From NCBI GenBank assembly GCA_014297435.1, contig JACOQA010000002.1:1-64000 (forward strand): DNA of 64,000 nucleotides, in the 5' to 3' direction. The translations under genes and the position numbers were made by a program. Below the pieces are notes generated by a model. The model saw only the letters and a program-made list of their open reading frames with translations, had not been told where the DNA came from and searched no databases. This DNA comes from Candidatus Nanohaloarchaea archaeon (GTDB lineage: Archaea; Nanohalarchaeota; Nanosalinia; Nanosalinales; Nanosalinaceae). Every line of letters begins with the position of its first letter. Position 1 is the first letter of the stretch. This document shows positions 1 to 64,000 of the stretch, one piece after another.

Positions 1-297
1 GACTGGGTGATGGTGCCGAACATCTACGGCATGAGCCAGTACGCCTACGAAAACATGATGACCAAACCCTACATCTCATCCTCAAACTACATCAACAAAA
101 TGAGCCACTACGAAGGCGGAGACTGGGAAAACCACTGGGATGGTCTCTACTGGAGCTTCATCAAGAAACACGAGGAGAAAATCTCCGGTATTCAGAGGAT
201 GAGATTCATGACCTCCACGCTAGAGAGGATGAACAAAGAGACAGTAGAAGAGCATCTAGAGAATGCAGAAGAATTCAAAGAAAAATTACGGCAGTAA
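1..297 (+). CDS. Cryptochrome/photolyase-related protein, C-terminal part (5' end outside window)
   Basis: The reading frame is open from base 1, so only the last 98 residues are seen. The segment with NIYGMSQYA, TKPYISSSNYINKMSHY and LYWSF matches the C-terminal FAD-domain signature of the deoxyribodipyrimidine photolyase-related family (the [4Fe-4S] bacterial cryptochrome/photolyase group), which repairs UV lesions in DNA or senses light. In that family the stretch after the MS-Y motif normally carries three cysteines of the iron-sulfur cluster within a longer loop ending in CPF. Here that loop is only about 11 residues (EGGDWENHWDG) and has no cysteine, so the cluster is probably absent. 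Family assignment is confident from the motif order; activity cannot be judged without the missing N-terminal part. Confidence 0.8.
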   Translation, partial: DWVMVPNIYGMSQYAYENMMTKPYISSSNYINKMSHYEGGDWENHWDGLYWSFIKKHEEKISGIQRMRFMTSTLERMNKETVEEHLENAEEFKEKLRQ

Positions 298-318
298 GAT
301 ATAATTTCTACTTCAGAA

Positions 319-1059
319 TTATTCTTCTTCCCATTTTTTTACTATATTATCAGCCAACTTCTCAGAATATCTATGACTTTTTCCTTTTCTTACTTCTCTG
401 GCTATTTCTCTAGCCTTTTGAGCACTGCTCTCAGACCATCCTTCTTTTTTCAGCCAGCTCCAGATTTCGTCCGGAGTCCAATCATAGCCATTCTCATCAA
501 GACGATGGAATCCATCCTTTAACCTATCTATATCCATCGAATGCAACATACTCGAGTTGCAAGTCAAATCAAAACTCTCCAACGCATTTTCAACTACAGA
601 ATTCAATGATGTCTCGTTTGAGATGTCTTTTCCAGGACCTGCTGTTTCAGCTTCATTTGCCTTAATCCATGGTCGAATTTCATCCATTCTATCTGAAACC
701 ACACAAACAGCTGATGCAGTATCCAAATCCTCATCAACCTTCTCTAATAGGTCTCTACCAGCATATAAAGTTAAAACCGGACCTGAAGTGTATCTGAAAT
801 TATTTCTTTCAGTAAAAAGCTTCAACTGAGCTCCGCTCCTACTAAGTTCGACACCTTCACCTTTCTTTAATCCTTTAACAGGATTTTTACCTAGAACATT
901 CTCTATTGTTCCCTCTAAATTACTTTTAACTGGAACAGCGATAACTGCTTCATCAAAATCTTCTGACTTCTGATTTAACCACAATAAACCTGCAGTTACC
1001 GCATCCTCATCAACCTGATCTACATCCATGTAGAAGTTTTCTCTACTCTCAGAACCCAT
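319..1059 (-). CDS. Hypothetical protein, acidic, 246 aa
   Basis: I do not recognise this protein. The N-terminal half (to about residue 130) has alternating beta-type hydrophobic stretches (for example DFDEAVIAVPVKSNLEG and YTSGPVLTLYAGRDLLEKV), suggesting a small alpha/beta domain. The C-terminal 60 residues are helical and charged, with a WTPDEIWSWLKKEGWSES motif followed by a basic stretch (REVRKGKSHR), which could be a small helical nucleic-acid or protein binding module. The ATG at 1057-1059 lies about 28 bases after a TATA-like AAAATATAATAG on the minus strand, consistent with a leaderless transcript. It is transcribed towards the photolyase gene and is single. No function is proposed. 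Confidence 0.7.
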   Translation of the reverse strand: MGSESRENFYMDVDQVDEDAVTAGLLWLNQKSEDFDEAVIAVPVKSNLEGTIENVLGKNPVKGLKKGEGVELSRSGAQLKLFTERNNFRYTSGPVLTLYAGRDLLEKVDEDLDTASAVCVVSDRMDEIRPWIKANEAETAGPGKDISNETSLNSVVENALESFDLTCNSSMLHSMDIDRLKDGFHRLDENGYDWTPDEIWSWLKKEGWSESSAQKAREIAREVRKGKSHRYSEKLADNIVKKWEEE

Positions 1060-1222
1060 ATCTAATCCTTACAGAAAAATTCTATTATATTTTGTCCAGA
1101 CAGACCAGAAAAACCAGGAAAATTCCCTTCTCTACTTCTATTGTACTGTTCGTTTAATTATTCAATAAAACCCTCCTTGGAAAGTCATCAACTTTATAAC
1201 AAATTTGGTACAAGATTTATTT

Positions 1223-2731
1223 ATGTCAGAACAAACTATTAGACCGGCTAAAGAGGAAATAGATTTCCCAGTTGTTGAACTTTTGACAGGAAGAGGGTTT
1301 ATTACAGGTAAGTCTGGATCAGGTAAGTCGAACACTACCGGAGTTATCCTTGAGCAGTTACTGGAACAGAACTTTCCTTTCTTGATTGTAGATACAGAAG
1401 GAGAGTACTATGGTCTGAAGGAAGAATACGAGATACTGCATGTGGGCGCTGATGAGAGCTGCGATGTTAGAATTGGAAAAGAGCATACTGGAAAAATCAT
1501 AGATTTAGCTCTAGAGAAGAACCTGCCGATAGTTCTGGATGTTTCCGGCTACCTCAGTGACGATGATGCGAAAGATATAGTAGGAAGTGTGGTGAAAGGT
1601 CTCTTCGACAAGGAAAAGAAGATGAAGAAACCATTCCTTCTCGTAATCGAAGAGTGCCACGAATATATTCCTGAACAGATGAAGCTCGATGACTGTGGCC
1701 AGGCAATAATCAAAGTAGCCAAGAGAGGAAGAAAGAGAGGTCTCGGAGTACTAGGCATATCTCAAAGACCTGCAGATGTAAAGAAGGATTTCATTACGCA
1801 AGCCAACTATAAGATCTGGCATAACTTAGATTGGGATACGGACTTGAATGTTGTAAGAAGAGTTATAGGGAAAGACTCTGTAGACACAGTAAAGGAGCTA
1901 GAGACGGGAGAGGTCTTGATAGACGCAGACTTCCTAGATGGTTTACAGAAGGTTAGTTTCAAGGAGAGAGAAACTTTCCATGCCGGTCAGACCCCAGACC
2001 TTTCTGATTTTGAAACACCTGATCTAAAGAGTGTTTCAAGCGACCTAGTTGATGAACTGCAGCAGATAACAAAGGAAAAAGAAGAAGAAAAAGACAGGAT
2101 TTCTGAACTAGAAGAAGAATTGGAGAAGAAGAATAAGGAGATTGAGAACCTGGAAGAGAGAATTAACGATCTTAAGGATCATAACAGCTTCGCGGAGAGA
2201 TTTGTCTCAGCTATAGAACATGAAGTTGGAGATGAGGAGAGAGAGGAAATAACCCAAGAGATTGAGAACGCGAAGAGAACTTCTCTGAACCAGGAAGTAC
2301 TCGAGAAACTGGATCAGATATTGGAAAAAATCTCTAGCCCGGAGCAAAGAGCTGTAGAGCAAGAACAGAGAGAAACGGAAAAAAAGGAAGAGAATATGGC
2401 AGAGCAGAACATATTAGATAATGAAGAATTCGTTGAGGAATTAAGCCGGATTGCTTCTTCATCCAACGCCTCAAAGAAGGCCTTGATATCCACAGCCAGC
2501 TATCTTGAGAATAATAAAGGCACACAGAAGGAAATAGCTAATTTTTCAGGATATTCTGATACTACAGCAGTTTCAAAAGCGGTCAAGAGCCTGAGGGATG
2601 CAGGACTGATTGAAAAAGTAGGCAACAGGAATCGGAAAGGAGTTTATGCCCTAGCAGATGATGCTATTACAGAAATAGACTCAAGGGTTAAAAGTCGTGA
2701 AAGAGCTAAAAAGCTACAGGATAGAGTCTAA
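1223..2731 (+). CDS. HerA-like (DUF87) ATPase with coiled coil and C-terminal winged helix
   Basis: This 502-residue protein is a P-loop ATPase of the HerA/FtsK-like superfamily. Walker A is GKSGSGKSN near residues 30-38; Walker B is FLLVIEECHEY near 145-155, followed by the arginine-rich AKRGRKRGLG and sensor-like GISQRPADV. HerA relatives are hexameric DNA motors. After the ATPase core come a long charged coiled coil (about residues 275-345) and a C-terminal winged-helix domain (about 405-490) that resembles the gene at 4939-5457. No NurA nuclease gene is adjacent, so this is a HerA-like regulator or motor rather than a classic HerA-NurA pair. The ATG at 1223 is preferred over the upstream TTG at 1205 because TTTATAAC ends about 24 bases before it, fitting a leaderless start. 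Confidence 0.85.
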   Translation: MSEQTIRPAKEEIDFPVVELLTGRGFITGKSGSGKSNTTGVILEQLLEQNFPFLIVDTEGEYYGLKEEYEILHVGADESCDVRIGKEHTGKIIDLALEKNLPIVLDVSGYLSDDDAKDIVGSVVKGLFDKEKKMKKPFLLVIEECHEYIPEQMKLDDCGQAIIKVAKRGRKRGLGVLGISQRPADVKKDFITQANYKIWHNLDWDTDLNVVRRVIGKDSVDTVKELETGEVLIDADFLDGLQKVSFKERETFHAGQTPDLSDFETPDLKSVSSDLVDELQQITKEKEEEKDRISELEEELEKKNKEIENLEERINDLKDHNSFAERFVSAIEHEVGDEEREEITQEIENAKRTSLNQEVLEKLDQILEKISSPEQRAVEQEQRETEKKEENMAEQNILDNEEFVEELSRIASSSNASKKALISTASYLENNKGTQKEIANFSGYSDTTAVSKAVKSLRDAGLIEKVGNRNRKGVYALADDAITEIDSRVKSRERAKKLQDRV

Positions 2732-2946
2732 TCAATTTTAATTTTTACCTAGATGTAAATGTTGAATCGTTAAAAACAAATGCAACACGATTTCTAAAAA
2801 TCCGTTAGAGGCTTTCTGTGCTTGCTTTTTGTCTTCTAATCTGATTCTGATATCAAAGATAGTTTTTTGAAGTACAGGATAGGAAGGATTTAAAAGATTC
2901 GAGGGTCTTAAATTGAACAACCTCTAGGGAGGAGGGTGAGAAAAAC

Positions 2947-3348
2947 ATGACGCAAGAAGACGAAGATCAAGACCCGCTTGAACGACTACTGTTGGACAAG
3001 AATTCCATAAACCGAGAGAAGCTTACTGAGGCACTGGAAGATCGTATTGGTATAGATCAAGATTCAGCCGATCCAGTTTACAGAGCAGGATGGCAGAATC
3101 TTTCTAACAAAAAGAAAACTACATACTTTCTTCTCTACCGAAAGGCAGTTGTTGCCCTAGGCATGGAGAAAGAAGAGAACGAGGGAATGTCTTCCCGGGA
3201 AATATCAGACGAAACTGGAGTAAACTATGATACCCTCCGAAGTATTCTCTCTCGAGCCGAATACATAGAAAAGGACGAAGAAAAAGGAGGATACATCATA
3301 CCTGGACACTCTCTAGATAGAGCAATAGAGGTGGTCGAAGATGAGTGA
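2947..3348 (+). CDS. Small protein with winged-helix/HTH domain
   Basis: A 133-residue acidic protein, first gene of a tightly overlapping five-gene set. The C-terminal half contains SSREISDETGVNYDTLRSIL, a typical helix-turn-helix, followed by an EKGGYIIPG wing-like turn, so a DNA-binding role is likely. The central LSNKKKTTYFLLYRKAVVA may be a helical dimerisation region. A purine-rich GGAGGAGGGTGA lies about 9 bases before the ATG and a TATA-like TTTAAAAG lies about 55 bases upstream, so this gene probably has a short leader. Its stop overlaps the start of the next gene (ATGAGTGA arrangement). The specific target and family are unknown. Confidence 0.75.
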   Translation: MTQEDEDQDPLERLLLDKNSINREKLTEALEDRIGIDQDSADPVYRAGWQNLSNKKKTTYFLLYRKAVVALGMEKEENEGMSSREISDETGVNYDTLRSILSRAEYIEKDEEKGGYIIPGHSLDRAIEVVEDE

Positions 3349-3745
3349 TCAAAAAATCCGAAAGATAGAGAAGCGCCTCAATCAACACGAAGAAAGAATT
3401 CAGGAACTCGAGGAGAAAGTTGAAGATTCCGTGTCCCTAGACATGGAACTCAGTATGCCAGAGTTTGTAAATAACGAATGCGAGGCTTCAACACACAAGG
3501 AAAGAGTAATTTCCATCTCTTACTATCTGAAGGCGTACGAGAACCAAGACAGCTTTACAAAGAAAGATCTTGAACAGGCCTACCAGAGATGCGGTGAGAG
3601 CAGCACCAACTTTAGCGCCAGGGCATCAGAGGCAGTAAAAGATGGTTTGCTGAAGGTAGATGATAATGGGAGACCTCGACATTGGAGTCTTACAAAAACA
3701 GGAGCTGAAGAAGTAGAGACTATGCAAGGTGAGGACAATGAGTGA
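3341..3745 (+). CDS. Coiled-coil plus winged-helix protein, copy A of a tandem pair
   Basis: 134 residues. Residues 1-30 form a heptad-rich coiled coil (KIRKIEKRLNQHEERIQEL); residues about 38-130 form a winged-helix-like domain with the conserved pattern PEFVNN, HKERVISISYYL, FTKKDLEQAY and a final W-LTKTG segment. The same pattern (EF, then K-V-I-YYLEKY, then FT-DLE, then W-T-TGEE) recurs in the next gene, so the two arose by tandem duplication. The domain is common in archaeal proteins of unknown role, to my recollection. The coiled coil suggests dimers or mixed dimers with the neighbour. Start and stop both overlap neighbouring genes by the same ATGAGTGA sequence, indicating translational coupling. 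Confidence 0.75.
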   Translation: MSDQKIRKIEKRLNQHEERIQELEEKVEDSVSLDMELSMPEFVNNECEASTHKERVISISYYLKAYENQDSFTKKDLEQAYQRCGESSTNFSARASEAVKDGLLKVDDNGRPRHWSLTKTGAEEVETMQGEDNE

Positions 3746-4145
3746 TGAAAGAATCGATGAGCTTGAGAACCGAGTGGAAGAACTTGAAGAGACCGTCTTC
3801 GAGACCGCTGGACCCCATACACATTCTTCCGGAAAGAAGCTTTCGGTCAGAGAATTCATGAATAACCACGATACCTCATCACATAGGAAGAAAGTCCTCG
3901 TGATAGGATACTACCTAGAAAAATACGAGAATTATCAGAACTTTACTTCCTCCGATCTAGAGGACTACTACAGGAAGGCGAAGGTTCAAGTTTCCTCAAA
4001 CACTTCTAAGTTCATTAATGATTGTGCTGAGAAAGGATGGATGATGGAAGGAGAAGAAAGGACAGAAGACAATGAGAAGACTTGGATTGTAACCCAAACT
4101 GGAGAAGAAAAAGTCGAAGGCGATTTCAAGGAAGGTGGAAACTAG
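3738..4145 (+). CDS. Coiled-coil plus winged-helix protein, copy B of a tandem pair
   Basis: 135 residues when started at the ATG of 3738, which aligns with the start of the preceding paralogue (MSDERIDE against MSDQKIRK); a GTG at 3729 in frame is less likely. The N-terminal coiled coil (LENRVEELEETVFE) is followed by the winged-helix-like domain: REFMNN, HRKKVLVIGYYLEKYEN, FTSSDLEDYY and WIVTQTGEEKVE. It differs from copy A by a short histidine/glycine-containing linker (GPHTHSSGKK). The stop codon ends beside the GTG start of the next gene. As with its sister, DNA binding is inferred from fold only and the biological role is not known. Confidence 0.75.
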   Translation: MSDERIDELENRVEELEETVFETAGPHTHSSGKKLSVREFMNNHDTSSHRKKVLVIGYYLEKYENYQNFTSSDLEDYYRKAKVQVSSNTSKFINDCAEKGWMMEGEERTEDNEKTWIVTQTGEEKVEGDFKEGGN

Positions 4146-4942
4146 TGCTAACAAAAAGTGAAATTCTTTCCGAGGTCGAAGAAAGTGAGCTTGATCAAAA
4201 ACTCTTTGAAGAGCTACTTGAAGAGCATGATGGTATTCGGAAAGCCTTCAACAGAAAAGACTACGAGAAAACCTTACTGAAAACAGGCAAGTTCTGCGAG
4301 ACAACATATCAGTTGCTTCAGGAAATAAAAGACGGAGAACATAGTCAGCAACCAGATCGCACTGAGCTTACGGAGAAACTTGAGAACCTTCCAAGCAAGG
4401 ATTACCCAGAGAGCATCAGAATTCTCATTCCGCGGGTAGCAAACTCAATGTATGACTTTCGAAATAAGCGCGGCGGAGCCCATATATCCCCTATTAATCC
4501 GCAATACATAGATGCACATCTTATTGTCCAAGGATCCCGTTGGATAATCGCAGAGCTTCTCAGGGTTTACGGTGACGGAGATATTGAAGTAGAGACTCTC
4601 AGGTCACAGGTTCAGCACTTGGCAACCCGAAGCCTTCCACTTGTTGAGGAGTTTGAGGATGGGGATGTAATGGTCCTTGCAGAAACAGAATCTTGCAAAG
4701 AGGACATACTGATGATTCTGTATCATTTCTATCCTGACAGAGTTACCAATAATGAACTGGATGACATTATCTCCGGTGAATCTCGGAAAAATGTGCTAAC
4801 CAGTCTGAACCAACTCTACAAGAACAAGAACTATGTACACAGAAATGATTCAGGAGCTAAGCTAACTCAGAAAGGGCGTGAGCATGTAGAGAAAACATAT
4901 GGAGAGGAAACAAAAGAGGAACAAGTGGAGGGTGCACAATGA
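4145..4942 (+). CDS. HEPN/Abi-C-like protein with C-terminal winged helix
   Basis: 265 residues from the GTG at 4145 (protein begins VLTKSEILSE), a start that sits directly on the previous stop. Residues about 10-145 are helical and contain SMYDFRNKRGGAHISP, an R-N-K-R-G-G-A-H arrangement that fits the RxxxxxxH signature of HEPN domains and the abortive-infection C-terminal (Abi_C) family; many HEPN proteins are RNases in toxin or antiviral systems. After VVQ-type helices comes a second domain (about 180-255) with EDILMILYHFYPDRVTNNEL and KLTQKGREHVE, a winged-helix pattern. The combination of HEPN and winged helix with four other DNA-binding genes points to a regulatory or defence cassette. 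Catalysis is inferred from the motif, not shown. Confidence 0.7.
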   Translation: MLTKSEILSEVEESELDQKLFEELLEEHDGIRKAFNRKDYEKTLLKTGKFCETTYQLLQEIKDGEHSQQPDRTELTEKLENLPSKDYPESIRILIPRVANSMYDFRNKRGGAHISPINPQYIDAHLIVQGSRWIIAELLRVYGDGDIEVETLRSQVQHLATRSLPLVEEFEDGDVMVLAETESCKEDILMILYHFYPDRVTNNELDDIISGESRKNVLTSLNQLYKNKNYVHRNDSGAKLTQKGREHVEKTYGEETKEEQVEGAQ

Positions 4943-5457
4943 TTGGACAAGATGAACTAGAAAAGTTGGAAAAAACACAGGAAGAACTTCAGAACTCAGA
5001 TATAAAGGAGGAGTATATTCCAGAAATCTTAGGCAGTCTAGTAGAATCAGAACCAGAGATAAGCAAAATTTCGACATCAAATAATGTTCAAATCAAACAG
5101 AAGAACGAACCTATTAAGATAGAGTTAGAAGAGTCAATACTGGAAGCAGAAGAGGGTAAAGAAGCAGTCAATCATATCTTCGAAAATACAGAGGCTACCA
5201 AGAAGGCACTCACAAGCACCTTAATTCTAGTAGAGGACCAAGAAGAAGTTACAAGAGAAGACATAACAAAATTCTCAGATTACAGTGACGGTACTGAAAT
5301 TTCGAGGGCTTGCAGTGTTTTAGAGGACAGAGGCATACTGGAAATTGACTCTTCCGGAGAGGTAAACAAAATTAGTTCGACAGAGAATTGGATTCAAAAT
5401 CTAATAAAGCTACCTGAATTAAAGAAGAAACAGCAGGAAGTAATGGATTATCTATAA
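4939..5457 (+). CDS. Winged-helix protein related to the C-terminus of the HerA-like ATPase
   Basis: 172 residues; its ATG overlaps the stop of the preceding gene by ATGA. The first 90 residues are very acidic and low in structure. The C-terminal half (about 85-150) has TKKALTSTLILVEDQ, FSDYSDGTEISRA and VLEDRGILE. These line up with SKKALISTASYLENN, FSGYSDTTAVSKA and SLRDAGLIE in the HerA-like protein at 1223-2731, so the two share a winged-helix module. It is the last gene of the cluster; the spacing suggests co-translation with the HEPN-like gene. An adapter role, tying the ATPase to DNA or to the HEPN-like protein, is possible but unproven. Confidence 0.7.
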   Translation: MIGQDELEKLEKTQEELQNSDIKEEYIPEILGSLVESEPEISKISTSNNVQIKQKNEPIKIELEESILEAEEGKEAVNHIFENTEATKKALTSTLILVEDQEEVTREDITKFSDYSDGTEISRACSVLEDRGILEIDSSGEVNKISSTENWIQNLIKLPELKKKQQEVMDYL

Positions 5458-5544
5458 CTCAGTATTATTGTAGTTGTAATCACTAGTGTTTTGGAGAAGA
5501 ACCAAAGACGAGTTCTGGGAAATTAAAGATACATCAGCTAGAAT

Positions 5545-6150
5545 TTAGACTATTTCAAATATGTCTTCCCCCTTTCTTCTCCAGTTTCTGTCCTCCCCCT
5601 TCGGATAACCGATTGGGAAGATGAAAATAGGTCTTTCAGTTTCCTTCAGATCTAGTTTCTCAGATAATTTCTCCTGATCAAAGCCTCTCACTGGGCAGGA
5701 GCCGATTCCCTGTGTTTTGCATGCGAGCATGAAGAATGTGGCGGGTATGACGGTGTTTCTGGTGAGCCAGCCTGTCATGAACTCGCTGTCTCTGTTCTTG
5801 TAGTCGGAGTACATTTTACGCAAGTTCTCTGCTTTCTCCTCGTCGATCCTGCCTTCCTCCAGCTTGTGTTCCAGTACCTGTTCGGCGTTCACATCTATAT
5901 CTTCATCTCCAACTAGTACTACTATCTTGTCGGCGTATCTTACCCAGCCGTTGACCGGTATTACGGAACTTGTAGCTTTCTCCATCGCCCCCTCGGAATC
6001 CAAGACTATGAACCTGTACGGCTGAAGGTTGAATGCGGTCGGCGCTTTGGTCGTCAGTTCGAAGATCTTCTCCAACTTCTCCCTCTCTACTTCTTCATCT
6101 TTGAACTTCTTGACCGATGACCAGTTCTCCATCGCGTCTTCCAGATCCAT
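5545..6150 (-). CDS. Nitroreductase family FMN-dependent oxidoreductase
   Basis: 201 residues, the normal size for this family. The N-terminal WSSVKKFKDEEV corresponds to the R-S-x-R-x-F/F-type FMN phosphate-binding segment (here with K in place of the usual second R), APTAFNLQPYRFIVL is the family's A-P-S-x-x-N-x-Q-P-W/Y-F motif, and the C-terminal FIFPIGYPKGE matches the conserved F-x-x-x-G-Y-P region. These enzymes use NAD(P)H and FMN to reduce nitro compounds, quinones or flavin. The substrate here cannot be told. The ATG overlaps the stop of the upstream endonuclease III gene by one base (TAATG), so the two form an operon. Confidence 0.85.
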   Translation of the reverse strand: MDLEDAMENWSSVKKFKDEEVEREKLEKIFELTTKAPTAFNLQPYRFIVLDSEGAMEKATSSVIPVNGWVRYADKIVVLVGDEDIDVNAEQVLEHKLEEGRIDEEKAENLRKMYSDYKNRDSEFMTGWLTRNTVIPATFFMLACKTQGIGSCPVRGFDQEKLSEKLDLKETERPIFIFPIGYPKGEDRNWRRKGEDIFEIV

Positions 6151-6866
6151 TATTCCAAATCCTCCGGAGGGTATTCTTCAGGTTTTAAGTCGCCGTTTTC
6201 CACCAGTTCGTATCTCGAGCAGTACTTCTTGAGCTTAGTTTCTTCGCATGTCGGATTTCTGGCGGAGCAGTTGTTTTTCCCATGTTCGATTATCAGCATG
6301 TGGAAGCTGTTCTTGATATCATGCGGTACGGCCTCATTCAGCAGTTCATGTGCTTTTCCGTTGGAAGCTGAGAAAGGAATAAGTCTGAAACGTTTGGCGA
6401 TCCTTTCTACATGTGTATCGACCGGCATTACATCTGCGTCGAAGTGGAAGTTGAGTAAGACTGATGCGGTTTTTGGTCCGATTCCTTTGATCTCTTCAAG
6501 CCAGTCTTGCGCATCTGAATCCTCCATCTCACCAAGGAACTCTACCGAGTATTCTCCTGTTTCTTCTCTTAGTGCTTTCAATGTTCTCTGTATCCTCTGT
6601 GCTTTGGTCTGTGGCAGTCCTGCCGGATTAATCGAGTCGGCCAGTTCTTCGACTGATGCTTCCTCTATCTCTTCGTAGTCTTTGAAGTCGTTGAACAGGT
6701 TTTCAGCTGCTCTTGCTGTGTTTTCGTCTGCTACATTCTGTGATAGTATTGTGATTAGGAGTTGTCTGACTCCGTCTTTGTCGTCGTGCCAGTCTTGTTC
6801 TCCGTAAACCTCAAGCAGGTCTTGGTGAATGTTTCTGATTCTTTCCTCGGAGTTATCGAGTTTCAT
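6150..6866 (-). CDS. nth: Endonuclease III-type DNA glycosylase/AP lyase, with one cluster cysteine missing
   Basis: 238 residues from the ATG at 6864-6866, chosen because TATAAA on the minus strand lies about 29 bases upstream; a longer frame to 6950 would run over the promoter. The helix-hairpin-helix LEEIKGIGPKTASVLL carries the catalytic lysine, and MPVDTHVERIAKR carries the catalytic aspartate. This enzyme excises oxidised pyrimidines in base-excision repair. The C-terminal cluster motif is normally C-x6-C-x2-C-x5-C; here it reads CSARNPTCEETKLKKYC, with threonine at the third position, so only three of four ligands remain. The cluster may be labile, three-Cys ligated or lost. Confidence 0.9.
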   Translation of the reverse strand: MKLDNSEERIRNIHQDLLEVYGEQDWHDDKDGVRQLLITILSQNVADENTARAAENLFNDFKDYEEIEEASVEELADSINPAGLPQTKAQRIQRTLKALREETGEYSVEFLGEMEDSDAQDWLEEIKGIGPKTASVLLNFHFDADVMPVDTHVERIAKRFRLIPFSASNGKAHELLNEAVPHDIKNSFHMLIIEHGKNNCSARNPTCEETKLKKYCSRYELVENGDLKPEEYPPEDLE

Positions 6867-6980
6867 GGTTTTTTGTTTGCTGATTATTGGTTTATACTTT
6901 GGAATGAACTCAGACCGCACAGTAAATTGTTCACCGTGACGAGACGACACTAATTTAATAGTTTACGTAGAATCGGTTGT

Positions 6981-7499
6981 ATGGCTTACGAAATCCTTGA
7001 ATTCGACTATACAGAGCTGCACGAACTGGCTGAAGATGTAGATAACGAGGACTATTTCAGCCAAGAAGTCGAATTAAACGGTTTTGCCGAAATCCCGACG
7101 ACAGAAAATAAAAGAAACTATCTAAACCGGCTTTCCTACATCGACACATTTCTTGGATTTCTGGGTAAGAGCATGGACGGCAACTATGAAAGAAAAGCAT
7201 ACAACGAACGGACTAGAAAGCTTGGGAGAGAGGAAATAACTAAAGCCGGGGAAAAAGCTTTGCTGGAATTTGGAAGGGTCGTAGAATGGACAGAAAAACC
7301 TGTTGACGATGAAAAATGGGCCGATCACCTAAAGAAAACATATGAAGAACTCCTGAAGCCCGGCTTGGCAGAGACAATCCTCATGAACTCAGTATCAGAA
7401 GATAGAGAGCTTCAGGAGCTAGAAGAAAATACGTACGAAGACACGGAAAAAATGATTAAAAATATGGAAAAGATTGAAAGCGCGTTAAAAGAAATTTAA
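6981..7499 (+). CDS. Hypothetical protein, helical, 172 aa
   Basis: Not recognised. The protein is acidic and appears mostly helical, with LNRLSYIDTFLGFLGKSMDG in the middle and a heptad-like C-terminal tail (DTEKMIKNMEKIESALKEI) that could form a coiled coil. There is no signal peptide or membrane segment. The ATG lies about 27 bases after TAATTTAATA, suggesting a leaderless transcript, and it is transcribed divergently from the nth gene. It converges with the aldolase gene, with only 4 bases between the stops. No function is proposed. Confidence 0.7.
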   Translation: MAYEILEFDYTELHELAEDVDNEDYFSQEVELNGFAEIPTTENKRNYLNRLSYIDTFLGFLGKSMDGNYERKAYNERTRKLGREEITKAGEKALLEFGRVVEWTEKPVDDEKWADHLKKTYEELLKPGLAETILMNSVSEDRELQELEENTYEDTEKMIKNMEKIESALKEI

Positions 7500-7503
7500 A
7501 TCC

Positions 7504-8283
7504 TTAGAATATTGATTTCTCTAGTTTATCAAGAAGTTCTTCCGGATTTTCCCTTTGAAACATGTTTCTGCCGACAGCTAGTCCGTTCCCACCAGCCTCG
7601 ATAACATTCTCTACATCCGATATGAACTCTTCATCCGAGCGCTTGCTTCCTCCACTCATAACGAATTTCATCTCACCCGTTACTGAGATAATGTCTTCTA
7701 CTGCTTCTCTCGAACCAGGGTACTTGCATTTGACCACGTCAGCGCCAAGCTCAAGTCCGAGCCTTGCGGCGTAAGCTATCAAATCCGGATCGTTCTGTCC
7801 TTCGTACTCACTATCGTTCTCTACCCCATGACCTCTAGGATATGCCCACATAACCACAGGAACTCCGTACCTTCTTGCTTCTTCCTGTACTTCTCTGAAT
7901 TCTTTCCACATCTCATCTTCATGATCTGAACCTGCATACATCGTGTAACCTACCGCTTCGGCACCAAGCTCCTCGACCGCGTACTTCACGGAGCACTGTT
8001 TCGGAGAGTAGTAGTCTTCACGTTGTCCAAGACTAGAGTTACCGTTAAGCTTTACCATGAGATTTACTTCATCTTCATACTCTGGGTAGTAAGTTTCTGC
8101 GACACCTTTCTGAACCGCCAGACATGTTACCGCATCATGCTTTGCGATTTCAAACACGTGTCTTGGGTCTTTGCTTTCAGGGTTTGGTTCAAAGTCTGAG
8201 GGTCCGTGTTCAAGACCGTGATCGTAAGCTAGGATTAACGAGTTTCCGTTCCGAAATATCGGAGAGTCTTGATCTGGCTTCAT
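7504..8283 (-). CDS. fba: Class I fructose-bisphosphate aldolase, archaeal DhnA type
   Basis: About 260 residues from the ATG at 8281-8283; an in-frame TTG at 8322 is closer to the TATA element than a start should be. LILAYDHGLEHGP is the family's N-terminal signature, MWAYPRGHG lies mid-protein, and GADVVKCKYPGS carries the likely Schiff-base lysine. The C-terminal FVMSGGSKRSDEEF and GLAVGRNMFQRENP are the phosphate-binding strands of the TIM barrel. The enzyme cleaves fructose 1,6-bisphosphate to two triose phosphates, or runs in reverse in gluconeogenesis. It lies apart from the main sugar block but belongs functionally with TIM, GAPDH and PGI in this window. Confidence 0.92.
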   Translation of the reverse strand: MKPDQDSPIFRNGNSLILAYDHGLEHGPSDFEPNPESKDPRHVFEIAKHDAVTCLAVQKGVAETYYPEYEDEVNLMVKLNGNSSLGQREDYYSPKQCSVKYAVEELGAEAVGYTMYAGSDHEDEMWKEFREVQEEARRYGVPVVMWAYPRGHGVENDSEYEGQNDPDLIAYAARLGLELGADVVKCKYPGSREAVEDIISVTGEMKFVMSGGSKRSDEEFISDVENVIEAGGNGLAVGRNMFQRENPEELLDKLEKSIF

Positions 8284-8335
8284 GTTAATGAGTTCTCTCC
8301 GGTCGTTTTTATCACCTAGCAAGGTCTTTACCGAG

Positions 8336-8346
8336 TTTTTATAAAA
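8336..8346. promoter_or_regulatory. Symmetric TATA element shared by divergent genes
   Basis: The sequence TTTTTATAAAA between the aldolase gene (minus strand) and the zinc-ribbon gene (plus strand) reads as a TATA box in either direction. With the usual spacing of about 26 bases it would place transcript starts near 8315 on the minus strand and near 8369 on the plus strand, giving leaders of roughly 30 and 22 bases to the nearest ATGs. Confidence 0.5.
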
Positions 8347-8390
8347 CTCAAAAGAAATATTCAGTAAGCCAGATAGAAAACCTGGAGCGG

Positions 8391-8800
8391 ATGAAATCTA
8401 CTGCAGCAGTTGCGGCGAGATTATCAAGAAACAAGCTGAACTATGCCCAAACTGCGGAGTCCCAAACAAAGAATCTAAACAAGACAAAAAGAGAGAATTT
8501 GAAACCACGGTTTCCGGCGACTGGTGGATAGGCGTTGCTGCAGGCACGGCTCTCTGGACCTTTCTAGTACTGCTTGCATCGATCGACCCCGTTCAAGGAT
8601 CCCTTACAGGCTTCCTGGTTCTAACCGCCTGGATCGCTACGCCTCTGGCAGCTTACTACGACATACAGTATGTTAGGGCTAACAGCGACTGGAACCCTGA
8701 TGAAGGATTATGGATGCTTTTACTGCTTCTCTGGATAATCAACATACCCGAAGGCATCGTTTACCTCGTAAGAAGACGTGAAGCTGTCGGAACTCCTTGA
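8391..8800 (+). pseudogene. Zinc-ribbon membrane protein gene with apparent 2-base frameshift after the start codon
   Basis: From 8399 an open frame encodes YCSSCGEIIKKQAELCPNCG, a CxxC...CxxC zinc ribbon, then a linker and two or three hydrophobic segments (WIGVAAGTALWTFLVLLAS and similar) ending at 8800, about 134 residues. No ATG, GTG or TTG lies in this frame upstream before the stop at 8342. The ATG at 8391 reads ATGAAA, then TC, then TACTGCAGC: removing those two bases gives MKYCSSCGE, the normal beginning of such proteins. So the gene is either newly frameshifted, affected by a sequence error, or read by an unusual start. It precedes another zinc-ribbon membrane protein. Confidence 0.6.
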
Positions 8801-8837
8801 AACACTAACTTAATCCTTGCGGACAAAATTCTGATTC

Positions 8838-9533
8838 ATGGAGCCCGAAGGAGGACTTCACCGAGGAGAATCTGTCAAAACTTTCTGCAGACCTAGCCCT
8901 TGGCAGTACAGCGCATGGTACGTACTAGGCGTTCTGCTAATGCCCTTCATGTTCCTCGGTCTACCCGTAATAATTATAGCTGAACTTCATAGGAGAGGCA
9001 ACAGGTTCTACGTCACCAGCGACAGAGTTATACGCGAATTCAGGTTTCTTAGCAGAAACACTGAGGAAGCCACGTTCGACCTGGTGACAGATATTTCTAT
9101 AGATCAGAGCCTTGTGGCGAGATCTCTTAATCTAGGTAACGTGAATATCAACACTGCTTCCGGAGAAGTAATAGAGTTTACCGGAGTCAAGAAACCGAAG
9201 AACCTGAAAAACACTCTTACAAAGTCTAAACACAAGGAAAGAAACTCGGTTCAGCAGGTTGAAATGGTTAACAGCGAGGGAACCTCTTACTGTCCGGATT
9301 GCGGTGAGAAAGTTTCAAACTCCAGCAAGTTCTGCTCAAACTGCGGTCACAAACTTGAAAGCTCGGAATCCAGTTCAAACCCCGATACTGAAAAAGTGTT
9401 GAAGGGCAGCATTCCTGAGGTAAAGGATGATGTCCGGAGCATGGAGTCACCTAATATAGAGGATTTTGAGCAGAAGGAGAAGACGGGTAAGAACAGGAAG
9501 ACCCTGCTCGACTGGCTTGAAAAACAGAAATAA
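8838..9533 (+). CDS. PH-domain membrane protein with zinc ribbon
   Basis: 231 residues. Residues about 25-50 form one or two membrane segments (YSAWYVLGVLLMPFMFLGL...). These are followed by a bacterial-type PH domain (bPH2) with the pattern RFYVTSDRVIREFRF, TDISIDQSLVARSLNLGNV and ASGEVIEFTGVKKP. Then comes a zinc ribbon, YCPDCGEKVSNSSKFCSNCG (about 150-170), and an acidic, unstructured tail. bPH2 proteins are widespread membrane proteins of mostly unknown function, possibly in membrane or envelope organisation. Two consecutive zinc-ribbon membrane genes suggest related roles. Assignment rests on motif pattern. Confidence 0.75.
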   Translation: MEPEGGLHRGESVKTFCRPSPWQYSAWYVLGVLLMPFMFLGLPVIIIAELHRRGNRFYVTSDRVIREFRFLSRNTEEATFDLVTDISIDQSLVARSLNLGNVNINTASGEVIEFTGVKKPKNLKNTLTKSKHKERNSVQQVEMVNSEGTSYCPDCGEKVSNSSKFCSNCGHKLESSESSSNPDTEKVLKGSIPEVKDDVRSMESPNIEDFEQKEKTGKNRKTLLDWLEKQK

Positions 9534-9619
9534 CAGTCAATAAGAACTCGATACCGGAAGCTCGAGATCTTTGAATAAACGCCACTTATTTTAATTTTCG
9601 AGTTTTAACCAGTTAATGA

Positions 9620-10096
9620 ATGTTTTTGGGTTTGGATGAGACCGCTGTTAACTATATTAGCAGGAGAAGAAAGCGTTTCATAAACGAATTTATGATTTCC
9701 TATACCTCTCTTGGTTCTGTACCTGTCTCAACAGTGCTGGCGTCACTTACATATTTTTTCAGCGGTAAAACACTTTTTATTACGCTAAGTACAGGCCTTG
9801 TGACAACTTGGATCCTGGTGGAGTCGCTAAAACAGATTGTAGATAGAAAAAGACCTTCAGACCAGGTTATAGAAGCATCAGTATCATCCTCATTTCCTTC
9901 AGGTCATTCCGCAACCGCCTTCGTATTTGCCACAATTATCGCCTTGACCTTTACCGGCATAGCACCAATTCTATACTTTTTAGCATCTCTAGTCGCCTTC
10001 TCCCGGGTTTACCTAGGCGAACACTTCCCTACTGATGTTGTAATCGGATCCGGCTTAGGAACAGCTATAGGATTCCTGACCTTACTGATGATTTAA
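9620..10096 (+). CDS. PAP2 superfamily membrane phosphatase
   Basis: 158 residues with about four or five membrane segments. The three phosphatase motifs are present: KQIVDRKRP (K-x6-RP), FPSGHSA (PSGH) and SRVYLGEHFPTD (S-R-x5-H). Members dephosphorylate lipid phosphates such as phosphatidate, or polyprenyl diphosphates such as dolichyl/undecaprenyl diphosphate. In this setting a role in recycling the lipid carrier for glycosylation is plausible but not shown. An AT-rich TTATTTTAATTTT lies about 30 bases before the ATG, again a leaderless arrangement. Confidence 0.88.
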   Translation: MFLGLDETAVNYISRRRKRFINEFMISYTSLGSVPVSTVLASLTYFFSGKTLFITLSTGLVTTWILVESLKQIVDRKRPSDQVIEASVSSSFPSGHSATAFVFATIIALTFTGIAPILYFLASLVAFSRVYLGEHFPTDVVIGSGLGTAIGFLTLLMI

Positions 10097-10126
10097 CATA
10101 AGAGTCTCTGTGTAAAAAAGTCTGAT

Positions 10127-10678
10127 ATGTCGCTCAAACAGTCAGACTCAGAGCTTGAAATCGGGGAAACCGCGCCAAAGTTCGAACTCGAAAACTACAA
10201 AGGCGAGAAAGTAAATCTAGAGGACCTGAACAACTACGACGGCGTTCTAGTAGTCTTCATGTGCAACCACTGCCCCTACGTCAAGGCACAGACAGAAGAA
10301 CTGAGAAAGCTGGACGATGAATTTCAGTCAATAGCGATTGTAGCAATAAACCCGAACGCCGAGACACATCCCGGCGACTCAGTAGATAAAATGAAAGATT
10401 TCATGGAAGAAAACGATCTTGAATCCGAACACTTCTACTACCTGGTTGACGAAGAACAGCAAGTTGCTGAAGAGTACGGAGCTACATGCACACCAGACCC
10501 GTTCCTCTTGGACTGGAGGCACCGGCTCTACTACCATGGTCGTCTGAACGACAAAATGGGTCCTGACCAAGAAGTGGAGGAAAGAGACATGAAAAATGTG
10601 CTCGAGGACATGTTAAAACGGAGAGAACCCCCTAAGGAACAGAAACCAAGTCAAGGATGTTCAATAAAGTGGGATTAG
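10127..10678 (+). CDS. Thioredoxin-fold redoxin (AhpC/TSA-like)
   Basis: 183 residues with no signal peptide. The N-terminal GETAPKFELENYKGEKVNL is the redoxin entry strand, FMCNHCPYVKA is the CxxC active site, and GATCTPDPFLLD holds the cis-proline loop with an additional cysteine. The tail KPSQGCSIKWD is typical of this group of cytoplasmic thioredoxin-like proteins. They are likely thiol-disulfide reductases or peroxidases in oxidative defence. The stop codon is two bases from the ATG of the next gene, so the redoxin and the metalloprotease-like gene are probably co-transcribed. Confidence 0.85.
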   Translation: MSLKQSDSELEIGETAPKFELENYKGEKVNLEDLNNYDGVLVVFMCNHCPYVKAQTEELRKLDDEFQSIAIVAINPNAETHPGDSVDKMKDFMEENDLESEHFYYLVDEEQQVAEEYGATCTPDPFLLDWRHRLYYHGRLNDKMGPDQEVEERDMKNVLEDMLKRREPPKEQKPSQGCSIKWD

Positions 10679-10680
10679 AC

Positions 10681-11331
10681 ATGAAACTAAACTTCAAACC
10701 CGAAGATTCCGATATAGAGAAAGCTAAGAACCTGATTAGAGAAGGAATTAAGGAGGCAGAAGATGTTCTGCCGAAAGAGAAGAATCTTGACTTCGGAATA
10801 GCATGGACCGAAGATAGATTTGTGAAGCAAAACATGGGCGGTGTCAGCGGCATGGCTTGGCATCCAACGTTTATTGAACTCAAGTTCAACTCGGACGTGG
10901 AGAACTGGAAAAAGAACGTTAAGGTAACAACCGTTCATGAATTCGGGCATAGCTGGTTCTATGAAAAGATCGGTCACAACCACAACGATCAGGATCTATT
11001 GATCTGGAGATATATACTCGACGAAGCATTAACCCAAAATTTAGTGGAGAAAATCTATCCAGACTCTGTAGAAAAATGGGCTCTAAAACATACGGCAGAG
11101 GATATAAAGCCGTTCTGGGAGGAGATAAAGAAAGAAGAGCTAGATAGAGATTACAGTTACCCCGACCCACTTTACATCAACCAGTCTGAAGGCGGATATC
11201 CAAACTGGCTCGGCTACTCGATGAGCTACCTGATAGGTCAACATCTTCTTGAACAGGGATATGAACTTGAGGACTTCCCCGAGCTGGAGAAAGAGGATGT
11301 GGTTAAGGCAGGTAATAAATTGTTTGGATAA
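10681..11331 (+). CDS. DUF2268-type predicted zinc metalloprotease (HEFGH)
   Basis: 216 residues from the ATG at 10681, two bases after the preceding stop. The motif TTVHEFGHSWFYE (about residues 84-96) is an HExxH zinc site, with a downstream LDEALTQNLVEKI that can supply the third ligand (E). MGGVSGMAWHPTFIEL and GYSMSYLIGQHLLEQG fit the pattern of DUF2268, a family of predicted Zn-dependent proteases. There is no secretion signal. The next gene is a diverged copy without the zinc site; their C-termini still match (DVVKAGNKLFG against EVLKVGNRLFG). Confidence 0.8.
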   Translation: MKLNFKPEDSDIEKAKNLIREGIKEAEDVLPKEKNLDFGIAWTEDRFVKQNMGGVSGMAWHPTFIELKFNSDVENWKKNVKVTTVHEFGHSWFYEKIGHNHNDQDLLIWRYILDEALTQNLVEKIYPDSVEKWALKHTAEDIKPFWEEIKKEELDRDYSYPDPLYINQSEGGYPNWLGYSMSYLIGQHLLEQGYELEDFPELEKEDVVKAGNKLFG

Positions 11332-11343
11332 GAACTTCGAATT

Positions 11344-11925
11344 ATGAGTTACAGGATTAAACCCTCGACAGAGGAACTGAAGAAAACCCGGAAAGCGATT
11401 TCAAGCGCTCTTGACACGTGTGAAGCTGTCTTTGAGCCGATGGACTTTGAGGTTGAGACCCTTTTCTCTACAAGAGACGAAGTTGCGGCAGCAGCAGATA
11501 TCGAAGCATTATTCGTAACTGTTGATCCGGACTCAGAGCTTTTCGAGGAACGTGTTTTCTCCGAGATTGCGCATGCCTACTCCGAGATGATTTTTTTGCG
11601 GAGAAGAGGCGAAGAACTGATGTTCGAATGGCAGGAAGTCTTGATGTACGCATTCTCCAGGCTTAACTCCCAAGCAGTCCTAGACACTGATTCAAGTCGC
11701 GTGGATGTGAACCAGGCGAAGATCGCCGAGTTCTGGGACGAAATAGAGGAAGACCTATCTGACGAGCTTGTGGAAGAAAATCGTTTGACAGAGGAGATCA
11801 AGATTAAAATCGGAGAACTTATTGCCCCTGAACTTAACGAAATCAGAGATATTGAGCATTTCCACAAGGCAAAGCGCTCAGAAGTTTTAAAGGTTGGAAA
11901 CCGTTTATTCGGTGAAGAAAAATGA
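11344..11925 (+). CDS. Inactive paralogue of the preceding DUF2268 protein
   Basis: 193 residues. The position equivalent to HEFGHSW reads SEIAHAYSEM, so the first zinc-binding histidine is serine although the glutamate and second histidine are kept. The closing EVLKVGNRLFG matches the upstream gene. This looks like a tandem duplicate that lost catalysis and may regulate or partner the active enzyme. Its last codons overlap the ATG of nadM (start 11922, stop 11923-11925), so it is translated in the same unit. Homology is judged by eye from length, the degenerate motif and the C-terminus. Confidence 0.65.
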   Translation: MSYRIKPSTEELKKTRKAISSALDTCEAVFEPMDFEVETLFSTRDEVAAAADIEALFVTVDPDSELFEERVFSEIAHAYSEMIFLRRRGEELMFEWQEVLMYAFSRLNSQAVLDTDSSRVDVNQAKIAEFWDEIEEDLSDELVEENRLTEEIKIKIGELIAPELNEIRDIEHFHKAKRSEVLKVGNRLFGEEK

Positions 11926-12452
11926 CAAAAGTCTTTCTCGGACGTTTTCAGCCACTCCATCTCGGACACAAGAACGTTATCGAGAACCAAGACGATCTAG
12001 TGGTTGCTGTAGGAAGTTCGGGAAAATCGGGCGAGGAAGAAAACCCCTTAAGTTTTGAACAGAGGAAAAGACTGATCAAGGACTGTTTTCCTGATGTTGA
12101 AGTCGTTGGAGTTGAAGATACTGAAGATGATGTCGAATGGCTTCGGAACTTACTCGAAAAGACTGGAGCTGACACTATTCTTTCGAGAAATTCAAATGTA
12201 AGAGCGATAGTTGAGAATTCAGATCGAGATGTCAAAGTTGTTAAGCAAGAGCTTTACGACGAGGAGATCTATTCCGGAACCGAAGTTAGAAGAAGAATAC
12301 GAAGCGGGGAAGAGTGGCGTTATCTGACACCGCCTTGTTGCAAAGAAAGCCTGGAAGAGTTCCTAGAGGATATCAAAGATTCTGGCATACAGCATGAGTT
12401 TGAGCCCGGCTGGAAACGAGAGAACGCGAGTTACGACACCGCTGAGAAATAA
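11922..12452 (+). CDS. nadM: Nicotinamide-nucleotide adenylyltransferase
   Basis: 176 residues, the normal archaeal size. FLGRFQPLHLGHKNVI contains the HxGH nucleotidyl-transfer motif, VVAVGSSGKS follows, and YSGTEVRRRI corresponds to the ISGT-x-RR motif near the C-terminus. The enzyme joins NMN and ATP to make NAD. It overlaps the metalloprotease paralogue by four bases, and it converges with nnrD, which repairs damaged NAD(P)H, so two NAD-related genes lie end to end. Confidence 0.93.
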   Translation: MTKVFLGRFQPLHLGHKNVIENQDDLVVAVGSSGKSGEEENPLSFEQRKRLIKDCFPDVEVVGVEDTEDDVEWLRNLLEKTGADTILSRNSNVRAIVENSDRDVKVVKQELYDEEIYSGTEVRRRIRSGEEWRYLTPPCCKESLEEFLEDIKDSGIQHEFEPGWKRENASYDTAEK

Positions 12453-12467
12453 AAAATTGTTTTAAAC

Positions 12468-13256
12468 TCATTCTTGCATTGAAATAGCTATTTCATCCAC
12501 CATATCGGTAGCTAATGCGCCTTTACCATACTTTTCAAATGCTTTCTCTCCGGCTTTTCCGTTAATCCAGCAACCAAGTCTCGCCGCCTCTTTTAGATTA
12601 AGATCCTGTGATATAAGTGAAGCGATTACACCAGTCAACATATCTCCTGTTCCGCCGACGGTCATCGCACTACAGCCTGTAATGTTTTCATAGACCATAC
12701 CTGGCGCGTATATCTTGTCTTTATTTCCCTTGACAACCACTAAAGCTTCTTTTTCATCCACAAAACTTTCTATAGAACCAAATTTTTCTTCTATAATTTC
12801 AGCTTCGCTTTTGTGCGGCGTAAAAATTGCATCTCCAAAATCCGAATTAATAGCTGGCTCAATAGCATCAGCATCGATAACAAGTGGCTTTTCAGCTCTT
12901 CCAACTATTCGTCTTACTGCTTCTTCGTCAGGTGAACCAAGCCCGGGACCCAGTACCGACACGTCCAAGTTTTGGATCACTTCTATTGCAGGTTCGACTC
13001 CGGAAAGACCAAGATTTCCCGAAGGATATGAGTTTACAATTAAATTTTCCGAGTAACCAGCCACCACGTTTTTGACGTGCTCGGAAGTAACTATCTCTAC
13101 TAGATCGGATCCTGTTCTTAACGCCGATTTTGCCGAGATTGCAGGAGCGCCAGTGTACTTTTCGGAGCCTCCAATAACCCCTACTCTTCCGTTCTGCCCT
13201 TTGTGGGTTTTCTCCGGTCTTGAAAGCTTTTTCAGAAGTTTTTCCGGTTCCTCCAT
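12468..13256 (-). CDS. nnrD: ADP-dependent NAD(P)H-hydrate dehydratase
   Basis: 262 residues. HKGQNGRVGVIGGSEKYTGAP is the family start, LGPGLGS and VIDADAI lie in the middle, and the C-terminal TVGGTGDMLTGVIASL holds the catalytic aspartate of this ribokinase-like fold. The enzyme dehydrates the S-form of NAD(P)H hydrate with ADP. Only the NnrD (YjeF C-terminal) domain is present; the NnrE epimerase domain, often fused, is absent. It is divergent from the GAPDH gene with about 60 bases between starts. Confidence 0.92.
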   Translation of the reverse strand: MEEPEKLLKKLSRPEKTHKGQNGRVGVIGGSEKYTGAPAISAKSALRTGSDLVEIVTSEHVKNVVAGYSENLIVNSYPSGNLGLSGVEPAIEVIQNLDVSVLGPGLGSPDEEAVRRIVGRAEKPLVIDADAIEPAINSDFGDAIFTPHKSEAEIIEEKFGSIESFVDEKEALVVVKGNKDKIYAPGMVYENITGCSAMTVGGTGDMLTGVIASLISQDLNLKEAARLGCWINGKAGEKAFEKYGKGALATDMVDEIAISMQE

Positions 13257-13315
13257 GCCGGCAAATTGGTTTAGGAATCCTTTTAATCCAGCGCCGCCAA
13301 TCGTTCGATGTAACC

Positions 13316-14341
13316 ATGGTAAACGTTGCAGTAAACGGTGTCGGAACGATCGGGAAAAGGGTCGCGGAAGCGGTCAAAAAACAGGAAGACATGACTCTCT
13401 ACTGTATCTCAGATGTACAGGCAACAGGACAGCTAAGGAGTATTCTATCCGAAGACGGATCCCTACACGGAACACCGCTTTACGGCTCTACCGAGGACGG
13501 AGCCCAGAATATGGCAGACGAAGGAATGCATGTTGACGGAGTTCTTGAAGACGTTATCGACGAAATCGACGTTGTAATTGATTGTACACCTCCTGGTATT
13601 GACCAGAAGAACAAAGAAAATCTTTACGAGCCTAATGACGTTAAAGCTGTGTTCCAGGGTGGCGCACCCGATGAAATAGCGGAGGTAAAGTTTAACGCGG
13701 ACGCAAACTACGAAGAAGCCAGAGGAGAGGACTTCGTTAAAGTAGTTTCTTGCAACACAACATCACTTTCAAGAACTCTAAGTGCAGTTGATGAAAGCTT
13801 TGGAATTGATAAGGTTACCGCCAACCTGGTTAGAAGAGGCGGAGACATACCTCAAGACTCCCGAGGACCTATTAACTCCACAATACCAGTAACAGAAGTT
13901 CCATCTCACCACGGACCGGATGTTCAGGCAGTTATGCCCGAACTTGATATTACAACTCTAGCAGTAAAAGTCCCTGTAACTTATGGTCACGTTCACATGG
14001 TCACTGCCGAGCTTGAAAAGGAAACCTCTGAAGAGGATGTAAAACAGGCTTTCCGCAATCAGCCCCGTGTAAACCTTGTTTCAGCAGGGGAAGGATACGA
14101 TTCAACCGGCAAAATTCATGAGAAGATGCGCGACATCGGAAGAAAGAGAAGTGATATGCAGGAAGCCGGAGTCTGGGAGGAAACAGTTTCCGTAGACGAA
14201 GAGAGGGTTCACTGGATCCACATGGTTCATCAGGAAGCGATCGTAGTTCCGGAGAACGTGGATGCGATCCGTTCAATGTTTGAGATGGAGGAAAAACAGG
14301 ATTCAATCGAGATGACAAGTAGCTCCATGGGTATCGAGTAA
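13316..14341 (+). CDS. gap: Type II glyceraldehyde-3-phosphate dehydrogenase (archaeal)
   Basis: 341 residues from the ATG at 13316 (VNVAVNGVGTIGKRVAEAV), chosen because the longer frame runs through the nnrD promoter. The Rossmann motif NGVGTIGKRVA, the catalytic cysteine in VVSCNTTSLSRTL and HGPDVQAVMPELDITTLAVK fit archaeal type II GAPDH, which oxidises and phosphorylates glyceraldehyde 3-phosphate using NAD(P). A CCTTTTAATCC lies about 33 bases upstream of the ATG. It heads the sugar-metabolism block and is followed at 32 bases by a glycosyltransferase gene. Confidence 0.94.
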   Translation: MVNVAVNGVGTIGKRVAEAVKKQEDMTLYCISDVQATGQLRSILSEDGSLHGTPLYGSTEDGAQNMADEGMHVDGVLEDVIDEIDVVIDCTPPGIDQKNKENLYEPNDVKAVFQGGAPDEIAEVKFNADANYEEARGEDFVKVVSCNTTSLSRTLSAVDESFGIDKVTANLVRRGGDIPQDSRGPINSTIPVTEVPSHHGPDVQAVMPELDITTLAVKVPVTYGHVHMVTAELEKETSEEDVKQAFRNQPRVNLVSAGEGYDSTGKIHEKMRDIGRKRSDMQEAGVWEETVSVDEERVHWIHMVHQEAIVVPENVDAIRSMFEMEEKQDSIEMTSSSMGIE

Positions 14342-14373
14342 TAACTTAATTACTTCTCTCCATCTTTTTTCTT

Positions 14374-15408
14374 GTGGAAAAGAGAGTTCTCTTAGTAGGG
14401 TGGGGCTATCCCCCAAATATCGATGGCGGTCTCGACATACACATCAAGCATCTTTTCGATGAACTGAAGAAAGATGCTGAAGTCAAATTAGCAGTTCCAA
14501 AAGAAAGAGCTCCCGAAAGGGAAGATGTAATCGGATTAGAGACCGGAGATGGCGATATGATTCAGAAAGCCAGGAAAATGAGCGCAGAAGTAGCCGACCT
14601 AGCCGAAGACTTTGATATAGTACATACGCACGACTGGTTTGGTGCCGAAGCAGGCTTCAAAGCCCAAAAATACTCGAATGCCGACTGGGTTGCAACATTC
14701 CACTCCTTAAGCACCAGCAGATCAAGAAAGCCATGGGAAGAACTGAAAAGATTTGAGAACACGATGGCAGAGGAGGCAGATACTCTGACAGCAGTAAGCG
14801 ATAAACTGGCTACTGAAGTTGAGGAAGAGTACGGTAAAAAACCCAAAGTTATCCACAACGGCTTTTCAGTTCCTGAAAGCTCCGGCATAGAAGTCAAAAA
14901 CAGGCTTGGCGTGGAAGGAGACATGATTTTTTATGTCGGAAGACATTCTGAGCAGAAAGGAATTGAACACTTGCTTTATGGATTCAAGAAACTTCTCGAG
15001 ACTCAAAACGCTACAATGGTTATCGGAGGGGAGGGAGAGATGACATCTTCCCTGAAGACCTTTACCGAGATACTCGAAGTAGAGGAAAATGTAAAATTTG
15101 TAGGTTTTATCTCTGCTGAGGAGCTAGGGGACTACTACAGAGAATCTGATGTCTTTGTTTCGCCCTCGATAAATGAACCGTTCGGTCTGACAATCACTGA
15201 AGCACTAGAATCAGGAACACCTGTTGTTGCAACCACGAATGGTGTTGAAGAAATCGTCAGTTCAGGCATAATCTCTGTCGAACCCGAGTCAAATTCGATT
15301 GCTGAAGGAATAAAGAAGGCCTTGGAAAAAGATAGAGAAGTTCCTAAAGACTCAAGAGATTGGAAGGAGATGACTGAGGACTTTCTTGAGCTCTATGAAG
15401 AGTTCTAG
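14374..15408 (+). CDS. GT4-family glycosyltransferase
   Basis: 344 residues, starting at GTG (VEKRVLLVGWGYPPNIDGG). The N-terminal Rossmann domain has the glycine-rich loop and DIVHTHDWFGAEAG. The C-terminal domain has FYVGRHSEQKGIEHLL and the EPFGLTITEALESGTPV motif that binds the sugar nucleotide in GT4 retaining transferases. Similarity of WGYPP-x-x-GG and the HTHDW segment to glycogen/starch-synthase-like GT4 enzymes fits the nearby glucan genes. A TTAATTAC about 26 bases upstream makes a leaderless GTG start plausible. The exact acceptor is not determinable. Confidence 0.88.
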   Translation: MEKRVLLVGWGYPPNIDGGLDIHIKHLFDELKKDAEVKLAVPKERAPEREDVIGLETGDGDMIQKARKMSAEVADLAEDFDIVHTHDWFGAEAGFKAQKYSNADWVATFHSLSTSRSRKPWEELKRFENTMAEEADTLTAVSDKLATEVEEEYGKKPKVIHNGFSVPESSGIEVKNRLGVEGDMIFYVGRHSEQKGIEHLLYGFKKLLETQNATMVIGGEGEMTSSLKTFTEILEVEENVKFVGFISAEELGDYYRESDVFVSPSINEPFGLTITEALESGTPVVATTNGVEEIVSSGIISVEPESNSIAEGIKKALEKDREVPKDSRDWKEMTEDFLELYEEF

Positions 15409-15719
15409 ACCGTAGTATTCCCTGCTTCTTTCCAGCCTTTCAATCCGACTTCATAGTCCTTTATATTCTGAAAACCTAGCTTTTCAAGTTTCTTCGCTGC
15501 TTTCGGACTTGCTGAGCATTCTGTATCTTTACAGTAAACAACGATTTCCTCGTCCTTGTCAAATTTTTCCAGTGCCTTAGAACCTATCTCGTCAAGTGGA
15601 ATGTTAATTGCTCCTTCGATATGTTCATTTTCGAAGTGTTCTTCCGATAGAACATCAACGAGATTTACTTCTTTTTGTTCACGCATAGATTCAAGCTGTT
15701 CTGTAGTTAGTTTTTCCAT
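15405..15719 (-). CDS. Single-domain rhodanese-like protein
   Basis: 104 residues from the ATG at 15717-15719. VNLVDVLSEEHFENEHIEGAI is the entry of the rhodanese fold and VVYCKDTECSASPKAAKKL is the active-site loop with the catalytic cysteine. Members carry persulfide sulfur, or only sense sulfur or oxidant state. An in-frame extension to 15842 overlaps the upstream gene and is less likely. It converges with the glycosyltransferase gene by four bases. Confidence 0.85.
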   Translation of the reverse strand: MEKLTTEQLESMREQKEVNLVDVLSEEHFENEHIEGAINIPLDEIGSKALEKFDKDEEIVVYCKDTECSASPKAAKKLEKLGFQNIKDYEVGLKGWKEAGNTTV

Positions 15720-15768
15720 GTAGAAAAACTCCGCAATCTTGGTTGATAAGTTGGCGGTTTCGAACCGG

Positions 15769-16002
15769 TTATCCCAGTACTTCGATACTGGATCGGTCGA
15801 CTTCTTCAGTATGGACAACCTTGTAACCATCTTCAGTCTCAACTAGGGATTCTACTTCTTCGACGTAGTATGTTGAGTCGGATCCTCGGGCTTCCGGAAG
15901 ATAGATTCTTTCCTCATCAGTATTCACCACCACCGCGATTTCGTCGTTGGTCCGGACATTTATCTCGGTTCCTTCCTCTACTTCCCGGGTTTGAATTTCC
16001 AT
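15769..16002 (-). CDS. Small acidic beta-rich hypothetical protein
   Basis: 77 residues, unknown. The sequence alternates charged and hydrophobic residues (EIAVVVNTDEERIYLPE, STYYVEEVESLVE), indicating a small all-beta protein. The ATG at 16000-16002 lies about 26-29 bases from GTTAAAAG on the minus strand, fitting a leaderless start. It precedes the rhodanese gene and may be co-transcribed with it. Its divergent neighbour is the GH57 amylase. No function is proposed. Confidence 0.65.
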   Translation of the reverse strand: MEIQTREVEEGTEINVRTNDEIAVVVNTDEERIYLPEARGSDSTYYVEEVESLVETEDGYKVVHTEEVDRSSIEVLG

Positions 16003-16085
16003 GTAGTACAGTTCTTGAACTTCACTTTTAACCCTTCATTTTATCGCACCTGTCAGATTATAAACGACCGCGAGAATTCTCGGTT

Positions 16086-17300
16086 ATGTTACCTGTAACC
16101 CTTTCATTCGAGGTACATCAACCTCACCGCTTGAGAATTGACGGAGTAAACGAGGACGCAAACACACTCTACGGCAGATACTTTGACGACGAACAGAACG
16201 AACACTTCTTCAGGGACGTCGCCGAAAACTGCTACTTCCCAGCAACCGAGAGGCTGTTAAGAGAAGCAAAGCGAATGGAAGGAAAGGATCGACAATTGAA
16301 GGTTAACTTTTCAGTTTCCTCGAGCTGGATCGAACAAGCCAAAGAATACCATCCAGAACTTATTGATATGTTTAACCGTTTTCCTGACTCAAGCATCGAC
16401 TTTATTGGACAGGCACATTATCACTCGCTTGCAGGTCTTTTCAACGATAAGAAAGAGTACAGAAACCAGCTCAAGACTCACAGAAACATTATCGAAGACA
16501 CTTTCAACACCAAACCGCAGGTCATGACAAACACTGAACTCATCTACCACAACGAGATAGGAAAGATCAGCTCCGAAGTCGGATATGATGGAGTATTTAC
16601 GGAAGGCGTCCCAAGAATTCTGGGATGGCGTTCATCACATCACGCCTACACACAGCCAGATTTCGTGACCGAGGACGGAAATAACATACTACTCAGAGAC
16701 AGAAAGCTTACTGACGATGTGGGTTACCGTTTCTCCGCCGAATGGTGGGACGAACAGCCTTTAACCGCCGAAAAATATGCGGCTTGGCTTTCAGCATGTC
16801 AAGGTGACATGGTCAATCTTTTCATGGACTATGAAACTTTCGGGGAACACCACTGGGAAGGCACCGGAATCTTATGGTTCCTCGAAGCCTTGCCAAAAGA
16901 GGTTATGAAGCACGACGATCTCAAGTTTGCGAAGGTTCGAGAGGTCGCACAGCAGGATCCGGTAGGTCAGTTTGACGCTTTCGAATACAATACAGTTTCT
17001 TGGGCGGATCAGGAGATGGATGCATCCGCCTGGCTAGGGAACCCTATGCAGAAAATGCTTTTCGAAAAGATTCAGGAGCTTGAGTCAAAAGTAAAACAGC
17101 TTGATGACGAGAGAGTTCTTGATGTCTGGAGAAAATTCATCACGTCAGACCATCTCCACCACATCTGCACAAAAAGCTATGATGACGGTAGCGTTCACAA
17201 CTACTTCTCTTACTTTGATCATCCCCATCAAGGCTTTGCGTGTATAACCGAGCACCTTATGGACTTCCAACAACAGGTCGAAAAAAGACTCAGGAAGTAA
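16086..17300 (+). CDS. GH57 family alpha-amylase
   Basis: 404 residues. SFEVHQPHRLR is conserved region 1 of GH57, HYHSLAGLF region 2, and VMTNTELIYHNEI carries the catalytic glutamate of region 3. LFMDYETFGEHHW carries the aspartate acid/base of region 4, and TSDHLHHICTK follows. GH57 enzymes of this length are intracellular alpha-amylases that hydrolyse alpha-1,4-glucans with retention. No signal peptide is present, so it acts on an internal store such as glycogen. ATTATAAAC lies 26 bases upstream of the ATG (leaderless). Two further glucan or hydrolase genes follow on the same strand. Confidence 0.92.
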   Translation: MLPVTLSFEVHQPHRLRIDGVNEDANTLYGRYFDDEQNEHFFRDVAENCYFPATERLLREAKRMEGKDRQLKVNFSVSSSWIEQAKEYHPELIDMFNRFPDSSIDFIGQAHYHSLAGLFNDKKEYRNQLKTHRNIIEDTFNTKPQVMTNTELIYHNEIGKISSEVGYDGVFTEGVPRILGWRSSHHAYTQPDFVTEDGNNILLRDRKLTDDVGYRFSAEWWDEQPLTAEKYAAWLSACQGDMVNLFMDYETFGEHHWEGTGILWFLEALPKEVMKHDDLKFAKVREVAQQDPVGQFDAFEYNTVSWADQEMDASAWLGNPMQKMLFEKIQELESKVKQLDDERVLDVWRKFITSDHLHHICTKSYDDGSVHNYFSYFDHPHQGFACITEHLMDFQQQVEKRLRK

Positions 17301-17472
17301 ATCTTGGCTTATTTGGGCATTAAACACTCCAAAAAATCTGAAACATCTAAAAATATCATATATATTATTGTAACCGCTTTTTTGTCCTCATTCAAACGCT
17401 TTCTCCAATCTAAATATAGAGTCAAAAAATACCACGGAAAAACTAACAAAAAAGAATCACAGAGACTGAATC

Positions 17473-18180
17473 ATGAGCGAAAAATATTTCGTAGAAGTTG
17501 AAAGTGAAGAATCAGTTTCGGCAGTACACCACAAAGCCGATTCGAACAAATGGATCTTTTTCTGCCACGGCTTCGGCAGTAATAAGGAAGGAAGCTACGA
17601 GAGAAGATGTGAAAGAGCTGTCAAGGAAGGATGGAACGCCGTAAGATTTGATTTCCGTGGAAACGGAGAGAGTGACGGAGAGTTCATAGACCAGACGTTA
17701 AGCTCAAAGATCAAAGATCTGGAATCAGTTATCAAATTCTTTGACCCTGAAAATTTCGTAACATTCGGAATGAGCTTCGGCGGGAAAGTGGTTTTCCATC
17801 AGGCTATAGATTCAAAGCCTAAAGCAGTGATAGGGAAATCTCCCGCCACCTACAACGACACTATGGATAAGTTTGTATCAGTAGTGAAGGAGAAAGGAAG
17901 TTACACTCATTTCGGCGAGAAAAAAATTGATGAAAGATTTGTCAAAGATCTAGAAAAATACAGTTTCGAAGAGGTGGCAGAAGAGCTATCTGTGCCGGTT
18001 GCTCTCTTCCAGGGTCGATCAGACACCACAGTTCATCCCAGATGGACATGGAAAGCAGCGCAAAACCTGAATAAAGATGTCAGAGTTGAAATGTACGAGA
18101 ATGAAAGCCATAAGATGAGCGAAGTAGCTAATGAGAGACTGCTGGATTCAATGTTCGAGTTCCTTGATCGAGTTATTTAA
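17473..18180 (+). CDS. Alpha/beta hydrolase
   Basis: 235 residues. FFCHGFGSNKEGSYERRCE is the oxyanion-loop region, RFDFRGNGESDGEF follows, and FGMSFGGKVV is the nucleophile elbow with serine in G-x-S-x-G. ALFQGRSDTTVHP carries the aspartate, and YENESHKMSE carries the likely catalytic histidine. It resembles serine peptidase/esterase-like hydrolases of the S9/abhydrolase type. The substrate is unknown; placement between the GH57 and GH15 genes suggests a link to carbohydrate use but does not prove it. Confidence 0.82.
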   Translation: MSEKYFVEVESEESVSAVHHKADSNKWIFFCHGFGSNKEGSYERRCERAVKEGWNAVRFDFRGNGESDGEFIDQTLSSKIKDLESVIKFFDPENFVTFGMSFGGKVVFHQAIDSKPKAVIGKSPATYNDTMDKFVSVVKEKGSYTHFGEKKIDERFVKDLEKYSFEEVAEELSVPVALFQGRSDTTVHPRWTWKAAQNLNKDVRVEMYENESHKMSEVANERLLDSMFEFLDRVI

Positions 18181-18203
18181 TCAATGATCGGACAAATAGG
18201 TCT

Positions 18204-19274
18204 ATGGATCGAATCAAAGAACTGATAGAAACCTCACGCGAGGTAATAAAGGACTGCCAGGTTGAAAATGGCGCCATAGTGGCAGCCAATTCGGACAAAG
18301 AATACTACCCTGAAAACGTTTCGAACTATCGCTTTGTCTGGCCACGTGACGCAGCCTTTGTTATCTACGCTGAGAAGCTTCTGGGAATGGAAGAGCTGGA
18401 AAATGAGTTTATTGAGTGGCTTCACGATAGAGCGGAAGGATTTTCCGACTCAGGACTGATATTCCATCGCTACGCTACGAACGGTCCTAGAGACACGGAC
18501 TTCGGACACCAGTATCAACCCGATCAGGCAGCAGCACTTCTCTGGTCAATACTTGAAACACACGAAGAGCTTAATGAAAAAATGAGTGAGACTGTACATC
18601 TTCTGGCTGACGGTCTCTGGAGCCAGTGGCACCAAGATCACTTCCATCAGGATACACACGACCTATGGGAGGAAAGAGCTGCTTATCATGATAAGAAGGA
18701 GAACTTCACCTATACTTTAGCAGCCTGTTCTAAATCTTTGTTCATGGCTGCAGAAAGGTTTGATGAGGAAAAGTGGAGGAAAACCGCGGAAGAAATGCAG
18801 GCAAGACTCAACCAACACGGCGAAGAATACTACTACCGTTCATATGGAGAGGTTTCCGATGAGTCTATAGATGCATCAGTTTTGGGACTTGTTTGGCCTT
18901 TCAATATAGTTGAGAAGGATAAAATGCTGGAAAATTCGATCAATATGGTTGAAGAAAATTTGATGAATATAAATGGCGTGATGCGTTACGAAGGTGATAT
19001 GTACGATGGTATTATACACCACACAGAGCATCTTGACAAAGGTGCTGGCGCTTGGCCTCTTCTAAGTTTCTGGCACGTTATAGCGCTCTCAAAAATGGGT
19101 GAAAGAGATCGTGCTGAAGCATTGTTCCATGATCAGATCGAGAAGATAGATGGCGATTATATTCCAGAGCAAATTTTTGAGGATGACAGAGAAGGTATTG
19201 AACCTCTGGCTTGGTCGCATGCTATGTTTGTTATCGCTGCCGACGAGCTAGGATACTTGGAGACGGAAGACTAA
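18204..19274 (+). CDS. GH15 glucoamylase-type hydrolase, catalytic domain only
   Basis: 356 residues forming an (alpha/alpha)6 barrel. FVWPRDAAFVIYA is the substrate-binding WxRD motif of GH15, DLWEERAAYH carries the general acid glutamate, and IPEQIFEDDREGIEPLAWS carries the second glutamate. Archaeal glucoamylases normally have an N-terminal beta-sandwich domain of about 250 residues; it is absent here. The enzyme should release glucose from the non-reducing ends of alpha-glucans, and the lack of a signal peptide points to the cytoplasm. Its stop is adjacent to the stop of the opposing glycosyltransferase gene. Confidence 0.88.
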   Translation: MDRIKELIETSREVIKDCQVENGAIVAANSDKEYYPENVSNYRFVWPRDAAFVIYAEKLLGMEELENEFIEWLHDRAEGFSDSGLIFHRYATNGPRDTDFGHQYQPDQAAALLWSILETHEELNEKMSETVHLLADGLWSQWHQDHFHQDTHDLWEERAAYHDKKENFTYTLAACSKSLFMAAERFDEEKWRKTAEEMQARLNQHGEEYYYRSYGEVSDESIDASVLGLVWPFNIVEKDKMLENSINMVEENLMNINGVMRYEGDMYDGIIHHTEHLDKGAGAWPLLSFWHVIALSKMGERDRAEALFHDQIEKIDGDYIPEQIFEDDREGIEPLAWSHAMFVIAADELGYLETED

Positions 19275-20420
19275 CTATTCAGTAGCACTTCTGTAAATGC
19301 CTGTAGTCCAACCTGCTATCTGTTCCCATCGGAAGTTGTCCTCTACTCTTTCTCGAGCATTATCGCCCATCCAGTCATTCCAGCCAGGATCATTCAAAGC
19401 ACGATTGACCTGGTAAGCAATTGAACCAGAGTCTTCAGGATAAGTATGAAGCCCGGTATATTCGTGTACGATCGTGTCCTTCATTCCCCCCGTATAGCTT
19501 CCTACAGTGGATGTTTCACAGGCTGCAGCCTCAAGGGGCACAATACCGAACGGCTCATAAACCGATGGCGTTACCATCATCTCAGCATTCTTCATCAAAG
19601 CAATCAGCTCTTCATCAGAAACATAACCAGGGAAGTGAACTTTTTCACCAACCTTTGATTTGGCGATACCTTTGTAGTGTTCCGTAGCTCCAGAACCACA
19701 CATCACGAACTTTGCTTCAGGTCTTGAATCGAGTATCTCCGGCATCGCCTCTATTAGGTGCCCTGGACCTTTTTGAGGGTACATCCGCCCAACGAATAGC
19801 ACAATATTTTCCCAGTCGAGCGCGTAATTTCCTCTGTTCAAGCTTTGAGAATGATTGTCGAACTTTTCCAGATCCACTCCATTAGGAATATAGTTTACCT
19901 TTTCATCCGGAACATCGAAAGTGCTTTTTACCTCGTCCGAGAACTCTCTGCCTACCGTAATAACTTCTTCAGCTTCGTAGGTCCCGTACCATTCTAGGTT
20001 ATGTTTTGTTTTCTGGTAATCTCCTTCTAAGGTACCATCTCTTCCTTTCGTGGTTGAATGGACTGTGAACACCATCGGAACGTCTAGTGTCTTCTTTACT
20101 CCGATCGCTCCTGGAACTGTCATCCAGTCATGACCGTGGACTAGGTCAATATCTTCTTTCTTGTGGATCTCAATAGCTTTCTTTTCCATCTCGTGGGAGA
20201 AACGCATCGCCCATGAAAGCGTATCGGGCGCAGAAACATTTGTGTTAACTCTGACTATTTTTACGCCGTCACGGTGCTCGACTTTTTCTTCTTCGCCTCT
20301 GGTGACGACTATAGGTTCGTGTCCCTGTGCTGCGAGCGTTGTCGCGAGATCTTCACAGTGTGCCGCTATCCCACCTGCCTTGTATGGCGGATATTCCCAG
20401 GTGAGAAATAGCGGCTTCAT
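19275..20420 (-). CDS. GT4-family glycosyltransferase, glycogen-synthase-like
   Basis: 381 residues. WEYPPYKAGGIAAHCEDLA is the glycine-rich start seen in glycogen/starch-synthase-like GT4 enzymes. DLVHGHDWMTVPGAIG and VPMVFTVHST follow, then FVGRMYPQKGPGHLIEAMP and EPFGIVPLEAAACETSTVG in the C-terminal domain. It is the last gene of a four-gene minus-strand operon: GT3 glycogen synthase, PGI, a half-length glycosyltransferase, and this gene, two bases after the previous stop. A role in alpha-glucan elongation or priming is likely from context. Confidence 0.88.
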   Translation of the reverse strand: MKPLFLTWEYPPYKAGGIAAHCEDLATTLAAQGHEPIVVTRGEEEKVEHRDGVKIVRVNTNVSAPDTLSWAMRFSHEMEKKAIEIHKKEDIDLVHGHDWMTVPGAIGVKKTLDVPMVFTVHSTTKGRDGTLEGDYQKTKHNLEWYGTYEAEEVITVGREFSDEVKSTFDVPDEKVNYIPNGVDLEKFDNHSQSLNRGNYALDWENIVLFVGRMYPQKGPGHLIEAMPEILDSRPEAKFVMCGSGATEHYKGIAKSKVGEKVHFPGYVSDEELIALMKNAEMMVTPSVYEPFGIVPLEAAACETSTVGSYTGGMKDTIVHEYTGLHTYPEDSGSIAYQVNRALNDPGWNDWMGDNARERVEDNFRWEQIAGWTTGIYRSATE

Positions 20421-20422
20421 TT

Positions 20423-21028
20423 TCAGTGCTTGACCTCCTTCTTATTTCGAATAATACCCTTATACCTGTTTAAAACTGTTCCTTCCCATCCATCTCCAAA
20501 GGGGTTTACCTGTTCGAGTTTCTCATCAGGAACATCCAGATCAAAAATAGCCGAGTTACGGGTCTCATCCCGAGTCACGAAAACAATATCAGACTCATAT
20601 CCGCCTTGCCATTCAAGCTCCGAGATCATCTCAGCGTGATCTCCCTCAAAACCTCGCTCATTCTCCGTCGAGTGTAGAGTTAAGACAAGAGGTTTCTCTG
20701 CCTTCTTCGAAACTGCGGTACCTGCAGGGATAGTAGTCCAGTCATTCGCATGGATTAAATCAAACTCCTCCTCTTCAAGTAATGCGACAGCCTTCTCCTT
20801 CAACTGGTTATTCATCATAAGACTCCAGTTGTAAAGATTGTCGCCCTCAAAGTGCAGAGGCATCCTAGAAACCTCAACCCGGTCATCGATCGAATAGTAA
20901 GAACCGTCATCAAAAGAAATAATATGAGCTTCATGACCTTTGTTAACCAGGAATTCAGCTATAGACTTGATATGTTCCGAAATTCCTTCACCATCCCTGA
21001 AACTTTTCGAGAGCAAGGCTACCTTCAT
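20423..21028 (-). CDS. Half-length GT4 glycosyltransferase (N-terminal domain only)
   Basis: 201 residues that match only the first Rossmann domain of its neighbour: LSKSFRDGEGISEHIKSIAE, DLIHANDWTTIPAGTAVSKK and PLVLTLHSTENERG line up with the glycine-rich start, DLVHGHDWMTVPGAIGVKK and MVFTVHSTTKGRD of the protein at 19275-20420. It ends at the hinge (VNPFGDGWEG, where the neighbour has YIPNGVD). The sugar-nucleotide-binding domain is absent. The gene overlaps the pgi stop by four bases and is two bases from the full-length gene, so it is well placed for co-translation. It may pair with the complete enzyme, or be a truncated duplicate on the way to loss. Confidence 0.75.
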   Translation of the reverse strand: MKVALLSKSFRDGEGISEHIKSIAEFLVNKGHEAHIISFDDGSYYSIDDRVEVSRMPLHFEGDNLYNWSLMMNNQLKEKAVALLEEEEFDLIHANDWTTIPAGTAVSKKAEKPLVLTLHSTENERGFEGDHAEMISELEWQGGYESDIVFVTRDETRNSAIFDLDVPDEKLEQVNPFGDGWEGTVLNRYKGIIRNKKEVKH

Positions 21029-22197
21029 TCAAACCTCTCCTCGAACCCTATCTGCTTTGACTTTTCTACATCAGGCTGATTAAACGGATCAACATCTCTC
21101 AGCCAGGCCGAGTAAACAGCTATATACTGCATGAAACCCACAAGCATACCTAAAGTTTTATGCGAGACATCAGTCAAATTGATAGTTATGTTTGGCATAT
21201 CTGCCTCATCCATAGCATCTTTAACGCCCTGATACTCAGATTTAAGCGACTCACTTAGCTCAATCCCGTCAAGATCCTTTAACTTTCTGTCTCTCAACTC
21301 GATATTCTTCAGGTCTTGTGGAACATCTATTGTCTGCATCTCGTGAGCATCAGTTCTGAAGAACATCGTTGCCACGTTTTCATCTCCGCCGAAAACTCTC
21401 TGATTGGTGTGATGCTGGCACTCAGGACCCATGTCACCGTAGAAAGTCTGTCCTTCGCCCTCCTTACAGACTGTTTCGTGCATCAACTGGACGAAAAGAG
21501 GGTAGAATCCAAAGAGTCTTGAAGAGTAGAAAGGTGTGAAGACTTGGTCGAAACCTTTTTTCTCCGAATCGTATAACGCCGATGCTACGTTTAGAGCCGG
21601 GTTATACTTGTTTTCAGGGGAAAGTTTCTCGTATATCTCTTCCCCGCCCTCTCTTATTTCGTGAACATCTATTCCTGCAAATGCTGCGGGCACTAATGCA
21701 GTTTCTGTTAAACCGGAGAATCTTCCTCCTACATCAGGGTGTTCGATCCAGTCAAAATCTCTTTCCTCAATGATATTTCTTAATGCGCCGTCATTATCCG
21801 AAGTTACGGGGAAAAGTTCGTAACCATGATCCATGAAGAAAAGAGATGCTTCGATTACACCTGCAGTTTCGCCAGACTTGCTTATAGGCATTATAAGCGT
21901 TTCTTCCTCATCCAGCTCTCTTTTCAGAGTGTTGAGATAGTCTGGATCCATAGTAGTTACGAGCCGGACGTTTTTCTCCGCTTCTCTAAGAAAAGCGTAC
22001 AAGTAAGCCCGGAAACTGGTTATTGAACCGCCGTTACCTATAACCACAAGGTTCTCGTATTCTTTTTGATCTCTCTTCTCGATTATGTTTTCGATATCGG
22101 GTTCGTATTCTGCAAAGTCTGGTTTTTGTTTCCTCGGAAGTTTCTGAACTGAACGTGTTTTCTCGTTTACGTGATCTATCTCGATCTGTATGGACAT
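21025..22197 (-). CDS. pgi: Glucose-6-phosphate isomerase (PGI family)
   Basis: 390 residues. VVIGNGGSITSFRAYL corresponds to the first sugar-isomerase loop, MPISKSGETAGVIEAS is the phosphate-binding SxSGxT segment, and PDVGGRFSGLTETALVP matches the G-G-R-F-S signature. The C-terminal DPFNQPDVEKSK matches the family's F-D-Q-x-G-V-E-x-x-K motif. It interconverts glucose 6-phosphate and fructose 6-phosphate, linking the glycogen genes to glycolysis. It follows the GT3 glycogen synthase gene at three bases and overlaps the half-length glycosyltransferase gene by four. Confidence 0.92.
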   Translation of the reverse strand: MSIQIEIDHVNEKTRSVQKLPRKQKPDFAEYEPDIENIIEKRDQKEYENLVVIGNGGSITSFRAYLYAFLREAEKNVRLVTTMDPDYLNTLKRELDEEETLIMPISKSGETAGVIEASLFFMDHGYELFPVTSDNDGALRNIIEERDFDWIEHPDVGGRFSGLTETALVPAAFAGIDVHEIREGGEEIYEKLSPENKYNPALNVASALYDSEKKGFDQVFTPFYSSRLFGFYPLFVQLMHETVCKEGEGQTFYGDMGPECQHHTNQRVFGGDENVATMFFRTDAHEMQTIDVPQDLKNIELRDRKLKDLDGIELSESLKSEYQGVKDAMDEADMPNITINLTDVSHKTLGMLVGFMQYIAVYSAWLRDVDPFNQPDVEKSKQIGFEERFE

Positions 22198-22200
22198 TCT

Positions 22201-23940
22201 CTATTCACCTAGTGCCTTGCTGTGAGCTTCAAAGTAGTTTTCTGCCAACTTATTCCATGATGTAAGCTGTGCAAGTTTTCTTGCGTTGTGCTTCCTCTCC
22301 GTAATCTCAGTCTTTTCATATGAGACAAAATCATCTAGCATCTGGGCTAAATCCTCTGATACCTCTTCATCCTCTCTCCCGGCGCGTTCAAGAACTTTGA
22401 TCCCTTTTCTCTCCTCTTCTACCGAGTTTTCTTTCAAGTACTTTCCGAAACCTGCCATGTCTGTCGTTATAGAAAGGGCTCCGTTTGCTGCCGTCTCTAC
22501 AGGAGTGTATCCCCAGGGCTCGTAGTAGCTCGGGAAGATACCTGCGCTTGAGGCAACCATGAAGTCGTTGTAGTCCATTGAGAGAAGTCTATCGCCTACT
22601 GATAGGTAGGTAGGGTAGAAAACTACTTTGACTCTGTCCTCTTCTCGGTTTCGTAATCCTTTCTCCCATAGTGTTTCTAGTATTTCGTCTTCGGCATAGT
22701 TTAGTTCGAATGCTGATAGAGGCGGTCTACCCTCTTTAGCCATGAAGTTTTTCCTCAAGGAGTCTAACGTGGCAGAGTTATCGCTGAAGATTTCTTCCAG
22801 CTCATCGACTACTTTGTCACCGGAAGTTAGAGTATCTAGCATCCTGGATCGGACTTCTGGGAGAACGCTCTCTATGTAGTCATCAAGTTCGTCATAGAGC
22901 GAGACGTTTTCGAGAATTTCTTTGTTTGGTCCCTTAGTATCTGTAGGGACTAGTATGAATACGAAGAAGTCTTCTCCTTCCTGCTGGTTAAGTTTTGAAA
23001 GCGCATCTATGAAGACGTCTACACCCTTGTTCCTGAATTCGTATCTTCCGGACGTAAAAAGTATTCTCGGGTCATTTTCAAGATCTACGTCGTAATAAGG
23101 CTTGAAGTATGCTCTCAGGAATTCTTTGACATTTTGTTTCTTTTTCTTGTGTTCGTAAGATAGTTCTTCTAGACTAGGGAAGTCTTCAACGTTGAATCCA
23201 TTTGGAAGTATAACATCAGGCTTAGTTTCTAGTACTGCTTCAGCTTCCCTTCCTGTATTCTGGCTTACAGTGGTGAAGACATCTGCTTCACTTGCCGAAG
23301 TTTTCTCCATCTGGTGCTTGCACTTTACGCCGTGCTGTTCAGCTCTTGATTGATCTATATTTCCTTCTTCCACGGCAGATTCTAGATCGTAATCGGAGTT
23401 TGATAGAACTCTTCCGAGGAACGTCGCGTGTGTTGTGAAGACCGAAGGCAGATCGTTATTCAGTATTGCGGGTCCTGAAAGCCATTCATGGGCTTGGACG
23501 ACAGTTTCTCCCTCCATGTTTTCCGCAAGTTTTTCCACGACTTTTCCTACTGCATAGCTCCATTTGACAGGCTCATCAAAGTCATGCCCGGCATTCATGG
23601 AGTCTATTCCGTGTTCTTCCCATAGTTCTTGTTTTATTTCTTCAATATCTTTTTCCATGCCCGAAGGATCTACGAGAATACATCTTGGCGAGCCTGGTAC
23701 ATTCCATACGCCGCAGTGGATTTCGATACCCTCTAGATCTGTTAGGTTTTCTGCGAACTGCGGGCATTCTCGAGGCACGAATTCGCTGTTATCGGATTCG
23801 GGGTCGTAACGTCCTATTGCGACGTAGTTTTCGCCGTACTGCTGTTTCATTTTGCCGGCTTTGGATTTGAGCACTTGGTGGATGCCCCCTACCTTGTTTG
23901 CGACCTCGAACGAGACCTCGAGAAAGTTGTCGGGCTGCAT
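22201..23940 (-). CDS. GT3-type (eukaryote-like) glycogen synthase
   Basis: 579 residues from the ATG at 23938-23940, which follows TTTTTATACC by about 26 bases. A longer frame to 24093 is rejected because it crosses the opposite gene's start. SFEVANKVGGIHQVLKSKA is the N-terminal signature of GT3 glycogen synthases (yeast and animal GYS). RYEFRNKGVDVFIDAL is in the sugar-nucleotide domain, and PSYYEPWGYTPVETAANG matches the GT3-specific P-S-Y-Y-E-P-W-G-Y-T-P motif. It adds glucosyl units to the non-reducing end of glycogen. It lacks the eukaryotic phosphorylated tails. It heads the operon with pgi and two GT4-type genes. Confidence 0.92.
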   Translation of the reverse strand: MQPDNFLEVSFEVANKVGGIHQVLKSKAGKMKQQYGENYVAIGRYDPESDNSEFVPRECPQFAENLTDLEGIEIHCGVWNVPGSPRCILVDPSGMEKDIEEIKQELWEEHGIDSMNAGHDFDEPVKWSYAVGKVVEKLAENMEGETVVQAHEWLSGPAILNNDLPSVFTTHATFLGRVLSNSDYDLESAVEEGNIDQSRAEQHGVKCKHQMEKTSASEADVFTTVSQNTGREAEAVLETKPDVILPNGFNVEDFPSLEELSYEHKKKKQNVKEFLRAYFKPYYDVDLENDPRILFTSGRYEFRNKGVDVFIDALSKLNQQEGEDFFVFILVPTDTKGPNKEILENVSLYDELDDYIESVLPEVRSRMLDTLTSGDKVVDELEEIFSDNSATLDSLRKNFMAKEGRPPLSAFELNYAEDEILETLWEKGLRNREEDRVKVVFYPTYLSVGDRLLSMDYNDFMVASSAGIFPSYYEPWGYTPVETAANGALSITTDMAGFGKYLKENSVEEERKGIKVLERAGREDEEVSEDLAQMLDDFVSYEKTEITERKHNARKLAQLTSWNKLAENYFEAHSKALGE

Positions 23941-24044
23941 GGAAACGATTGCGGAAGATTGGTATAAAAACTCCGTACACCTTTCTTTTGCCACTGAAGA
24001 GTTAAAATAAGGTCTTTTTAGTCGAACCAGGACAAGTTGAGCGT

Positions 24045-25769
24045 ATGAAGTACACCTTGGAACAAAACCTTGACTCCCGAAAAGGCGTGGCATCCAACCT
24101 CCACGGATTCATAGAACGCTACATGGACACCGGTTTCAAATCAAAATGGTCAGGCTACTGGTCTCCGCCCTACAAATTTCTCGATTATTACGCTTTCAAA
24201 CTGAACGGGGTATGGCTCGGACCAGAAACCTTAAACGCTACTGAATACGGTGAATCATTTGCATACCACCACGAAACAGATTCATTACAGATAAGAGAGA
24301 ACTTGAAGCTCCCTGAATCTCATCCAGGATTCAAAGTAGAGCTAAAAATACAGAACAGAACCGAAGAAAAGAAGGCAGTCCAGATAGGACTCGAACTAGG
24401 TCTCGATATAAGAAGAAAAGATCAAGATATCGGTCCAGAAGACTATAATATAGAGAAAAATTCAGGTCGAGTAACATTTTCTTCTGACGACAAAAAACTT
24501 GTTTTGAGCACGAAAGATGAAGTTAAGATCGAAGGCAACAAACACGTCAAGGAACACTATCCTGACGATAGACAGAGAGCGGTCGTCCCAGGACAGCTAA
24601 CAATAAGGAAAGAACTTGAGCCGAACGGTTCGAAAACCCTAGAACTTGATTTCTCAACCACGGAAGTAAGCTTCGGAAAACTCGATGGAACCGATTCAAG
24701 AATGGAGGGAGATCTATCCAGGTGCTTCAACTACTGTATAGATAGCATGGAGAATCTTGTATACGACAGGGAGGGAAAAGGAATTATCGCCGGACACCCA
24801 TGGTTTCAGAGCTACTGGGCGCGTGACAGCCTGATTTCTGTCTTGGGACTTGTGGATGCCGGTCATTTCGAACTTTCACGTGAGATACTGGAAAACTTTG
24901 CTGAAGAGAATCTAACCGGCAAAATAAACCTCGATGGAACTACAGAGAAGACAGGGAGAGAGGACCATTACCCCCTATACATCTTAACCTCTGAAAAACT
25001 AAAGAACCACGACAGCATCTCTAAAAAAATTGAGGAAGCTAGAAAAGAGGCGATGAAAAATTTGGATATCAAAAATGGTGTCGTGCAACATGATCCTTCC
25101 GGCACCTGGATGGATACGATAGAGCGAGAGGAAGCAATCGATATACAATCCCTTTGGTTAGAAGCTGCCGACATCATGGACGACTACCGAGTTAAAGAAC
25201 TTGAGAAAGGAATGAAGAATTTTGTAAAGGAAGATAAAGTAGTTGACGAGCTAGGGGAACCTAAAAACACTTTTAACGTCATTGTGCCTGTAATATTTGG
25301 ACACTTTGATGATAAAGTGGCGCAAAAAGTTATGGAACGTATTAACGGAGAGTTCATCTCACAGTATGGAATGAGGACGCGTTCAGCTATGGATCCAGGC
25401 TACGAATCAGACGGATATCACACCGGCAGCGTCTGGGGTCTAACAACAGCCCTAGGCGCCGCAGCAAACTTCAAAGTAGGAAACAACACACAAGGTCTGA
25501 ATCTGTTGAAGAAGATGGAGAAATTCCTTGACCAGAACCAGGTCGGCGCACTGCCCGAAGTGGTTGATGCAGAGACCGGAGAGTCACTAGGTTGTTCCGA
25601 GCAAGCTTGGAGTGCAGCCATGTTCGTTCATGCTATAGATTCCTACCTTCTAGATGAGAAAGATGGCGTTCCTCAAAGCTTCTCAGCGAAGAGAACGAAC
25701 AAAAGAATAGATGGCGAAAAACTCGAGATAACTTCTTCGGAAGGCGAAATAAACGTAGAGGAAATGTAA
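24045..25769 (+). CDS. Glycogen debranching enzyme (amylo-alpha-1,6-glucosidase, GDE_C/GH133-like)
   Basis: 574 residues. The N-terminal 230 residues are a beta-rich domain (TLEQNLDSRKGVASNLHGF is the usual opening of archaeal/bacterial debranching enzymes). The (alpha/alpha)6 catalytic domain contains HPWFQSYWARDSLISVLGL, SGTWMDTIEREEAIDIQSLW and GALPEVVDAETGESLGCSEQAWSAA (glutamate-containing ends of the active site). It removes the alpha-1,6-linked glucose at glycogen branch points. The start is divergent from the GT3 glycogen synthase gene, about 105 bases away, so making and breaking of glycogen could be controlled from one shared region. TIM follows at two bases. Confidence 0.9.
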   Translation: MKYTLEQNLDSRKGVASNLHGFIERYMDTGFKSKWSGYWSPPYKFLDYYAFKLNGVWLGPETLNATEYGESFAYHHETDSLQIRENLKLPESHPGFKVELKIQNRTEEKKAVQIGLELGLDIRRKDQDIGPEDYNIEKNSGRVTFSSDDKKLVLSTKDEVKIEGNKHVKEHYPDDRQRAVVPGQLTIRKELEPNGSKTLELDFSTTEVSFGKLDGTDSRMEGDLSRCFNYCIDSMENLVYDREGKGIIAGHPWFQSYWARDSLISVLGLVDAGHFELSREILENFAEENLTGKINLDGTTEKTGREDHYPLYILTSEKLKNHDSISKKIEEARKEAMKNLDIKNGVVQHDPSGTWMDTIEREEAIDIQSLWLEAADIMDDYRVKELEKGMKNFVKEDKVVDELGEPKNTFNVIVPVIFGHFDDKVAQKVMERINGEFISQYGMRTRSAMDPGYESDGYHTGSVWGLTTALGAAANFKVGNNTQGLNLLKKMEKFLDQNQVGALPEVVDAETGESLGCSEQAWSAAMFVHAIDSYLLDEKDGVPQSFSAKRTNKRIDGEKLEITSSEGEINVEEM

Positions 25770-25771
25770 AA

Positions 25772-26404
25772 ATGATAATTGTTAACCTGAAAGCTTATGA
25801 TCGAGCTATCGGTAAAGGAGCTAGAGAAGTTGCGGAAATCTGCGGAAAAGCGATGAAGGAATCCGGTGAAGAGGTTATAGTTGCGCCTTCTCCCGAGGAC
25901 ATACCAAGAGTTAGTCATACTGACGCCGAAACATTTGCACAACATATTGACCCGGTAGAACCAGGAAGCAAAACCGGTTCAGTTCTAGCTAAGGGCGTTA
26001 AAGAGGCTGGGGCTTCCGGCACACTCATCAACCATTCAGAGAGGAGAATCGAAGAGGTTGGGAAAGCAGTACAGAAGGCTAGAGACCAAGAACTAACCTC
26101 CGTAGTCTGTGCTCAGACGCCCAGAGAGTGTGAAAAACTCTCAGAGTACCGTCCAGACTATATTGCTTTCGAACCACCTCAGCTGATAGGCGGCGATGTC
26201 TCTGTATCTTCAGCCAAACCCGAAATGATAGAAGAAGCCGTAGAGAGAAGTGAAGTACCGGTTTTAACCGGTGCGGGAATTAAAGATCAAAAAGACGTGG
26301 AGAAAAGTATTGAGCTTGGATGCGAAGGAGTTCTAGTTGCGTCAGGCGTTGTAAAAGCAGAAGATGTTTATGAGGAAGTGATGGATCTTTGCAGAGGGCT
26401 CTAA
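25772..26404 (+). CDS. tpiA: Triose-phosphate isomerase, short archaeal type
   Basis: 210 residues. VNLKAYDRAIGKGA contains the N-K substrate contacts, TLINHSERR carries the catalytic histidine, IAFEPPQLIGG carries the catalytic glutamate, and GAGIKDQKDVEKS with GVLVASGVVKA forms the phosphate-binding end. The protein is about 40 residues shorter than bacterial TIM, typical for archaea. It lies in an operon with the debranching enzyme and the ADP-dependent kinase, which overlaps its last 16 bases. Confidence 0.93.
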   Translation: MIIVNLKAYDRAIGKGAREVAEICGKAMKESGEEVIVAPSPEDIPRVSHTDAETFAQHIDPVEPGSKTGSVLAKGVKEAGASGTLINHSERRIEEVGKAVQKARDQELTSVVCAQTPRECEKLSEYRPDYIAFEPPQLIGGDVSVSSAKPEMIEEAVERSEVPVLTGAGIKDQKDVEKSIELGCEGVLVASGVVKAEDVYEEVMDLCRGL

Positions 26405-27666
26405 AAGGAGAATGGTTAGATAAATACAATGAAATAGACTCAGAGAGGATAGAAAATACCATAGTTCTGACAGCTTACAACGCCAACATTGATGTTATCT
26501 CGCGTGTAGAGGATCTAAATCTGGAGATTTCAGAGGTTAATCCAAAGTTACACGAAAAGATTAATACGAAAGCACAGTTAGAACAGGCGTTAAAGTACTG
26601 TATGGAAAACGAGGAAAACCATGAAATCGACAAAGGAAGCTTGGAATACGAACCAGAAGGCGATGCAAGAATCGGAGGACAAGCCGGAATAGTCGCCAAT
26701 CTTCTATCTAGAATAGGCAGCAAACCTATATTCTACACCCCTCTGCTCTCAGAAGAGCTCACATCAGTCCTAGATAATGAAGTAAGCTATCCTAAAACAG
26801 GAAAAAACCGTATAATCGAAGAGAAAGTGAATGAATGTGCTAACTCGACACGGACAAAAAAGAACCTTATCTTTGAGTTCCAGTCAGGTAGAACAGGCAG
26901 ACTAATACTTTCAGATACCTTAAAGGGTTTTGGACCTTATTTTAACTCCGATCTAGAGGATAATATCAGCGAACTAGACGCTAAGATCGACTGTGGATTT
27001 CTATCCGGTTTTCACAATGTTACAGGAAATAAAGAATCAAAGATAAAGAAGTCGGAGCGCCAACTAAAAGCAATTGAATCTCCCTTGCATCTTGAGTTCG
27101 CTTACAAAGGCAAAGAAATAGCTGAACTAATGTTAGATTTTATAGTGCCTGAAGTTGATAGTATAGGAGTTGATGAAAACGAGATACACAAAATACTTGA
27201 AATAAAAGATATTGAGGCAAGTGAAGACCTCGATCTGGTTGAAGGATTCGAAAAATGCTCTCAGCTATTAGAAAAACTAAACATATCAAGAATCCACTTC
27301 CACGGCTTCAGTTACCACCTCATAGTTGCCGAGGAAGGCTACAGTTTGGAAAGCAGCAAGATCCGCGATTCAATGCTTTTGGGTGAAATGACAGCTATAC
27401 AGGAGGCTGAAACCGGAAAAATACCTTCAAAACGGACTTTGGAGAAGTTCGACTCCCAAGATGAGAATTTGTCTTTGAAAGGGATAGAGCAGCTTTCAAA
27501 GTTTGAAGAGGTACACGATATCGAGAAATTTGGTAGTAAGGGTTTTGCCGAGATTGAAGGGAAGAAAGTGGCAGCCATTCCAATCCTGATACATCAAGAT
27601 CCGGAAAAAACTGTAGGGATGGGAGATATTATCTCCGCCACCACCTTTACATCCGAGAACTCCTAA
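26389..27666 (+). CDS. ADP-dependent sugar kinase (phosphofructokinase/glucokinase family)
   Basis: 425 residues if it starts at TTG 26389 (no closer ATG or GTG exists in frame before residue 70). TAYNANIDVISRVEDL, GDARIGGQAGIVANLLS and GFLSGFHNVTG fit the archaeal ADP-dependent kinase family. GMGDIISATTF near the end is the GxGD catalytic motif. The enzyme would use ADP to phosphorylate fructose 6-phosphate or glucose; which one cannot be told by eye. Overlap with tpiA by 16 bases and a TTG start suggest coupled, weak translation. It converges with the phosphohexomutase gene by four bases. Confidence 0.88.
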   Translation: MQRALKGEWLDKYNEIDSERIENTIVLTAYNANIDVISRVEDLNLEISEVNPKLHEKINTKAQLEQALKYCMENEENHEIDKGSLEYEPEGDARIGGQAGIVANLLSRIGSKPIFYTPLLSEELTSVLDNEVSYPKTGKNRIIEEKVNECANSTRTKKNLIFEFQSGRTGRLILSDTLKGFGPYFNSDLEDNISELDAKIDCGFLSGFHNVTGNKESKIKKSERQLKAIESPLHLEFAYKGKEIAELMLDFIVPEVDSIGVDENEIHKILEIKDIEASEDLDLVEGFEKCSQLLEKLNISRIHFHGFSYHLIVAEEGYSLESSKIRDSMLLGEMTAIQEAETGKIPSKRTLEKFDSQDENLSLKGIEQLSKFEEVHDIEKFGSKGFAEIEGKKVAAIPILIHQDPEKTVGMGDIISATTFTSENS

Positions 27667-28994
27667 CCAGCTTCTTCAATAAATTCTCTCACGTTATTTT
27701 CAACCTCTTCAAGAAGCCTTTCCACATCTTCTTCTGTGTCTGCCTCAACCCTTACTGACATCTTTTCTTCAGTGCTTGAAGGTCTGATTAATGCCCAGCC
27801 CTTTTCGAACCCTACTTTTACACCGTCCACGGTTGAAAGATCATGGTCGGAATACTCGAGTTTCATCTGTTCTATTACAGGCTGTTTCGCCCCTTCAGGA
27901 CAGTCGATTCTTAACTCGGGAGAAACCGGATAATCAGGATAATCTTCCAGTTTCTGCTTTAAGTCTGCCTCGGAAGCAATTTTACACATCAAGGCTGCTG
28001 CAAAGAGACCGTCGTCCCACGGAAAACCGTATGTAGGGAAGTAGAAGTGTCCTGATAGCTCTCCTGCGAATACTATGGATTCGTCCTCGTGGATTTCTTC
28101 GGAGAAAAAGGTATGTCCTACACGAGTAACTATTGGTTCGCCTCCGTTCTCCTCTACAATTTCGGGCACTAGCTTCGAAGCTCTCAAGTCATGGAGGATT
28201 TTTCCTTCTCTTTTCCTGAGAGATTCTTCTGAGTAAAGCGCTATTAGCTCATCTCCTTCTATGTGACCGCGATCCGGAACTATGAAACCTGCCCGGTCGC
28301 CATCGCCGTCGAAAATTATTCCTAGATCTTCATCCTCCATCTCCTCTTTAAGGGCTTCTCTAGCCTCTTCCTGCGTCGGATCAGGCAAGTGGTTTGGAAA
28401 GTCGCCATCTATCTCTTTGTTTACAGAATTAACGTTGCAGCCTATCTCTTCCAGCATTTCTCTTCCAAGAACCGAAGTAACCGCGTTACCAAAGTTAACC
28501 GCGACATCTAACCCCTCAACACCTATTTTTTCCGAAACTGCGTTAATGTAATCCTGTTTTACGTCTATCTCTCTGTAATCTCCTTCGCCGGTTTCAAAGG
28601 ATTCTGACTTATAGAGAGCCTGTATCTGTTTCATGCCCCCGCTTCTGGACATCGCCTTCGCATTCTTCTTGCAGAATTTGAATCCTGTGTACTCTGGAGG
28701 GTTGTGTGAGGCAGTTACTACTGCAGCTGATTTAATTCCGCGGTCACATTGGGCGAAGTAAACTACGGGCGATGGAACCATTCCAACGGAAACGACATCG
28801 GTTCCTGTCGATCTTATCCCCTTCACAAATGCTTCAGTTATTTTTTCTGAATGTTTTCTTCCATCTCGCCCAATAAGTACTTCTTCAGCATCAGTAAAGC
28901 TTCCGTACGCCTTACCGATTTTTTCTGCTTCTTCGACACCTATCTCGGAAGGATGTTTTCCTCTGAGATCGTAGGTATGGAAGAAGGAGGTCAT
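27663..28994 (-). CDS. Phosphoglucomutase/phosphomannomutase
   Basis: 443 residues. VVTASHNPPEYTGFK is the phosphoserine active-site loop, IIFDGDGDRAGFI is the metal-binding loop, FAGELSGHFYFP is the sugar-binding loop, and IRPSSTEEKMSVRVE is the C-terminal phosphate-binding loop. It interconverts hexose 1- and 6-phosphates, joining glycogen synthesis or breakdown to PGI. The stop codon overlaps the end of the opposing ADP-dependent kinase. The start overlaps the stop of the HIT gene upstream by one base. Confidence 0.93.
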   Translation of the reverse strand: MTSFFHTYDLRGKHPSEIGVEEAEKIGKAYGSFTDAEEVLIGRDGRKHSEKITEAFVKGIRSTGTDVVSVGMVPSPVVYFAQCDRGIKSAAVVTASHNPPEYTGFKFCKKNAKAMSRSGGMKQIQALYKSESFETGEGDYREIDVKQDYINAVSEKIGVEGLDVAVNFGNAVTSVLGREMLEEIGCNVNSVNKEIDGDFPNHLPDPTQEEAREALKEEMEDEDLGIIFDGDGDRAGFIVPDRGHIEGDELIALYSEESLRKREGKILHDLRASKLVPEIVEENGGEPIVTRVGHTFFSEEIHEDESIVFAGELSGHFYFPTYGFPWDDGLFAAALMCKIASEADLKQKLEDYPDYPVSPELRIDCPEGAKQPVIEQMKLEYSDHDLSTVDGVKVGFEKGWALIRPSSTEEKMSVRVEADTEEDVERLLEEVENNVREFIEEAG

Positions 28995-29509
28995 CAGTAG
29001 TCCTCCAGGATATCTTTTCTTTCTCTGTACTCTTCAGCCATATCCATTATCGATTTCTTCATGACCTTGGTGTCAAGAGCAGTCTCCATAAATCCTCTGT
29101 CTTTTTCGTAGATTGGAACCAGCTGTACGTGCAGATGCGGGATTGATTCTCCTGCCTCCTTCCCGATATTGATTCCTACGTCGATTCCAGCCGGATCAAC
29201 TACTTCACGTTGAAGCTCTTCTACATTAGAGACCATTGAGAACAGTTTGTTTCTTTCATCGTCCTCAAGCTCTGTCATCGAGTTAACGTGTTTCTTAGGC
29301 ACCACCATCAGGTGTCCTGTATTATATGGGAAGATGTTTAGCTCGACCATCAGAAAGTCGTCTTCATAGACAGTAACCTTTGATACACGGTCATCGTTGT
29401 TTGCCTGTGCGCAGAATATACAGTCTATGTCCTCGGGTATTTCTTTGGCTTCGTATTCTTCACGTTTTGGACTCCAGAGATAGGTCTCATAAGGCTTAGT
29501 ATCAGTCAT
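28994..29509 (-). CDS. HIT-family nucleotide hydrolase/transferase
   Basis: 171 residues. DCIFCAQ opens the domain, FPYNTGHLMVVPKKHVNSM follows, and SIPHLHVQLVP is the histidine triad. The last position is glutamine (H-x-H-x-Q), as in Ap4A phosphorylases and GalT-type transferases, rather than the H-x-H-x-H of hydrolases. So a nucleotidylyl-transferase or phosphorylase function acting on dinucleoside polyphosphates or sugar nucleotides is more likely than simple AMP-lysine hydrolysis. GTTTAAGTCGG about 29 bases upstream indicates a leaderless start. It is in an operon with phosphohexomutase. Confidence 0.85.
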   Translation of the reverse strand: MTDTKPYETYLWSPKREEYEAKEIPEDIDCIFCAQANNDDRVSKVTVYEDDFLMVELNIFPYNTGHLMVVPKKHVNSMTELEDDERNKLFSMVSNVEELQREVVDPAGIDVGINIGKEAGESIPHLHVQLVPIYEKDRGFMETALDTKVMKKSIMDMAEEYRERKDILEDY

Positions 29510-29552
29510 AATACCGAAAAATTAGTTTCGCCGACTTAAACAGTTGTTGATC

Positions 29553-30314
29553 TTAGAAAGGATTGACTTCTTCCATCCGGGCTTTCAACTTCTCCTTTAC
29601 AGTTCTCTTAGGAGGCTGATTGCCATTTATTCTATGCGCTACATCCTTAATAGCGTAAGATGCCTTTGATTCAGGCTTGTAAGAAACAACCGGCTCTCTT
29701 AATGCAATGCCTTCTCTGACATGTTTATGATCAGGCACTTTCCCTATAATTTCTTCTTCAACCAGTTCTTCAATATCTTCATGTTCGACTTCAGCTTTCT
29801 CCTCTCTAACCATGTTCAGCACTAATCCAAGAATATCACGATCCATCTGTTCCGCAAGCTTCTTGGCTCCCAGACAGTTCGTTAATGAAGGTAGTTCTGG
29901 GTGTGAGACCAGTAAGACTTCATCGCTTGTCTCTATCGCGGCTTGAACCTCATCATCTGTTCCCGCGGCCGCATCCACAAGCACGAAATCTTTGTCTCCA
30001 AGAAAGTCAACTATCGAATGTTTCAGGCTTTCCGCTTTTCCTTGGAATTCTAGCGTGGAAGCTGGTAGAACTGATACGCCTTCCGGGTGCTTAGCTACAG
30101 CCTGCGTAATATATGCTTCGCCTTTCAGCACATCGTTTAGTGATGTGTCCTGGAACCCGAGTCCGAAGTGCTGCGCCATGTTCGCACCGGTAAAGTTTCC
30201 GTCTATCAATAGAACGTCGTGGCCTTGTTTTTGGAGAGCTAGTCCGAGGTTGGCCGTTAATGTCGTCTTTCCTGCGCCTCCTTTTCCGGAGACTACAGAT
30301 ATTACCCGGGTCAT
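29553..30314 (-). CDS. MinD/ParA-like ATPase 1
   Basis: 253 residues. VVSGKGGAGKTTLTANLG is the deviant Walker A with signature lysine, LLIDGNFTGANMA follows, and FVLVDAAAGTDDEVQAAI is Walker B with the usual MinD D-x-A-A-G. SKASYAIKDVAHRI near the end recalls archaeal MinD paralogues. The C-terminal tail (TVKEKLKARMEEVNPF) is a short possibly amphipathic helix for membrane binding. Archaeal MinD paralogues position surface structures such as chemoreceptors and archaella. TTTTTATTC about 28 bases upstream indicates a leaderless start. The next MinD-like gene lies upstream, separated by a membrane protein gene. Confidence 0.87.
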   Translation of the reverse strand: MTRVISVVSGKGGAGKTTLTANLGLALQKQGHDVLLIDGNFTGANMAQHFGLGFQDTSLNDVLKGEAYITQAVAKHPEGVSVLPASTLEFQGKAESLKHSIVDFLGDKDFVLVDAAAGTDDEVQAAIETSDEVLLVSHPELPSLTNCLGAKKLAEQMDRDILGLVLNMVREEKAEVEHEDIEELVEEEIIGKVPDHKHVREGIALREPVVSYKPESKASYAIKDVAHRINGNQPPKRTVKEKLKARMEEVNPF

Positions 30315-30468
30315 GTTCTAGATTTCCGCCAGCCCGAATAAAAACCTATTCCTCTCAAACTGGAATGCTAATAATATTCTATAAACTTCTTCTAAATCTC
30401 GAATTTTTGATCTTTGTAAGGAGTAATAAATAGGATTCAAAAACATTTCAATCAAATAATTATCTATT

Positions 30469-30861
30469 TTAACGCCTAAATACCTTGGCGCAGCCCTCTG
30501 CTTTTAAGTAAAGCTCCGAGAGGTTAGAAACCCTTGCCTTAACCGTTCTAAGAGAACCCGGAGCCGAATCCGCTACCTTCTTGGTAACATTTCTATCGCC
30601 CTCAAAATTGACATAGATCGTATCCATCTCTTTGTTAACTTTGAAGAAAGCGCTTACGTTATCACCCTCAATATCAACATCCACTATTTCCACATCAAGA
30701 CCGCTACACTTTTGCAAATCCTTACTTTCCTGCGAGGTCTTTCTGTCCGACTTCTGTAAAAAACCGGAAGCCCAGTTGAACATTATCAGACCAAGCGAGA
30801 TCATGAAAACCGCAAGTAGTATTGTGCCCGGCTTAACAAGAACTTTGTCCCCCCAGCCCAT
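30469..30861 (-). CDS. Single-pass membrane protein with extracytoplasmic domain (VKPG family)
   Basis: 130 residues, family not recognised. VLVKPGTILLAVFMISLGLI starts a single membrane helix; the remainder is a small beta-rich domain with two cysteines (DLQKCSGLDVEIVDVDIEG and LKAEGCAKVFRR). The same layout, with VKPG before the helix and cysteines at the two ends of the domain, occurs in the gene at 49396-50037. It lies between two MinD-like genes, six bases after one stop, so it may be a membrane partner whose location the MinD-like proteins control. This last point is inference. Confidence 0.65.
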   Translation of the reverse strand: MGWGDKVLVKPGTILLAVFMISLGLIMFNWASGFLQKSDRKTSQESKDLQKCSGLDVEIVDVDIEGDNVSAFFKVNKEMDTIYVNFEGDRNVTKKVADSAPGSLRTVKARVSNLSELYLKAEGCAKVFRR

Positions 30862-30867
30862 TCTCTT

Positions 30868-31635
30868 TTACCTTAATTTGTTCATGAGCTTCGAGATGAA
30901 CCCTTCTTCCTGAATATCCGGTTCATAATCGACGTTGGCGATGTCTGCCGCTACTGCCCTGAACCTTTCTGAAACATGGTGGTCGGGTTCATGGTGTACT
31001 ACCGGCTTCTTCACAGAAAGTGCTTCCTGAACCTTTTCGTGTTCGGGCACCTCCATGATTACTGGATGCCCAAGCATCGATTCAACTTCATCCCTGCCAA
31101 GCTCAGAATCATGACCGTTAACACGGTTAAGTACTACCCCGGTTACATCAGTTCCTGCCTCTTCTGCTATGTTAACAGTCTTCAAAGCGTCGGTGACTGC
31201 AGGGAGGTTAGGGTTTGTTACGATTAGTGTTTCGTCGCTGGCTTCGATCGCGTTGATCGATTCGTTTCCTAATCCGGCTGCTGAGTCAACCAATACAAAG
31301 TCCGGCTCGCCGATAGTGTCGAGTAGAACATCGGAAAGGTTTTCCGGCGAAGTATCAACAAGATCTTCGATCGATAGTCCGGCAGGAACAACCCTTAATC
31401 CTGAGTTATGGATGTACATTGCTTCAGTGATATGTGCTTCGCCTTTTAGCACATCGTGCAGCGTATTTGGGTAGAGCGGGATACCTAGGTGAAACCCGAG
31501 ATTCGGATTAGTAAGGTTTGCATCGAGAACGATGGTATCCGTTCCAAACTGCGTCAAGGCCGCACCTACGTTAGACGTTACTGTTGTCTTTCCGGTGCCA
31601 CCCTTTCCTGCACTCACACATATCAGCCGGGTCAT
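30868..31635 (-). CDS. MinD/ParA-like ATPase 2
   Basis: 255 residues from the ATG at 31633-31635, which lies about 30 bases after AATTTAAATGG; an in-frame start at 31662 is less likely. CVSAGKGGTGKTTVTSNVG is the deviant Walker A, VLDANLTNPNLGFHLGI follows and FVLVDSAAGLGNESINAI is Walker B. VHHEPDHHVSERFRAVAADI corresponds to the region before the membrane-binding tail (EEGFISKLMNKLR). It is clearly a paralogue of MinD-like ATPase 1 (shared HDVLKGEAHITEA and NDVLKGEAYITQA). The small membrane protein gene follows six bases later. Confidence 0.87.
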   Translation of the reverse strand: MTRLICVSAGKGGTGKTTVTSNVGAALTQFGTDTIVLDANLTNPNLGFHLGIPLYPNTLHDVLKGEAHITEAMYIHNSGLRVVPAGLSIEDLVDTSPENLSDVLLDTIGEPDFVLVDSAAGLGNESINAIEASDETLIVTNPNLPAVTDALKTVNIAEEAGTDVTGVVLNRVNGHDSELGRDEVESMLGHPVIMEVPEHEKVQEALSVKKPVVHHEPDHHVSERFRAVAADIANVDYEPDIQEEGFISKLMNKLR

Positions 31636-31765
31636 CGTATGAATGACATTAATCTCGACCATTTAAATTATGTGGTGAACCAACTGCTTCTCGAAATACT
31701 ACCTCAAATTAATTCTAACAAGAAATGTCCTCAGATTGAAATAAGTTCTCGAGAAGTCTTCCTGC

Positions 31766-34612
31766 ATGACAGAAGAATTTTCGAACAAACTCAACACAAT
31801 CGAAGAAAAATGGCAGGAAAAGTGGAACGATGAAAGAATATTCGAATCAGATCCTTCCGAAGAAGACAAGTTCTACATTACTGTCGCATATCCCTATCCT
31901 TCAGGCGGCATGCACATCGGTCACGTGAGAACATTTACACTGCCTGATGTCTTCGGACGTTTCAAACGGATGCAGGGAAAGAACGTTTTGTTCCCAATGG
32001 GATGGCACGTTACCGGAACACCAATTATTGGCGCTCTTGAACGTTTGAAGGACGGCGAGGAGAAACAAATCGAAGTCTTGAGAGATGTCTACAACGTTCC
32101 CGAGGAAGAGATGAAATCTTGGGAGGAACCGATGGACTACGCGAACTACTTTATCGAGAATAGTTACAAGCCGAACATGAAGAACCTTGGCTTCTCCGTT
32201 GACTGGAGAAGAGAGTTTACGACAAACGATAACGATTACAACAAGTTCATCGAATGGCAGTACAAAACTTTGAGAGAGAAAGGCTTGGTGAAGAAAGGAC
32301 TTCATCCGACAAAGTACTGTTTGAACGATCAGAACCCTGTAACCACACACGATCTTCTTGAAGGAGAAGACGCAGAGAAGCAAGAATATTCGCTTGTCAA
32401 GTTCGAATCAGACGATACAATCTTTCCGATGGCTACACTTCGTCCTGAAACCGTTTTCGGAGTAACGCATACCTTGATCAATCCTGAAGGCGATTATATC
32501 AGAGCTGATGTTGATGGAGAAGAATGGATTGTTTCAGAAGATGCAGCGGAAAAACTTGACCATCAGGACCGTGAAGTCGAAGAGGTTGAGAAGGTTAAAG
32601 GAGAAGAGTTTGTCGGCGAAAAAGTCCGAAACCCTGTTACCGGAGAAGAAGTTTTGATTCTTCCTGCATCGTTTGTTGATCCTGATTCAGGTTCCGGTAT
32701 CGTTATGTCTGTTCCAGCTCATGCGCCTTACGACTGGATCTCTTTGAAGGACATTCAGGAAGACGAAGAAAAACTCAGAAAGTTCGATCTCGACGTGGAT
32801 GAGGTTCAGTCAATCGAACCTAAAACTATAATCGACGTTGAAGATTACGGTAAAGTTCCGGCAAAAGAAGTTTGCGAAGGACACGGAGTTGATTCTCAGG
32901 ACGATGAAGAAGATCTTGAGAAGGCGACGGAAGAAATCTATGAGAAAGAGTTTCACACTGGCACATTAAATTCAGAGTGTCAGGACTTTAGCGGAGAAAA
33001 AGTTAACGCGATCAAAGATAGATTGATCGAACAGTTTGAGAACCAGGATCGTTTCGACTCGATGCATGACTTCTCGGAAGAAGTAGTCTGTCGGTGCGGA
33101 GGAAAGGTTATCGTCGCCCAGCAGGACTCATGGTTCCTCGAGTACGGCGACAAAGCCTGGAAGGACAAAGTCCACAAATGTCTGAATGATATGGATTTGA
33201 TCCCGGAGAATATCAGGGAGCAGTTCGACCATACTGTTGATTGGCTCGAGTCTTGGCCCGCGATCAGGAACTACGGTCTCGGAACAAAGCTTCCTTTCGA
33301 CGAGGACTTCGTTATTGAACCGCTTTCCGACTCAACGATTTACATGGCGTTCTATACGATCCGCCATATAATAGAAGACATTGAGGACGATAAGTTGAAA
33401 CCAGAGTTCTTCAGTTATGTGTTCAACGAGGAAGGATCTGTGGAAGAGGTTTCGGAATCAACAGGTATTGAAGTCAAGAAGATTGAGGAAGCCAGAGAAA
33501 GCTTCGGTTACTGGTATCCTCTTGACTGGAGAACTACGGCGAACGAACTCATCCAGAACCACTTAACGTTCTTCATGTACCACCACACCGCATTATTTAA
33601 TGAGGAGAACTGGCCTAACGGTATTGCAACCTGGGGAATGGGATTGCTTGAAGGAGAGAAGATGAGCTCATCAAAGGGGCACGTCGTTCCGGCAGAGGAA
33701 GCTATCGATGAGTATGGCGCCGATACTTCTAGGTTCTTCCTCTTCGCATCAGTTGAACCTTGGCAGGATTTCGACTGGAGAAGCGACGAAGTACAGCAAT
33801 ACCAGGACAAGCTTGAAAGCTTCTACGAAAGAAGCATCGAAATCTATGGGGCAGGAGAAGAAAGAGAACCTAACACTCTTGATAAGTACGTACTTTCCCG
33901 ATTGCAGGGAATTATTGAAGAAGCCACGGAAGGACTTGAAGAGTTCCAGACCCGTAAAGCCGGTTTGAATGCGTTCTTCGAGTTGAACTCCTTGATCAAC
34001 ATGTACCGGAATCGCTCCGATAATCTGAACGTTGAAGTTGTAAACGAGCTCGTAGAAACCCAAGTTCGTTTGATGGCGCCTTTCACCCCTCACGTCTGCG
34101 AAGAAATCTGGACAGAGATCGGAAAAGAAGGTTTTGTTTCAGAGGCAGACTGGCCTGAAGCTAATCAAGAAAAAGTAGATGAAGAGGTCGAGAAAGCGTT
34201 CGAGCTGGTTGATAACACAGTCGAAGACATCCGTGAAGTCGAAGAGTTCGTTGACAGCTATGAAAAAGTGAAGATTATCGTTGCCGAGGACTGGAAACGT
34301 GAACTCTTCGAAGAGTTGAAAGATGTTGTCGATGAACGTCCTGAGTTTGGTGAAGCTATGGGAAGGTTAGTCTCAGGAAGAAAAGATCATGCTGACACGA
34401 TCAAGTCCTATCTCCAGGAGTATCTTGAGGAACCGGGAGAGCTTCCATCCGAGATTTTCTCAGTCGAGAGAGAAGAAGAGATTCTTGAGGAGAACCGTGC
34501 ATTTATCGAAGAAGAATTTGATGCAGAAGTAGAAATTGAAAGAGAGAAGAACTCGAGCGAAGATAAGGCTTCAAGGGCAGAACCCGGAAGACCTGCGATA
34601 GTAATGAATTGA
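31766..34612 (+). CDS. leuS: Leucyl-tRNA synthetase
   Basis: 948 residues, archaeal/eukaryal-type LeuRS. YPYPSGGMHIGHVRTF contains the HIGH motif, MATLRPETVFGVTH lies in the editing (CP1) domain with the threonine-rich site, and GEKMSSSKGHVVP is the KMSKS loop. The C-terminal extension (anticodon-binding and tRNA-contact domains) is present and very acidic. It charges tRNA-Leu. The ATG lies only about 130 bases from the divergent MinD-like gene. Confidence 0.95.
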   Translation: MTEEFSNKLNTIEEKWQEKWNDERIFESDPSEEDKFYITVAYPYPSGGMHIGHVRTFTLPDVFGRFKRMQGKNVLFPMGWHVTGTPIIGALERLKDGEEKQIEVLRDVYNVPEEEMKSWEEPMDYANYFIENSYKPNMKNLGFSVDWRREFTTNDNDYNKFIEWQYKTLREKGLVKKGLHPTKYCLNDQNPVTTHDLLEGEDAEKQEYSLVKFESDDTIFPMATLRPETVFGVTHTLINPEGDYIRADVDGEEWIVSEDAAEKLDHQDREVEEVEKVKGEEFVGEKVRNPVTGEEVLILPASFVDPDSGSGIVMSVPAHAPYDWISLKDIQEDEEKLRKFDLDVDEVQSIEPKTIIDVEDYGKVPAKEVCEGHGVDSQDDEEDLEKATEEIYEKEFHTGTLNSECQDFSGEKVNAIKDRLIEQFENQDRFDSMHDFSEEVVCRCGGKVIVAQQDSWFLEYGDKAWKDKVHKCLNDMDLIPENIREQFDHTVDWLESWPAIRNYGLGTKLPFDEDFVIEPLSDSTIYMAFYTIRHIIEDIEDDKLKPEFFSYVFNEEGSVEEVSESTGIEVKKIEEARESFGYWYPLDWRTTANELIQNHLTFFMYHHTALFNEENWPNGIATWGMGLLEGEKMSSSKGHVVPAEEAIDEYGADTSRFFLFASVEPWQDFDWRSDEVQQYQDKLESFYERSIEIYGAGEEREPNTLDKYVLSRLQGIIEEATEGLEEFQTRKAGLNAFFELNSLINMYRNRSDNLNVEVVNELVETQVRLMAPFTPHVCEEIWTEIGKEGFVSEADWPEANQEKVDEEVEKAFELVDNTVEDIREVEEFVDSYEKVKIIVAEDWKRELFEELKDVVDERPEFGEAMGRLVSGRKDHADTIKSYLQEYLEEPGELPSEIFSVEREEEILEENRAFIEEEFDAEVEIEREKNSSEDKASRAEPGRPAIVMN

Positions 34613-34618
34613 GGGTGT

Positions 34619-35200
34619 TTAATGACCCTTTAAATCTTCGAGCTCGGAGATAAGGTCTTTGTAGCATTCTCCTACCGAGGAAAGCGCATAAGTTCCATCG
34701 ATATGACCTTCTTCTACATCTTTAAACTCTCTTGCGGCACCATGAGCCGTGTCTTTTCGGTGGGAGGGGGGATTAGATATACGAGCCTGAAGATGCTCCC
34801 AACCTTCTGGAGGGCTTCTTAAACGGTTCAGCACTAGAAGGCCTGATTCATCCATCGAGTACATCGTGTGTCTAGCCCCATCACTAATTCTGTCGTAATT
34901 GCCTACAACATCTTCGAACTCATCCGCAGGAAGTTCAAGATTGTCGATTATCGCGGCTTGTCTTTCATCATTTAGTGGCGGTACAGCCTTATGTCCCATG
35001 ACTTTATCTTCTATTTCTTCCGCAAATCCGTCTATTACTGAGACGAACTCATCATAGGTTTCAATAGACGATTCAAAGTCCGCGTTTTGGTATTGGTTTT
35101 CGAACCATCTTTCATCAGCATAGCCGTTACATAATGCTTTACTTATCTCTGAAACCTCTGTATATAGGTCAGAGTTTGCAACCTCTAGTGATTGAGTCAT
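34619..35200 (-). CDS. Hypothetical protein, 193 aa
   Basis: Not recognised. The protein is acidic and largely helical, without membrane segments. Features that can be seen are NGYADERWFENQYQNADF near residue 25, VMGHKAVPPLNDERQAAII in the middle, and a polar histidine/serine-rich stretch SNPPSHRKDTAHGAAREFKD. The histidines could bind a metal, but no known pattern is met. It is transcribed towards leuS, with seven bases between the stops. Confidence 0.6.
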   Translation of the reverse strand: MTQSLEVANSDLYTEVSEISKALCNGYADERWFENQYQNADFESSIETYDEFVSVIDGFAEEIEDKVMGHKAVPPLNDERQAAIIDNLELPADEFEDVVGNYDRISDGARHTMYSMDESGLLVLNRLRSPPEGWEHLQARISNPPSHRKDTAHGAAREFKDVEEGHIDGTYALSSVGECYKDLISELEDLKGH

Positions 35201-35280
35201 GTAATTACTTTACTACAACAACATTTAAATTTCTGTCTATTATCGCCCTTCAGCCAGCCACGAAAAAGGAAAAAATACCT

Positions 35281-35544
35281 CTAATAATTCTTCAGGCTGT
35301 CCTCCAGTTCATTATCTAGATGTCTGTCGACATCGATATCAGCTTCTCTCAAAGCTTTTCTGTGGGCTCTGACCATATCCTCCATCTTCTCAAGTCTCTG
35401 ATTCATGGTTGCCATACCGACCCAGATCTGTCCGACCGAAGCGTTCTGGGCTTCCATGTAGGAGTCTTCATGGTTTTCAACATCGTCTAGAAGCCTTTGA
35501 AGTGATGATTCCAGTCTGTCCGGAAGCTTCTCAATCCACTGCAT
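35281..35544 (-). CDS. Small coiled-coil hypothetical protein
   Basis: 87 residues from the ATG at 35542-35544 (MQWIEKLPDRLESSLQ), preferred because GATAAAAGC lies about 29 bases upstream on the minus strand; a longer frame to 35565 exists. The protein is almost wholly helical with heptads (VGMATMNQRLEKMEDMVRA), so a coiled-coil dimer is likely. No further assignment is possible. Confidence 0.6.
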   Translation of the reverse strand: MQWIEKLPDRLESSLQRLLDDVENHEDSYMEAQNASVGQIWVGMATMNQRLEKMEDMVRAHRKALREADIDVDRHLDNELEDSLKNY

Positions 35545-35637
35545 AGAACCTCTGTTTTGGATCAAAGCTTTTATCGTGTTCGAACAACGGTCTCGGTTTT
35601 TTAACTTTCACTCGACTTTTTGGTAACGTGAACTATA

Positions 35638-36285
35638 ATGGAAAAAGGCGACATGGTACTTGTTGACTACGTTGGAAAGTCGGACGGAGAGATCTTCGAC
35701 CTGACAGTAAAGGAAAAAGCCGAAGAGGAAGGAATGAATATTGAAGAGATGGACTTCGAGTCTATTCCTGTACTTATCGGAGAGCAATACGTTATCGACG
35801 GTTTTGAAGAAACACTAGAGGAAATGGAAGTTGGAGATGAGAAAGAAGTCGATATTCCAAAGGATAAGGCTTACGGAGATCGTTCATCCGAGAATGTGGA
35901 GACTTACCCCGAGAAAGAGTTCAAGAAGCAGGGCGTTGACGTCAGAAGAGGCGAAGAAGTTATGGTCGGAAACCGTAGAGGCAAAGTTATATCCGCATCA
36001 TCCGGAAGGATCAAGATCGACTTCAACCATCCTCTCGCAGGAAAGGACCTGGAGTACTGGATCAAGGTAAAGGAAAAAGTCGAAGAAGATGAGGAGAAAG
36101 CAAAGTACATCTTTAACTACCGTGTTGGACACGGCGGAGACGATTTAGAGTTTGAAGACGGAACTGTTAAAGCCGAAAAGACGCATTCACATGAGGGACA
36201 CGAGCATGAACTACCTGAGCAGCTGAGAGAGAAAGTGAAGGAAGAAATTGAAGATCACACTGATTTTGAGGTAGAGTTTGTCTAA
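35638..36285 (+). CDS. FKBP-type peptidyl-prolyl isomerase (SlyD-like)
   Basis: 215 residues. MVLVDYVGKSDGEIFD opens the FKBP domain, and PVLIGEQYVIDGFEETLEEM follows. The insert-in-flap chaperone domain lies between about residues 80 and 130, and SGRIKIDFNHPLAGKDLEYW closes the fold. A histidine-rich segment (THSHEGHEHE) and a C-terminal domain follow, as in archaeal long FKBPs. It speeds proline isomerisation and chaperones folding. A 383-base gap separates it from ftsZ. Confidence 0.9.
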   Translation: MEKGDMVLVDYVGKSDGEIFDLTVKEKAEEEGMNIEEMDFESIPVLIGEQYVIDGFEETLEEMEVGDEKEVDIPKDKAYGDRSSENVETYPEKEFKKQGVDVRRGEEVMVGNRRGKVISASSGRIKIDFNHPLAGKDLEYWIKVKEKVEEDEEKAKYIFNYRVGHGGDDLEFEDGTVKAEKTHSHEGHEHELPEQLREKVKEEIEDHTDFEVEFV

Positions 36286-36668
36286 CGCCGGAGGCATTAA
36301 GTCTCCTCTTAACTATTTCTTTATTCCTGTAGATGATGGCTCTCCTACAGCTAATGAAACGCAGGGAGGCATGGGGCTGGTTTTCACTTATTCACTAGCT
36401 ACGTGCTAGCCTGGTTCACAAGTTATTGCAGCTTGGGAATAGCCGAGTACCTCAGAAACCACGCAGAAGCCGATAGCAGCACCTGTTACTGTTGCGGCAA
36501 GGTTTATGCTGAGAGATCTGATGATGAGCTACAAAGTTCTTGGAATGTTCTTCTAAGCCGAGAAACCGTTAAAGTCGGGCTGGAGAACCGGAAGACCATT
36601 TTTATATAGTTTGAGGATAACTTCGTATACATAGCAACAAAGAAATAATTGTCAAGGGTTCTGTTTCC
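36286..36668 (+). other. 383-base gap before ftsZ; possible structured RNA, unassigned
   Basis: No convincing gene. Several small inverted repeats occur: CTGTAG and CTACAG (36328-36350), CTAGC-TACGT-GCTAG (36395-36410), and GCAGCA against TGTTGC (about 36476-36495). A TATA-like CTTTATTC at about 36319-36326 could start a transcript near 36348, and TTTTTATATAG at 36599-36609 is the likely ftsZ promoter, giving ftsZ a leader of roughly 38 bases. I tested by eye for SRP RNA, RNase P RNA, tRNA and C/D-box signatures and found no match. The only open frame (36403-36609, GTG start) carries CYCCG but looks unlike the acidic proteins around it. Confidence 0.35.
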
Positions 36669-37778
36669 ATGGAAGATAAGATACGAGAAGCGAAAAATAC
36701 CGGTTCGGGAGTACCACAATCAAAGCAGAAAAACCATGATATCGACGAAGAGCTGGAAGAACTTATACAGCAGAGAAAGGCAGATATCAAGGTCGTGGGC
36801 TCCGGAGGCGCCGGAAACAACACGATCTCACGCCTAGTAGAAGTAGGGATCGAAGGATGCGAAACAATCGCGATGAACACAGACGCACAGGACCTTCTCT
36901 ATGCTAACGCCGACAAAAAAGTCCTTATCGGCAAAGAACTTACAGGAGGGCTCGGCGCAGGAGCCGACCCAAAGGTCGGAGAGGAATCCGCCAAAGAGTC
37001 CCAGCAGAAAGTTAAGGATGCTATTGGAGGAGCAGACATGGTATTCGTAACCTGCGGACTCGGAGGAGGAACAGGAACAGGATCCGCACCTGTCATCGCA
37101 CAGCAAGCCAAGAAAGAAGGCGCACTAACAGTCGGAATCGTCACACTGCCTTTCGAAATGGAAGGTCAAGCAAGACAGGAAAACGCAGAATACGGGCTCG
37201 AAATGCTTGAGGATACGGTCGACACACTGATCGTAATTCCAAACGACAAGCTTCTCGAAATCGTTCCAGACGTTTCTCTGAACACGGCTTTCAAGATTGC
37301 GGACGAAATCCTAGTTAACGCAGTCAAAGGCGTAACAGAGCTTGTTACAAAGCCTGGACTTGTCAACCTAGACTTCGCAGACATACGAGCTGTTATGGGC
37401 GAAGGAGGAATCGCCATGATCGGAATGGGTCAAAGTGATACAGACTCAAGAGCCTCAGAAGCAGTACAGAAAGCGCTTTCCAACCCGCTACTCGACGTAG
37501 ATATCGAGGGCGGAAAAGGCGCACTCGTAAACGTAACAGGAGGAACCAGTCTCTCCTTGAACGAGGCACAGGAAGTTGTCAACACGGTAAGCGGAAAACT
37601 TTCAGAGTCCGCGAAAGTTATCTGGGGAGCACAGGTAAGAGAGGACATGGACAACACACTCCAGTCGATGATTATTGTAACAGGAGTCGACAGCCCTCAG
37701 ATCTACGGACCTGAGAAAACTCATTCGGACGAGTACGAGGAAGAGATCGAGCAGGAGCTAGGAGTCGAGTTCATCTAG
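36669..37778 (+). CDS. ftsZ: Cell-division protein FtsZ
   Basis: 369 residues. [18 protein letters not shown] is the nucleotide-binding start, [19 protein letters not shown] is the tubulin/FtsZ signature, and [20 protein letters not shown] and [15 protein letters not shown] are conserved T7-loop and core regions. The N-terminal 35 residues are a polar extension typical of archaeal FtsZ1. The C-terminal tail ([19 protein letters not shown]) is short and acidic and could hold a partner-binding motif. It polymerises with GTP at mid-cell. Confidence 0.95.
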
Positions 37779-37824
37779 CTCCAGCAGATTCTTTTTTATC
37801 CTACTATCTCCACTATTTTCTCAT

Positions 37825-38073
37825 ATGATTCCCGAGATTGTCTTTGGCGCAGGATTCGGATTTCTCTTCCTGTTCATACTTGCACTAGGCGTAATAGAGC
37901 TAATAGGTAAAATATACGGTACTTACAACTCACTGTCGAGAAACGATCTTACATCAGAGCAGAGACTGATCTATCTCGGTATAATCTGGTTCATACCTCT
38001 AGGATGGCTTATCTACCTGATCCTAGGGAAAAAGAAAACCGGAGAGCTTTTCTCAGAGGTTAAATTCCTCTAA
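37825..38073 (+). CDS. Small two-helix membrane protein (PLDc_N-like)
   Basis: 82 residues with two membrane helices: FGFLFLFILALGVIELIGKI and LIYLGIIWFIPLGWLIYLIL. The second, ending IPLGWLIYLILGKKK, resembles the short phospholipase D N-terminal-like (PLDc_N) membrane domain found alone in many small proteins. Function is unknown. It lies 46 bases after ftsZ; a short T-rich run separates them. Confidence 0.65.
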   Translation: MIPEIVFGAGFGFLFLFILALGVIELIGKIYGTYNSLSRNDLTSEQRLIYLGIIWFIPLGWLIYLILGKKKTGELFSEVKFL

Positions 38074-38092
38074 AAAAGCCTCCTCAAATTTT

Positions 38093-38407
38093 TCATGTCT
38101 TCGGGATACTCTTCTTCGCTTCAAAAAGCTTCTCGTTCACTTCATCATCCTTCGCTAAAACAGCTTTCAGGTTGTAGAAGTGATCATCCGGATCATCTTC
38201 TCTATCGACAACGTAAAGATCTACTTCAAGGTTTCTGTAGGTCTGGGCGAACCTTTCGACCTCTTGTTTCCAGTCCCCTTCCCATACGAAAACCCATTCT
38301 CCATCAGGGAGAACCAGTGCGGTGTACTTGTTTCCGTTCTTACTTTCCCGATCAGCAACTATGTTCTCTATCCGGGTTTCCAGCTTAAGCAGTTTTTCAT
38401 CTCCCAT
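38093..38407 (-). CDS. Hypothetical protein, possible OB-fold
   Basis: 104 residues. RIENIVADRESKNGNKYTAL followed by VLPDGEWVFVWEGDW has the alternating strand pattern of an OB-like barrel, so nucleic-acid or small-ligand binding is possible. No motif proves it. It is transcribed away from the secE operon, and their promoters share the region 38408-38500. Confidence 0.55.
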   Translation of the reverse strand: MGDEKLLKLETRIENIVADRESKNGNKYTALVLPDGEWVFVWEGDWKQEVERFAQTYRNLEVDLYVVDREDDPDDHFYNLKAVLAKDDEVNEKLFEAKKSIPKT

Positions 38408-38480
38408 AATATAATCTTGGATCCTGAGCTCTATTAAACTGAGTCCGAAGTCTTCCGGAAGTGCCGGTTGAGGGTTTGCT

Positions 38481-38599
38481 TATAAAATTTGTTCTCACTT
38501 CTAAGTTTATACCCGTCCGGACCACCTCTGGTGGGAGGGAACTAGAGTTAAAGTTAAACGGCTAGTTCTCTTTATCCGGTTTACGAGGTGCCTAAAAAT
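38481..38599 (+). promoter_or_regulatory. secE operon promoter and folded leader with possible SD-occluding segment
   Basis: TATAAAA at 38481-38487 predicts a transcript start near 38510, giving a leader of about 90 bases before the secE ATG at 38600. The leader holds a hairpin CCACC-TCT-GGTGG (38522-38534) and a second, GAACTAG...CTAGTTC (38539-38568). CACCTC at 38523-38528, inside the first hairpin, is also exactly complementary to the Shine-Dalgarno GAGGTG at 38585-38590. So two exclusive states can be drawn: hairpin formed and SD free, or SD paired. This is the pattern of a translational control element for a ribosomal-protein operon, but it is inferred from base pairing alone. Confidence 0.5.
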
Positions 38600-38800
38600 A
38601 TGGATATAAATCCCAGCAAGTGGAAGAACGACCTAAAAGCCAAGCTTAACGAATACAAGCGAGTGCTGAAGATTTCCAGCAAGCCTGACCGCGAAGAGTT
38701 CGAGATGTCCGCGAAGATTACAGGCGCAGGAATGATAATAATCGGAATTATAGGTTTCTTCTTCTACCTGCTGGCTAATCTAGTTCCAAGCCTGGTGTAA
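38600..38800 (+). CDS. secE: Protein translocase subunit SecE/Sec61-gamma
   Basis: 66 residues from the ATG at 38600, ten bases after GAGGTG; a GTG at 38588 in frame lies inside the SD. EYKRVLKISSKPDREEFEMS is the conserved amphipathic cytoplasmic helix, and ITGAGMIIIGIIGFFFYLLA is the single membrane segment, the usual SecE/Sss1 layout. It stabilises the SecY channel. It opens the operon secE, spt5, rpl11, rpl1, rpl10, a common archaeal order. Confidence 0.9.
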   Translation: MDINPSKWKNDLKAKLNEYKRVLKISSKPDREEFEMSAKITGAGMIIIGIIGFFFYLLANLVPSLV

Positions 38801-38802
38801 CC

Positions 38803-39237
38803 ATGATTTTGACAGCAAGAACCACAAGAGGACGTGAGAAGACAGCGATCGACGAGATGAGAAGCCGCATAAAGTCTCAAAACTACGATATAAACGCAGT
38901 CTTCAAGTCCGACGACCTGAAAGGCTACGTCTTCATCGAAGGCGAAGAAAGCGCAATCAGGGACTTAGCGGACGACATAAGACACATCAACGGGATAATC
39001 GACTCCGAAGTCGACGTTGAAGAGATCGAGTCAAGACTTTCCCAAGAAGAGGAAGACATCAAGCTCGAGGAAGGAGACGAAGTCGAAGTTGTCGGCGGCG
39101 CATTCAAGGGCGAGGAAGCCAAAATCAAGAGGATCGACGAAACCAACAGGGAAGTTACGATCGAGCTGCTTGACGCAGCAGTACCTATCCCGACAACAGT
39201 CGATGTGGATACCGTGAGGAAGAAAGCCTCTCGGTAA
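38803..39237 (+). CDS. spt5: Transcription elongation factor Spt5 (NusG)
   Basis: 144 residues. The NGN domain is LTARTTRGREKTAIDEM to RHINGIIDSEV (about residues 3-75). A KOW domain follows with EEGDEVEVVGGAFKGEEAKI. It binds the RNA polymerase clamp, raises processivity and couples transcription with translation. Its ATG lies two bases after the secE stop. Confidence 0.93.
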   Translation: MILTARTTRGREKTAIDEMRSRIKSQNYDINAVFKSDDLKGYVFIEGEESAIRDLADDIRHINGIIDSEVDVEEIESRLSQEEEDIKLEEGDEVEVVGGAFKGEEAKIKRIDETNREVTIELLDAAVPIPTTVDVDTVRKKASR

Positions 39238-39266
39238 CAAAATTAATGCTTAAAACGTGATTAACT

Positions 39267-39764
39267 ATGGGAGATAAGACCACTATCAACACTTTGGTGG
39301 AAGGAGGCGCAGCCTCCGCAGGACCTCCCCTCGGACCTGAACTAGGTCCACTACCTACGGATGTAGGCGAGGTCGTGTCAGAAATAAACCAGAAAACCAG
39401 TGATTTCGAAGGAATGGAAGTACCTGTCGACGTTATTGTCGATGAGGATACAGGCGATTTCGAGGTAGAAGTCGGAAAGCCGCCTGCAGCCCAGCTCATC
39501 TTTGACGAGCTAGGTATTGACGGAGGTTCCGGAGAACCGAACAAAACGAAAGTTGCGGACATGGAGTTCGAGACCGCATGCAAGGTTGCGAGGATGAAAG
39601 CTTCCGACCTTCTTGCTATGGATCTCAGAGGTGCAGTCAAAGAGATCATCGGTTCAGCCGACTCCGCAGGCATCACAATCGACGGAAAAGATGCCAGACA
39701 GGTACAGCAGGAAATAAGCGAAGGAAAGTACGATGACCGCCTTGAAGCGGAGGAAGGAATCTAG
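39267..39764 (+). CDS. rpl11: Ribosomal protein L11
   Basis: 165 residues. LVEGGAASAGPPLGPELGPL is the N-terminal signature with the proline-rich loop that contacts translation factors. MEFETACKVARMKASDLL and AGITIDGKDARQVQQEI belong to the rRNA-binding C-terminal domain. It binds the GTPase centre of the large subunit RNA. It is 30 bases after spt5, with TTAATGCTTAAAAC in the gap that might serve as an extra internal promoter. Confidence 0.95.
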   Translation: MGDKTTINTLVEGGAASAGPPLGPELGPLPTDVGEVVSEINQKTSDFEGMEVPVDVIVDEDTGDFEVEVGKPPAAQLIFDELGIDGGSGEPNKTKVADMEFETACKVARMKASDLLAMDLRGAVKEIIGSADSAGITIDGKDARQVQQEISEGKYDDRLEAEEGI

Positions 39765-39776
39765 AGGTGACCAAGA

Positions 39777-40400
39777 ATGAACTTTGAACAAGCAGTAGAA
39801 GAAGCAGTCGACGTATCCGACGAAAGAGGTTTCAAGGAGTCTGTCGACATGGTTATCAACTTCAAAGGACTAGATCTTTCCGATCCTGAAAACCGTTTCA
39901 ACGAAGACATCAAGCTTCCTTACCAGGCGGACGAAGAAGTAAAGATCGCAGTGATTGGAGACACCATCACAAACGACGCGGACAACGCCGACAGGAAGAT
40001 TTCAAAGGATGAACTCGAGGAAATGTTCGAGGATCCTTCGAAAGCCAAGGACTTGGCTGAAGAGTTCTCATTCCTACTTGCTGAGGCACCTCTGATGCCT
40101 AAGATCGGTCAGCAGCTAGGACAGGTCTTCGGACCTAGAAACATGATGCCTGACCCGGTACAGCCCGGAGAAGACCCTTCGGACGAGATCGAGTCTTTGA
40201 GAAACACAGTTACTCTCAGACTAAAGGAGTCTCCTCTACTCCAGCTAAAAATTGGTAACGAGGAGCAGGATCTCGACCAGGTCGAAAGAAACGCTTCCGC
40301 AGTCTATGATTTTGTGGAAGGACAGCTACCTCAGGGACAGAACAACATCAAATCAGTTATGATAAAGACCACTATGGGTCCGACAGTGGAGGTGGAGTAA
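39777..40400 (+). CDS. rpl1: Ribosomal protein L1
   Basis: 207 residues. MNFEQAVEEAVDVSDERGFK starts the protein, PKIGQQLGQVFGPRNMMPDP is the L1 core signature, and IKSVMIKTTMGPTVEV closes it. L1 forms the mobile stalk at the tRNA exit site and in methanogens represses its own operon by binding mRNA. The ATG follows a GAGGTGA SD at about 8 bases. An L1-binding mimic could lie in this mRNA; I did not identify one by eye. Confidence 0.95.
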   Translation: MNFEQAVEEAVDVSDERGFKESVDMVINFKGLDLSDPENRFNEDIKLPYQADEEVKIAVIGDTITNDADNADRKISKDELEEMFEDPSKAKDLAEEFSFLLAEAPLMPKIGQQLGQVFGPRNMMPDPVQPGEDPSDEIESLRNTVTLRLKESPLLQLKIGNEEQDLDQVERNASAVYDFVEGQLPQGQNNIKSVMIKTTMGPTVEVE

Positions 40401-40401
40401 G

Positions 40402-41361
40402 ATGGTGCAGCCAACCCCGAAGAAGCTTTCAAGAAGCCAGAAAGAAGAACTTGTAGAAAAAATGGCAGAGCAGATCGAGGAGAAACCTGTCGTAGGTATT
40501 CTCGACATGCAGAGCCTTCCAGCGAAGCAGCTCCAAGAGATCAAGAAGGAGATGAAAGAGTTCGCAAGCGTACAGATGCAGAGAAAGACCTTGATGAAGC
40601 TTGCAATCGAACAGGCAGACAGAGACGGCATCGACCAGCTTGAAGACAACGATGCTATCCAGCCAGCATTCATCTTCTCTGAAAAGGATCCTTTCCAGCT
40701 CTACAGCTTGATCCAGAACAACAAATCAAGTGCAGCCGCTGACGGCGGAGAAACAGCTCCTAACGACATCGAAGTTCCTGAAGGAGACACAGGGATCGGT
40801 CCAGGACCGATGCTTGGAAAGCTTCAGGGCGCAGGACTACAGGTTCAAGTCGATGATGGATCAATCCACGTCCAGAAACCTGGCGTAATCGTTGAAACCG
40901 GAGAAACAATCACAGAGGACGACGCCGAAATTTTGAACCAGATCGGTATCGAACCGCTAGAAATCGGTCTCGATCTTGATATTGCGTTCAGCGAAGGAGA
41001 GATCTTTACAGCTGAAGAGCTTGACATCGACACCGAGCAGTACAGAGCAGATGTTGAAGCCGCAGCCTCACAGGCATTCAATCTTGCGGTCAACGCAGGA
41101 GTTGTCAACGAGACAACAATCGAAACGATCGTCTCGGAAGCAGCAAAGAAGGCAAAGAACGTTTCGATCAGCGAAGGAATCCCAACGGAAGAAACGATCG
41201 AAGAGATTTTGGCATACGCATCTTCGAACGCAGAGGGAGTCGACTCACAGGTCGACCTCGACTCCGTTGAAATAGAGACAGAAGATGAAGGAACTGAAGA
41301 GGAAGGAAGCGAGGAGGACAACAAAGAAGAATCCTCGGAAGAAGACAAGTCAGAAGAGTAA
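40402..41361 (+). CDS. rpl10: Ribosomal protein L10 (P0)
   Basis: 319 residues, the long archaeal P0 form. KLSRSQKEELVEKMAEQIEE and GILDMQSLPAKQLQEIKKEM make the rRNA-binding domain, and MLGKLQGAGLQVQVDDGSI lies in the archaeal/eukaryal insertion domain. Helical spines that hold L12 dimers follow (about residues 210-285), and the tail is very acidic. It anchors the L12 stalk. An SD GGAGGTGG precedes the ATG. Here rpl12 does not follow, which is unusual. Confidence 0.95.
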   Translation: MVQPTPKKLSRSQKEELVEKMAEQIEEKPVVGILDMQSLPAKQLQEIKKEMKEFASVQMQRKTLMKLAIEQADRDGIDQLEDNDAIQPAFIFSEKDPFQLYSLIQNNKSSAAADGGETAPNDIEVPEGDTGIGPGPMLGKLQGAGLQVQVDDGSIHVQKPGVIVETGETITEDDAEILNQIGIEPLEIGLDLDIAFSEGEIFTAEELDIDTEQYRADVEAAASQAFNLAVNAGVVNETTIETIVSEAAKKAKNVSISEGIPTEETIEEILAYASSNAEGVDSQVDLDSVEIETEDEGTEEEGSEEDNKEESSEEDKSEE

Positions 41362-41396
41362 GGGTGCTACTCCCTTCTCCGAATTTCTTCTTTTCT
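41360..41396 (+). terminator. Terminator after rpl10
   Basis: AAGGG-TGCTACT-CCCTT (41360-41376) forms a five-base-pair hairpin that begins in the rpl10 stop codon and is followed by a pyrimidine/T-rich run (CTCCGAATTTCTTCTTTTCTT). It would end the secE-rpl10 transcript before the exported-protein gene, which has its own TATA element. Confidence 0.55.
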
Positions 41397-41443
41397 TAAC
41401 GTATTCAAAGGATTTTTATTCGACCAAATAAACCGTGTTATTA

Positions 41444-44266
41444 ATGCCTACTACCAGAGTAATCGCTTTTTCATTCCTTACTGCAGCACTTCTAGCATTC
41501 TCCAGCTCAGCTTCCGCACAGAATATAGATCTAGAAAGCCTGAATACCCCTAATTCATGGAGCGGCGGCGATAAAGAAGGCGATATTCTACATATAAAGG
41601 CAGATCTCAATAACCAAGATACAATCCAAACTCTTTGGTTCGGCTCTCACATAAAAGGTACTGAATCCAAAGAGCTAGCTGCCGGAGGTTCAGGACACGA
41701 ATGGAAAATGAATGGTGTAAATACACGTCAAGATGGGCGTGTCACTGAATCATACCTGAATATTGGAAGCAACACGTGCGGTCTTTACCTAGTAGAGAAT
41801 GATGGTTGGGGATATCAGCGAGGTATGGTCCAGTATGGAGAAGGAACAATTATAGATGCCGATGGTCAACTAAGAGAACGAAACACCGTAAATTACCTGC
41901 TTCAACAGGATACAGACGGAAGCGGAACCCCTGCAGTCCACGACACATTGAAAGAAACCGGTTTTAGAGGTATGTCTTTCAATAATAACCTTGACTTTAA
42001 GCAAAGCGGTCTAAAAGAAATAAGATACTCTCTTCTCTGTGCGCCTGAACAGAACACTGACTATAATTCATGGCGTACGTGTCAAGGATCTAAGACGACT
42101 CATTTCGAAGATACGGTGACCGGTGATGTTTATCTTTGTGGAAGTGGAGACGATGACTGGGAAGTTAGAGAGGGTGCTGTAGGAAGTTGTGATAACGAAG
42201 GTGAGATAAAAAGTGTGGTAGCCCGAAGCTATCTCTGTGCGCCTAATTCTGATGGCGGAGGTAGTAGCTGGACTTACTGCTCAAATAGTGTGGAAGATAA
42301 GGTAATTGACTCAACTAGATATAGCTGCAATAACAATGAATGGAGTAAAGGCTCTGGCGTATGCAACACAGGTAATACGAAGACATGGGGCTCACAACTA
42401 AAATCGTCAGTAGAAGTGATTTGTAATGAAGATAGGGATTTCAAGTCTTGTGACCATACCTCAATCAGTCAAACAGTAGATATTGAGGGAACAACTTATA
42501 CTTGTGTAGCAGAACCAAGTTCTGGAGAACACAGCTGGGAATATACATGGACTAGTTCCCCCCCATCCACCGGAGAAATCGATACCGGCGTCACAGAACC
42601 CACAATAGTATTTAGTTCACCCAACTATGAGGACGCAACCTTTAATGCATGGGATGACCGAGAAAATGGAAATCCATCACTTACTCAGCATATTTACGGT
42701 AATGATGGATGGAAACAATGTAAAAGCGATACTGAGGAAGCCGCAAGTGTAGGAACCGATCTATATTCATGCCAGGAACAAGGCAATGATTATCTCTGGC
42801 AGCCTGCCGAGGTATCCTGTGATGCTGGCGCTACGAAAGATTCTCCTGATGGAATAAACGACAATTATCTCTGTACTGGGGATAACTGGATATCCTGCAC
42901 CACCGATACTTCTGTAGATGAAACTTACGGCGGGAAAACTTTCGCTTGTAACGTGGAAGAAGGTGCTAGAGGAAGCTTTGAGACCACTGGCTTCAGTTGT
43001 GGAGATACCACAAGCATAGCAGCCAGTATCTCTGAGAACAGTTATTCAAGTTTCCCTATTGAGATAAACGGCTGTACCTCTCAGAAACACTTTGTTGTGA
43101 AGCTGAAAAGCGGACTTCACGATGTAGAGTGGAACTACAGATACAACAAGGATCTAGACAATGCGGCTGAGAACGGCGTTCAATGTCTTCACCCCGCAAG
43201 CGTTGATTGCAGGATTGAAAACTTCGATATGGAAAGAGATGGAGACGAATTCACTATAACAATAAGTAACGACGATAACTCTCTACCTTGGGGTCCCAAG
43301 GATAATCCGAAAAGCGAGGGTCAGCCCGTACCTTACGATATCTCTCTTGTAGCATATGACGGATCGACCTCGGGTACAACAGCTTGGAGAAACAGTCCTC
43401 TGACTGAAGTCTGCTCCTCAACCGGGATGTGTACCTCAAATGACGTGGTCAATGATTTAGAGACCACTGTAGGAATCGTCGAACACAGTTATGGAGAACC
43501 AATTACGTTAAGTCCGGGTCAACAAGTTCATCTCTCCGGAAAAAGCTCTCAAGTGGCCTGTGCTGAAAAAATAACGTTTGGCGGACCTACAACAAGCAGA
43601 GGAATTTACTTTGGAGATGGAACAGGTCCAAGGAATAGCTACACCCTTAATCAGATAGAAGACAGTTTACCTAGTTCCAGTAATTCGGATTCAAGTAGCG
43701 AACCAGTCGAGATAAATGTAGAGGATACATTTGCGGAGACAAGCAACGTAGTAACATTTGCGAGAGACACAACGATCGAAGTCTTAGGCTATACAAATCA
43801 GGGATCCGACAATCAAAGGCTTAGAATTAGACCTGTTTGTAATGAAGGAAGCGGTTCAGGTTCCGAATCCGGGGAGTCAGGTTCAGATGATTCAGCTCCA
43901 GGCTCCACGGTTGTAACTTCCTTTGAAAGTACAGATGAAGCATGGGCTGAAGCTTGTGTAGATGGTGCAGATTACGGATCATCGGACGAAAACAGTGATT
44001 CGGAGCAGTCAGATGACTCAGGCGGTTCTGATTTCTGTGAATCCGAAGATTCTCAAATCACGGTCGATGAGATTGTATCCACTTTGAGACCGTGCATAAG
44101 TGGAAATATGCCAAAAGATAAATCGCCGGCTTATACCGACATGGGATGTTATGAAATACTGAAAAGTTACTGTGAGAACGCCGGTACCTTGAGCTACAAT
44201 GGACCTTCATCGCTTGAAGGCGTTGAAACGAAGATCGATAACACTTGCAGCAGGGGTGGACCTTAG
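41444..44266 (+). CDS. Large exported cysteine-rich protein
   Basis: 940 residues from the ATG at 41444, about 27 bases after TTTTTATTC; a GTG at 41435 is in frame but too close. Residues 1-25 are a signal peptide (VIAFSFLTAALLAFSSSASA, cleavage before QNID). The mature protein has repeated short modules in which a tyrosine-x-cysteine strand alternates with W-x-x-C (RTCQGS, YLCGSGDDDW, YLCAPNSDGGGSSWTYC, RYSCNNNEW and others), suggesting disulfide-bonded repeats. A serine/aspartate-rich linker (about 810-880) precedes a C-terminal cysteine-containing helical segment. No membrane anchor is seen. It is probably a surface or secreted adhesin-like protein. It separates rpl10 from rpl12. Confidence 0.7.
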   Translation: MPTTRVIAFSFLTAALLAFSSSASAQNIDLESLNTPNSWSGGDKEGDILHIKADLNNQDTIQTLWFGSHIKGTESKELAAGGSGHEWKMNGVNTRQDGRVTESYLNIGSNTCGLYLVENDGWGYQRGMVQYGEGTIIDADGQLRERNTVNYLLQQDTDGSGTPAVHDTLKETGFRGMSFNNNLDFKQSGLKEIRYSLLCAPEQNTDYNSWRTCQGSKTTHFEDTVTGDVYLCGSGDDDWEVREGAVGSCDNEGEIKSVVARSYLCAPNSDGGGSSWTYCSNSVEDKVIDSTRYSCNNNEWSKGSGVCNTGNTKTWGSQLKSSVEVICNEDRDFKSCDHTSISQTVDIEGTTYTCVAEPSSGEHSWEYTWTSSPPSTGEIDTGVTEPTIVFSSPNYEDATFNAWDDRENGNPSLTQHIYGNDGWKQCKSDTEEAASVGTDLYSCQEQGNDYLWQPAEVSCDAGATKDSPDGINDNYLCTGDNWISCTTDTSVDETYGGKTFACNVEEGARGSFETTGFSCGDTTSIAASISENSYSSFPIEINGCTSQKHFVVKLKSGLHDVEWNYRYNKDLDNAAENGVQCLHPASVDCRIENFDMERDGDEFTITISNDDNSLPWGPKDNPKSEGQPVPYDISLVAYDGSTSGTTAWRNSPLTEVCSSTGMCTSNDVVNDLETTVGIVEHSYGEPITLSPGQQVHLSGKSSQVACAEKITFGGPTTSRGIYFGDGTGPRNSYTLNQIEDSLPSSSNSDSSSEPVEINVEDTFAETSNVVTFARDTTIEVLGYTNQGSDNQRLRIRPVCNEGSGSGSESGESGSDDSAPGSTVVTSFESTDEAWAEACVDGADYGSSDENSDSEQSDDSGGSDFCESEDSQITVDEIVSTLRPCISGNMPKDKSPAYTDMGCYEILKSYCENAGTLSYNGPSSLEGVETKIDNTCSRGGP

Positions 44267-44529
44267 TGAATAGAACAATAGGACTTCTACTTTCGTTCAT
44301 GGTGATGATGCTTATTGCCGTAACGGTGTTATCGGCATCAACCGGTTTTCTGTCTGACTTCGGCGATTCCGGAGATAATATCCAGGACACGGGCTGTAAC
44401 TTCCAGCAGGGACAAAACGCTGATTACGAGGATTTGAGCGATGACTGCAAGCCGGAATCAGAGCAAGATTATCATTACGGACAGGCATATTCTCTGGCTG
44501 CTGGCGGTCAGTCTGAAGATGGTGGTTGA
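44266..44529 (+). CDS. Small membrane-anchored protein coupled to the cysteine-rich exported protein
   Basis: 87 residues, starting at the GTG at 44266, whose first base is the last base of the preceding stop codon (TAGTG). NRTIGLLLSFMVMMLIAVTV is a single N-terminal hydrophobic helix; the rest is a short acidic, cysteine-containing tail with SGDNIQDTGCNFQQGQNAD and DDCKPESEQDYHYGQ. The form resembles pilin-like or minor surface subunits, though no clear class III cleavage site is seen. Start coupling suggests it works with the large protein, perhaps anchoring it. Confidence 0.6.
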   Translation: MNRTIGLLLSFMVMMLIAVTVLSASTGFLSDFGDSGDNIQDTGCNFQQGQNADYEDLSDDCKPESEQDYHYGQAYSLAAGGQSEDGG

Positions 44530-45203
44530 AATCTTTGAACTGACTGCTTCAGGATTTCCTCCATCTCTTTCTCATCGTTCCTCTCGATCGCAAGTCGGTA
44601 CTTTTTGTCCATCGAGTAAAGCTCTCCTTTGAAATCTTGGACTTTGATTTCTGTGCTGTTAACAAGCATTTTCCCGTTTTTGAACTCTCCTTTCTCATCA
44701 AAGAGTGCTGCTAATTCAGTTCTGTAGTTCTGTTTTTTGAGAATCTCCTGTAGGAGTTTGGGGTAGCGTAGCTCGTAGGCATCTCTGCTGTAAATTTTGT
44801 AGGGTATTTCTCCGAGCTGTTCAAGTAATTCTTTGAAGCGTTCGAGGAGCGATCTTTCCTGCGTGCGGTACACGGGTGTTCCTTCTTTGTTCACTGAGGC
44901 TGATGCGCTTATCCTTGTTAAAAGTTCAGAACTTGGTTCAAGTGGAAGTTTGAGCTTCAAGGGTTTTGCGTTCGAGCCTGCTTTCAATGCTTCTACTTTG
45001 AAGTCGTTGAGAAGTTGGTTGACAAATTTGAGTGGTATGAAGCAGTCCTTTGATCTCCAGTTGTACAGTTTGGTCCTTGAGAAATCTGTCTTTTTTGCGG
45101 TTGCGGTTACACTTTCTTTTTCTACTTTGTTCCAGAGTCTTTCTTCATCGTTCTCTGAAAGTTTAATTCTCGTGTTTTTGGGTAGGTCGCTGACCTCAAT
45201 CAT
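44508..45203 (-). CDS. HTH-containing protein of unknown family, divergent from rpl12
   Basis: 231 residues. The N-terminal part SVTATAKKTDFSRTKLYNWR resembles a helix-turn-helix with a sequence-reading helix. The centre has IPYKIYSRDAYELRYPKLLQ and FDEKGEFKNGKMLVNSTEIK. The C-terminus (MDKKYRLAIERNDEKEMEEIL) is helical. The protein is more basic than its neighbours, which fits nucleic-acid binding. The ATG at 45201-45203 lies about 27 bases from CTTAAAAAG, which reversed also serves the rpl12 side. Its 3' end overlaps the small membrane gene by 22 bases. It may control rpl12 or itself; this is a guess. Confidence 0.6.
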   Translation of the reverse strand: MIEVSDLPKNTRIKLSENDEERLWNKVEKESVTATAKKTDFSRTKLYNWRSKDCFIPLKFVNQLLNDFKVEALKAGSNAKPLKLKLPLEPSSELLTRISASASVNKEGTPVYRTQERSLLERFKELLEQLGEIPYKIYSRDAYELRYPKLLQEILKKQNYRTELAALFDEKGEFKNGKMLVNSTEIKVQDFKGELYSMDKKYRLAIERNDEKEMEEILKQSVQRFQPPSSD

Positions 45204-45225
45204 CTGTACTGATCTATGTGGAGAG

Positions 45226-45235
45226 TCTTTTTAAG
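45226..45235. promoter_or_regulatory. TATA-like element between the HTH gene and rpl12
   Basis: The sequence TTTTTAAGAG on the plus strand and CTCTTAAAAA on the minus strand can act as a TATA element in both directions. The minus-strand gene starts about 27 bases away (leaderless), and the rpl12 transcript would start near 45256, giving about 18 bases of leader that includes AGGTGA 8-9 bases before the rpl12 ATG. Sharing one element could link expression of the two genes. Confidence 0.4.
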
Positions 45236-45273
45236 AGTCATATCCTCTTTCTCGGGTATAAGGTGAATCAATT

Positions 45274-45585
45274 ATGGAACTAGTATACGCAGCACTTACA
45301 CTACACGAAGCAGGTAAAGAAGTAAACGAAGACAACCTAAACGAGATCGTCGACGCAGCAGATCTAGATGTCGAAGACTCCGAGATCGCAGCACTAGTCG
45401 CAGCACTCGAAGACGTCGATATCGAAGAAGCTATGGAGACGGCAGTTGCAGCAGGCGGCGCAGCCGCAGCACCAGCAGGCGGAGACGAAGAGGCTGAATC
45501 CGAAGAAGAGGAAGCAGAAGAAGAGGAAGAAGAGGACGAAGCTGACGAGGACGAAGCAGCTGAAGGACTTGGAAGCATGTTCTAA
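45274..45585 (+). CDS. rpl12: Ribosomal protein L12 (archaeal P1 type)
   Basis: 103 residues. MELVYAALTLHEAGKEVNED is the archaeal/eukaryal P1 N-terminal dimerisation domain, DSEIAALVAALEDVDIEEAM follows, and the hinge is alanine-rich (about 55-65). A very acidic run ends in AEGLGSMF, the conserved C-terminus that contacts translation GTPases. It forms the stalk on L10. It stands alone here, about 3.9 kb after rpl10, with its own promoter and SD AGGTGA. Confidence 0.93.
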   Translation: MELVYAALTLHEAGKEVNEDNLNEIVDAADLDVEDSEIAALVAALEDVDIEEAMETAVAAGGAAAAPAGGDEEAESEEEEAEEEEEEDEADEDEAAEGLGSMF

Positions 45586-45669
45586 GTCCAAACCAGTTCT
45601 TCCACATTTTATTCCTTTCTTTCATTCTCTCCAAGTTTTTAAACAGTTGAACGTTAATTAGATACTGAT

Positions 45670-46527
45670 ATGTCCCTAGATATTGTGGACACGATTAAAT
45701 CAACTTTCGGAAGATTCAAAACCGGCGCAGGTCTAGGCGTACTAGGAATAGTCCTAGTGCTCGGACTTTTAGGACTTGGATTCACCTTCGTGCTACCCGA
45801 CCTAGTTTCGATGGGCGGCGCAGGAATCCTAGCAGCCGGAATCGCAGCCGTTGTAATGGGCATTATCGGCCTTGTAGTAACAGTGGGTGCGATCAGAAGC
45901 CTTGAATCAGGCAGTCTTGATGTAGAGAACTTTACATCGAACGTTGTAAGACCTTCACTAAGCTACATTGGAGCTTACATAGTAATAGCTGTCTTCACGT
46001 TCATTGCTCTAATAATCGGCAGCTTCGCAATCGGCGCAGTAGCCGTTGTACTGGCTCAGCTTGGAGTAGTTGAGATGATAGGTATTTCAACACTGATGAG
46101 CCTTGCACCGACACTTGGAGCGATCGCAGCAGGAGTCGCAGGTCTTTTCGCGCTATATCCTCTTCTAACGCTTTCGATCTCGGTCCCTAGGATCGCGGTC
46201 GACGACGAGAGGATGTTCGAAGCGCTTGACAACTCAGTTGTAACCACTAGTGGTTCGAAGCTGGCTATGTTCCTAGCCTCACTTCCAATCCTAGTGCTTT
46301 ACATCGTCAATAGGGCGACAGCGAACATGGCAGTTCCATCCTCACAGATGGCTGGAACAACAGGACAGCTAGGAGCACAGTACGGCAGCCAGATGCCATC
46401 ACAGAGTTTAAGCTCTATGATGACACCTGAACTAGGACCGGCGATTGTAATGATCGTTGTCGGAGCATTCTTCACTACTTCGCTCTACTCGTTCCTAGTC
46501 GAGCTGAACCAGAGACTTCCGGAGTAA
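45670..46527 (+). CDS. Multi-pass membrane protein, unknown
   Basis: 285 residues with about six or seven membrane segments, rich in glycine, alanine and valine (for example VLGIVLVLGLLGLGFTFVLP and IVIAVFTFIALIIGSFAIGA). A loop with glutamine/serine (SQMAGTTGQLGAQYG) lies before the last helix. The pattern of a conserved soluble loop after the fifth helix (PRIAVDDERMFEALDNSV) resembles the DUF4013/YciC-like archaeal membrane family, but I am not sure. GTTTTTAAAC lies about 30 bases before the ATG (leaderless). Confidence 0.65.
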   Translation: MSLDIVDTIKSTFGRFKTGAGLGVLGIVLVLGLLGLGFTFVLPDLVSMGGAGILAAGIAAVVMGIIGLVVTVGAIRSLESGSLDVENFTSNVVRPSLSYIGAYIVIAVFTFIALIIGSFAIGAVAVVLAQLGVVEMIGISTLMSLAPTLGAIAAGVAGLFALYPLLTLSISVPRIAVDDERMFEALDNSVVTTSGSKLAMFLASLPILVLYIVNRATANMAVPSSQMAGTTGQLGAQYGSQMPSQSLSSMMTPELGPAIVMIVVGAFFTTSLYSFLVELNQRLPE

Positions 46528-46600
46528 AAACAACATTTCCATTTCTTTCTCTTTTTCTCAGACCTACACGATAAAAAATTTCCCGAGAACCTAGGTTGTT

Positions 46601-49399
46601 ATGAAAGGTCTCGAGCAGTTAAAGAAAGAGATAAAGGAGGAAGCATCCGACAACCCTGAAAAGTTCTTCGCTACTGACGTTCTTAGAGAGAAAGGGTTCT
46701 CGAGAGCCGAATGTGAGAACTGCGGCATGTACTTCTGGTCAGCGGATGAAGAAAGAAATGTCTGCGGCGAACCGGAATGCTCAGGCGGTTATACGTTCAT
46801 TAATGATTCTCCCTCTGAGAAGAATTTGAACTATGTAGAGACCTGGAAAGAATTTTCTGGTTTTATGGAGGAAAGAGGCTACCACTCCATTCCACGCTAT
46901 CCTACAATTGCTAGATGGAGAGATGATGAAGAGTTTACAGGAGCCTCGATTTACTGTTTCCAGCCCTACGTTGTTTCAGGGGAGGCAGAACCCCCAGCAC
47001 CGGAACTGGTAATTCCTCAACCGTGCCTAAGATTCAACGATGTTGATAACGTCGGTATTACCGGAAGACATTATACTAATTTTATCATGGTCGGTCAGGC
47101 ATGTTTCCAGCCACCTGAAAACTATGATCAGGATCGTTACTTCCGCGATATGTTCGAATACGTTACTGAAAGCCTTCAGATACCTGAAGAAAAACTGGTT
47201 TTACACGAGGACTCTTGGGGTGGCGGAGGAAATCTCGGGGCCTCGATGGAGTTCTTTGTCGACGGTCTAGAACTTTTTAACCAGGTCTACATGTTCTACG
47301 AGATCACCCACAACGGTTACGAGGAACTGGACCAGAGAGTGCTTGACATGGGAATGGGTCAGAACCGGATCACCTGGATCATGAACGGTACGGAGACCAG
47401 CTATGAGTCGGTAATGCATGAAACTGTGAAGAAGATGAAAGAAAGGACAGGACTCGAGGTCAATCAAGAGGTCTGGCAGAAGTTCCTTCCACACAGCTCC
47501 GAGCTTAACGTCGATGAAGTCGAGGATATCGACGATAAATGGAGAGAGATTGCTTCGGAGATAGAGGAAGATGTTGACGAACTAAAGGAATATATTAAGC
47601 CGTCTGCAGCTCTTTACTCAATCGCAGACCATACAAGAGCTTTACTTTTTGCTTTAGCGGATGGAAAGCTTCCTTCCAACACAGGAGGAGGTCACAACCT
47701 TAGAATGATCTTCAGAAGATCTATGGACTTCATCGAGAAATACGACTGGGATCTCGAGTTGACAGAGGTAGCGGAATGGCACGCAGAAGAGCTAAAGCCT
47801 TTGTTCCCAGAACTCGAGGAGAAACTACCGGAAGTTAAGGAGATAATTGAAGTCGAGAAAGAGAAATACGAGAAGTCACGGACGAACGCCGTAAAGAGAC
47901 TGAAGAAGATAAATGACCAGCCTTCAGTCGAGGAGATGGTCGAGCTTTACGAAAGCCACGGTGTTTCACCTGAAATGATGGAGGAGCACGGTTTCGAGGT
48001 GCCTGAAGACTTTTACTCTCGGATCGCATCTGAAGACGAACAGGTTAAACAGGAGGAGGAAAAGTTCGATCTTTCGGACGTTGAGAAGACCGAACTATTG
48101 TTTTACAAGAATGAGAAGCAGAGAGAGTTCGAGGCAGAGATAATCGGGGAGAGAAACAAATGGATCATACTCGATAGAACCTGTTTCTACCCTGAAGGCG
48201 GAGGTCAGGATCCTGACCACGGAACACTGAAAGTGGAAGACGGAGAGTTCGAAGTAACTGATGTCCAGAAACAGGACAATATTGTTCTACACAAAGTTTC
48301 GCGGAACAGCGAAGGAGGTCTGCCCAAGGTCGGTCAAACTGTTAAAGGAGTTATTGACTGGGATAGAAGGCTTCAGTTGATGCAGCACCATACTTCGACA
48401 CACCTGGTTAACGGCGCAGCAAAAAGTGTGTTAGGCGATCATATCTGGCAGGCAGGAGCTCACAAAACCATTGAGAAGGGAAGACTCGACGTAACACATT
48501 ACGAGAAGCTTTCGAGAGATAAGCTGGATGAGATAGAGGAAGAAGTGAGGGAAACCATCATGGGAGACCTTAATGTTGAGAAACAGGTCTTGGAGAAGTC
48601 TGTTGCCGAGGAAAAGTATGGTTTCCGGATCTACCAAGGAGGTGCACCTCCAGGAAACGAGGTAAGAATCGTTACGATCAAAGACGGAGATGAAATATTC
48701 GATGTCGAGGCGTGCGGCGGAACACATCTTGAATCTGCCTCCGAGGCCGACTGGTTTGTTGTAACCGGTTCTACCAAGGTTCAGGACGGCGTTATCAGGC
48801 TTAACTACAAGGCAGGAGAAGCCGCACAGAGCTACGTGCAGAAGGTTGAAGACCGGGTCGAGCGGATCGCGGAAAGGCTTGGAGCCAAAGAACATTCTGA
48901 CTTTAGAGAGGTTCAGAGAGAGCTTGAAACTGTTTTCTCTGTTGAACCAGACCAGTTGGAAAACACGGTTGATAACTTCCTCGAAGATCTTGACTCCTTA
49001 GAAACCAAGATAAGAAAGCTCGAACGCTACCTTGAGACAGATACGGAACTTGAAACACTTGAAGGAGAAACAATAGTGGAGAGAGCTAACTCGGTTTTCG
49101 AGGTTAGGAAGGAAAGAGAGAAACAGCTCGAAGAACTAGAATCAGAATTAGAATCTTACGTCCATCAACTGATGGAGGATCGTAGGGTTGAGGAAGAGGT
49201 TCCGACCTCGAACGTCGGCTTGTTGATCCAGATCGCGAGAAAACTAGCTAAAAAGGAATCTGCTTCAGTAACACTTCTAGGCGAGAAAGGTGCTGTATCG
49301 GCTTCGTACCATGAAGATTTCGATGCGGATGAGAACCTTGAGAAGTACTCGGAAAATGTTCAGGGCGATGAGAACTTCGCGAAAGCCTTCGATATCTAG
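46601..49399 (+). CDS. alaS: Alanyl-tRNA synthetase
   Basis: 932 residues, archaeal-type AlaRS. The N-terminal ECENCGMYFWSADEERNVCG holds zinc-binding cysteines typical of archaeal AlaRS, FTGASIYCFQPYVVSGE and GGNLGASMEFFVDGLELFNQ belong to the class II aminoacylation core, and LQLMQHHTSTHLVNGA (HxxxH) with EACGGTHLESA form the editing site. A C-terminal coiled-coil and C-Ala domain follow. It charges tRNA-Ala and clears mis-charged serine and glycine. GATAAAAAATTT lies about 27 bases upstream. Confidence 0.95.
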   Translation: MKGLEQLKKEIKEEASDNPEKFFATDVLREKGFSRAECENCGMYFWSADEERNVCGEPECSGGYTFINDSPSEKNLNYVETWKEFSGFMEERGYHSIPRYPTIARWRDDEEFTGASIYCFQPYVVSGEAEPPAPELVIPQPCLRFNDVDNVGITGRHYTNFIMVGQACFQPPENYDQDRYFRDMFEYVTESLQIPEEKLVLHEDSWGGGGNLGASMEFFVDGLELFNQVYMFYEITHNGYEELDQRVLDMGMGQNRITWIMNGTETSYESVMHETVKKMKERTGLEVNQEVWQKFLPHSSELNVDEVEDIDDKWREIASEIEEDVDELKEYIKPSAALYSIADHTRALLFALADGKLPSNTGGGHNLRMIFRRSMDFIEKYDWDLELTEVAEWHAEELKPLFPELEEKLPEVKEIIEVEKEKYEKSRTNAVKRLKKINDQPSVEEMVELYESHGVSPEMMEEHGFEVPEDFYSRIASEDEQVKQEEEKFDLSDVEKTELLFYKNEKQREFEAEIIGERNKWIILDRTCFYPEGGGQDPDHGTLKVEDGEFEVTDVQKQDNIVLHKVSRNSEGGLPKVGQTVKGVIDWDRRLQLMQHHTSTHLVNGAAKSVLGDHIWQAGAHKTIEKGRLDVTHYEKLSRDKLDEIEEEVRETIMGDLNVEKQVLEKSVAEEKYGFRIYQGGAPPGNEVRIVTIKDGDEIFDVEACGGTHLESASEADWFVVTGSTKVQDGVIRLNYKAGEAAQSYVQKVEDRVERIAERLGAKEHSDFREVQRELETVFSVEPDQLENTVDNFLEDLDSLETKIRKLERYLETDTELETLEGETIVERANSVFEVRKEREKQLEELESELESYVHQLMEDRRVEEEVPTSNVGLLIQIARKLAKKESASVTLLGEKGAVSASYHEDFDADENLEKYSENVQGDENFAKAFDI

Positions 49400-50037
49400 T
49401 AAGGTCTTTCCGAGACGTAGCGCATGCACTCAGCCGGATGGAACCTTACACGGTTTCCTACGGCATCAACTATCATCTCCTTTTCTCCTATAAACGTGGC
49501 TTGAGATTCTCCAAGCTTCTTGTTGTCCTGCCAGACCTCTAATATCGCTATCGACTTGTTTCTAACAACTTCTACCTGTGCAACTGTCTGGTCGTTCTCC
49601 ACAGAAACATCTTGAACCATAACTCCTACGTCTCTACATCCTTTCAAATGCTCGTTCGAGAGAAGTCCGTTAACAGCTTCCTGACCTACAAAAGCATAGC
49701 CTCCTACCAGAAGTAGAACCACTAGTAATGCTGCTCCCGGCTTAACAAGTCTCGAGGTATCGAAATCAATGTCTTTCAACCTGTTTAGTATAATTGATTC
49801 GGATTCCTCTTTTTCTTGAGAATCGTGAGAACGTTCCTGTTCTACAGTATTGCCTGGTTCTTCTGTCTCTCCAAAGAAGTCTTCCGTTTCTTCCTTATCT
49901 GTAGCATCAAAAGGATCCTGGACTTCGTCGACTAGTGAAGGATCGTGGTCTTTCTCTTCTAAAACGTTCTTTATCCGGTCTCTCTCGACGCCTTCCTCCA
50001 ACTTCTTCTCAATCCAGGCTCTTATCTTGTCCTCCAT
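49396..50037 (-). CDS. Single-pass membrane protein of the VKPG family with N-terminal helical domain
   Basis: 213 residues. Residues 1-35 (IRAWIEKKLEEGVERDRIKN) form a small helical domain, and residues 40-90 are acidic linker. SRLVKPGAALLVVLLLVGGY is the single membrane helix; the outside domain has KGCRDVGVMVQDVSVEND and PAECMRYVSERPY, giving two cysteines at the ends. The membrane helix with preceding VKPG, the domain layout and the cysteine positions match the gene at 30469-30861, so they are paralogues, here with an added cytoplasmic part. Function is unknown. It overlaps the alaS end by four bases. Confidence 0.65.
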   Translation of the reverse strand: MEDKIRAWIEKKLEEGVERDRIKNVLEEKDHDPSLVDEVQDPFDATDKEETEDFFGETEEPGNTVEQERSHDSQEKEESESIILNRLKDIDFDTSRLVKPGAALLVVLLLVGGYAFVGQEAVNGLLSNEHLKGCRDVGVMVQDVSVENDQTVAQVEVVRNKSIAILEVWQDNKKLGESQATFIGEKEMIVDAVGNRVRFHPAECMRYVSERPY

Positions 50038-50077
50038 AACTGTTTCAAACCGGTTATAGAATAAAAAGGAAGAGGGT

Positions 50078-50584
50078 TTAAAGGCAGTTAGCTGCCTGAT
50101 CCCCTAAAGTCGCGAAAACTTTACATGCTGACGAGGAGATCGTTGAAGTTGAGACGTTCGAAACCGTTGTAACTCCCTGCCTTGAACCTCCTATAACGAC
50201 CGCCTTCGGAAACTCTGTGATCCCGTAGTTGTAAAGCACGTCGTTCGTACTCGAGGAGTTCACCAGGTTGACGTAGACCCTGTTTCCGAAGTCCTGGGGA
50301 ACTGATTCAAGCTGCTTCATGTCCTCGAACTGTGACTGGTTCGAGTAGAACGAGTTCACGAAAACTATGTCGTTCTGTACTGCCAGAACTCTTTGCTCTC
50401 TTGCTGAAAGACTGTAAGAGCTTTCCATATAGTTCTGTGACGGAAGCGTTGCGTTGAATTCCTGCTGCTGGTTGTTGGATCCGCCTCCGCCGGTTATACC
50501 GGAGAACTGTGCGATACCTCCGAACGCGAATCCTCCCGCGATCGAAAGCCCGATGATCAGTATAAATATCTGCTGTAAGTCCAT
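50078..50584 (-). CDS. Membrane-anchored thioredoxin-fold protein lacking CXXC
   Basis: 168 residues. FILIIGLSIAGGFAFGGIA is a membrane anchor, followed by a glycine/glutamine/serine linker. RVLAVQNDIVFVNSFYSNQS then runs to the beta strand and active-site position of a thioredoxin fold, but the site reads SFYSNQS without cysteines. LYNYGITEFPKAVVIGG is the cis-proline turn, which supports the fold. Two cysteines near the end (SACKVFATLGDQAANCL) may pair with each other. It is probably an envelope protein with a binding rather than a redox role. A minus-strand GCTTTTATCC sits about 28 bases before the ATG. Confidence 0.65.
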   Translation of the reverse strand: MDLQQIFILIIGLSIAGGFAFGGIAQFSGITGGGGSNNQQQEFNATLPSQNYMESSYSLSAREQRVLAVQNDIVFVNSFYSNQSQFEDMKQLESVPQDFGNRVYVNLVNSSSTNDVLYNYGITEFPKAVVIGGSRQGVTTVSNVSTSTISSSACKVFATLGDQAANCL

Positions 50585-50703
50585 ACCACTAAAGTCGGGT
50601 GGAACGGATAAAAGCTTAGTCCTGGTTTGAAACCGCTTTTCTCCAAAACTCTGGACATAGATTGTGAACAGAGTTAAGAAGTTTCGACCCGTTTCTATTC
50701 TGT

Positions 50704-51102
50704 ATGATAGTAGGATTTAATATCGATAGCCTTGAAGCTGACAAGAAGCAGGGCGCCGCAAACGGCGACCTACAGGTCAACTATGCACCTAAAATCGACG
50801 AAGTTGAGAGAGCAACCGTAAACGCTTTCGAAGATGAAGTTGCGAAGATCGACTTCACGTTCACAGTAAACTATACTGTCGGAAATACTGTAGGTGCAAA
50901 GATCGAGATGTCCGGAAACGTTCTCTGGAAAGGAGATACAGAAGAAGTAATTGAGTCATGGGAGGAAGATGAGTCGCTTCCTGAATCTGTTGAAGCACCA
51001 CTAATGAACGATCTTTACCGTAAATGTCTCTCACAGGCAGTCGGTGTCGCGGACACGCTAGGGCTTCTTCCGCCTATCCCTACACCAAGGGTCGACAACT
51101 AG
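50704..51102 (+). CDS. Conserved archaeal protein, possibly SecB-fold-like
   Basis: 132 residues. The start IVGFNIDSLEADKK and the strands IDFTFTVNYTVGNTVGAKIE and EMSGNVLWKGDTEEV, followed by a long helix and the end LGLLPPIPTPRVDN, resemble archaeal proteins of unknown function. The strand-then-helix order with a proline-rich end also recalls the bacterial SecB chaperone. I give this as a weak fold guess only. No signal peptide or membrane segment is present. Confidence 0.5.
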   Translation: MIVGFNIDSLEADKKQGAANGDLQVNYAPKIDEVERATVNAFEDEVAKIDFTFTVNYTVGNTVGAKIEMSGNVLWKGDTEEVIESWEEDESLPESVEAPLMNDLYRKCLSQAVGVADTLGLLPPIPTPRVDN

Positions 51103-51181
51103 ACCATATTTTCTCCTAAATTTTTCTTTTTATCGTGGAGATCCAGGAAATCACTTACAGATATAACGGCGTTATACTTCT

Positions 51182-51436
51182 ATGGCTGGAACCGGAATAG
51201 ACAGGAGATTAACAGAAAAAGTATTCAAGCTCAGAGTAACAAAGAAGATTATGCCTATCAAAAAATTCCTTTCAGTAGCTTACAAGAAGTTGAAGAGAGG
51301 TAAAGAAAGCTTTTTAGAGAAAATCTCGGGACAAGATAAGCAGAACCTTGAACAGTTCAGCGGAGCCTTTCCCGAGATAGGCGAAATCGAAGAACAGCTC
51401 GAAAGCGAAAGAGAAGACCTCGAACTAAGAATTTAG
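51182..51436 (+). CDS. Small basic/charged hypothetical protein
   Basis: 84 residues. The N-terminal half is basic (VFKLRVTKKIMPIKKFLSVA, then KKLKRGKE), unusual among the acidic proteins of this window and suggestive of RNA, DNA or membrane-surface contact. The C-terminal half is acidic (EIEEQLESEREDLELR). Function is not known. Confidence 0.55.
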   Translation: MAGTGIDRRLTEKVFKLRVTKKIMPIKKFLSVAYKKLKRGKESFLEKISGQDKQNLEQFSGAFPEIGEIEEQLESEREDLELRI

Positions 51437-51599
51437 ACCTACGTTACGGTGTAACTTTCAGGAAACAAAGTTAACTTCCAAATATCAGAATACAGACTTT
51501 ACCGGCTTCCTTACATAAAGCTGCGAGAACTTCTGTGACGCAACTTTTTTAAAAGCTCGACTCGTATTTCGCTTGTTCCCAAGAACGTGATAGAAAAGT

Positions 51600-51986
51600 A
51601 TGTCGATACGGAAAAGACGAGACGACAAGCTGAAATCGCATGAAGAAACCCTTGACCAAGTGCTTGATACCTACCTTCCGCAGGTAGATCACGAGTATGA
51701 TAGCTCTGACGAGTTCGTGAGAATACCTGCGAAGAGAGAGGCTGTAGAGTATATTACAGGTATCGAGTTCAACCCGCAGGATGAGTCGGTTGAGAACTAT
51801 CTGTCGCAGGTCGAGGGCTGGATGGACAGCATGATAAGACGCGATAACGACGTCTGGGAGCCCGGAGAACCCAACGTAGCTGACGGGGACGACGGTTATC
51901 TTGAAGCGGAGTACTTTTTCGATCCGCGTATGGATCCCGGGAACATGGTTGATGAGCTGGAGGAGAGGCCTGGACCCGCAACTTAG
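51600..51986 (+). CDS. Hypothetical acidic protein, 128 aa
   Basis: The first 16 residues are basic (IRKRRDDKLKSHEE), the rest acidic with ENYLSQVEGWMDSMIRRDND and a tyrosine/phenylalanine-containing DGYLEAEYFFDPRMDP. No motif is recognised. A TTTTTTAAAAG at about 51545-51555 lies upstream, with a leader of about 20-25 bases. The stop codon is immediately followed by a strong terminator-like hairpin. Confidence 0.6.
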   Translation: MSIRKRRDDKLKSHEETLDQVLDTYLPQVDHEYDSSDEFVRIPAKREAVEYITGIEFNPQDESVENYLSQVEGWMDSMIRRDNDVWEPGEPNVADGDDGYLEAEYFFDPRMDPGNMVDELEERPGPAT

Positions 51987-52019
51987 TTCGACATGTGTCG
52001 AACAAAAAACAGGTTTTTT
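51986..52019 (+). terminator. Double-hairpin transcription terminator
   Basis: GTTCGACA-TG-TGTCGAAC (51986-52003) is a near-perfect inverted repeat of eight base pairs starting in the stop codon of the preceding gene. It is followed directly by AAAAAAC-AG-GTTTTTT (52004-52019), a second short hairpin ending in T6. This is a strong candidate end for the upstream transcript and insulates the S-layer promoter. Confidence 0.65.
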
Positions 52020-52309
52020 GGTTCTCTCCTTTGTTCATGAAAGTTCCTAAACGCATCCAAACACTTTTCAAGTCTTTAGATTCTTTCTTTTATTGTTTGA
52101 AGCATTCTAAACATGTTTCCGGTAAGCGGTTAGTAATGAGGTCGAAAGTTGGATTGAAGGGTGTTTAAACGTTTGATTCGTTGAAAGGAGCGTGCTAAAC
52201 CTTTCAAAAAGCTTTAAGGATCGTTGAGAACGGTCAAAAACGTTCTGTGAACGGTTAAAACCGGGTTCAAAAGCCAGCTTTTATAAAGGTGGGGAAGGTT
52301 AAACACGAC
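52020..52309 (+). promoter_or_regulatory. S-layer gene promoter region with operator-like repeats
   Basis: This AT-rich stretch contains several TTTAAAC/CTAAAC-like motifs. Two direct repeats, GAACGGTCAAAA (52228-52239) and GAACGGTTAAAA (52249-52260), start 21 bases apart, two helical turns, so a regulator could bind both on one face. AGAACG...CGTTCT (52227-52232 and 52241-52246) is an overlapping inverted repeat. TATAAA at 52282-52287 predicts a transcript start near 52310. The repeats lie about 50-80 bases upstream of that start, a suitable place for an activator. Confidence 0.5.
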
Positions 52310-52532
52310 AAGGACTAGCAACAGCTAGAGCCTTGGGTCCCGTGATCCCAATTACAGGGAACGACCCAAACACAGTAACCGGGCGTACTTTTTTTCCGGG
52401 AATCGGGATCCCGCGGAGGAATGAACCCTCTCCGTTACCGATAACGGGTTCAGAGGTGAGTCGGCGGACGCACCTCTCGAATATAATAGAAGACACGCGA
52501 CACATCACCCCACAAGGTGAAACACACAAACT
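52310..52532 (+). promoter_or_regulatory. Highly structured leader (about 220 nt) of the S-layer gene
   Basis: Sequential stem-loops can be drawn. (1) AAGG/CCTT around CTAGC-AACA-GCTAG (52310-52334). (2) TTGGGTC/GACCCAA enclosing GTGAT-CCCA-ATTAC (52333-52369). (3) CGGGATCCCG (52404-52413). (4) CCGTTA-CCGA-TAACGG (52432-52447), with outer CCTCT/AGAGG. (5) AGAGGTG/CACCTCT (52452-52477), which excludes the outer part of (4). (6) TCACC-CCACAA-GGTGA (52505-52520), whose 3' arm is the Shine-Dalgarno site, 12 bases before the ATG at 52533. A seven-codon open frame (52421-52444) overlaps hairpin 4. The arrangement suggests mRNA stability or translation control of a very abundant protein. Confidence 0.55.
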
Positions 52533-55331
52533 ATGAATCTAAACATCAAAAAAGTAGGAAAGGCTGTAGCAGGCTCTGCACTCCTCGTAGGCGCAACGCT
52601 TACAGGAGCGGCCGGTCTTGCAGCAGCTCAGGATTCTGGATCCAATTCGATGGATCTAGGAGACTATCCAACACCATTCGTGTCCGAGGACGGACAGGTA
52701 CAGTCCACAATCGTAGTAGGAGAAAACGCAAAAACCGCAGACGTAGTAGGCGCAATCAACGTTGCCGGATCACTAGGACAGGCAGCAATGACAGAAGAAG
52801 AAGTATCCGCTGGATCTTCAGCAGCTTCTTGGAGTGCAACAAACGGAGTATCACTAGACACTTCCAACGACCAGCTGTTCTTCAACGACAACATCGACGA
52901 AGTAAGACAGACACTAACAGAAGACCAGCTTGACATCCTGCAGAGCCACGACGTTCTAACAGGCGACGCACAGCAGGAAGTAGAACAGTACCTCTACGTA
53001 GGAGAACAGAAAGTTCAGTACACACAGCCTGGCGACTCCGACGGAGACCCAGTTCTGAACGTAATGAACCCAAGCAGCGTCGACGTAGACGGACAGAACC
53101 TCTACAGACTTCAAGCTAACTTCGAAGACGGAGTAGAGTTCGAAGAAACAGCTGGAGAGAAGAACGAGGACGTTTACGGAGAAGAAATGGACCTCTTCGG
53201 AAAGACATTTACAATCTCACAGGACTCATTCACATCCGGTAACACAGGACAGCTAATCCTTTACGGATCTAGTCAGGACGTACAGATTTCGTCCGGAGAG
53301 TCCGCAACCGTCACAATTGACGGCGAAGACCACACAATCGCTGTACAGGCTGTTAACACTGAAGGAGTAGTTTACTCTGTTGACGGCGAAGCAGCAGAAC
53401 AGGACGACCTCGACGAAACATTCGACATCGGCGACACAGAAGTCAGAATCGACTCCAAGATCGACCTACAGGACGACCAAGGATCCGCAACATTCTCAGT
53501 AGGAAGCGAAAAACTTGTTCTTGAAGACGATTCGCCTGTAATGACAGGAGACGATGAAGAAGACGTTGAAGGAACACACGTCGGACTATCAACAACAGGA
53601 GACGGAGACATTTCCGACACCAACGAACCTGTCGAGCTTTCCAGCATCGAGATCGCTGTTGGTGCTGACGACAGCGACAACGACTACGTCGCAGCAGGAG
53701 AATCATTCGAAGATCCTGTGTTCGACGACCTAGAGTTCCACTTCGCAGGACTCAACCCTGACGCAGAGTCTGACGACACACCTCAGGTAGAGTTCACAGC
53801 TGACGACGAAACAGCAACAGTCAGCTTTGAAGACGGAGACGACTCAGCATCCCTAGGCTTCGTACATCCTGCAAACACAGACAGCGATGGATTCGGAGCA
53901 AACAGTCTAGCTGACGAAGACGGAGACGCAATCCACGTCTACGAAGGAGCAGCAGTCGAAGAAGACGAGTACTTCGTCTCTGATGCAGGCGACTTCGATC
54001 ACATGTGGGAAGTTACAGGAATCGACGCAGACACAGCAGATCAGAATTCGGATCACGGAGAAGAAGCAACAGTAGACCTAGAAGACAAGGTCTCAGGAGC
54101 TTCAGTTGAAGTAGATGTAACACACACATCGTCAAACAGCAACAACGTCTATTCCGGAACGGAAGTCATCGACGGACAGACCTATGAGTTCACAGTTTCC
54201 GGCGCTGACACAGAAAATACAACAGTTTCCGCAACATACGGAGACGACACCACACATCACGTCTACTCTGCAGTCGACACAGAAAGTGGAGCTTCAGTAG
54301 CATTCCTAAAGTCACAGACTGATGCCGTTTCAAGTAACTCTGGAGATTTCAGTAGCAACGACCAGACCGAGACAATAGTCCTTCCAAGTACAGAAAGCAG
54401 TGGGACACAAGAACTAGACATCACATTTAGTGACGATAATGATGCAGTATCGGTAGCAATCGGCGACAACGCAGCTGAATCTATTTCATCAAGCTCCGAT
54501 TCAACGAGTGAACGAGAAGTAACTGTTGGATCTATGACGTACGATGTCACTCTAACTGTAGATAGTGCTCCAGCCGATGATGAGGTAGACTACTCAGTTG
54601 ACATCGACCCTCAAGTTACCGGCGGAGAGGATATTGCCGGACCTTCGGCAGCAGTCATCCAGCCTCAGGACGACGACGATAACGAGGGAAGTTACCTCGT
54701 TACACCAGGAGTCGACTCTGACGACGATGAGATGGACATCGGAAGCAGCAACGCAGAAGTCCACTACGACGGAGAGGACTACAACGGCAAGACTCTGGAC
54801 GAGACGGACGAAGACGTAGAGTCCAACTACAACACCTACGGAACTTACACCGAGCTCGACACAGATGAGCAGGGAATGTTCACTCTGAACATTCCAGACG
54901 CACAGGCTACAGCTGGTGCAGCATTCACAGGACAGGACGGAGAACTTTCCGCTTCTGGTTCCGCAGGATCTGTCACCACGATGAGTCCTACAGGATGGCC
55001 TGACGCTGCGGCTCTCGACTCAGAAGTTTCGGGATCCGACAGGAACGGCAACCTAATCCTTGTAGGAGGACCTGCAGTCAACACGCTGACTGAAGAACTT
55101 GCTTCCGCGAACAAGACGTGGACAGCAGATCAGTACAGCGAAGGAGACTACGTCCTTGACCTCACAGACGGATTCCAGAACGACGACGGCAACCACGCCC
55201 TAGTTGTAGCTGGATACGGAGCAGAGGACACGACAGCAGCAGCGAACTACCTGGCAAACTACCAGGACAACATGGACGAGATGGACGGAGAGACCACGCT
55301 GCAGAAGTCGACAGTCTCAACATCCCAGTAA
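52533..55331 (+). CDS. S-layer protein, methanococcal type, main copy
   Basis: 932 residues. A signal peptide (VGKAVAGSALLVGATLTGAA, to about residue 33) precedes the mature start. The N-terminal domain shows DLGDYPTPFVSEDGQVQSTI and VVGENAKTADVVGAINVAGS, the signature of methanococcal S-layer N domains. The C-terminal domain shows LILVGGPAVNTLTEELASAN and ALVVAGYGAEDTTAAANYLA, the S-layer C domain. The middle is acidic beta-sandwich material. No membrane anchor or PGF motif is seen. Codons are strongly biased (GGA, ACA, GAC, TTC), as expected for a highly expressed gene. It should form the cell's surface lattice. It is preceded by a structured leader and followed by a pyrimidine-rich terminator region (55332-55375). 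Confidence 0.88.
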   Translation: MNLNIKKVGKAVAGSALLVGATLTGAAGLAAAQDSGSNSMDLGDYPTPFVSEDGQVQSTIVVGENAKTADVVGAINVAGSLGQAAMTEEEVSAGSSAASWSATNGVSLDTSNDQLFFNDNIDEVRQTLTEDQLDILQSHDVLTGDAQQEVEQYLYVGEQKVQYTQPGDSDGDPVLNVMNPSSVDVDGQNLYRLQANFEDGVEFEETAGEKNEDVYGEEMDLFGKTFTISQDSFTSGNTGQLILYGSSQDVQISSGESATVTIDGEDHTIAVQAVNTEGVVYSVDGEAAEQDDLDETFDIGDTEVRIDSKIDLQDDQGSATFSVGSEKLVLEDDSPVMTGDDEEDVEGTHVGLSTTGDGDISDTNEPVELSSIEIAVGADDSDNDYVAAGESFEDPVFDDLEFHFAGLNPDAESDDTPQVEFTADDETATVSFEDGDDSASLGFVHPANTDSDGFGANSLADEDGDAIHVYEGAAVEEDEYFVSDAGDFDHMWEVTGIDADTADQNSDHGEEATVDLEDKVSGASVEVDVTHTSSNSNNVYSGTEVIDGQTYEFTVSGADTENTTVSATYGDDTTHHVYSAVDTESGASVAFLKSQTDAVSSNSGDFSSNDQTETIVLPSTESSGTQELDITFSDDNDAVSVAIGDNAAESISSSSDSTSEREVTVGSMTYDVTLTVDSAPADDEVDYSVDIDPQVTGGEDIAGPSAAVIQPQDDDDNEGSYLVTPGVDSDDDEMDIGSSNAEVHYDGEDYNGKTLDETDEDVESNYNTYGTYTELDTDEQGMFTLNIPDAQATAGAAFTGQDGELSASGSAGSVTTMSPTGWPDAAALDSEVSGSDRNGNLILVGGPAVNTLTEELASANKTWTADQYSEGDYVLDLTDGFQNDDGNHALVVAGYGAEDTTAAANYLANYQDNMDEMDGETTLQKSTVSTSQ

Positions 55332-55334
55332 AAC

Positions 55335-55375
55335 GGGATATCTTTTCCTTTCCTTTCCTTTTCTATTTTCTACCG
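55335..55375 (+). terminator. Pyrimidine-rich terminator after the S-layer gene
   Basis: CTTTTCCTTTCCTTTCC followed by TTTTCTATTTTC directly after the stop codon is a long T/C-rich run without a clear hairpin, the form usual for archaeal transcription ends. It contains a short direct repeat of CCTTT. Confidence 0.5.
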
Positions 55376-55456
55376 AGAACTTTTTCTCAAGAATAACCAA
55401 AATCCCTGTAGTCATAATCAACAATAGTATTAAGTGTTGAGAATCAAATCAGGGAT

Positions 55457-55579
55457 ATGACAGAGAAGCTGGAAAATCCGGTTGAAAAGGTCAATAACCT
55501 TTCGGATGAAGAGATAAACCGGATTTCCGAGGAAAGACTTGAAAGTTTTAAGGAGAAGCTTAGAGAGTACTTTGAGTAG
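55457..55579 (+). CDS. Small acidic/charged protein, 40 aa
   Basis: Forty residues beginning TEKLENPVEKVNNLSDEEIN and ending FKEKLREYFE, all helix-forming. The ATG lies about 26-30 bases after AGTATTAAGTG, a leaderless arrangement, which supports expression. It is a short gene of unknown role between the S-layer gene and the toxin-antitoxin-like pair. Confidence 0.45.
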   Translation: MTEKLENPVEKVNNLSDEEINRISEERLESFKEKLREYFE

Positions 55580-55637
55580 ATTCCTACATACTATTAGCGT
55601 TCTTTTTCAATAAATTGCAGATTCTAAAAAAGAGAGG

Positions 55638-55982
55638 TTATGCTGTTGCAGCCGGAGTCTCTAGACTTACAGACTGAGTTATTTTCTCTCCATCCATTTC
55701 AGACTTTATTATGACTGCTACCATTTGGAAACTCCCTGCCTGATTGATCTTTTTCTCGGCTGACTGTATGTTTTCCAGCAACTCTATAGCTTTTTCGACT
55801 GAAATATCGGTCAGGCCAGATATGACTTCTGAAGCATTTAGTATCTCTACACCTACCACCTCTCTATTTGAGTTGAGCTGTAAGATAAACCCTCCTTTGG
55901 GGATACTTTCAACACTTTTCCCTTCATTTATGTACAGAACATCTCTTTCTTGGTCATATTTTGACTTTGCCATTTTATCCAT
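55638..55982 (-). CDS. DUF2283-type small protein (antitoxin-like)
   Basis: 114 residues from the ATG at 55980-55982 (a second ATG lies at 55973). The N-terminal 65 residues, SKYDQERDVLYINEGKSVES then LQLNSNREVVGVEILNASEV, match DUF2283, a small beta-rich family often paired with toxins. The C-terminal part (QMVAVIIKSEMDGEKITQSV) is an extension. The ATG overlaps the stop of the upstream gene, so the two are translationally coupled, as in toxin-antitoxin pairs. Confidence 0.7.
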   Translation of the reverse strand: MDKMAKSKYDQERDVLYINEGKSVESIPKGGFILQLNSNREVVGVEILNASEVISGLTDISVEKAIELLENIQSAEKKINQAGSFQMVAVIIKSEMDGEKITQSVSLETPAATA

Positions 55983-56328
55983 ATTGTTTTGCCAGTTCTT
56001 TCGGTTTTGCGTAATTACGATTGGTCTGAAAAGCTGTCACTATCTCTACTTTCTTATCGTTAATATCTACGCCAGTTAATAAATAATATTGTGTGGACTT
56101 GTGAAAAACTATGTTGTATCTATGCCCAAACTTCTTTTCTCCTTTATAGTCAAAAGCCAGAGCTTTCTCATTCCAGGGAGTCTCAACTGTCTCTCTAACC
56201 TCTTCCTTCGTCAAATTAGGTCTATCAGGTAAAGAATCTCTGATAAAATGATTAGTGAATGTTATCTCACGTCTCTTAACTTCTCCTTCTAGTTCTAGTA
56301 ATGATCTCACAGGGTGAATTTCAGCCAT
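55975..56328 (-). CDS. RelE/DUF4258-like toxin candidate
   Basis: 117 residues. EITFTNHFIRDSLPDRPNLT opens a small domain, LTKEEVRETVETPWNEKALA follows, then strands YNIVFHKSTQYYLLTGVDI and VEIVTAFQTNRNYAKPKEL. The order of a basic helical start, three strands and a closing positive segment resembles the RelE/DUF4258 fold of mRNA-cleaving toxins. It comes first in a coupled pair with a DUF2283-type gene; toxin-first order is seen in several archaeal pairs. TTACCTTATC about 25 bases upstream is the likely TATA element. Confidence 0.6.
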   Translation of the reverse strand: MAEIHPVRSLLELEGEVKRREITFTNHFIRDSLPDRPNLTKEEVRETVETPWNEKALAFDYKGEKKFGHRYNIVFHKSTQYYLLTGVDINDKKVEIVTAFQTNRNYAKPKELAKQYG

Positions 56329-56507
56329 TCAGGATTCTAACAAGATAAGGTAAAAGTATCTTAAAGTAGATAATCCTCCAGGTTTAATAGAAAAAGACTG
56401 CTCAACTTTCATTTGTTGGACATCGATATCTTTTGGTGCGGATGTAGCCATGAACCGTTAAATTTATTACTCTGGTGATACTATAGAATTCATAGGTGAT
56501 TCAATTC

Positions 56508-56741
56508 ATGGCTTCAGTTTCGGTCAAACTACCTGATAACTTGAAGAAGCAGATAGAGGAAAGAACAGAGGAAGAAGGCTACATGAACACTTCCGAGTAT
56601 ATTAGACAGGCTGTGAGAGAGAAAGTTAAAGAAGAGACCCGGTTATACCCTGACGAGCTTAGAAGGCTCATTAAACAGGGAGAAGATCCAGAAAAAGGCG
56701 AGAACCACAGTTTGGAAGAAGTGAAAGAAGAGTTCAGATAA
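56508..56741 (+). CDS. Ribbon-helix-helix antitoxin
   Basis: 77 residues from the ATG at 56508. ASVSVKLPDNLKKQIEERTE is the DNA-binding beta strand and first helix of an RHH (CopG/ParD) domain; YMNTSEYIRQAVREKVKEE is the second helix. The acidic tail (GENHSLEEVKEEFR) would wrap the toxin. It likely represses its own promoter. CTATAGAAT at 56481-56489 and GGTGAT at 56495-56500 provide the promoter and a possible SD. The toxin gene follows three bases later. Confidence 0.82.
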   Translation: MASVSVKLPDNLKKQIEERTEEEGYMNTSEYIRQAVREKVKEETRLYPDELRRLIKQGEDPEKGENHSLEEVKEEFR

Positions 56742-56744
56742 CTT

Positions 56745-57050
56745 ATGGAGGTAATTGTAAAAGAGGGAGCTCGTCAAGATCTGGCCAGTTTAGAGGAAGG
56801 ACTCAGAGATAGAGTTTTAGATGAAATAGAAAAGTTGGAGAAGAATGCAACACCCGATAACTCAACTTTTGTAGAAGTCGGCGACATGGAACTTTTCCGC
56901 CTTAAATTACAGGAAGAGGACAGGAACTCCAAGCTCACCCATCGCGTATTCTACCAAATTAAGGATAACAAGGTCTACATCAGAGGGATTTTCCACAGAC
57001 ATAAAGGATATGGAACTGAAACTAGGGAAGAACTTGAAGAAAGGATTTGA
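56745..57050 (+). CDS. RelE/ParE-family toxin
   Basis: 101 residues. EVIVKEGARQDLASLEEGLR is the opening strand and helix, FVEVGDMELFRLKLQEEDRN and KLTHRVFYQIKDNKVYIRGI form the beta-sheet of the RelE/ParE fold, and FHRHKGYGTE is the closing strand. The F-R-L-K and H-R-V-F-Y basic/aromatic positions fit the ribosome-dependent mRNA-cleaving RelE group, but ParE-type activity cannot be excluded. It follows the RHH antitoxin gene. Confidence 0.82.
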   Translation: MEVIVKEGARQDLASLEEGLRDRVLDEIEKLEKNATPDNSTFVEVGDMELFRLKLQEEDRNSKLTHRVFYQIKDNKVYIRGIFHRHKGYGTETREELEERI

Positions 57051-57215
57051 ACCGATTGATTGGCAGAAACCTCTAGAAAAGATTAGATCCCTATAGAATT
57101 TCCTATCAGAGCTTTTCATACAACCGATTTAGATACTTGATTACAACCTGAAATTCTTCTCCCGGCTTTATCAATAACCGAGAATAATTGTTCTATTATA
57201 TTTGGTGAACTCTGT

Positions 57216-60200
57216 ATGAAGGATATCAAGAAAATTGGAAAGATCGGTGCCTCACTCCTAGTAGGCGTCACCTTAACCGCGTCAGCCGCGGCAAACCTAG
57301 ATGACTACCCACAACCGTTTGTTGATGACCAAGGAATGGTCGACTCAACCATAGTGGTGGGAGAAAACGCAAAAACAGCCGATGTTGTGGGAGCAATAAA
57401 TATGGCGGGAAGCCTCTCACAGCAAGCAACTACAACAGAAAAGGTTTCTGGGGCAGCACAGTCTTGGAGCATGTCACAGGGAGCAACACTCGATACTTCG
57501 AACGACAACCTGTTCTTCCACGACATGATCAGCTCCGTAAGACAGACTTTAACCGAAAACGATCTCTCCGCACTACAGACAACAACAGGTCTTTCGGGTG
57601 ACGCAGAACAAGACATCGAACAGTACCTGTACGTTGGAGATCAAAAGATTGAGTTCGGAAAGACAGATGACGAAGAAGACCCTGAAGTATACGTAAACAA
57701 CCCTTCAACGGTCGAGGCAGACACACCAGGAAGCTATCTATACCAGTTACAGGCAAACTTCCAGGAAGGAGTAGACTTCTACGACAGTTCAGAAACAACC
57801 AATAAGAATACGGATGTCTACGGCGAAGAACTGGAGATGTTCGGAAAAACCTTTACAGTATCACAGGACTCGTTTACATCCAGTAACTCCGGCCAGCTAG
57901 TTCTCTACGGATCCAGCCAAGACGTACAGATAAGCTCGGGAGAATCAGCCACAATTACAATCGATGGAGAGGACCACACCATAAGCGTTCAAGCAGTAAA
58001 CACCGAAGGAGTTGTCTACTCAGTTGATGGAGAATCAGCTGAACAGGACAACGTAGATGAAACCTTCGATATTGGAGATACGGAAGTACGTATTGATTCG
58101 AAGATCAACCTGAAAGATGATACAGGAAGTGCCACTTTCTCGGTAGGTTCTGAAAAACTCATTCTTGAAGACGACTCATCGGTTATGACCGGCGATGATG
58201 AGGAAGAAGTCGAAGGAACCGATGTCAAACTTGAGTTAAGCGATGATGGTTCTGACGGTGACGTAACTGATGGAGACGGAAGTATCGAACTTTCATCCGT
58301 GAAGGTTGCGGTAGGCGCAGCAGATAGCGATGAAAACTACGTAAGTTCAGAACAAAAGTTCGAGGACCCTGTTTTCGGAAGCCTTTCATTCAGCTTCGAA
58401 GGACTATCCTCACTAAACGAGGGAGAGGACATCGAAGTACAGGCACAGAACGACGAAACAGTTGAAGTTTCAACAAACGAAATAACGCAAGGATTCGCCC
58501 ATTACGATGGAAGCTTTTCCCTAGCGGATGATGATGGCGACAAGATTGTCGCGGTCGAAGGCGAACCGGTACAGGAAGACGAGTACTTCACATCTGATGC
58601 AGGCGACTTCTCGCACTTCTGGGAAGTTACAGGACTCGACGCGGACGCACAAGATCCTTCAAGCGGGGACACAGCAACAGTCGAACTCGAAGACAAAATC
58701 TCAGGATCTTCAATCGAAGTCGAACTAGATGCTAACGATGTCGAAAGCGGAGCAGGAGACTCCACACGTGAATACGAAGCAGAGAAAGTTATCGACGGAC
58801 AGACCTACCACTTCTCCTACAACACCGTCTCAAGTGGAGATGAAAACGACGACGAGGTAGAAGTTACTTGGGGAACTGACTCCGACTACTCAGCGACAGG
58901 CTCAGCAAGCTCAGGAGCCACAACAGCATTCCCAACAATCAAAACCGATAACGGAGCAAGACTAGCATTCTACGATCCGGGACAAGATCCTTCCGGTATT
59001 TCAATAGGAGCAAGCCTTACCGGTTTCAGTTCGGATGAAAAATTCTTCGATGTGGCAATTCAGACCAACGAGGGAACTAACGGCTTCGGTTCAGGAGACG
59101 ATATAGTCAGGGATATAGGGGGCTCAGGAACATACTCAGACTCGGCCGACACTAATGTAGCCGGCACAAACCCTTCAGACGGGACATCATTAACAACTTC
59201 AAATCCTTGGAGTGGGGCTACAAATCCTATCGCTTTCGTGGATGACAGTGATTCAACCTGGGAGTCCGGAAGCGACCTAATTATCGAAGACCTGAACAAC
59301 GGAGGAACTGTTTCTTTGGAAGCTGACACCACAGTCAGCCGCGGATCGGATACAACAGTCGATGTAACAGCCGGAACATCACTTAACGACTTAGATGAAA
59401 CAACCTATCTGGCTGTAGATAACGGCAACAACGGCTTCGACGCAGGAACCGATGATGATATAGTAACAGACGATGACGAAGACGGTGTTTACACCTCATC
59501 AGCCGACGTTCTAGCTGATGCAAACGGAGCATCCGGAACAAGCTTCGGAGGAGGAACACCTGCAAGCATCTCCACCGGAGACTCACTTACAGCCTTCGAT
59601 GACACCGATAACGTCTACCTTATTGACACCAACAACGACGGACTACAAGCATCAGGTAACGACGATGTACTGTTCGTTGACGGAGACGGAGACGGCGATT
59701 CAACAACGGGAACCGTAAACACAATCATCAACCAGTCAGTTGACTCGACCTTTACAGGTTCACAGCTCACTAGCTCAAACCCAATCTCATTCAACGACCA
59801 AGACTCGGATGGAACCACAGGAAACGGCGAGTATGAACTCGGACAGGACATCTACGTCGAGGAGAACACAGCGGGAGCCAGAACTTACTCTGCTTCAGCC
59901 GATACCGTGGTAAACGACGAAGGGTCTGCCGATAGAGATGCTGGAGACAGCCTTGTAAGTGTGGGTTCTAACGCCTACTACCACGATGCAGATTCAGGCG
60001 GAACCTACACTTCTGGCGATGAAATCTACCTTGACCTAGATAGTGACTCACAGTACACCGCTCAAGCCGATAACCATATCGCAGGCATCACACTATCAAC
60101 AGCAGGCGCAGGAACATCGGTTAACACCGGAAATCCTTGGAGTGCAGCTAATCCGCCTGTAGCGTTCTACGACGACGGTTCAGGATCATGGGAATCCGGC

Positions 60201-61169
60201 AACGATGTCATAGTCACAGATGACGACGGAGACAACGTCTACACAAGTCAGGCTGACACCCTAATCGACGATACCGACGGCACACAGGACGTGACGAATG
60301 GAGACCCACTTACAGGTTTCGCGGCTGCCACAAAGTACGAGGATGCCAACTCCAACACGCAGTTTGATTCCAGTGAAGTAGTGGTCGACGATTCCGATAC
60401 TGACGGAACCTACGACTCAGGAGAGACGATTCTGGCAAACGGAGGATCTTCAGGGAACATCCAGTACTGGTCCACCGATTCTTCGGAGACTTCTGGAGTT
60501 ACAGGTTTGAACTCGATTCTTCCTTCGAAGCCAGGACTTGTGGTTATTGAGGAGGAGACGGAGAACGGCGATCAGCACAGTTACACGGTCACACCGGGTT
60601 ATGATGGAGGTGATTCTGAGGTAACGGTTAATCAGCCTAGCTACAGTAGTTCGAACAGGCAGACCGCAACTCTTGAGTCGAACGATGACATTACTGCGGG
60701 AGTGGACCGTTACGGTGTCTACACAGAACATGACTCTGATGGACAGGGCTCGCTAACCCTGAACTACCCTGATTCGCAGGCAACTGCTGGAGCCGGCTTC
60801 GGAACCGGAGAATTAAGTTCGACAGGAAGTTCCAGCGTTCAGAGACCTGCCGGATGGCCTAACGCAGCAACCCTGGACACACAAGCCAGTCAGGACCAAA
60901 ACATGATTCTGGTTGGAGGTCCGGCAGTCAACACGTTGACAGAGACCTTGGCAGAGAACAACCAGACCAAGTCCTCGAGCGAGTACCAAGAGGACATGTG
61001 GATGCTTCAGACGGTTGAAAACGCTTTCAACCAGAACCAGGCATTAGTGGTTGCAGGGCACTCTGCCGAAGACACTCAGGCGGCTTCGAACTACCTTGCC
61101 AATTACCAGGACCACCAAGACGAGATGACTGGCAAGAGCTTGGAGAAGACAACGGTTTCAACACAGTGA
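57216..61169 (+). CDS. S-layer paralogue with acidic repeat expansion
   Basis: 1317 residues. A signal peptide (IGKIGASLLVGVTLTASAAA) is followed by DDYPQPFVDDQGMVDSTIVV and VGENAKTADVVGAINMAGSL, nearly identical to the main S-layer protein. The end has MILVGGPAVNTLTETLAENN and ALVVAGHSAEDTQAASNYLA. Between about residues 590 and 1075 it gains roughly eight repeats of about 60 residues with the pattern D-x-D-x-D-G-x-Y-T-S-x-A-D-T (for example VTDDDGDNVYTSQADTLI), resembling calcium-binding, dockerin-like loops. Its codon use differs from the main copy although the shared protein segments are almost the same. GGTGA at 57203-57207 serves as SD. Confidence 0.85.
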   Translation: MKDIKKIGKIGASLLVGVTLTASAAANLDDYPQPFVDDQGMVDSTIVVGENAKTADVVGAINMAGSLSQQATTTEKVSGAAQSWSMSQGATLDTSNDNLFFHDMISSVRQTLTENDLSALQTTTGLSGDAEQDIEQYLYVGDQKIEFGKTDDEEDPEVYVNNPSTVEADTPGSYLYQLQANFQEGVDFYDSSETTNKNTDVYGEELEMFGKTFTVSQDSFTSSNSGQLVLYGSSQDVQISSGESATITIDGEDHTISVQAVNTEGVVYSVDGESAEQDNVDETFDIGDTEVRIDSKINLKDDTGSATFSVGSEKLILEDDSSVMTGDDEEEVEGTDVKLELSDDGSDGDVTDGDGSIELSSVKVAVGAADSDENYVSSEQKFEDPVFGSLSFSFEGLSSLNEGEDIEVQAQNDETVEVSTNEITQGFAHYDGSFSLADDDGDKIVAVEGEPVQEDEYFTSDAGDFSHFWEVTGLDADAQDPSSGDTATVELEDKISGSSIEVELDANDVESGAGDSTREYEAEKVIDGQTYHFSYNTVSSGDENDDEVEVTWGTDSDYSATGSASSGATTAFPTIKTDNGARLAFYDPGQDPSGISIGASLTGFSSDEKFFDVAIQTNEGTNGFGSGDDIVRDIGGSGTYSDSADTNVAGTNPSDGTSLTTSNPWSGATNPIAFVDDSDSTWESGSDLIIEDLNNGGTVSLEADTTVSRGSDTTVDVTAGTSLNDLDETTYLAVDNGNNGFDAGTDDDIVTDDDEDGVYTSSADVLADANGASGTSFGGGTPASISTGDSLTAFDDTDNVYLIDTNNDGLQASGNDDVLFVDGDGDGDSTTGTVNTIINQSVDSTFTGSQLTSSNPISFNDQDSDGTTGNGEYELGQDIYVEENTAGARTYSASADTVVNDEGSADRDAGDSLVSVGSNAYYHDADSGGTYTSGDEIYLDLDSDSQYTAQADNHIAGITLSTAGAGTSVNTGNPWSAANPPVAFYDDGSGSWESGNDVIVTDDDGDNVYTSQADTLIDDTDGTQDVTNGDPLTGFAAATKYEDANSNTQFDSSEVVVDDSDTDGTYDSGETILANGGSSGNIQYWSTDSSETSGVTGLNSILPSKPGLVVIEEETENGDQHSYTVTPGYDGGDSEVTVNQPSYSSSNRQTATLESNDDITAGVDRYGVYTEHDSDGQGSLTLNYPDSQATAGAGFGTGELSSTGSSSVQRPAGWPNAATLDTQASQDQNMILVGGPAVNTLTETLAENNQTKSSSEYQEDMWMLQTVENAFNQNQALVVAGHSAEDTQAASNYLANYQDHQDEMTGKSLEKTTVSTQ
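58985..60440 (+). repeat. About eight acidic tandem repeats within the S-layer paralogue
   Basis: The protein segment is built of units about 55-65 residues long. Each has an aromatic-aspartate start (YYHDADSGGTYTSGDEIYL), a D-x-D-x-D core, and a closing (Y/T)-(T/S)-x-(A/S)-AD-T-x-I/V. Intervening turns are often GTSLTTSNPWSGA or GTSVNTGNPWSAA. Identity between units is modest, so the repeats are old. The aspartate spacing suggests binding of Ca2+ or other cations. Confidence 0.7.
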
Positions 61170-61309
61170 TCGGCACCTCCTCTCAATCAATTTTCTCTTT
61201 CTTCTCTTGTATTCGAACTAAATTAGGAAACGTCTCAACCAAAGATACGATTGCTCCTTGTTCAAACGGTGTTCTAGGCGTATAATAATCGTTTACTTTC
61301 TGGAGAGTC

Positions 61310-61327
61310 CCTGTCTTTGACAGGTGG
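61310..61327 (+). promoter_or_regulatory. Hairpin covering the Shine-Dalgarno site of the third S-layer gene
   Basis: CCTGTC-TTT-GACAGG (61310-61324) is a perfect six-base-pair hairpin. Its 3' arm includes the first four bases of AGGTGG (61322-61327), the only SD-like site before the ATG at 61338. A TATA element GTATAATAATC at about 61280-61290 predicts a transcript start near 61310, so the hairpin would sit at the very 5' end of the mRNA. Confidence 0.5.
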
Positions 61328-61337
61328 AACGAAAAAC

Positions 61338-63857
61338 ATGAAGCTAAACATAACGAAGAAGAACGTCTCGAAAGCTCTATACGGCGCAGGAACCGTTGCA
61401 GCCGCATCACTCCTGATAGCCGGAGCATCAGCACAGACAAACAACACGACCCAGACCAATCAAAACTCTGACAATACCACACAACAAAACCCAGAAAATA
61501 CTTCTACCAGCCTAGGGGATTTTCCTCAACCATACACCTCGGACAACCAACTCAACTCAATAATTGTTTACGGCGAGTCAGCCTCCGAAACCGATGTTAA
61601 CTCTGCGAGAAACCTTGCGGAAACACTTTACTCCGAAACCGGTCAGGAACCAAACGATACAGAAACCTCGAACACGACAAGCATGCAAGTACCTCTCACA
61701 ACAGAGAATGAAAGGCTTTACCTCGGATCGGGCATAGACGCTGCCAGAAACATTCTGACAGAAGACGACCTAGAACCGCTTAGAACAACCGAGTTTAACG
61801 GTGAGGAGGAGACAGAGGTCGAACAGTTCCTTAGAGTCGGAAACCAGAACATTTCTTTCGGAAGACCTGACGATGACTCCGAACCTTTCTTCTACATACA
61901 GAACCCGGTTCCAAGCCAGGAAAACCATCTCTACGAGTTAGAAGCTAACATGGATAGCCCTGTAGACTTTACATCCGAGGAAGCTTCGGGAGAGGACCTA
62001 AGTCTATTCGGCAGAACCTTCAGTGTTTCAAGCGAAACAAACGAGGACGAACTTGTTTTATTGACCGGTCAAAGAGATCTTGAGCTTAGAACCAACCAGT
62101 CCCGTACAGTAACGGTTGATGGAACCGACCACACCTTTTCCGTTGTAAGCGTTAACGATGGACAGGTCGCTATGAGGGTTGACGGAGAGCTGGAACAGTA
62201 TGAGGAAGACGAAAGCTTCGGTCTTAATGATGCGTCGATGAGAGTCGAAGAACTGATCGACTTAGAAGGAAGTAACGGCATCATACGTCTATCAGCCGGT
62301 TCAACCCAGTTAACATTTAGTAACGGTCAGATAAGCTCAGGCGGTGAAGAAATATCCGGCTTAAGTTATTCAGCGGCAGGCGGCTTCAACGAACTCGAAT
62401 CACTAAGTATCTTCATCGGAGCTACTGACGACGACAGCACCTGGATCAGGGAAGGCGAATCCTACACGTCCAACCTTTTCAGCCCTTCACTTAGCTTCGA
62501 AGGGTTTTCGAGAACCGGAACAAGCTCTGTAGAAGTAAATTCCGGTGAAACCACACAGGTCAGCTTCAACACCTCGGAAGAAAGCGCCTCAATCGGTTTT
62601 TCAACAGCAGTAGGAAACTCGACAGTTCTAGGACCTGAGGAGAACCAGACGATCGCAACTTACCAGAACCAGTCGCTTAACGAGGACGACTACATCCCTA
62701 CGGATGCCTCAGGCATCTCAAGGCTTTGGAGGATAGAAGGTGTTGATGCCGACGAAAACGTTTCAGAAGGACAGGCTTCCCTGGAACTTCAGGACGAACT
62801 ATCCGGCGCCTCTGCAAACGTCGAACTTGAGCCTTCAGAAGGCATTTACAAAGCTGAGAAAGTGGTTGACGGCAGAAGCTTCAGGTTTTACGTTACACCT
62901 GATGAAGAGGTGAGTGCGGTCTGGGATCCCGATACAACACCGCTGTTTCCCGCACTCCAGTCAGGACAGTCCGCCGTAGCCATGATTGATGACGTGATGC
63001 TTGATTTCGAAGGCGAGAGAACTTTCAGGCTTCCCGCCACGTCTGGAGAACCCACAGTAACAATCTCATCCTCAAGCGATTCGGTTGAAGCTGTTTCAAG
63101 CTCTCCAGGTGTAGAAACGAGAACGGAAAACGACACAGTTATTGCAACAGTGGAAGGCGGTCAGGAGTACGGTTTCAGGATACAGGACGGTCAGGTAATG
63201 GCAGGCGCCTACTCCGACAACAACATTATCGACAACCCTTCTCTTTTGATCGTTGAGCCTTCGAACAGCGATAACCAGCAGGAATCATACGTTGTGGAGA
63301 CAGGAGTAGATGACGAGGAAGCAGTTGTCAACGAAGCATACTACTCTGGTTTTATTCAGACAGCTGAGACGGATGACGAGGAGACTGTGGGTTACGACCG
63401 TTTCGGCGCCCGCTCCTTGTACGATGAGGATGATGGAGGTTTCGAGCTTTCGATACCTGAAACACAGGCTTACGCCGAACTAGGCTTCACCACATCCACC
63501 AACCAAACACAGGTCGATGAACAAGATTCGACTCCTGATATCGTTTACAACGCTTCAAACCCTCAGGTTTCAGAGTTGAGCCAGGACTCGAATGTAATCC
63601 TTGTGGGCGGTCCTGCAGTAAACTCTTTGACCCAAGAACTGGCTTCACAGGGCGTAACCCTTCCAGCAAACCAGTACAGTTCAAGCGGATGGCTTCTCCA
63701 GTCAACAGAAGGCTTTGGAGGAAACGCTTTGATTGTTGCGGGAACTACCGCAGAGGACACTGCCTCAGCAGCGGATTTCCTCTCGAACTACAGGGAGAAC
63801 TCTGAAATGCTTCAAAACAGATCTCTGCTCAGAAGTACCGAGGTCGAGACCAACTAA
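61338..63857 (+). CDS. S-layer paralogue, diverged third copy
   Basis: 839 residues from the ATG at 61338; a TTG at 61317 is in frame but inside the hairpin. A signal peptide (GAGTVAAASLLIAGASAQTN) is followed by an Asn/Thr/Gln-rich stretch with many N-x-T/S glycosylation sites. LGDFPQPYTSDNQLNSIIVY and YGESASETDVNSARNLAETL form the N-domain, VILVGGPAVNSLTQELASQG and ALIVAGTTAEDTASAADFLS the C-domain. It is much more diverged from the other two than they are from each other. The glycosylation-rich start is unusual here and suggests a specialised surface form. Confidence 0.82.
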   Translation: MKLNITKKNVSKALYGAGTVAAASLLIAGASAQTNNTTQTNQNSDNTTQQNPENTSTSLGDFPQPYTSDNQLNSIIVYGESASETDVNSARNLAETLYSETGQEPNDTETSNTTSMQVPLTTENERLYLGSGIDAARNILTEDDLEPLRTTEFNGEEETEVEQFLRVGNQNISFGRPDDDSEPFFYIQNPVPSQENHLYELEANMDSPVDFTSEEASGEDLSLFGRTFSVSSETNEDELVLLTGQRDLELRTNQSRTVTVDGTDHTFSVVSVNDGQVAMRVDGELEQYEEDESFGLNDASMRVEELIDLEGSNGIIRLSAGSTQLTFSNGQISSGGEEISGLSYSAAGGFNELESLSIFIGATDDDSTWIREGESYTSNLFSPSLSFEGFSRTGTSSVEVNSGETTQVSFNTSEESASIGFSTAVGNSTVLGPEENQTIATYQNQSLNEDDYIPTDASGISRLWRIEGVDADENVSEGQASLELQDELSGASANVELEPSEGIYKAEKVVDGRSFRFYVTPDEEVSAVWDPDTTPLFPALQSGQSAVAMIDDVMLDFEGERTFRLPATSGEPTVTISSSSDSVEAVSSSPGVETRTENDTVIATVEGGQEYGFRIQDGQVMAGAYSDNNIIDNPSLLIVEPSNSDNQQESYVVETGVDDEEAVVNEAYYSGFIQTAETDDEETVGYDRFGARSLYDEDDGGFELSIPETQAYAELGFTTSTNQTQVDEQDSTPDIVYNASNPQVSELSQDSNVILVGGPAVNSLTQELASQGVTLPANQYSSSGWLLQSTEGFGGNALIVAGTTAEDTASAADFLSNYRENSEMLQNRSLLRSTEVETN

Positions 63858-63885
63858 ACTTTTTCCTTTTTCTTCTTTTGATTAA
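63858..63885 (+). terminator. T-rich terminator after the third S-layer gene
   Basis: ACTTTTTCCTTTTTCTTCTTTTG follows the stop codon directly. It is a T-run terminator without hairpin, as after the first S-layer gene. Confidence 0.5.
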
Positions 63886-63916
63886 TTTAACTTTTTGCTG
63901 GCAAATAATTAGTTGA

Positions 63917-64000
63917 ATGAGCCAGGTCGATCTCTCCACAGAGGAACTCACCCGATACAAAACGATAGATTTTGTCCAAAGCGTGGAAGATTACAGGTTT
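63917..64000 (+). CDS. Start of an unknown gene (3' end outside window)
   Basis: Only 28 codons are visible, beginning SQVDLSTEELTRYKTIDFVQ. ATTAATTTAAC at about 63881-63891 lies about 30 bases upstream, typical of the leaderless genes of this window, which supports the start. No function can be told. Confidence 0.45.
   Translation, partial: MSQVDLSTEELTRYKTIDFVQSVEDYRF

Follow-up and report, generated by a model that had tools for sequence, protein, structure and literature searches.

A family-specific, predicted structured 5' leader of the main S-layer gene in nanohaloarchaea

The S-layer locus, its promoter and a conserved leader core

The genome considered here comprises about 1.0 Mb in 15 contigs, and the stretch under analysis (referred to as the window, 64 kb long) is contig C8. 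Between 52533 and 63857 it holds three S-layer paralogues in tandem, with products of 932, 1317 and about 840 aa. The product of the first, which starts at 52533, matches PF05124 (S_layer_C, E 7.8e-18) and has homologues in 48 of 100 related genomes; the second and third start downstream, at 57216 and about 61317/61338. S-layer proteins generally rank among the most abundant proteins of a cell. Only the first of the three genes has the conserved promoter and leader described in this article, and the core of that leader is absent upstream of the paralogues at 57216 and 61317/61338. The elements of the locus needed to follow the promoter and the core are the following.

52236..52257, + strand: conserved upstream promoter element, window copy AAACGTTCTGTGAACGGTTA; consensus AACSGTTCRTGAACGGTTA from an alignment of relatives
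52280..52289, + strand: TATA box/BRE region TTTATAAAGG, recognised from sequence; predicted transcript start at about 52308-52312
52389..52395, + strand: U7 tract directly 5' of helix strand P1b; at least 6 U in 13 of 13 leaders
52533..55331, + strand: S-layer protein gene, 932 aa, with an N-terminal signal-peptide-like segment; PF05124

In 10 of 13 promoters the upstream element AACSGTTCRTGAACGGTTA keeps a fixed distance from the TATA box, starting 41-43 nt before it, and in the remaining ones its AAACGGTTA/GAACGGTTA half can be seen. It is palindromic in several relatives and is likely the binding site of an activator. In most genomes of the family it is nearly unique to the S-layer promoter. 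From the TATA-like box, TTTATAAAG at 52280 in the window, to the U-tract downstream of it the distance is 98-135 nt in each of the 13 relatives. Because the TATA box stands at a fixed distance from the conserved upstream element, transcription is predicted to start near 52308-52312, which gives a leader of about 222 nt and agrees with the length of about 220 nt claimed in the preliminary description; this start is likely, being supported by the fixed promoter geometry together with a conserved AUAAGG at the expected position.

The core of the leader, U6-8(CC)GGGAA(U)CGGGAUCCC-GCGGAG, is near-invariant at 52389-52418 and was first seen by reading upstream of the translated S-layer genes of relatives. 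The relatives that carry it span many genera, and their S-layer proteins share only about 36-60% identity with the window protein. A pattern search that took in 28 genomes of the class, 19 from the same family and 9 from other families, found the core in 13 of the 19, always before an S-layer gene, and in none of the 9; a reversed control pattern had zero matches in the 28 genomes. The core occupies a single locus in 12 genomes and two loci in one (G017), both before S-layer paralogues. Among the six family genomes without the core, three have no S-layer match and three have fragments or short paralogues only, and none of the six offered a readable intact 5' end of the main S-layer gene. The two copies in G017 (L039/L046, G017:C7:57200-61600) are near-identical leader and S-layer 5' regions in tandem, one of which directly follows a short run of N; the pair may reflect a recent duplication, gene conversion or an assembly artefact.

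The 64 kb window has only three runs of at least seven T on its + strand, and the U-tract at the 5' end of the core is one of them. Tracts of U6-8 are found 70-110 nt from the predicted start in all 13 leaders, and such a tract is unlikely to be an accident, since every relative keeps it in that interval. No Rfam 15 family reaches the gathering threshold anywhere in the whole window; a U3 match in a permissive search, positioned upstream of the leader, has an E of 4.4 and is meaningless. The near-invariant core, the U-tract, the helix that encloses it (P1, below) and the sharing of the element across the family were all absent from the preliminary description.

Fold of the leader and its covariation

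The predicted structure of the leader consists of the following parts in addition to the U-tract.

52308..52334, + strand: P0, hairpin CUAGC-AACA-GCUAG at the 5' end, extended by flanking pairs; z of -3.8 in the window
52335..52349, + strand: P1a, 5' strand of a long-range helix, GGGUCCCGUGAUCCC; partner present in 13 of 13 leaders
52350..52388, + strand: variable stretch enclosed by P1; its inner hairpins lack conservation
52398..52412, + strand: P1b, 3' strand of the helix, GGGAAUCGGGAUCCC; most conserved segment
52414..52434, + strand: P3, hairpin CGGAG...CUCCG immediately 3' of P1; every relative has it paired, and several double changes occur
52452..52477, + strand: strong local hairpin AGAGGUG...CACCUCU; pair probability at least 0.99 at 37 C; conservation not seen
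52505..52520, + strand: hairpin UCACC/GGUGA covering the Shine-Dalgarno (SD) site; pair probability 0.87-1.0 at 37 C

With standard 37 C folding parameters, which may misdescribe a high-salt cytoplasm, the segment 52309-52532 folds at -78.8 kcal/mol as compared to -57.2 +/- 4.2 kcal/mol for its shuffles (z -5.1, 0 of 200 shuffles as good), and 52309-52550 gives a z of -4.6. Folding exceeds that of shuffles in the leaders of 12 of the 13 genomes. The individual hairpins contribute unevenly: P0 is significant in G000, G002, G006, G008 and G013 and not in all leaders, and the region inside P1 folds no better than its shuffles in most of the genomes. The hairpin at 52452-52477 bears on an earlier proposal that two hairpins compete for the segment AGAGG(TG). 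In the model, 52452-52458 pairs with 52471-52477 at a probability of at least 0.99 at 37 C and at least 0.90 at 60 C, and since nearly 100% of the pairing goes to this one partner, there is no evenly matched competitor and hence no balanced switch at this position.

The long-range helix P1 joins 52335-52349 to 52398-52412 across about 50 nt and encloses the U-tract. Most positions of P1a pair with 52398-52410 at probabilities of 0.87-0.96 in the window ensemble. In all 13 leaders the genome's own P1 duplex is better than those obtained once the 5' region is dinucleotide-shuffled (8 or fewer of 500 shuffles as good), and leaders pair better with their own 3' strand than with strands swapped in from other leaders (p = 0.0022). 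The two strands vary in a compensatory manner (AAUCGGG/CCCGAUU, AACGGG/CCCGUU, AAACGGG/CCCGUUU and AAUGGG/CCCAU(..)U), and in the hand alignment their length changes are matched as well, an extra base on one strand generally having its counterpart on the other. Hairpin P3 occurs as CGGAG/CUCCG, CGAAG/CUUCG, CGAAA/UUUCG and CGGCC/GGCCG, always paired; in the window, a competing local structure is more stable than P3 by about 4 kcal/mol.

Because whole-leader alignments made with MAFFT misaligned P1a, a structure-aware realignment was used. The hand alignment, which leans towards structure, has 160 of 161 cells paired in P1 and 60 of 60 in P3. A covariance model built from seven sequences recovered all 13 leaders, and in its alignment 82.9% of cells pair (76.3% in shuffles) and 8 pairs show double changes (3.4 in shuffles); on all five covariation measures the observed value was higher than in every one of 500 shuffles, and each measure fell when the partners were slid by 1-3 columns. 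Covariation clearly supports the fold formed by P1 and P3. The compensatory changes in homologous leaders for which the preliminary description had called are therefore present, and they favour a functional leader.

In the whole window genome the covariance model finds only the S-layer leader locus, and in 149 related genomes the model (R1) had no match at E <= 0.01 beyond the family. In G001 and G005, weak hits that might have been members from outside the family lie in or near coding sequence and have no core, and viral hits are unrelated to the leader element. Several other structures were considered and dropped. A local UGGG...CCCA hairpin or pseudoknot in P1a was abandoned because P1a is palindrome-like and the long-range P1 explains the observed changes; a conserved inner hairpin P2 acting as an intrinsic terminator is not above chance in most genomes; and pairing between P1b and rRNA or a further RNA found no support, as nothing elsewhere in the genome complements P1b with 2 or fewer mismatches.

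Possible roles of the leader

Because the fold and the near-unchanging stretch recur only before the S-layer gene in 13 genomes, we regard the leader as a real, undescribed control or protection element and, by comparison of sequences, as a conserved RNA motif that forms a family-specific structured 5' leader of this gene. Conservation and covariation lend strong support to the earlier claim that a functional, structured leader controls the output of surface protein. The structure is well supported; for the function the inference is moderate, and the mechanism is a proposal.

The reading that we prefer, tentatively and at somewhat below an even chance, is that of a constitutive leader that protects the S-layer mRNA and in which P1 closes over an early terminator-like U-tract. 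Runs of U are an archaeal termination signal recognised by aCPSF1 (PMC8716108). In the window, T6 runs in sense orientation are found at 14365, 17378, 37792 and 52014 (+ strand) and at 12451 and 55626 (- strand), and their position about 12-80 nt past stop codons fits U-tract termination in this genome. The leader would be a largely constitutive output element, in which a long and heavily used mRNA would be shielded by the 5' hairpin, by P1/P3 and by GC-rich hairpins further downstream. Once RNA polymerase has cleared the U-tract, P1 could form and lock the terminator-like signal in a closed loop, where the action of the termination nuclease aCPSF1/FttA or of an Lsm protein on it would be limited or regulated; translation would then begin via the GGUGA Shine-Dalgarno site, which precedes the start codon by about 8-13 nt. 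A stability element, as the preliminary description had put it, remains a leading reading of the conserved leader. There is also a bolder version, to which we give a small chance: the helix would close co-transcriptionally, loop out the early U-tract terminator and license readthrough, with the terminated form persisting as an abundant small RNA, and the leader would represent a new class of archaeal cis-RNA.

The strongest competitor, possible though distinctly less probable than the constitutive leader, is conditional premature termination at the U-tract, in which an abundant leader RNA of about 90-110 nt is released and a signal or protein decides on readthrough, the leader being an attenuator and possibly the source of a stand-alone small RNA. 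It would account for the invariant U6-8 tract at 70-110 nt in 13 of 13 leaders, it agrees with the T6 runs just 3' of several genes (for example after the stops at 14341, 37778 and 51986), and very highly expressed ncRNAs have been described in nanohaloarchaea, one of them common to two cultured members (PMC10266531). However, no overlapping antiterminator helix was found in the leader, conservation of the hairpin that precedes the U-tract does not exceed chance, and P1b lies downstream of the tract, so that P1 cannot form before the polymerase reaches it.

P1b is more conserved than pairing alone requires and for this reason may bind something. An autoregulatory protein-binding site, where Lsm, the S-layer precursor or another protein binds the U-tract together with P1b/P3 and controls translation or decay, would explain the conservation of P1b and the U-tract beyond the needs of pairing, and the window genome has an Lsm gene; as a separate explanation we consider it rather improbable, and such a site may be part of the constitutive leader.

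A riboswitch or thermometer that responds to a ligand, salt or temperature through the SD hairpin appears quite unlikely. The SD-covering hairpin noted earlier is real in the window, where 52505-52509 pairs with 52516-52520, and it is stable there and in G004 and G013. Yet it is not conserved: only 3-4 of the 13 leaders have it (G000, G004, G013 and, in another form, G015), and over the 13 leaders SD pairing does not exceed that in shuffled flanks (Wilcoxon p = 0.08). Alternative folds of the SD site or of a terminator that are conserved, as expected of a riboswitch, were not found in the 13 leaders; the conserved residues lie in the P1b helix strand and the U-tract, no further conserved unpaired pocket of the kind seen in ligand aptamers was found in the 13 leaders, and Rfam gave no riboswitch match in the window. 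These observations disfavour the proposed ligand control. Temperature control fares no better, as the predicted fold is nearly constant from 25 to 60 C, with the SD hairpin still paired at 0.91 at 60 C in the model, so that a conserved SD hairpin opening in the physiological range, the mark of an RNA thermometer, is not seen.

It is highly improbable that the core acts at the DNA level, as a site (palindrome CGGGATCCCG) for a regulator or recombinase: the core does contain a perfect DNA palindrome in most genomes, but G006 and G017 break it and yet keep P1 pairing, and the compensatory and matched length changes involve the distant 5' strand. Chance structure without function, which would suit the single-genome hairpins outside P1 and P3 that are not conserved, is hardly credible, being contradicted by the shuffle and swap tests of P1, by the covariation and by a near-identical core found at one locus only across genera whose S-layer proteins are about 36-47% identical to that of the window.

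Relation to known systems

Archaea have few known structured cis-regulatory RNAs, and none is known to us from this group of tiny ectosymbionts. In the present case a 30-nt core is nearly unchanged across genera, compensatory changes define its fold, and it is linked to the protein of the cell surface that makes contact with the host. Should the proposed role of the U-tract be true, regulated or licensed termination in archaeal leaders would become directly testable.

For S-layer genes of the other families examined, leaders of roughly 70-165 nt are predicted; several of these carry 5'-proximal hairpins, and none has the core motif. This suggests that S-layer genes commonly have structured leaders, the form in the window family being its own and elaborate. 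In three leaders of about 70 nt from another family (L005, L012 and L013, in G062, G082 and G040, respectively) there is a strong 5'-proximal hairpin, for example GGACUCGCCC-UUAUGA-GCGAGUCC, which is an unrelated form of structured leader.

The window leader is long, structured, conserved and upstream of the main S-layer gene, and with its start predicted it falls into the descriptive class of structured S-layer 5' UTRs. A leader that resembles it by description is the 5' UTR of the Methanosarcina S-layer gene slmA1, which is 154 nt in M. barkeri and whose role is unknown (PMC3361143). It too is a long leader of the main S-layer gene with several predicted RNA structures, conserved together with the promoter between species; it differs in coming from another phylum and in having more than 91% sequence identity among close relatives, whereas the leader of the window family has the U-tract and P1/P3 with covariation across genera. 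The leader of slpA in Lactobacillus acidophilus is likewise a folded, untranslated part of an S-layer mRNA, with a large stem-loop thought to protect the message (Boot et al. 1996, cited in PMC6482533); it is bacterial and unrelated in sequence, and no U-tract within a long-range helix is described for it in PMC6482533. The U-tract terminators of aCPSF1/FttA (PMC8716108) share the runs of U as a signal, but they are located at the 3' ends of transcripts, while the tract in the window lies in a leader, in a predicted closed loop, and must be read through. Finally, the ncRNAs of Ca. Nanohalococcus and Ca. Nanohalovita, probably the same lineage as the window genome, are highly expressed, structured and of no known family, and one of them is common to the two genera (PMC10266531).
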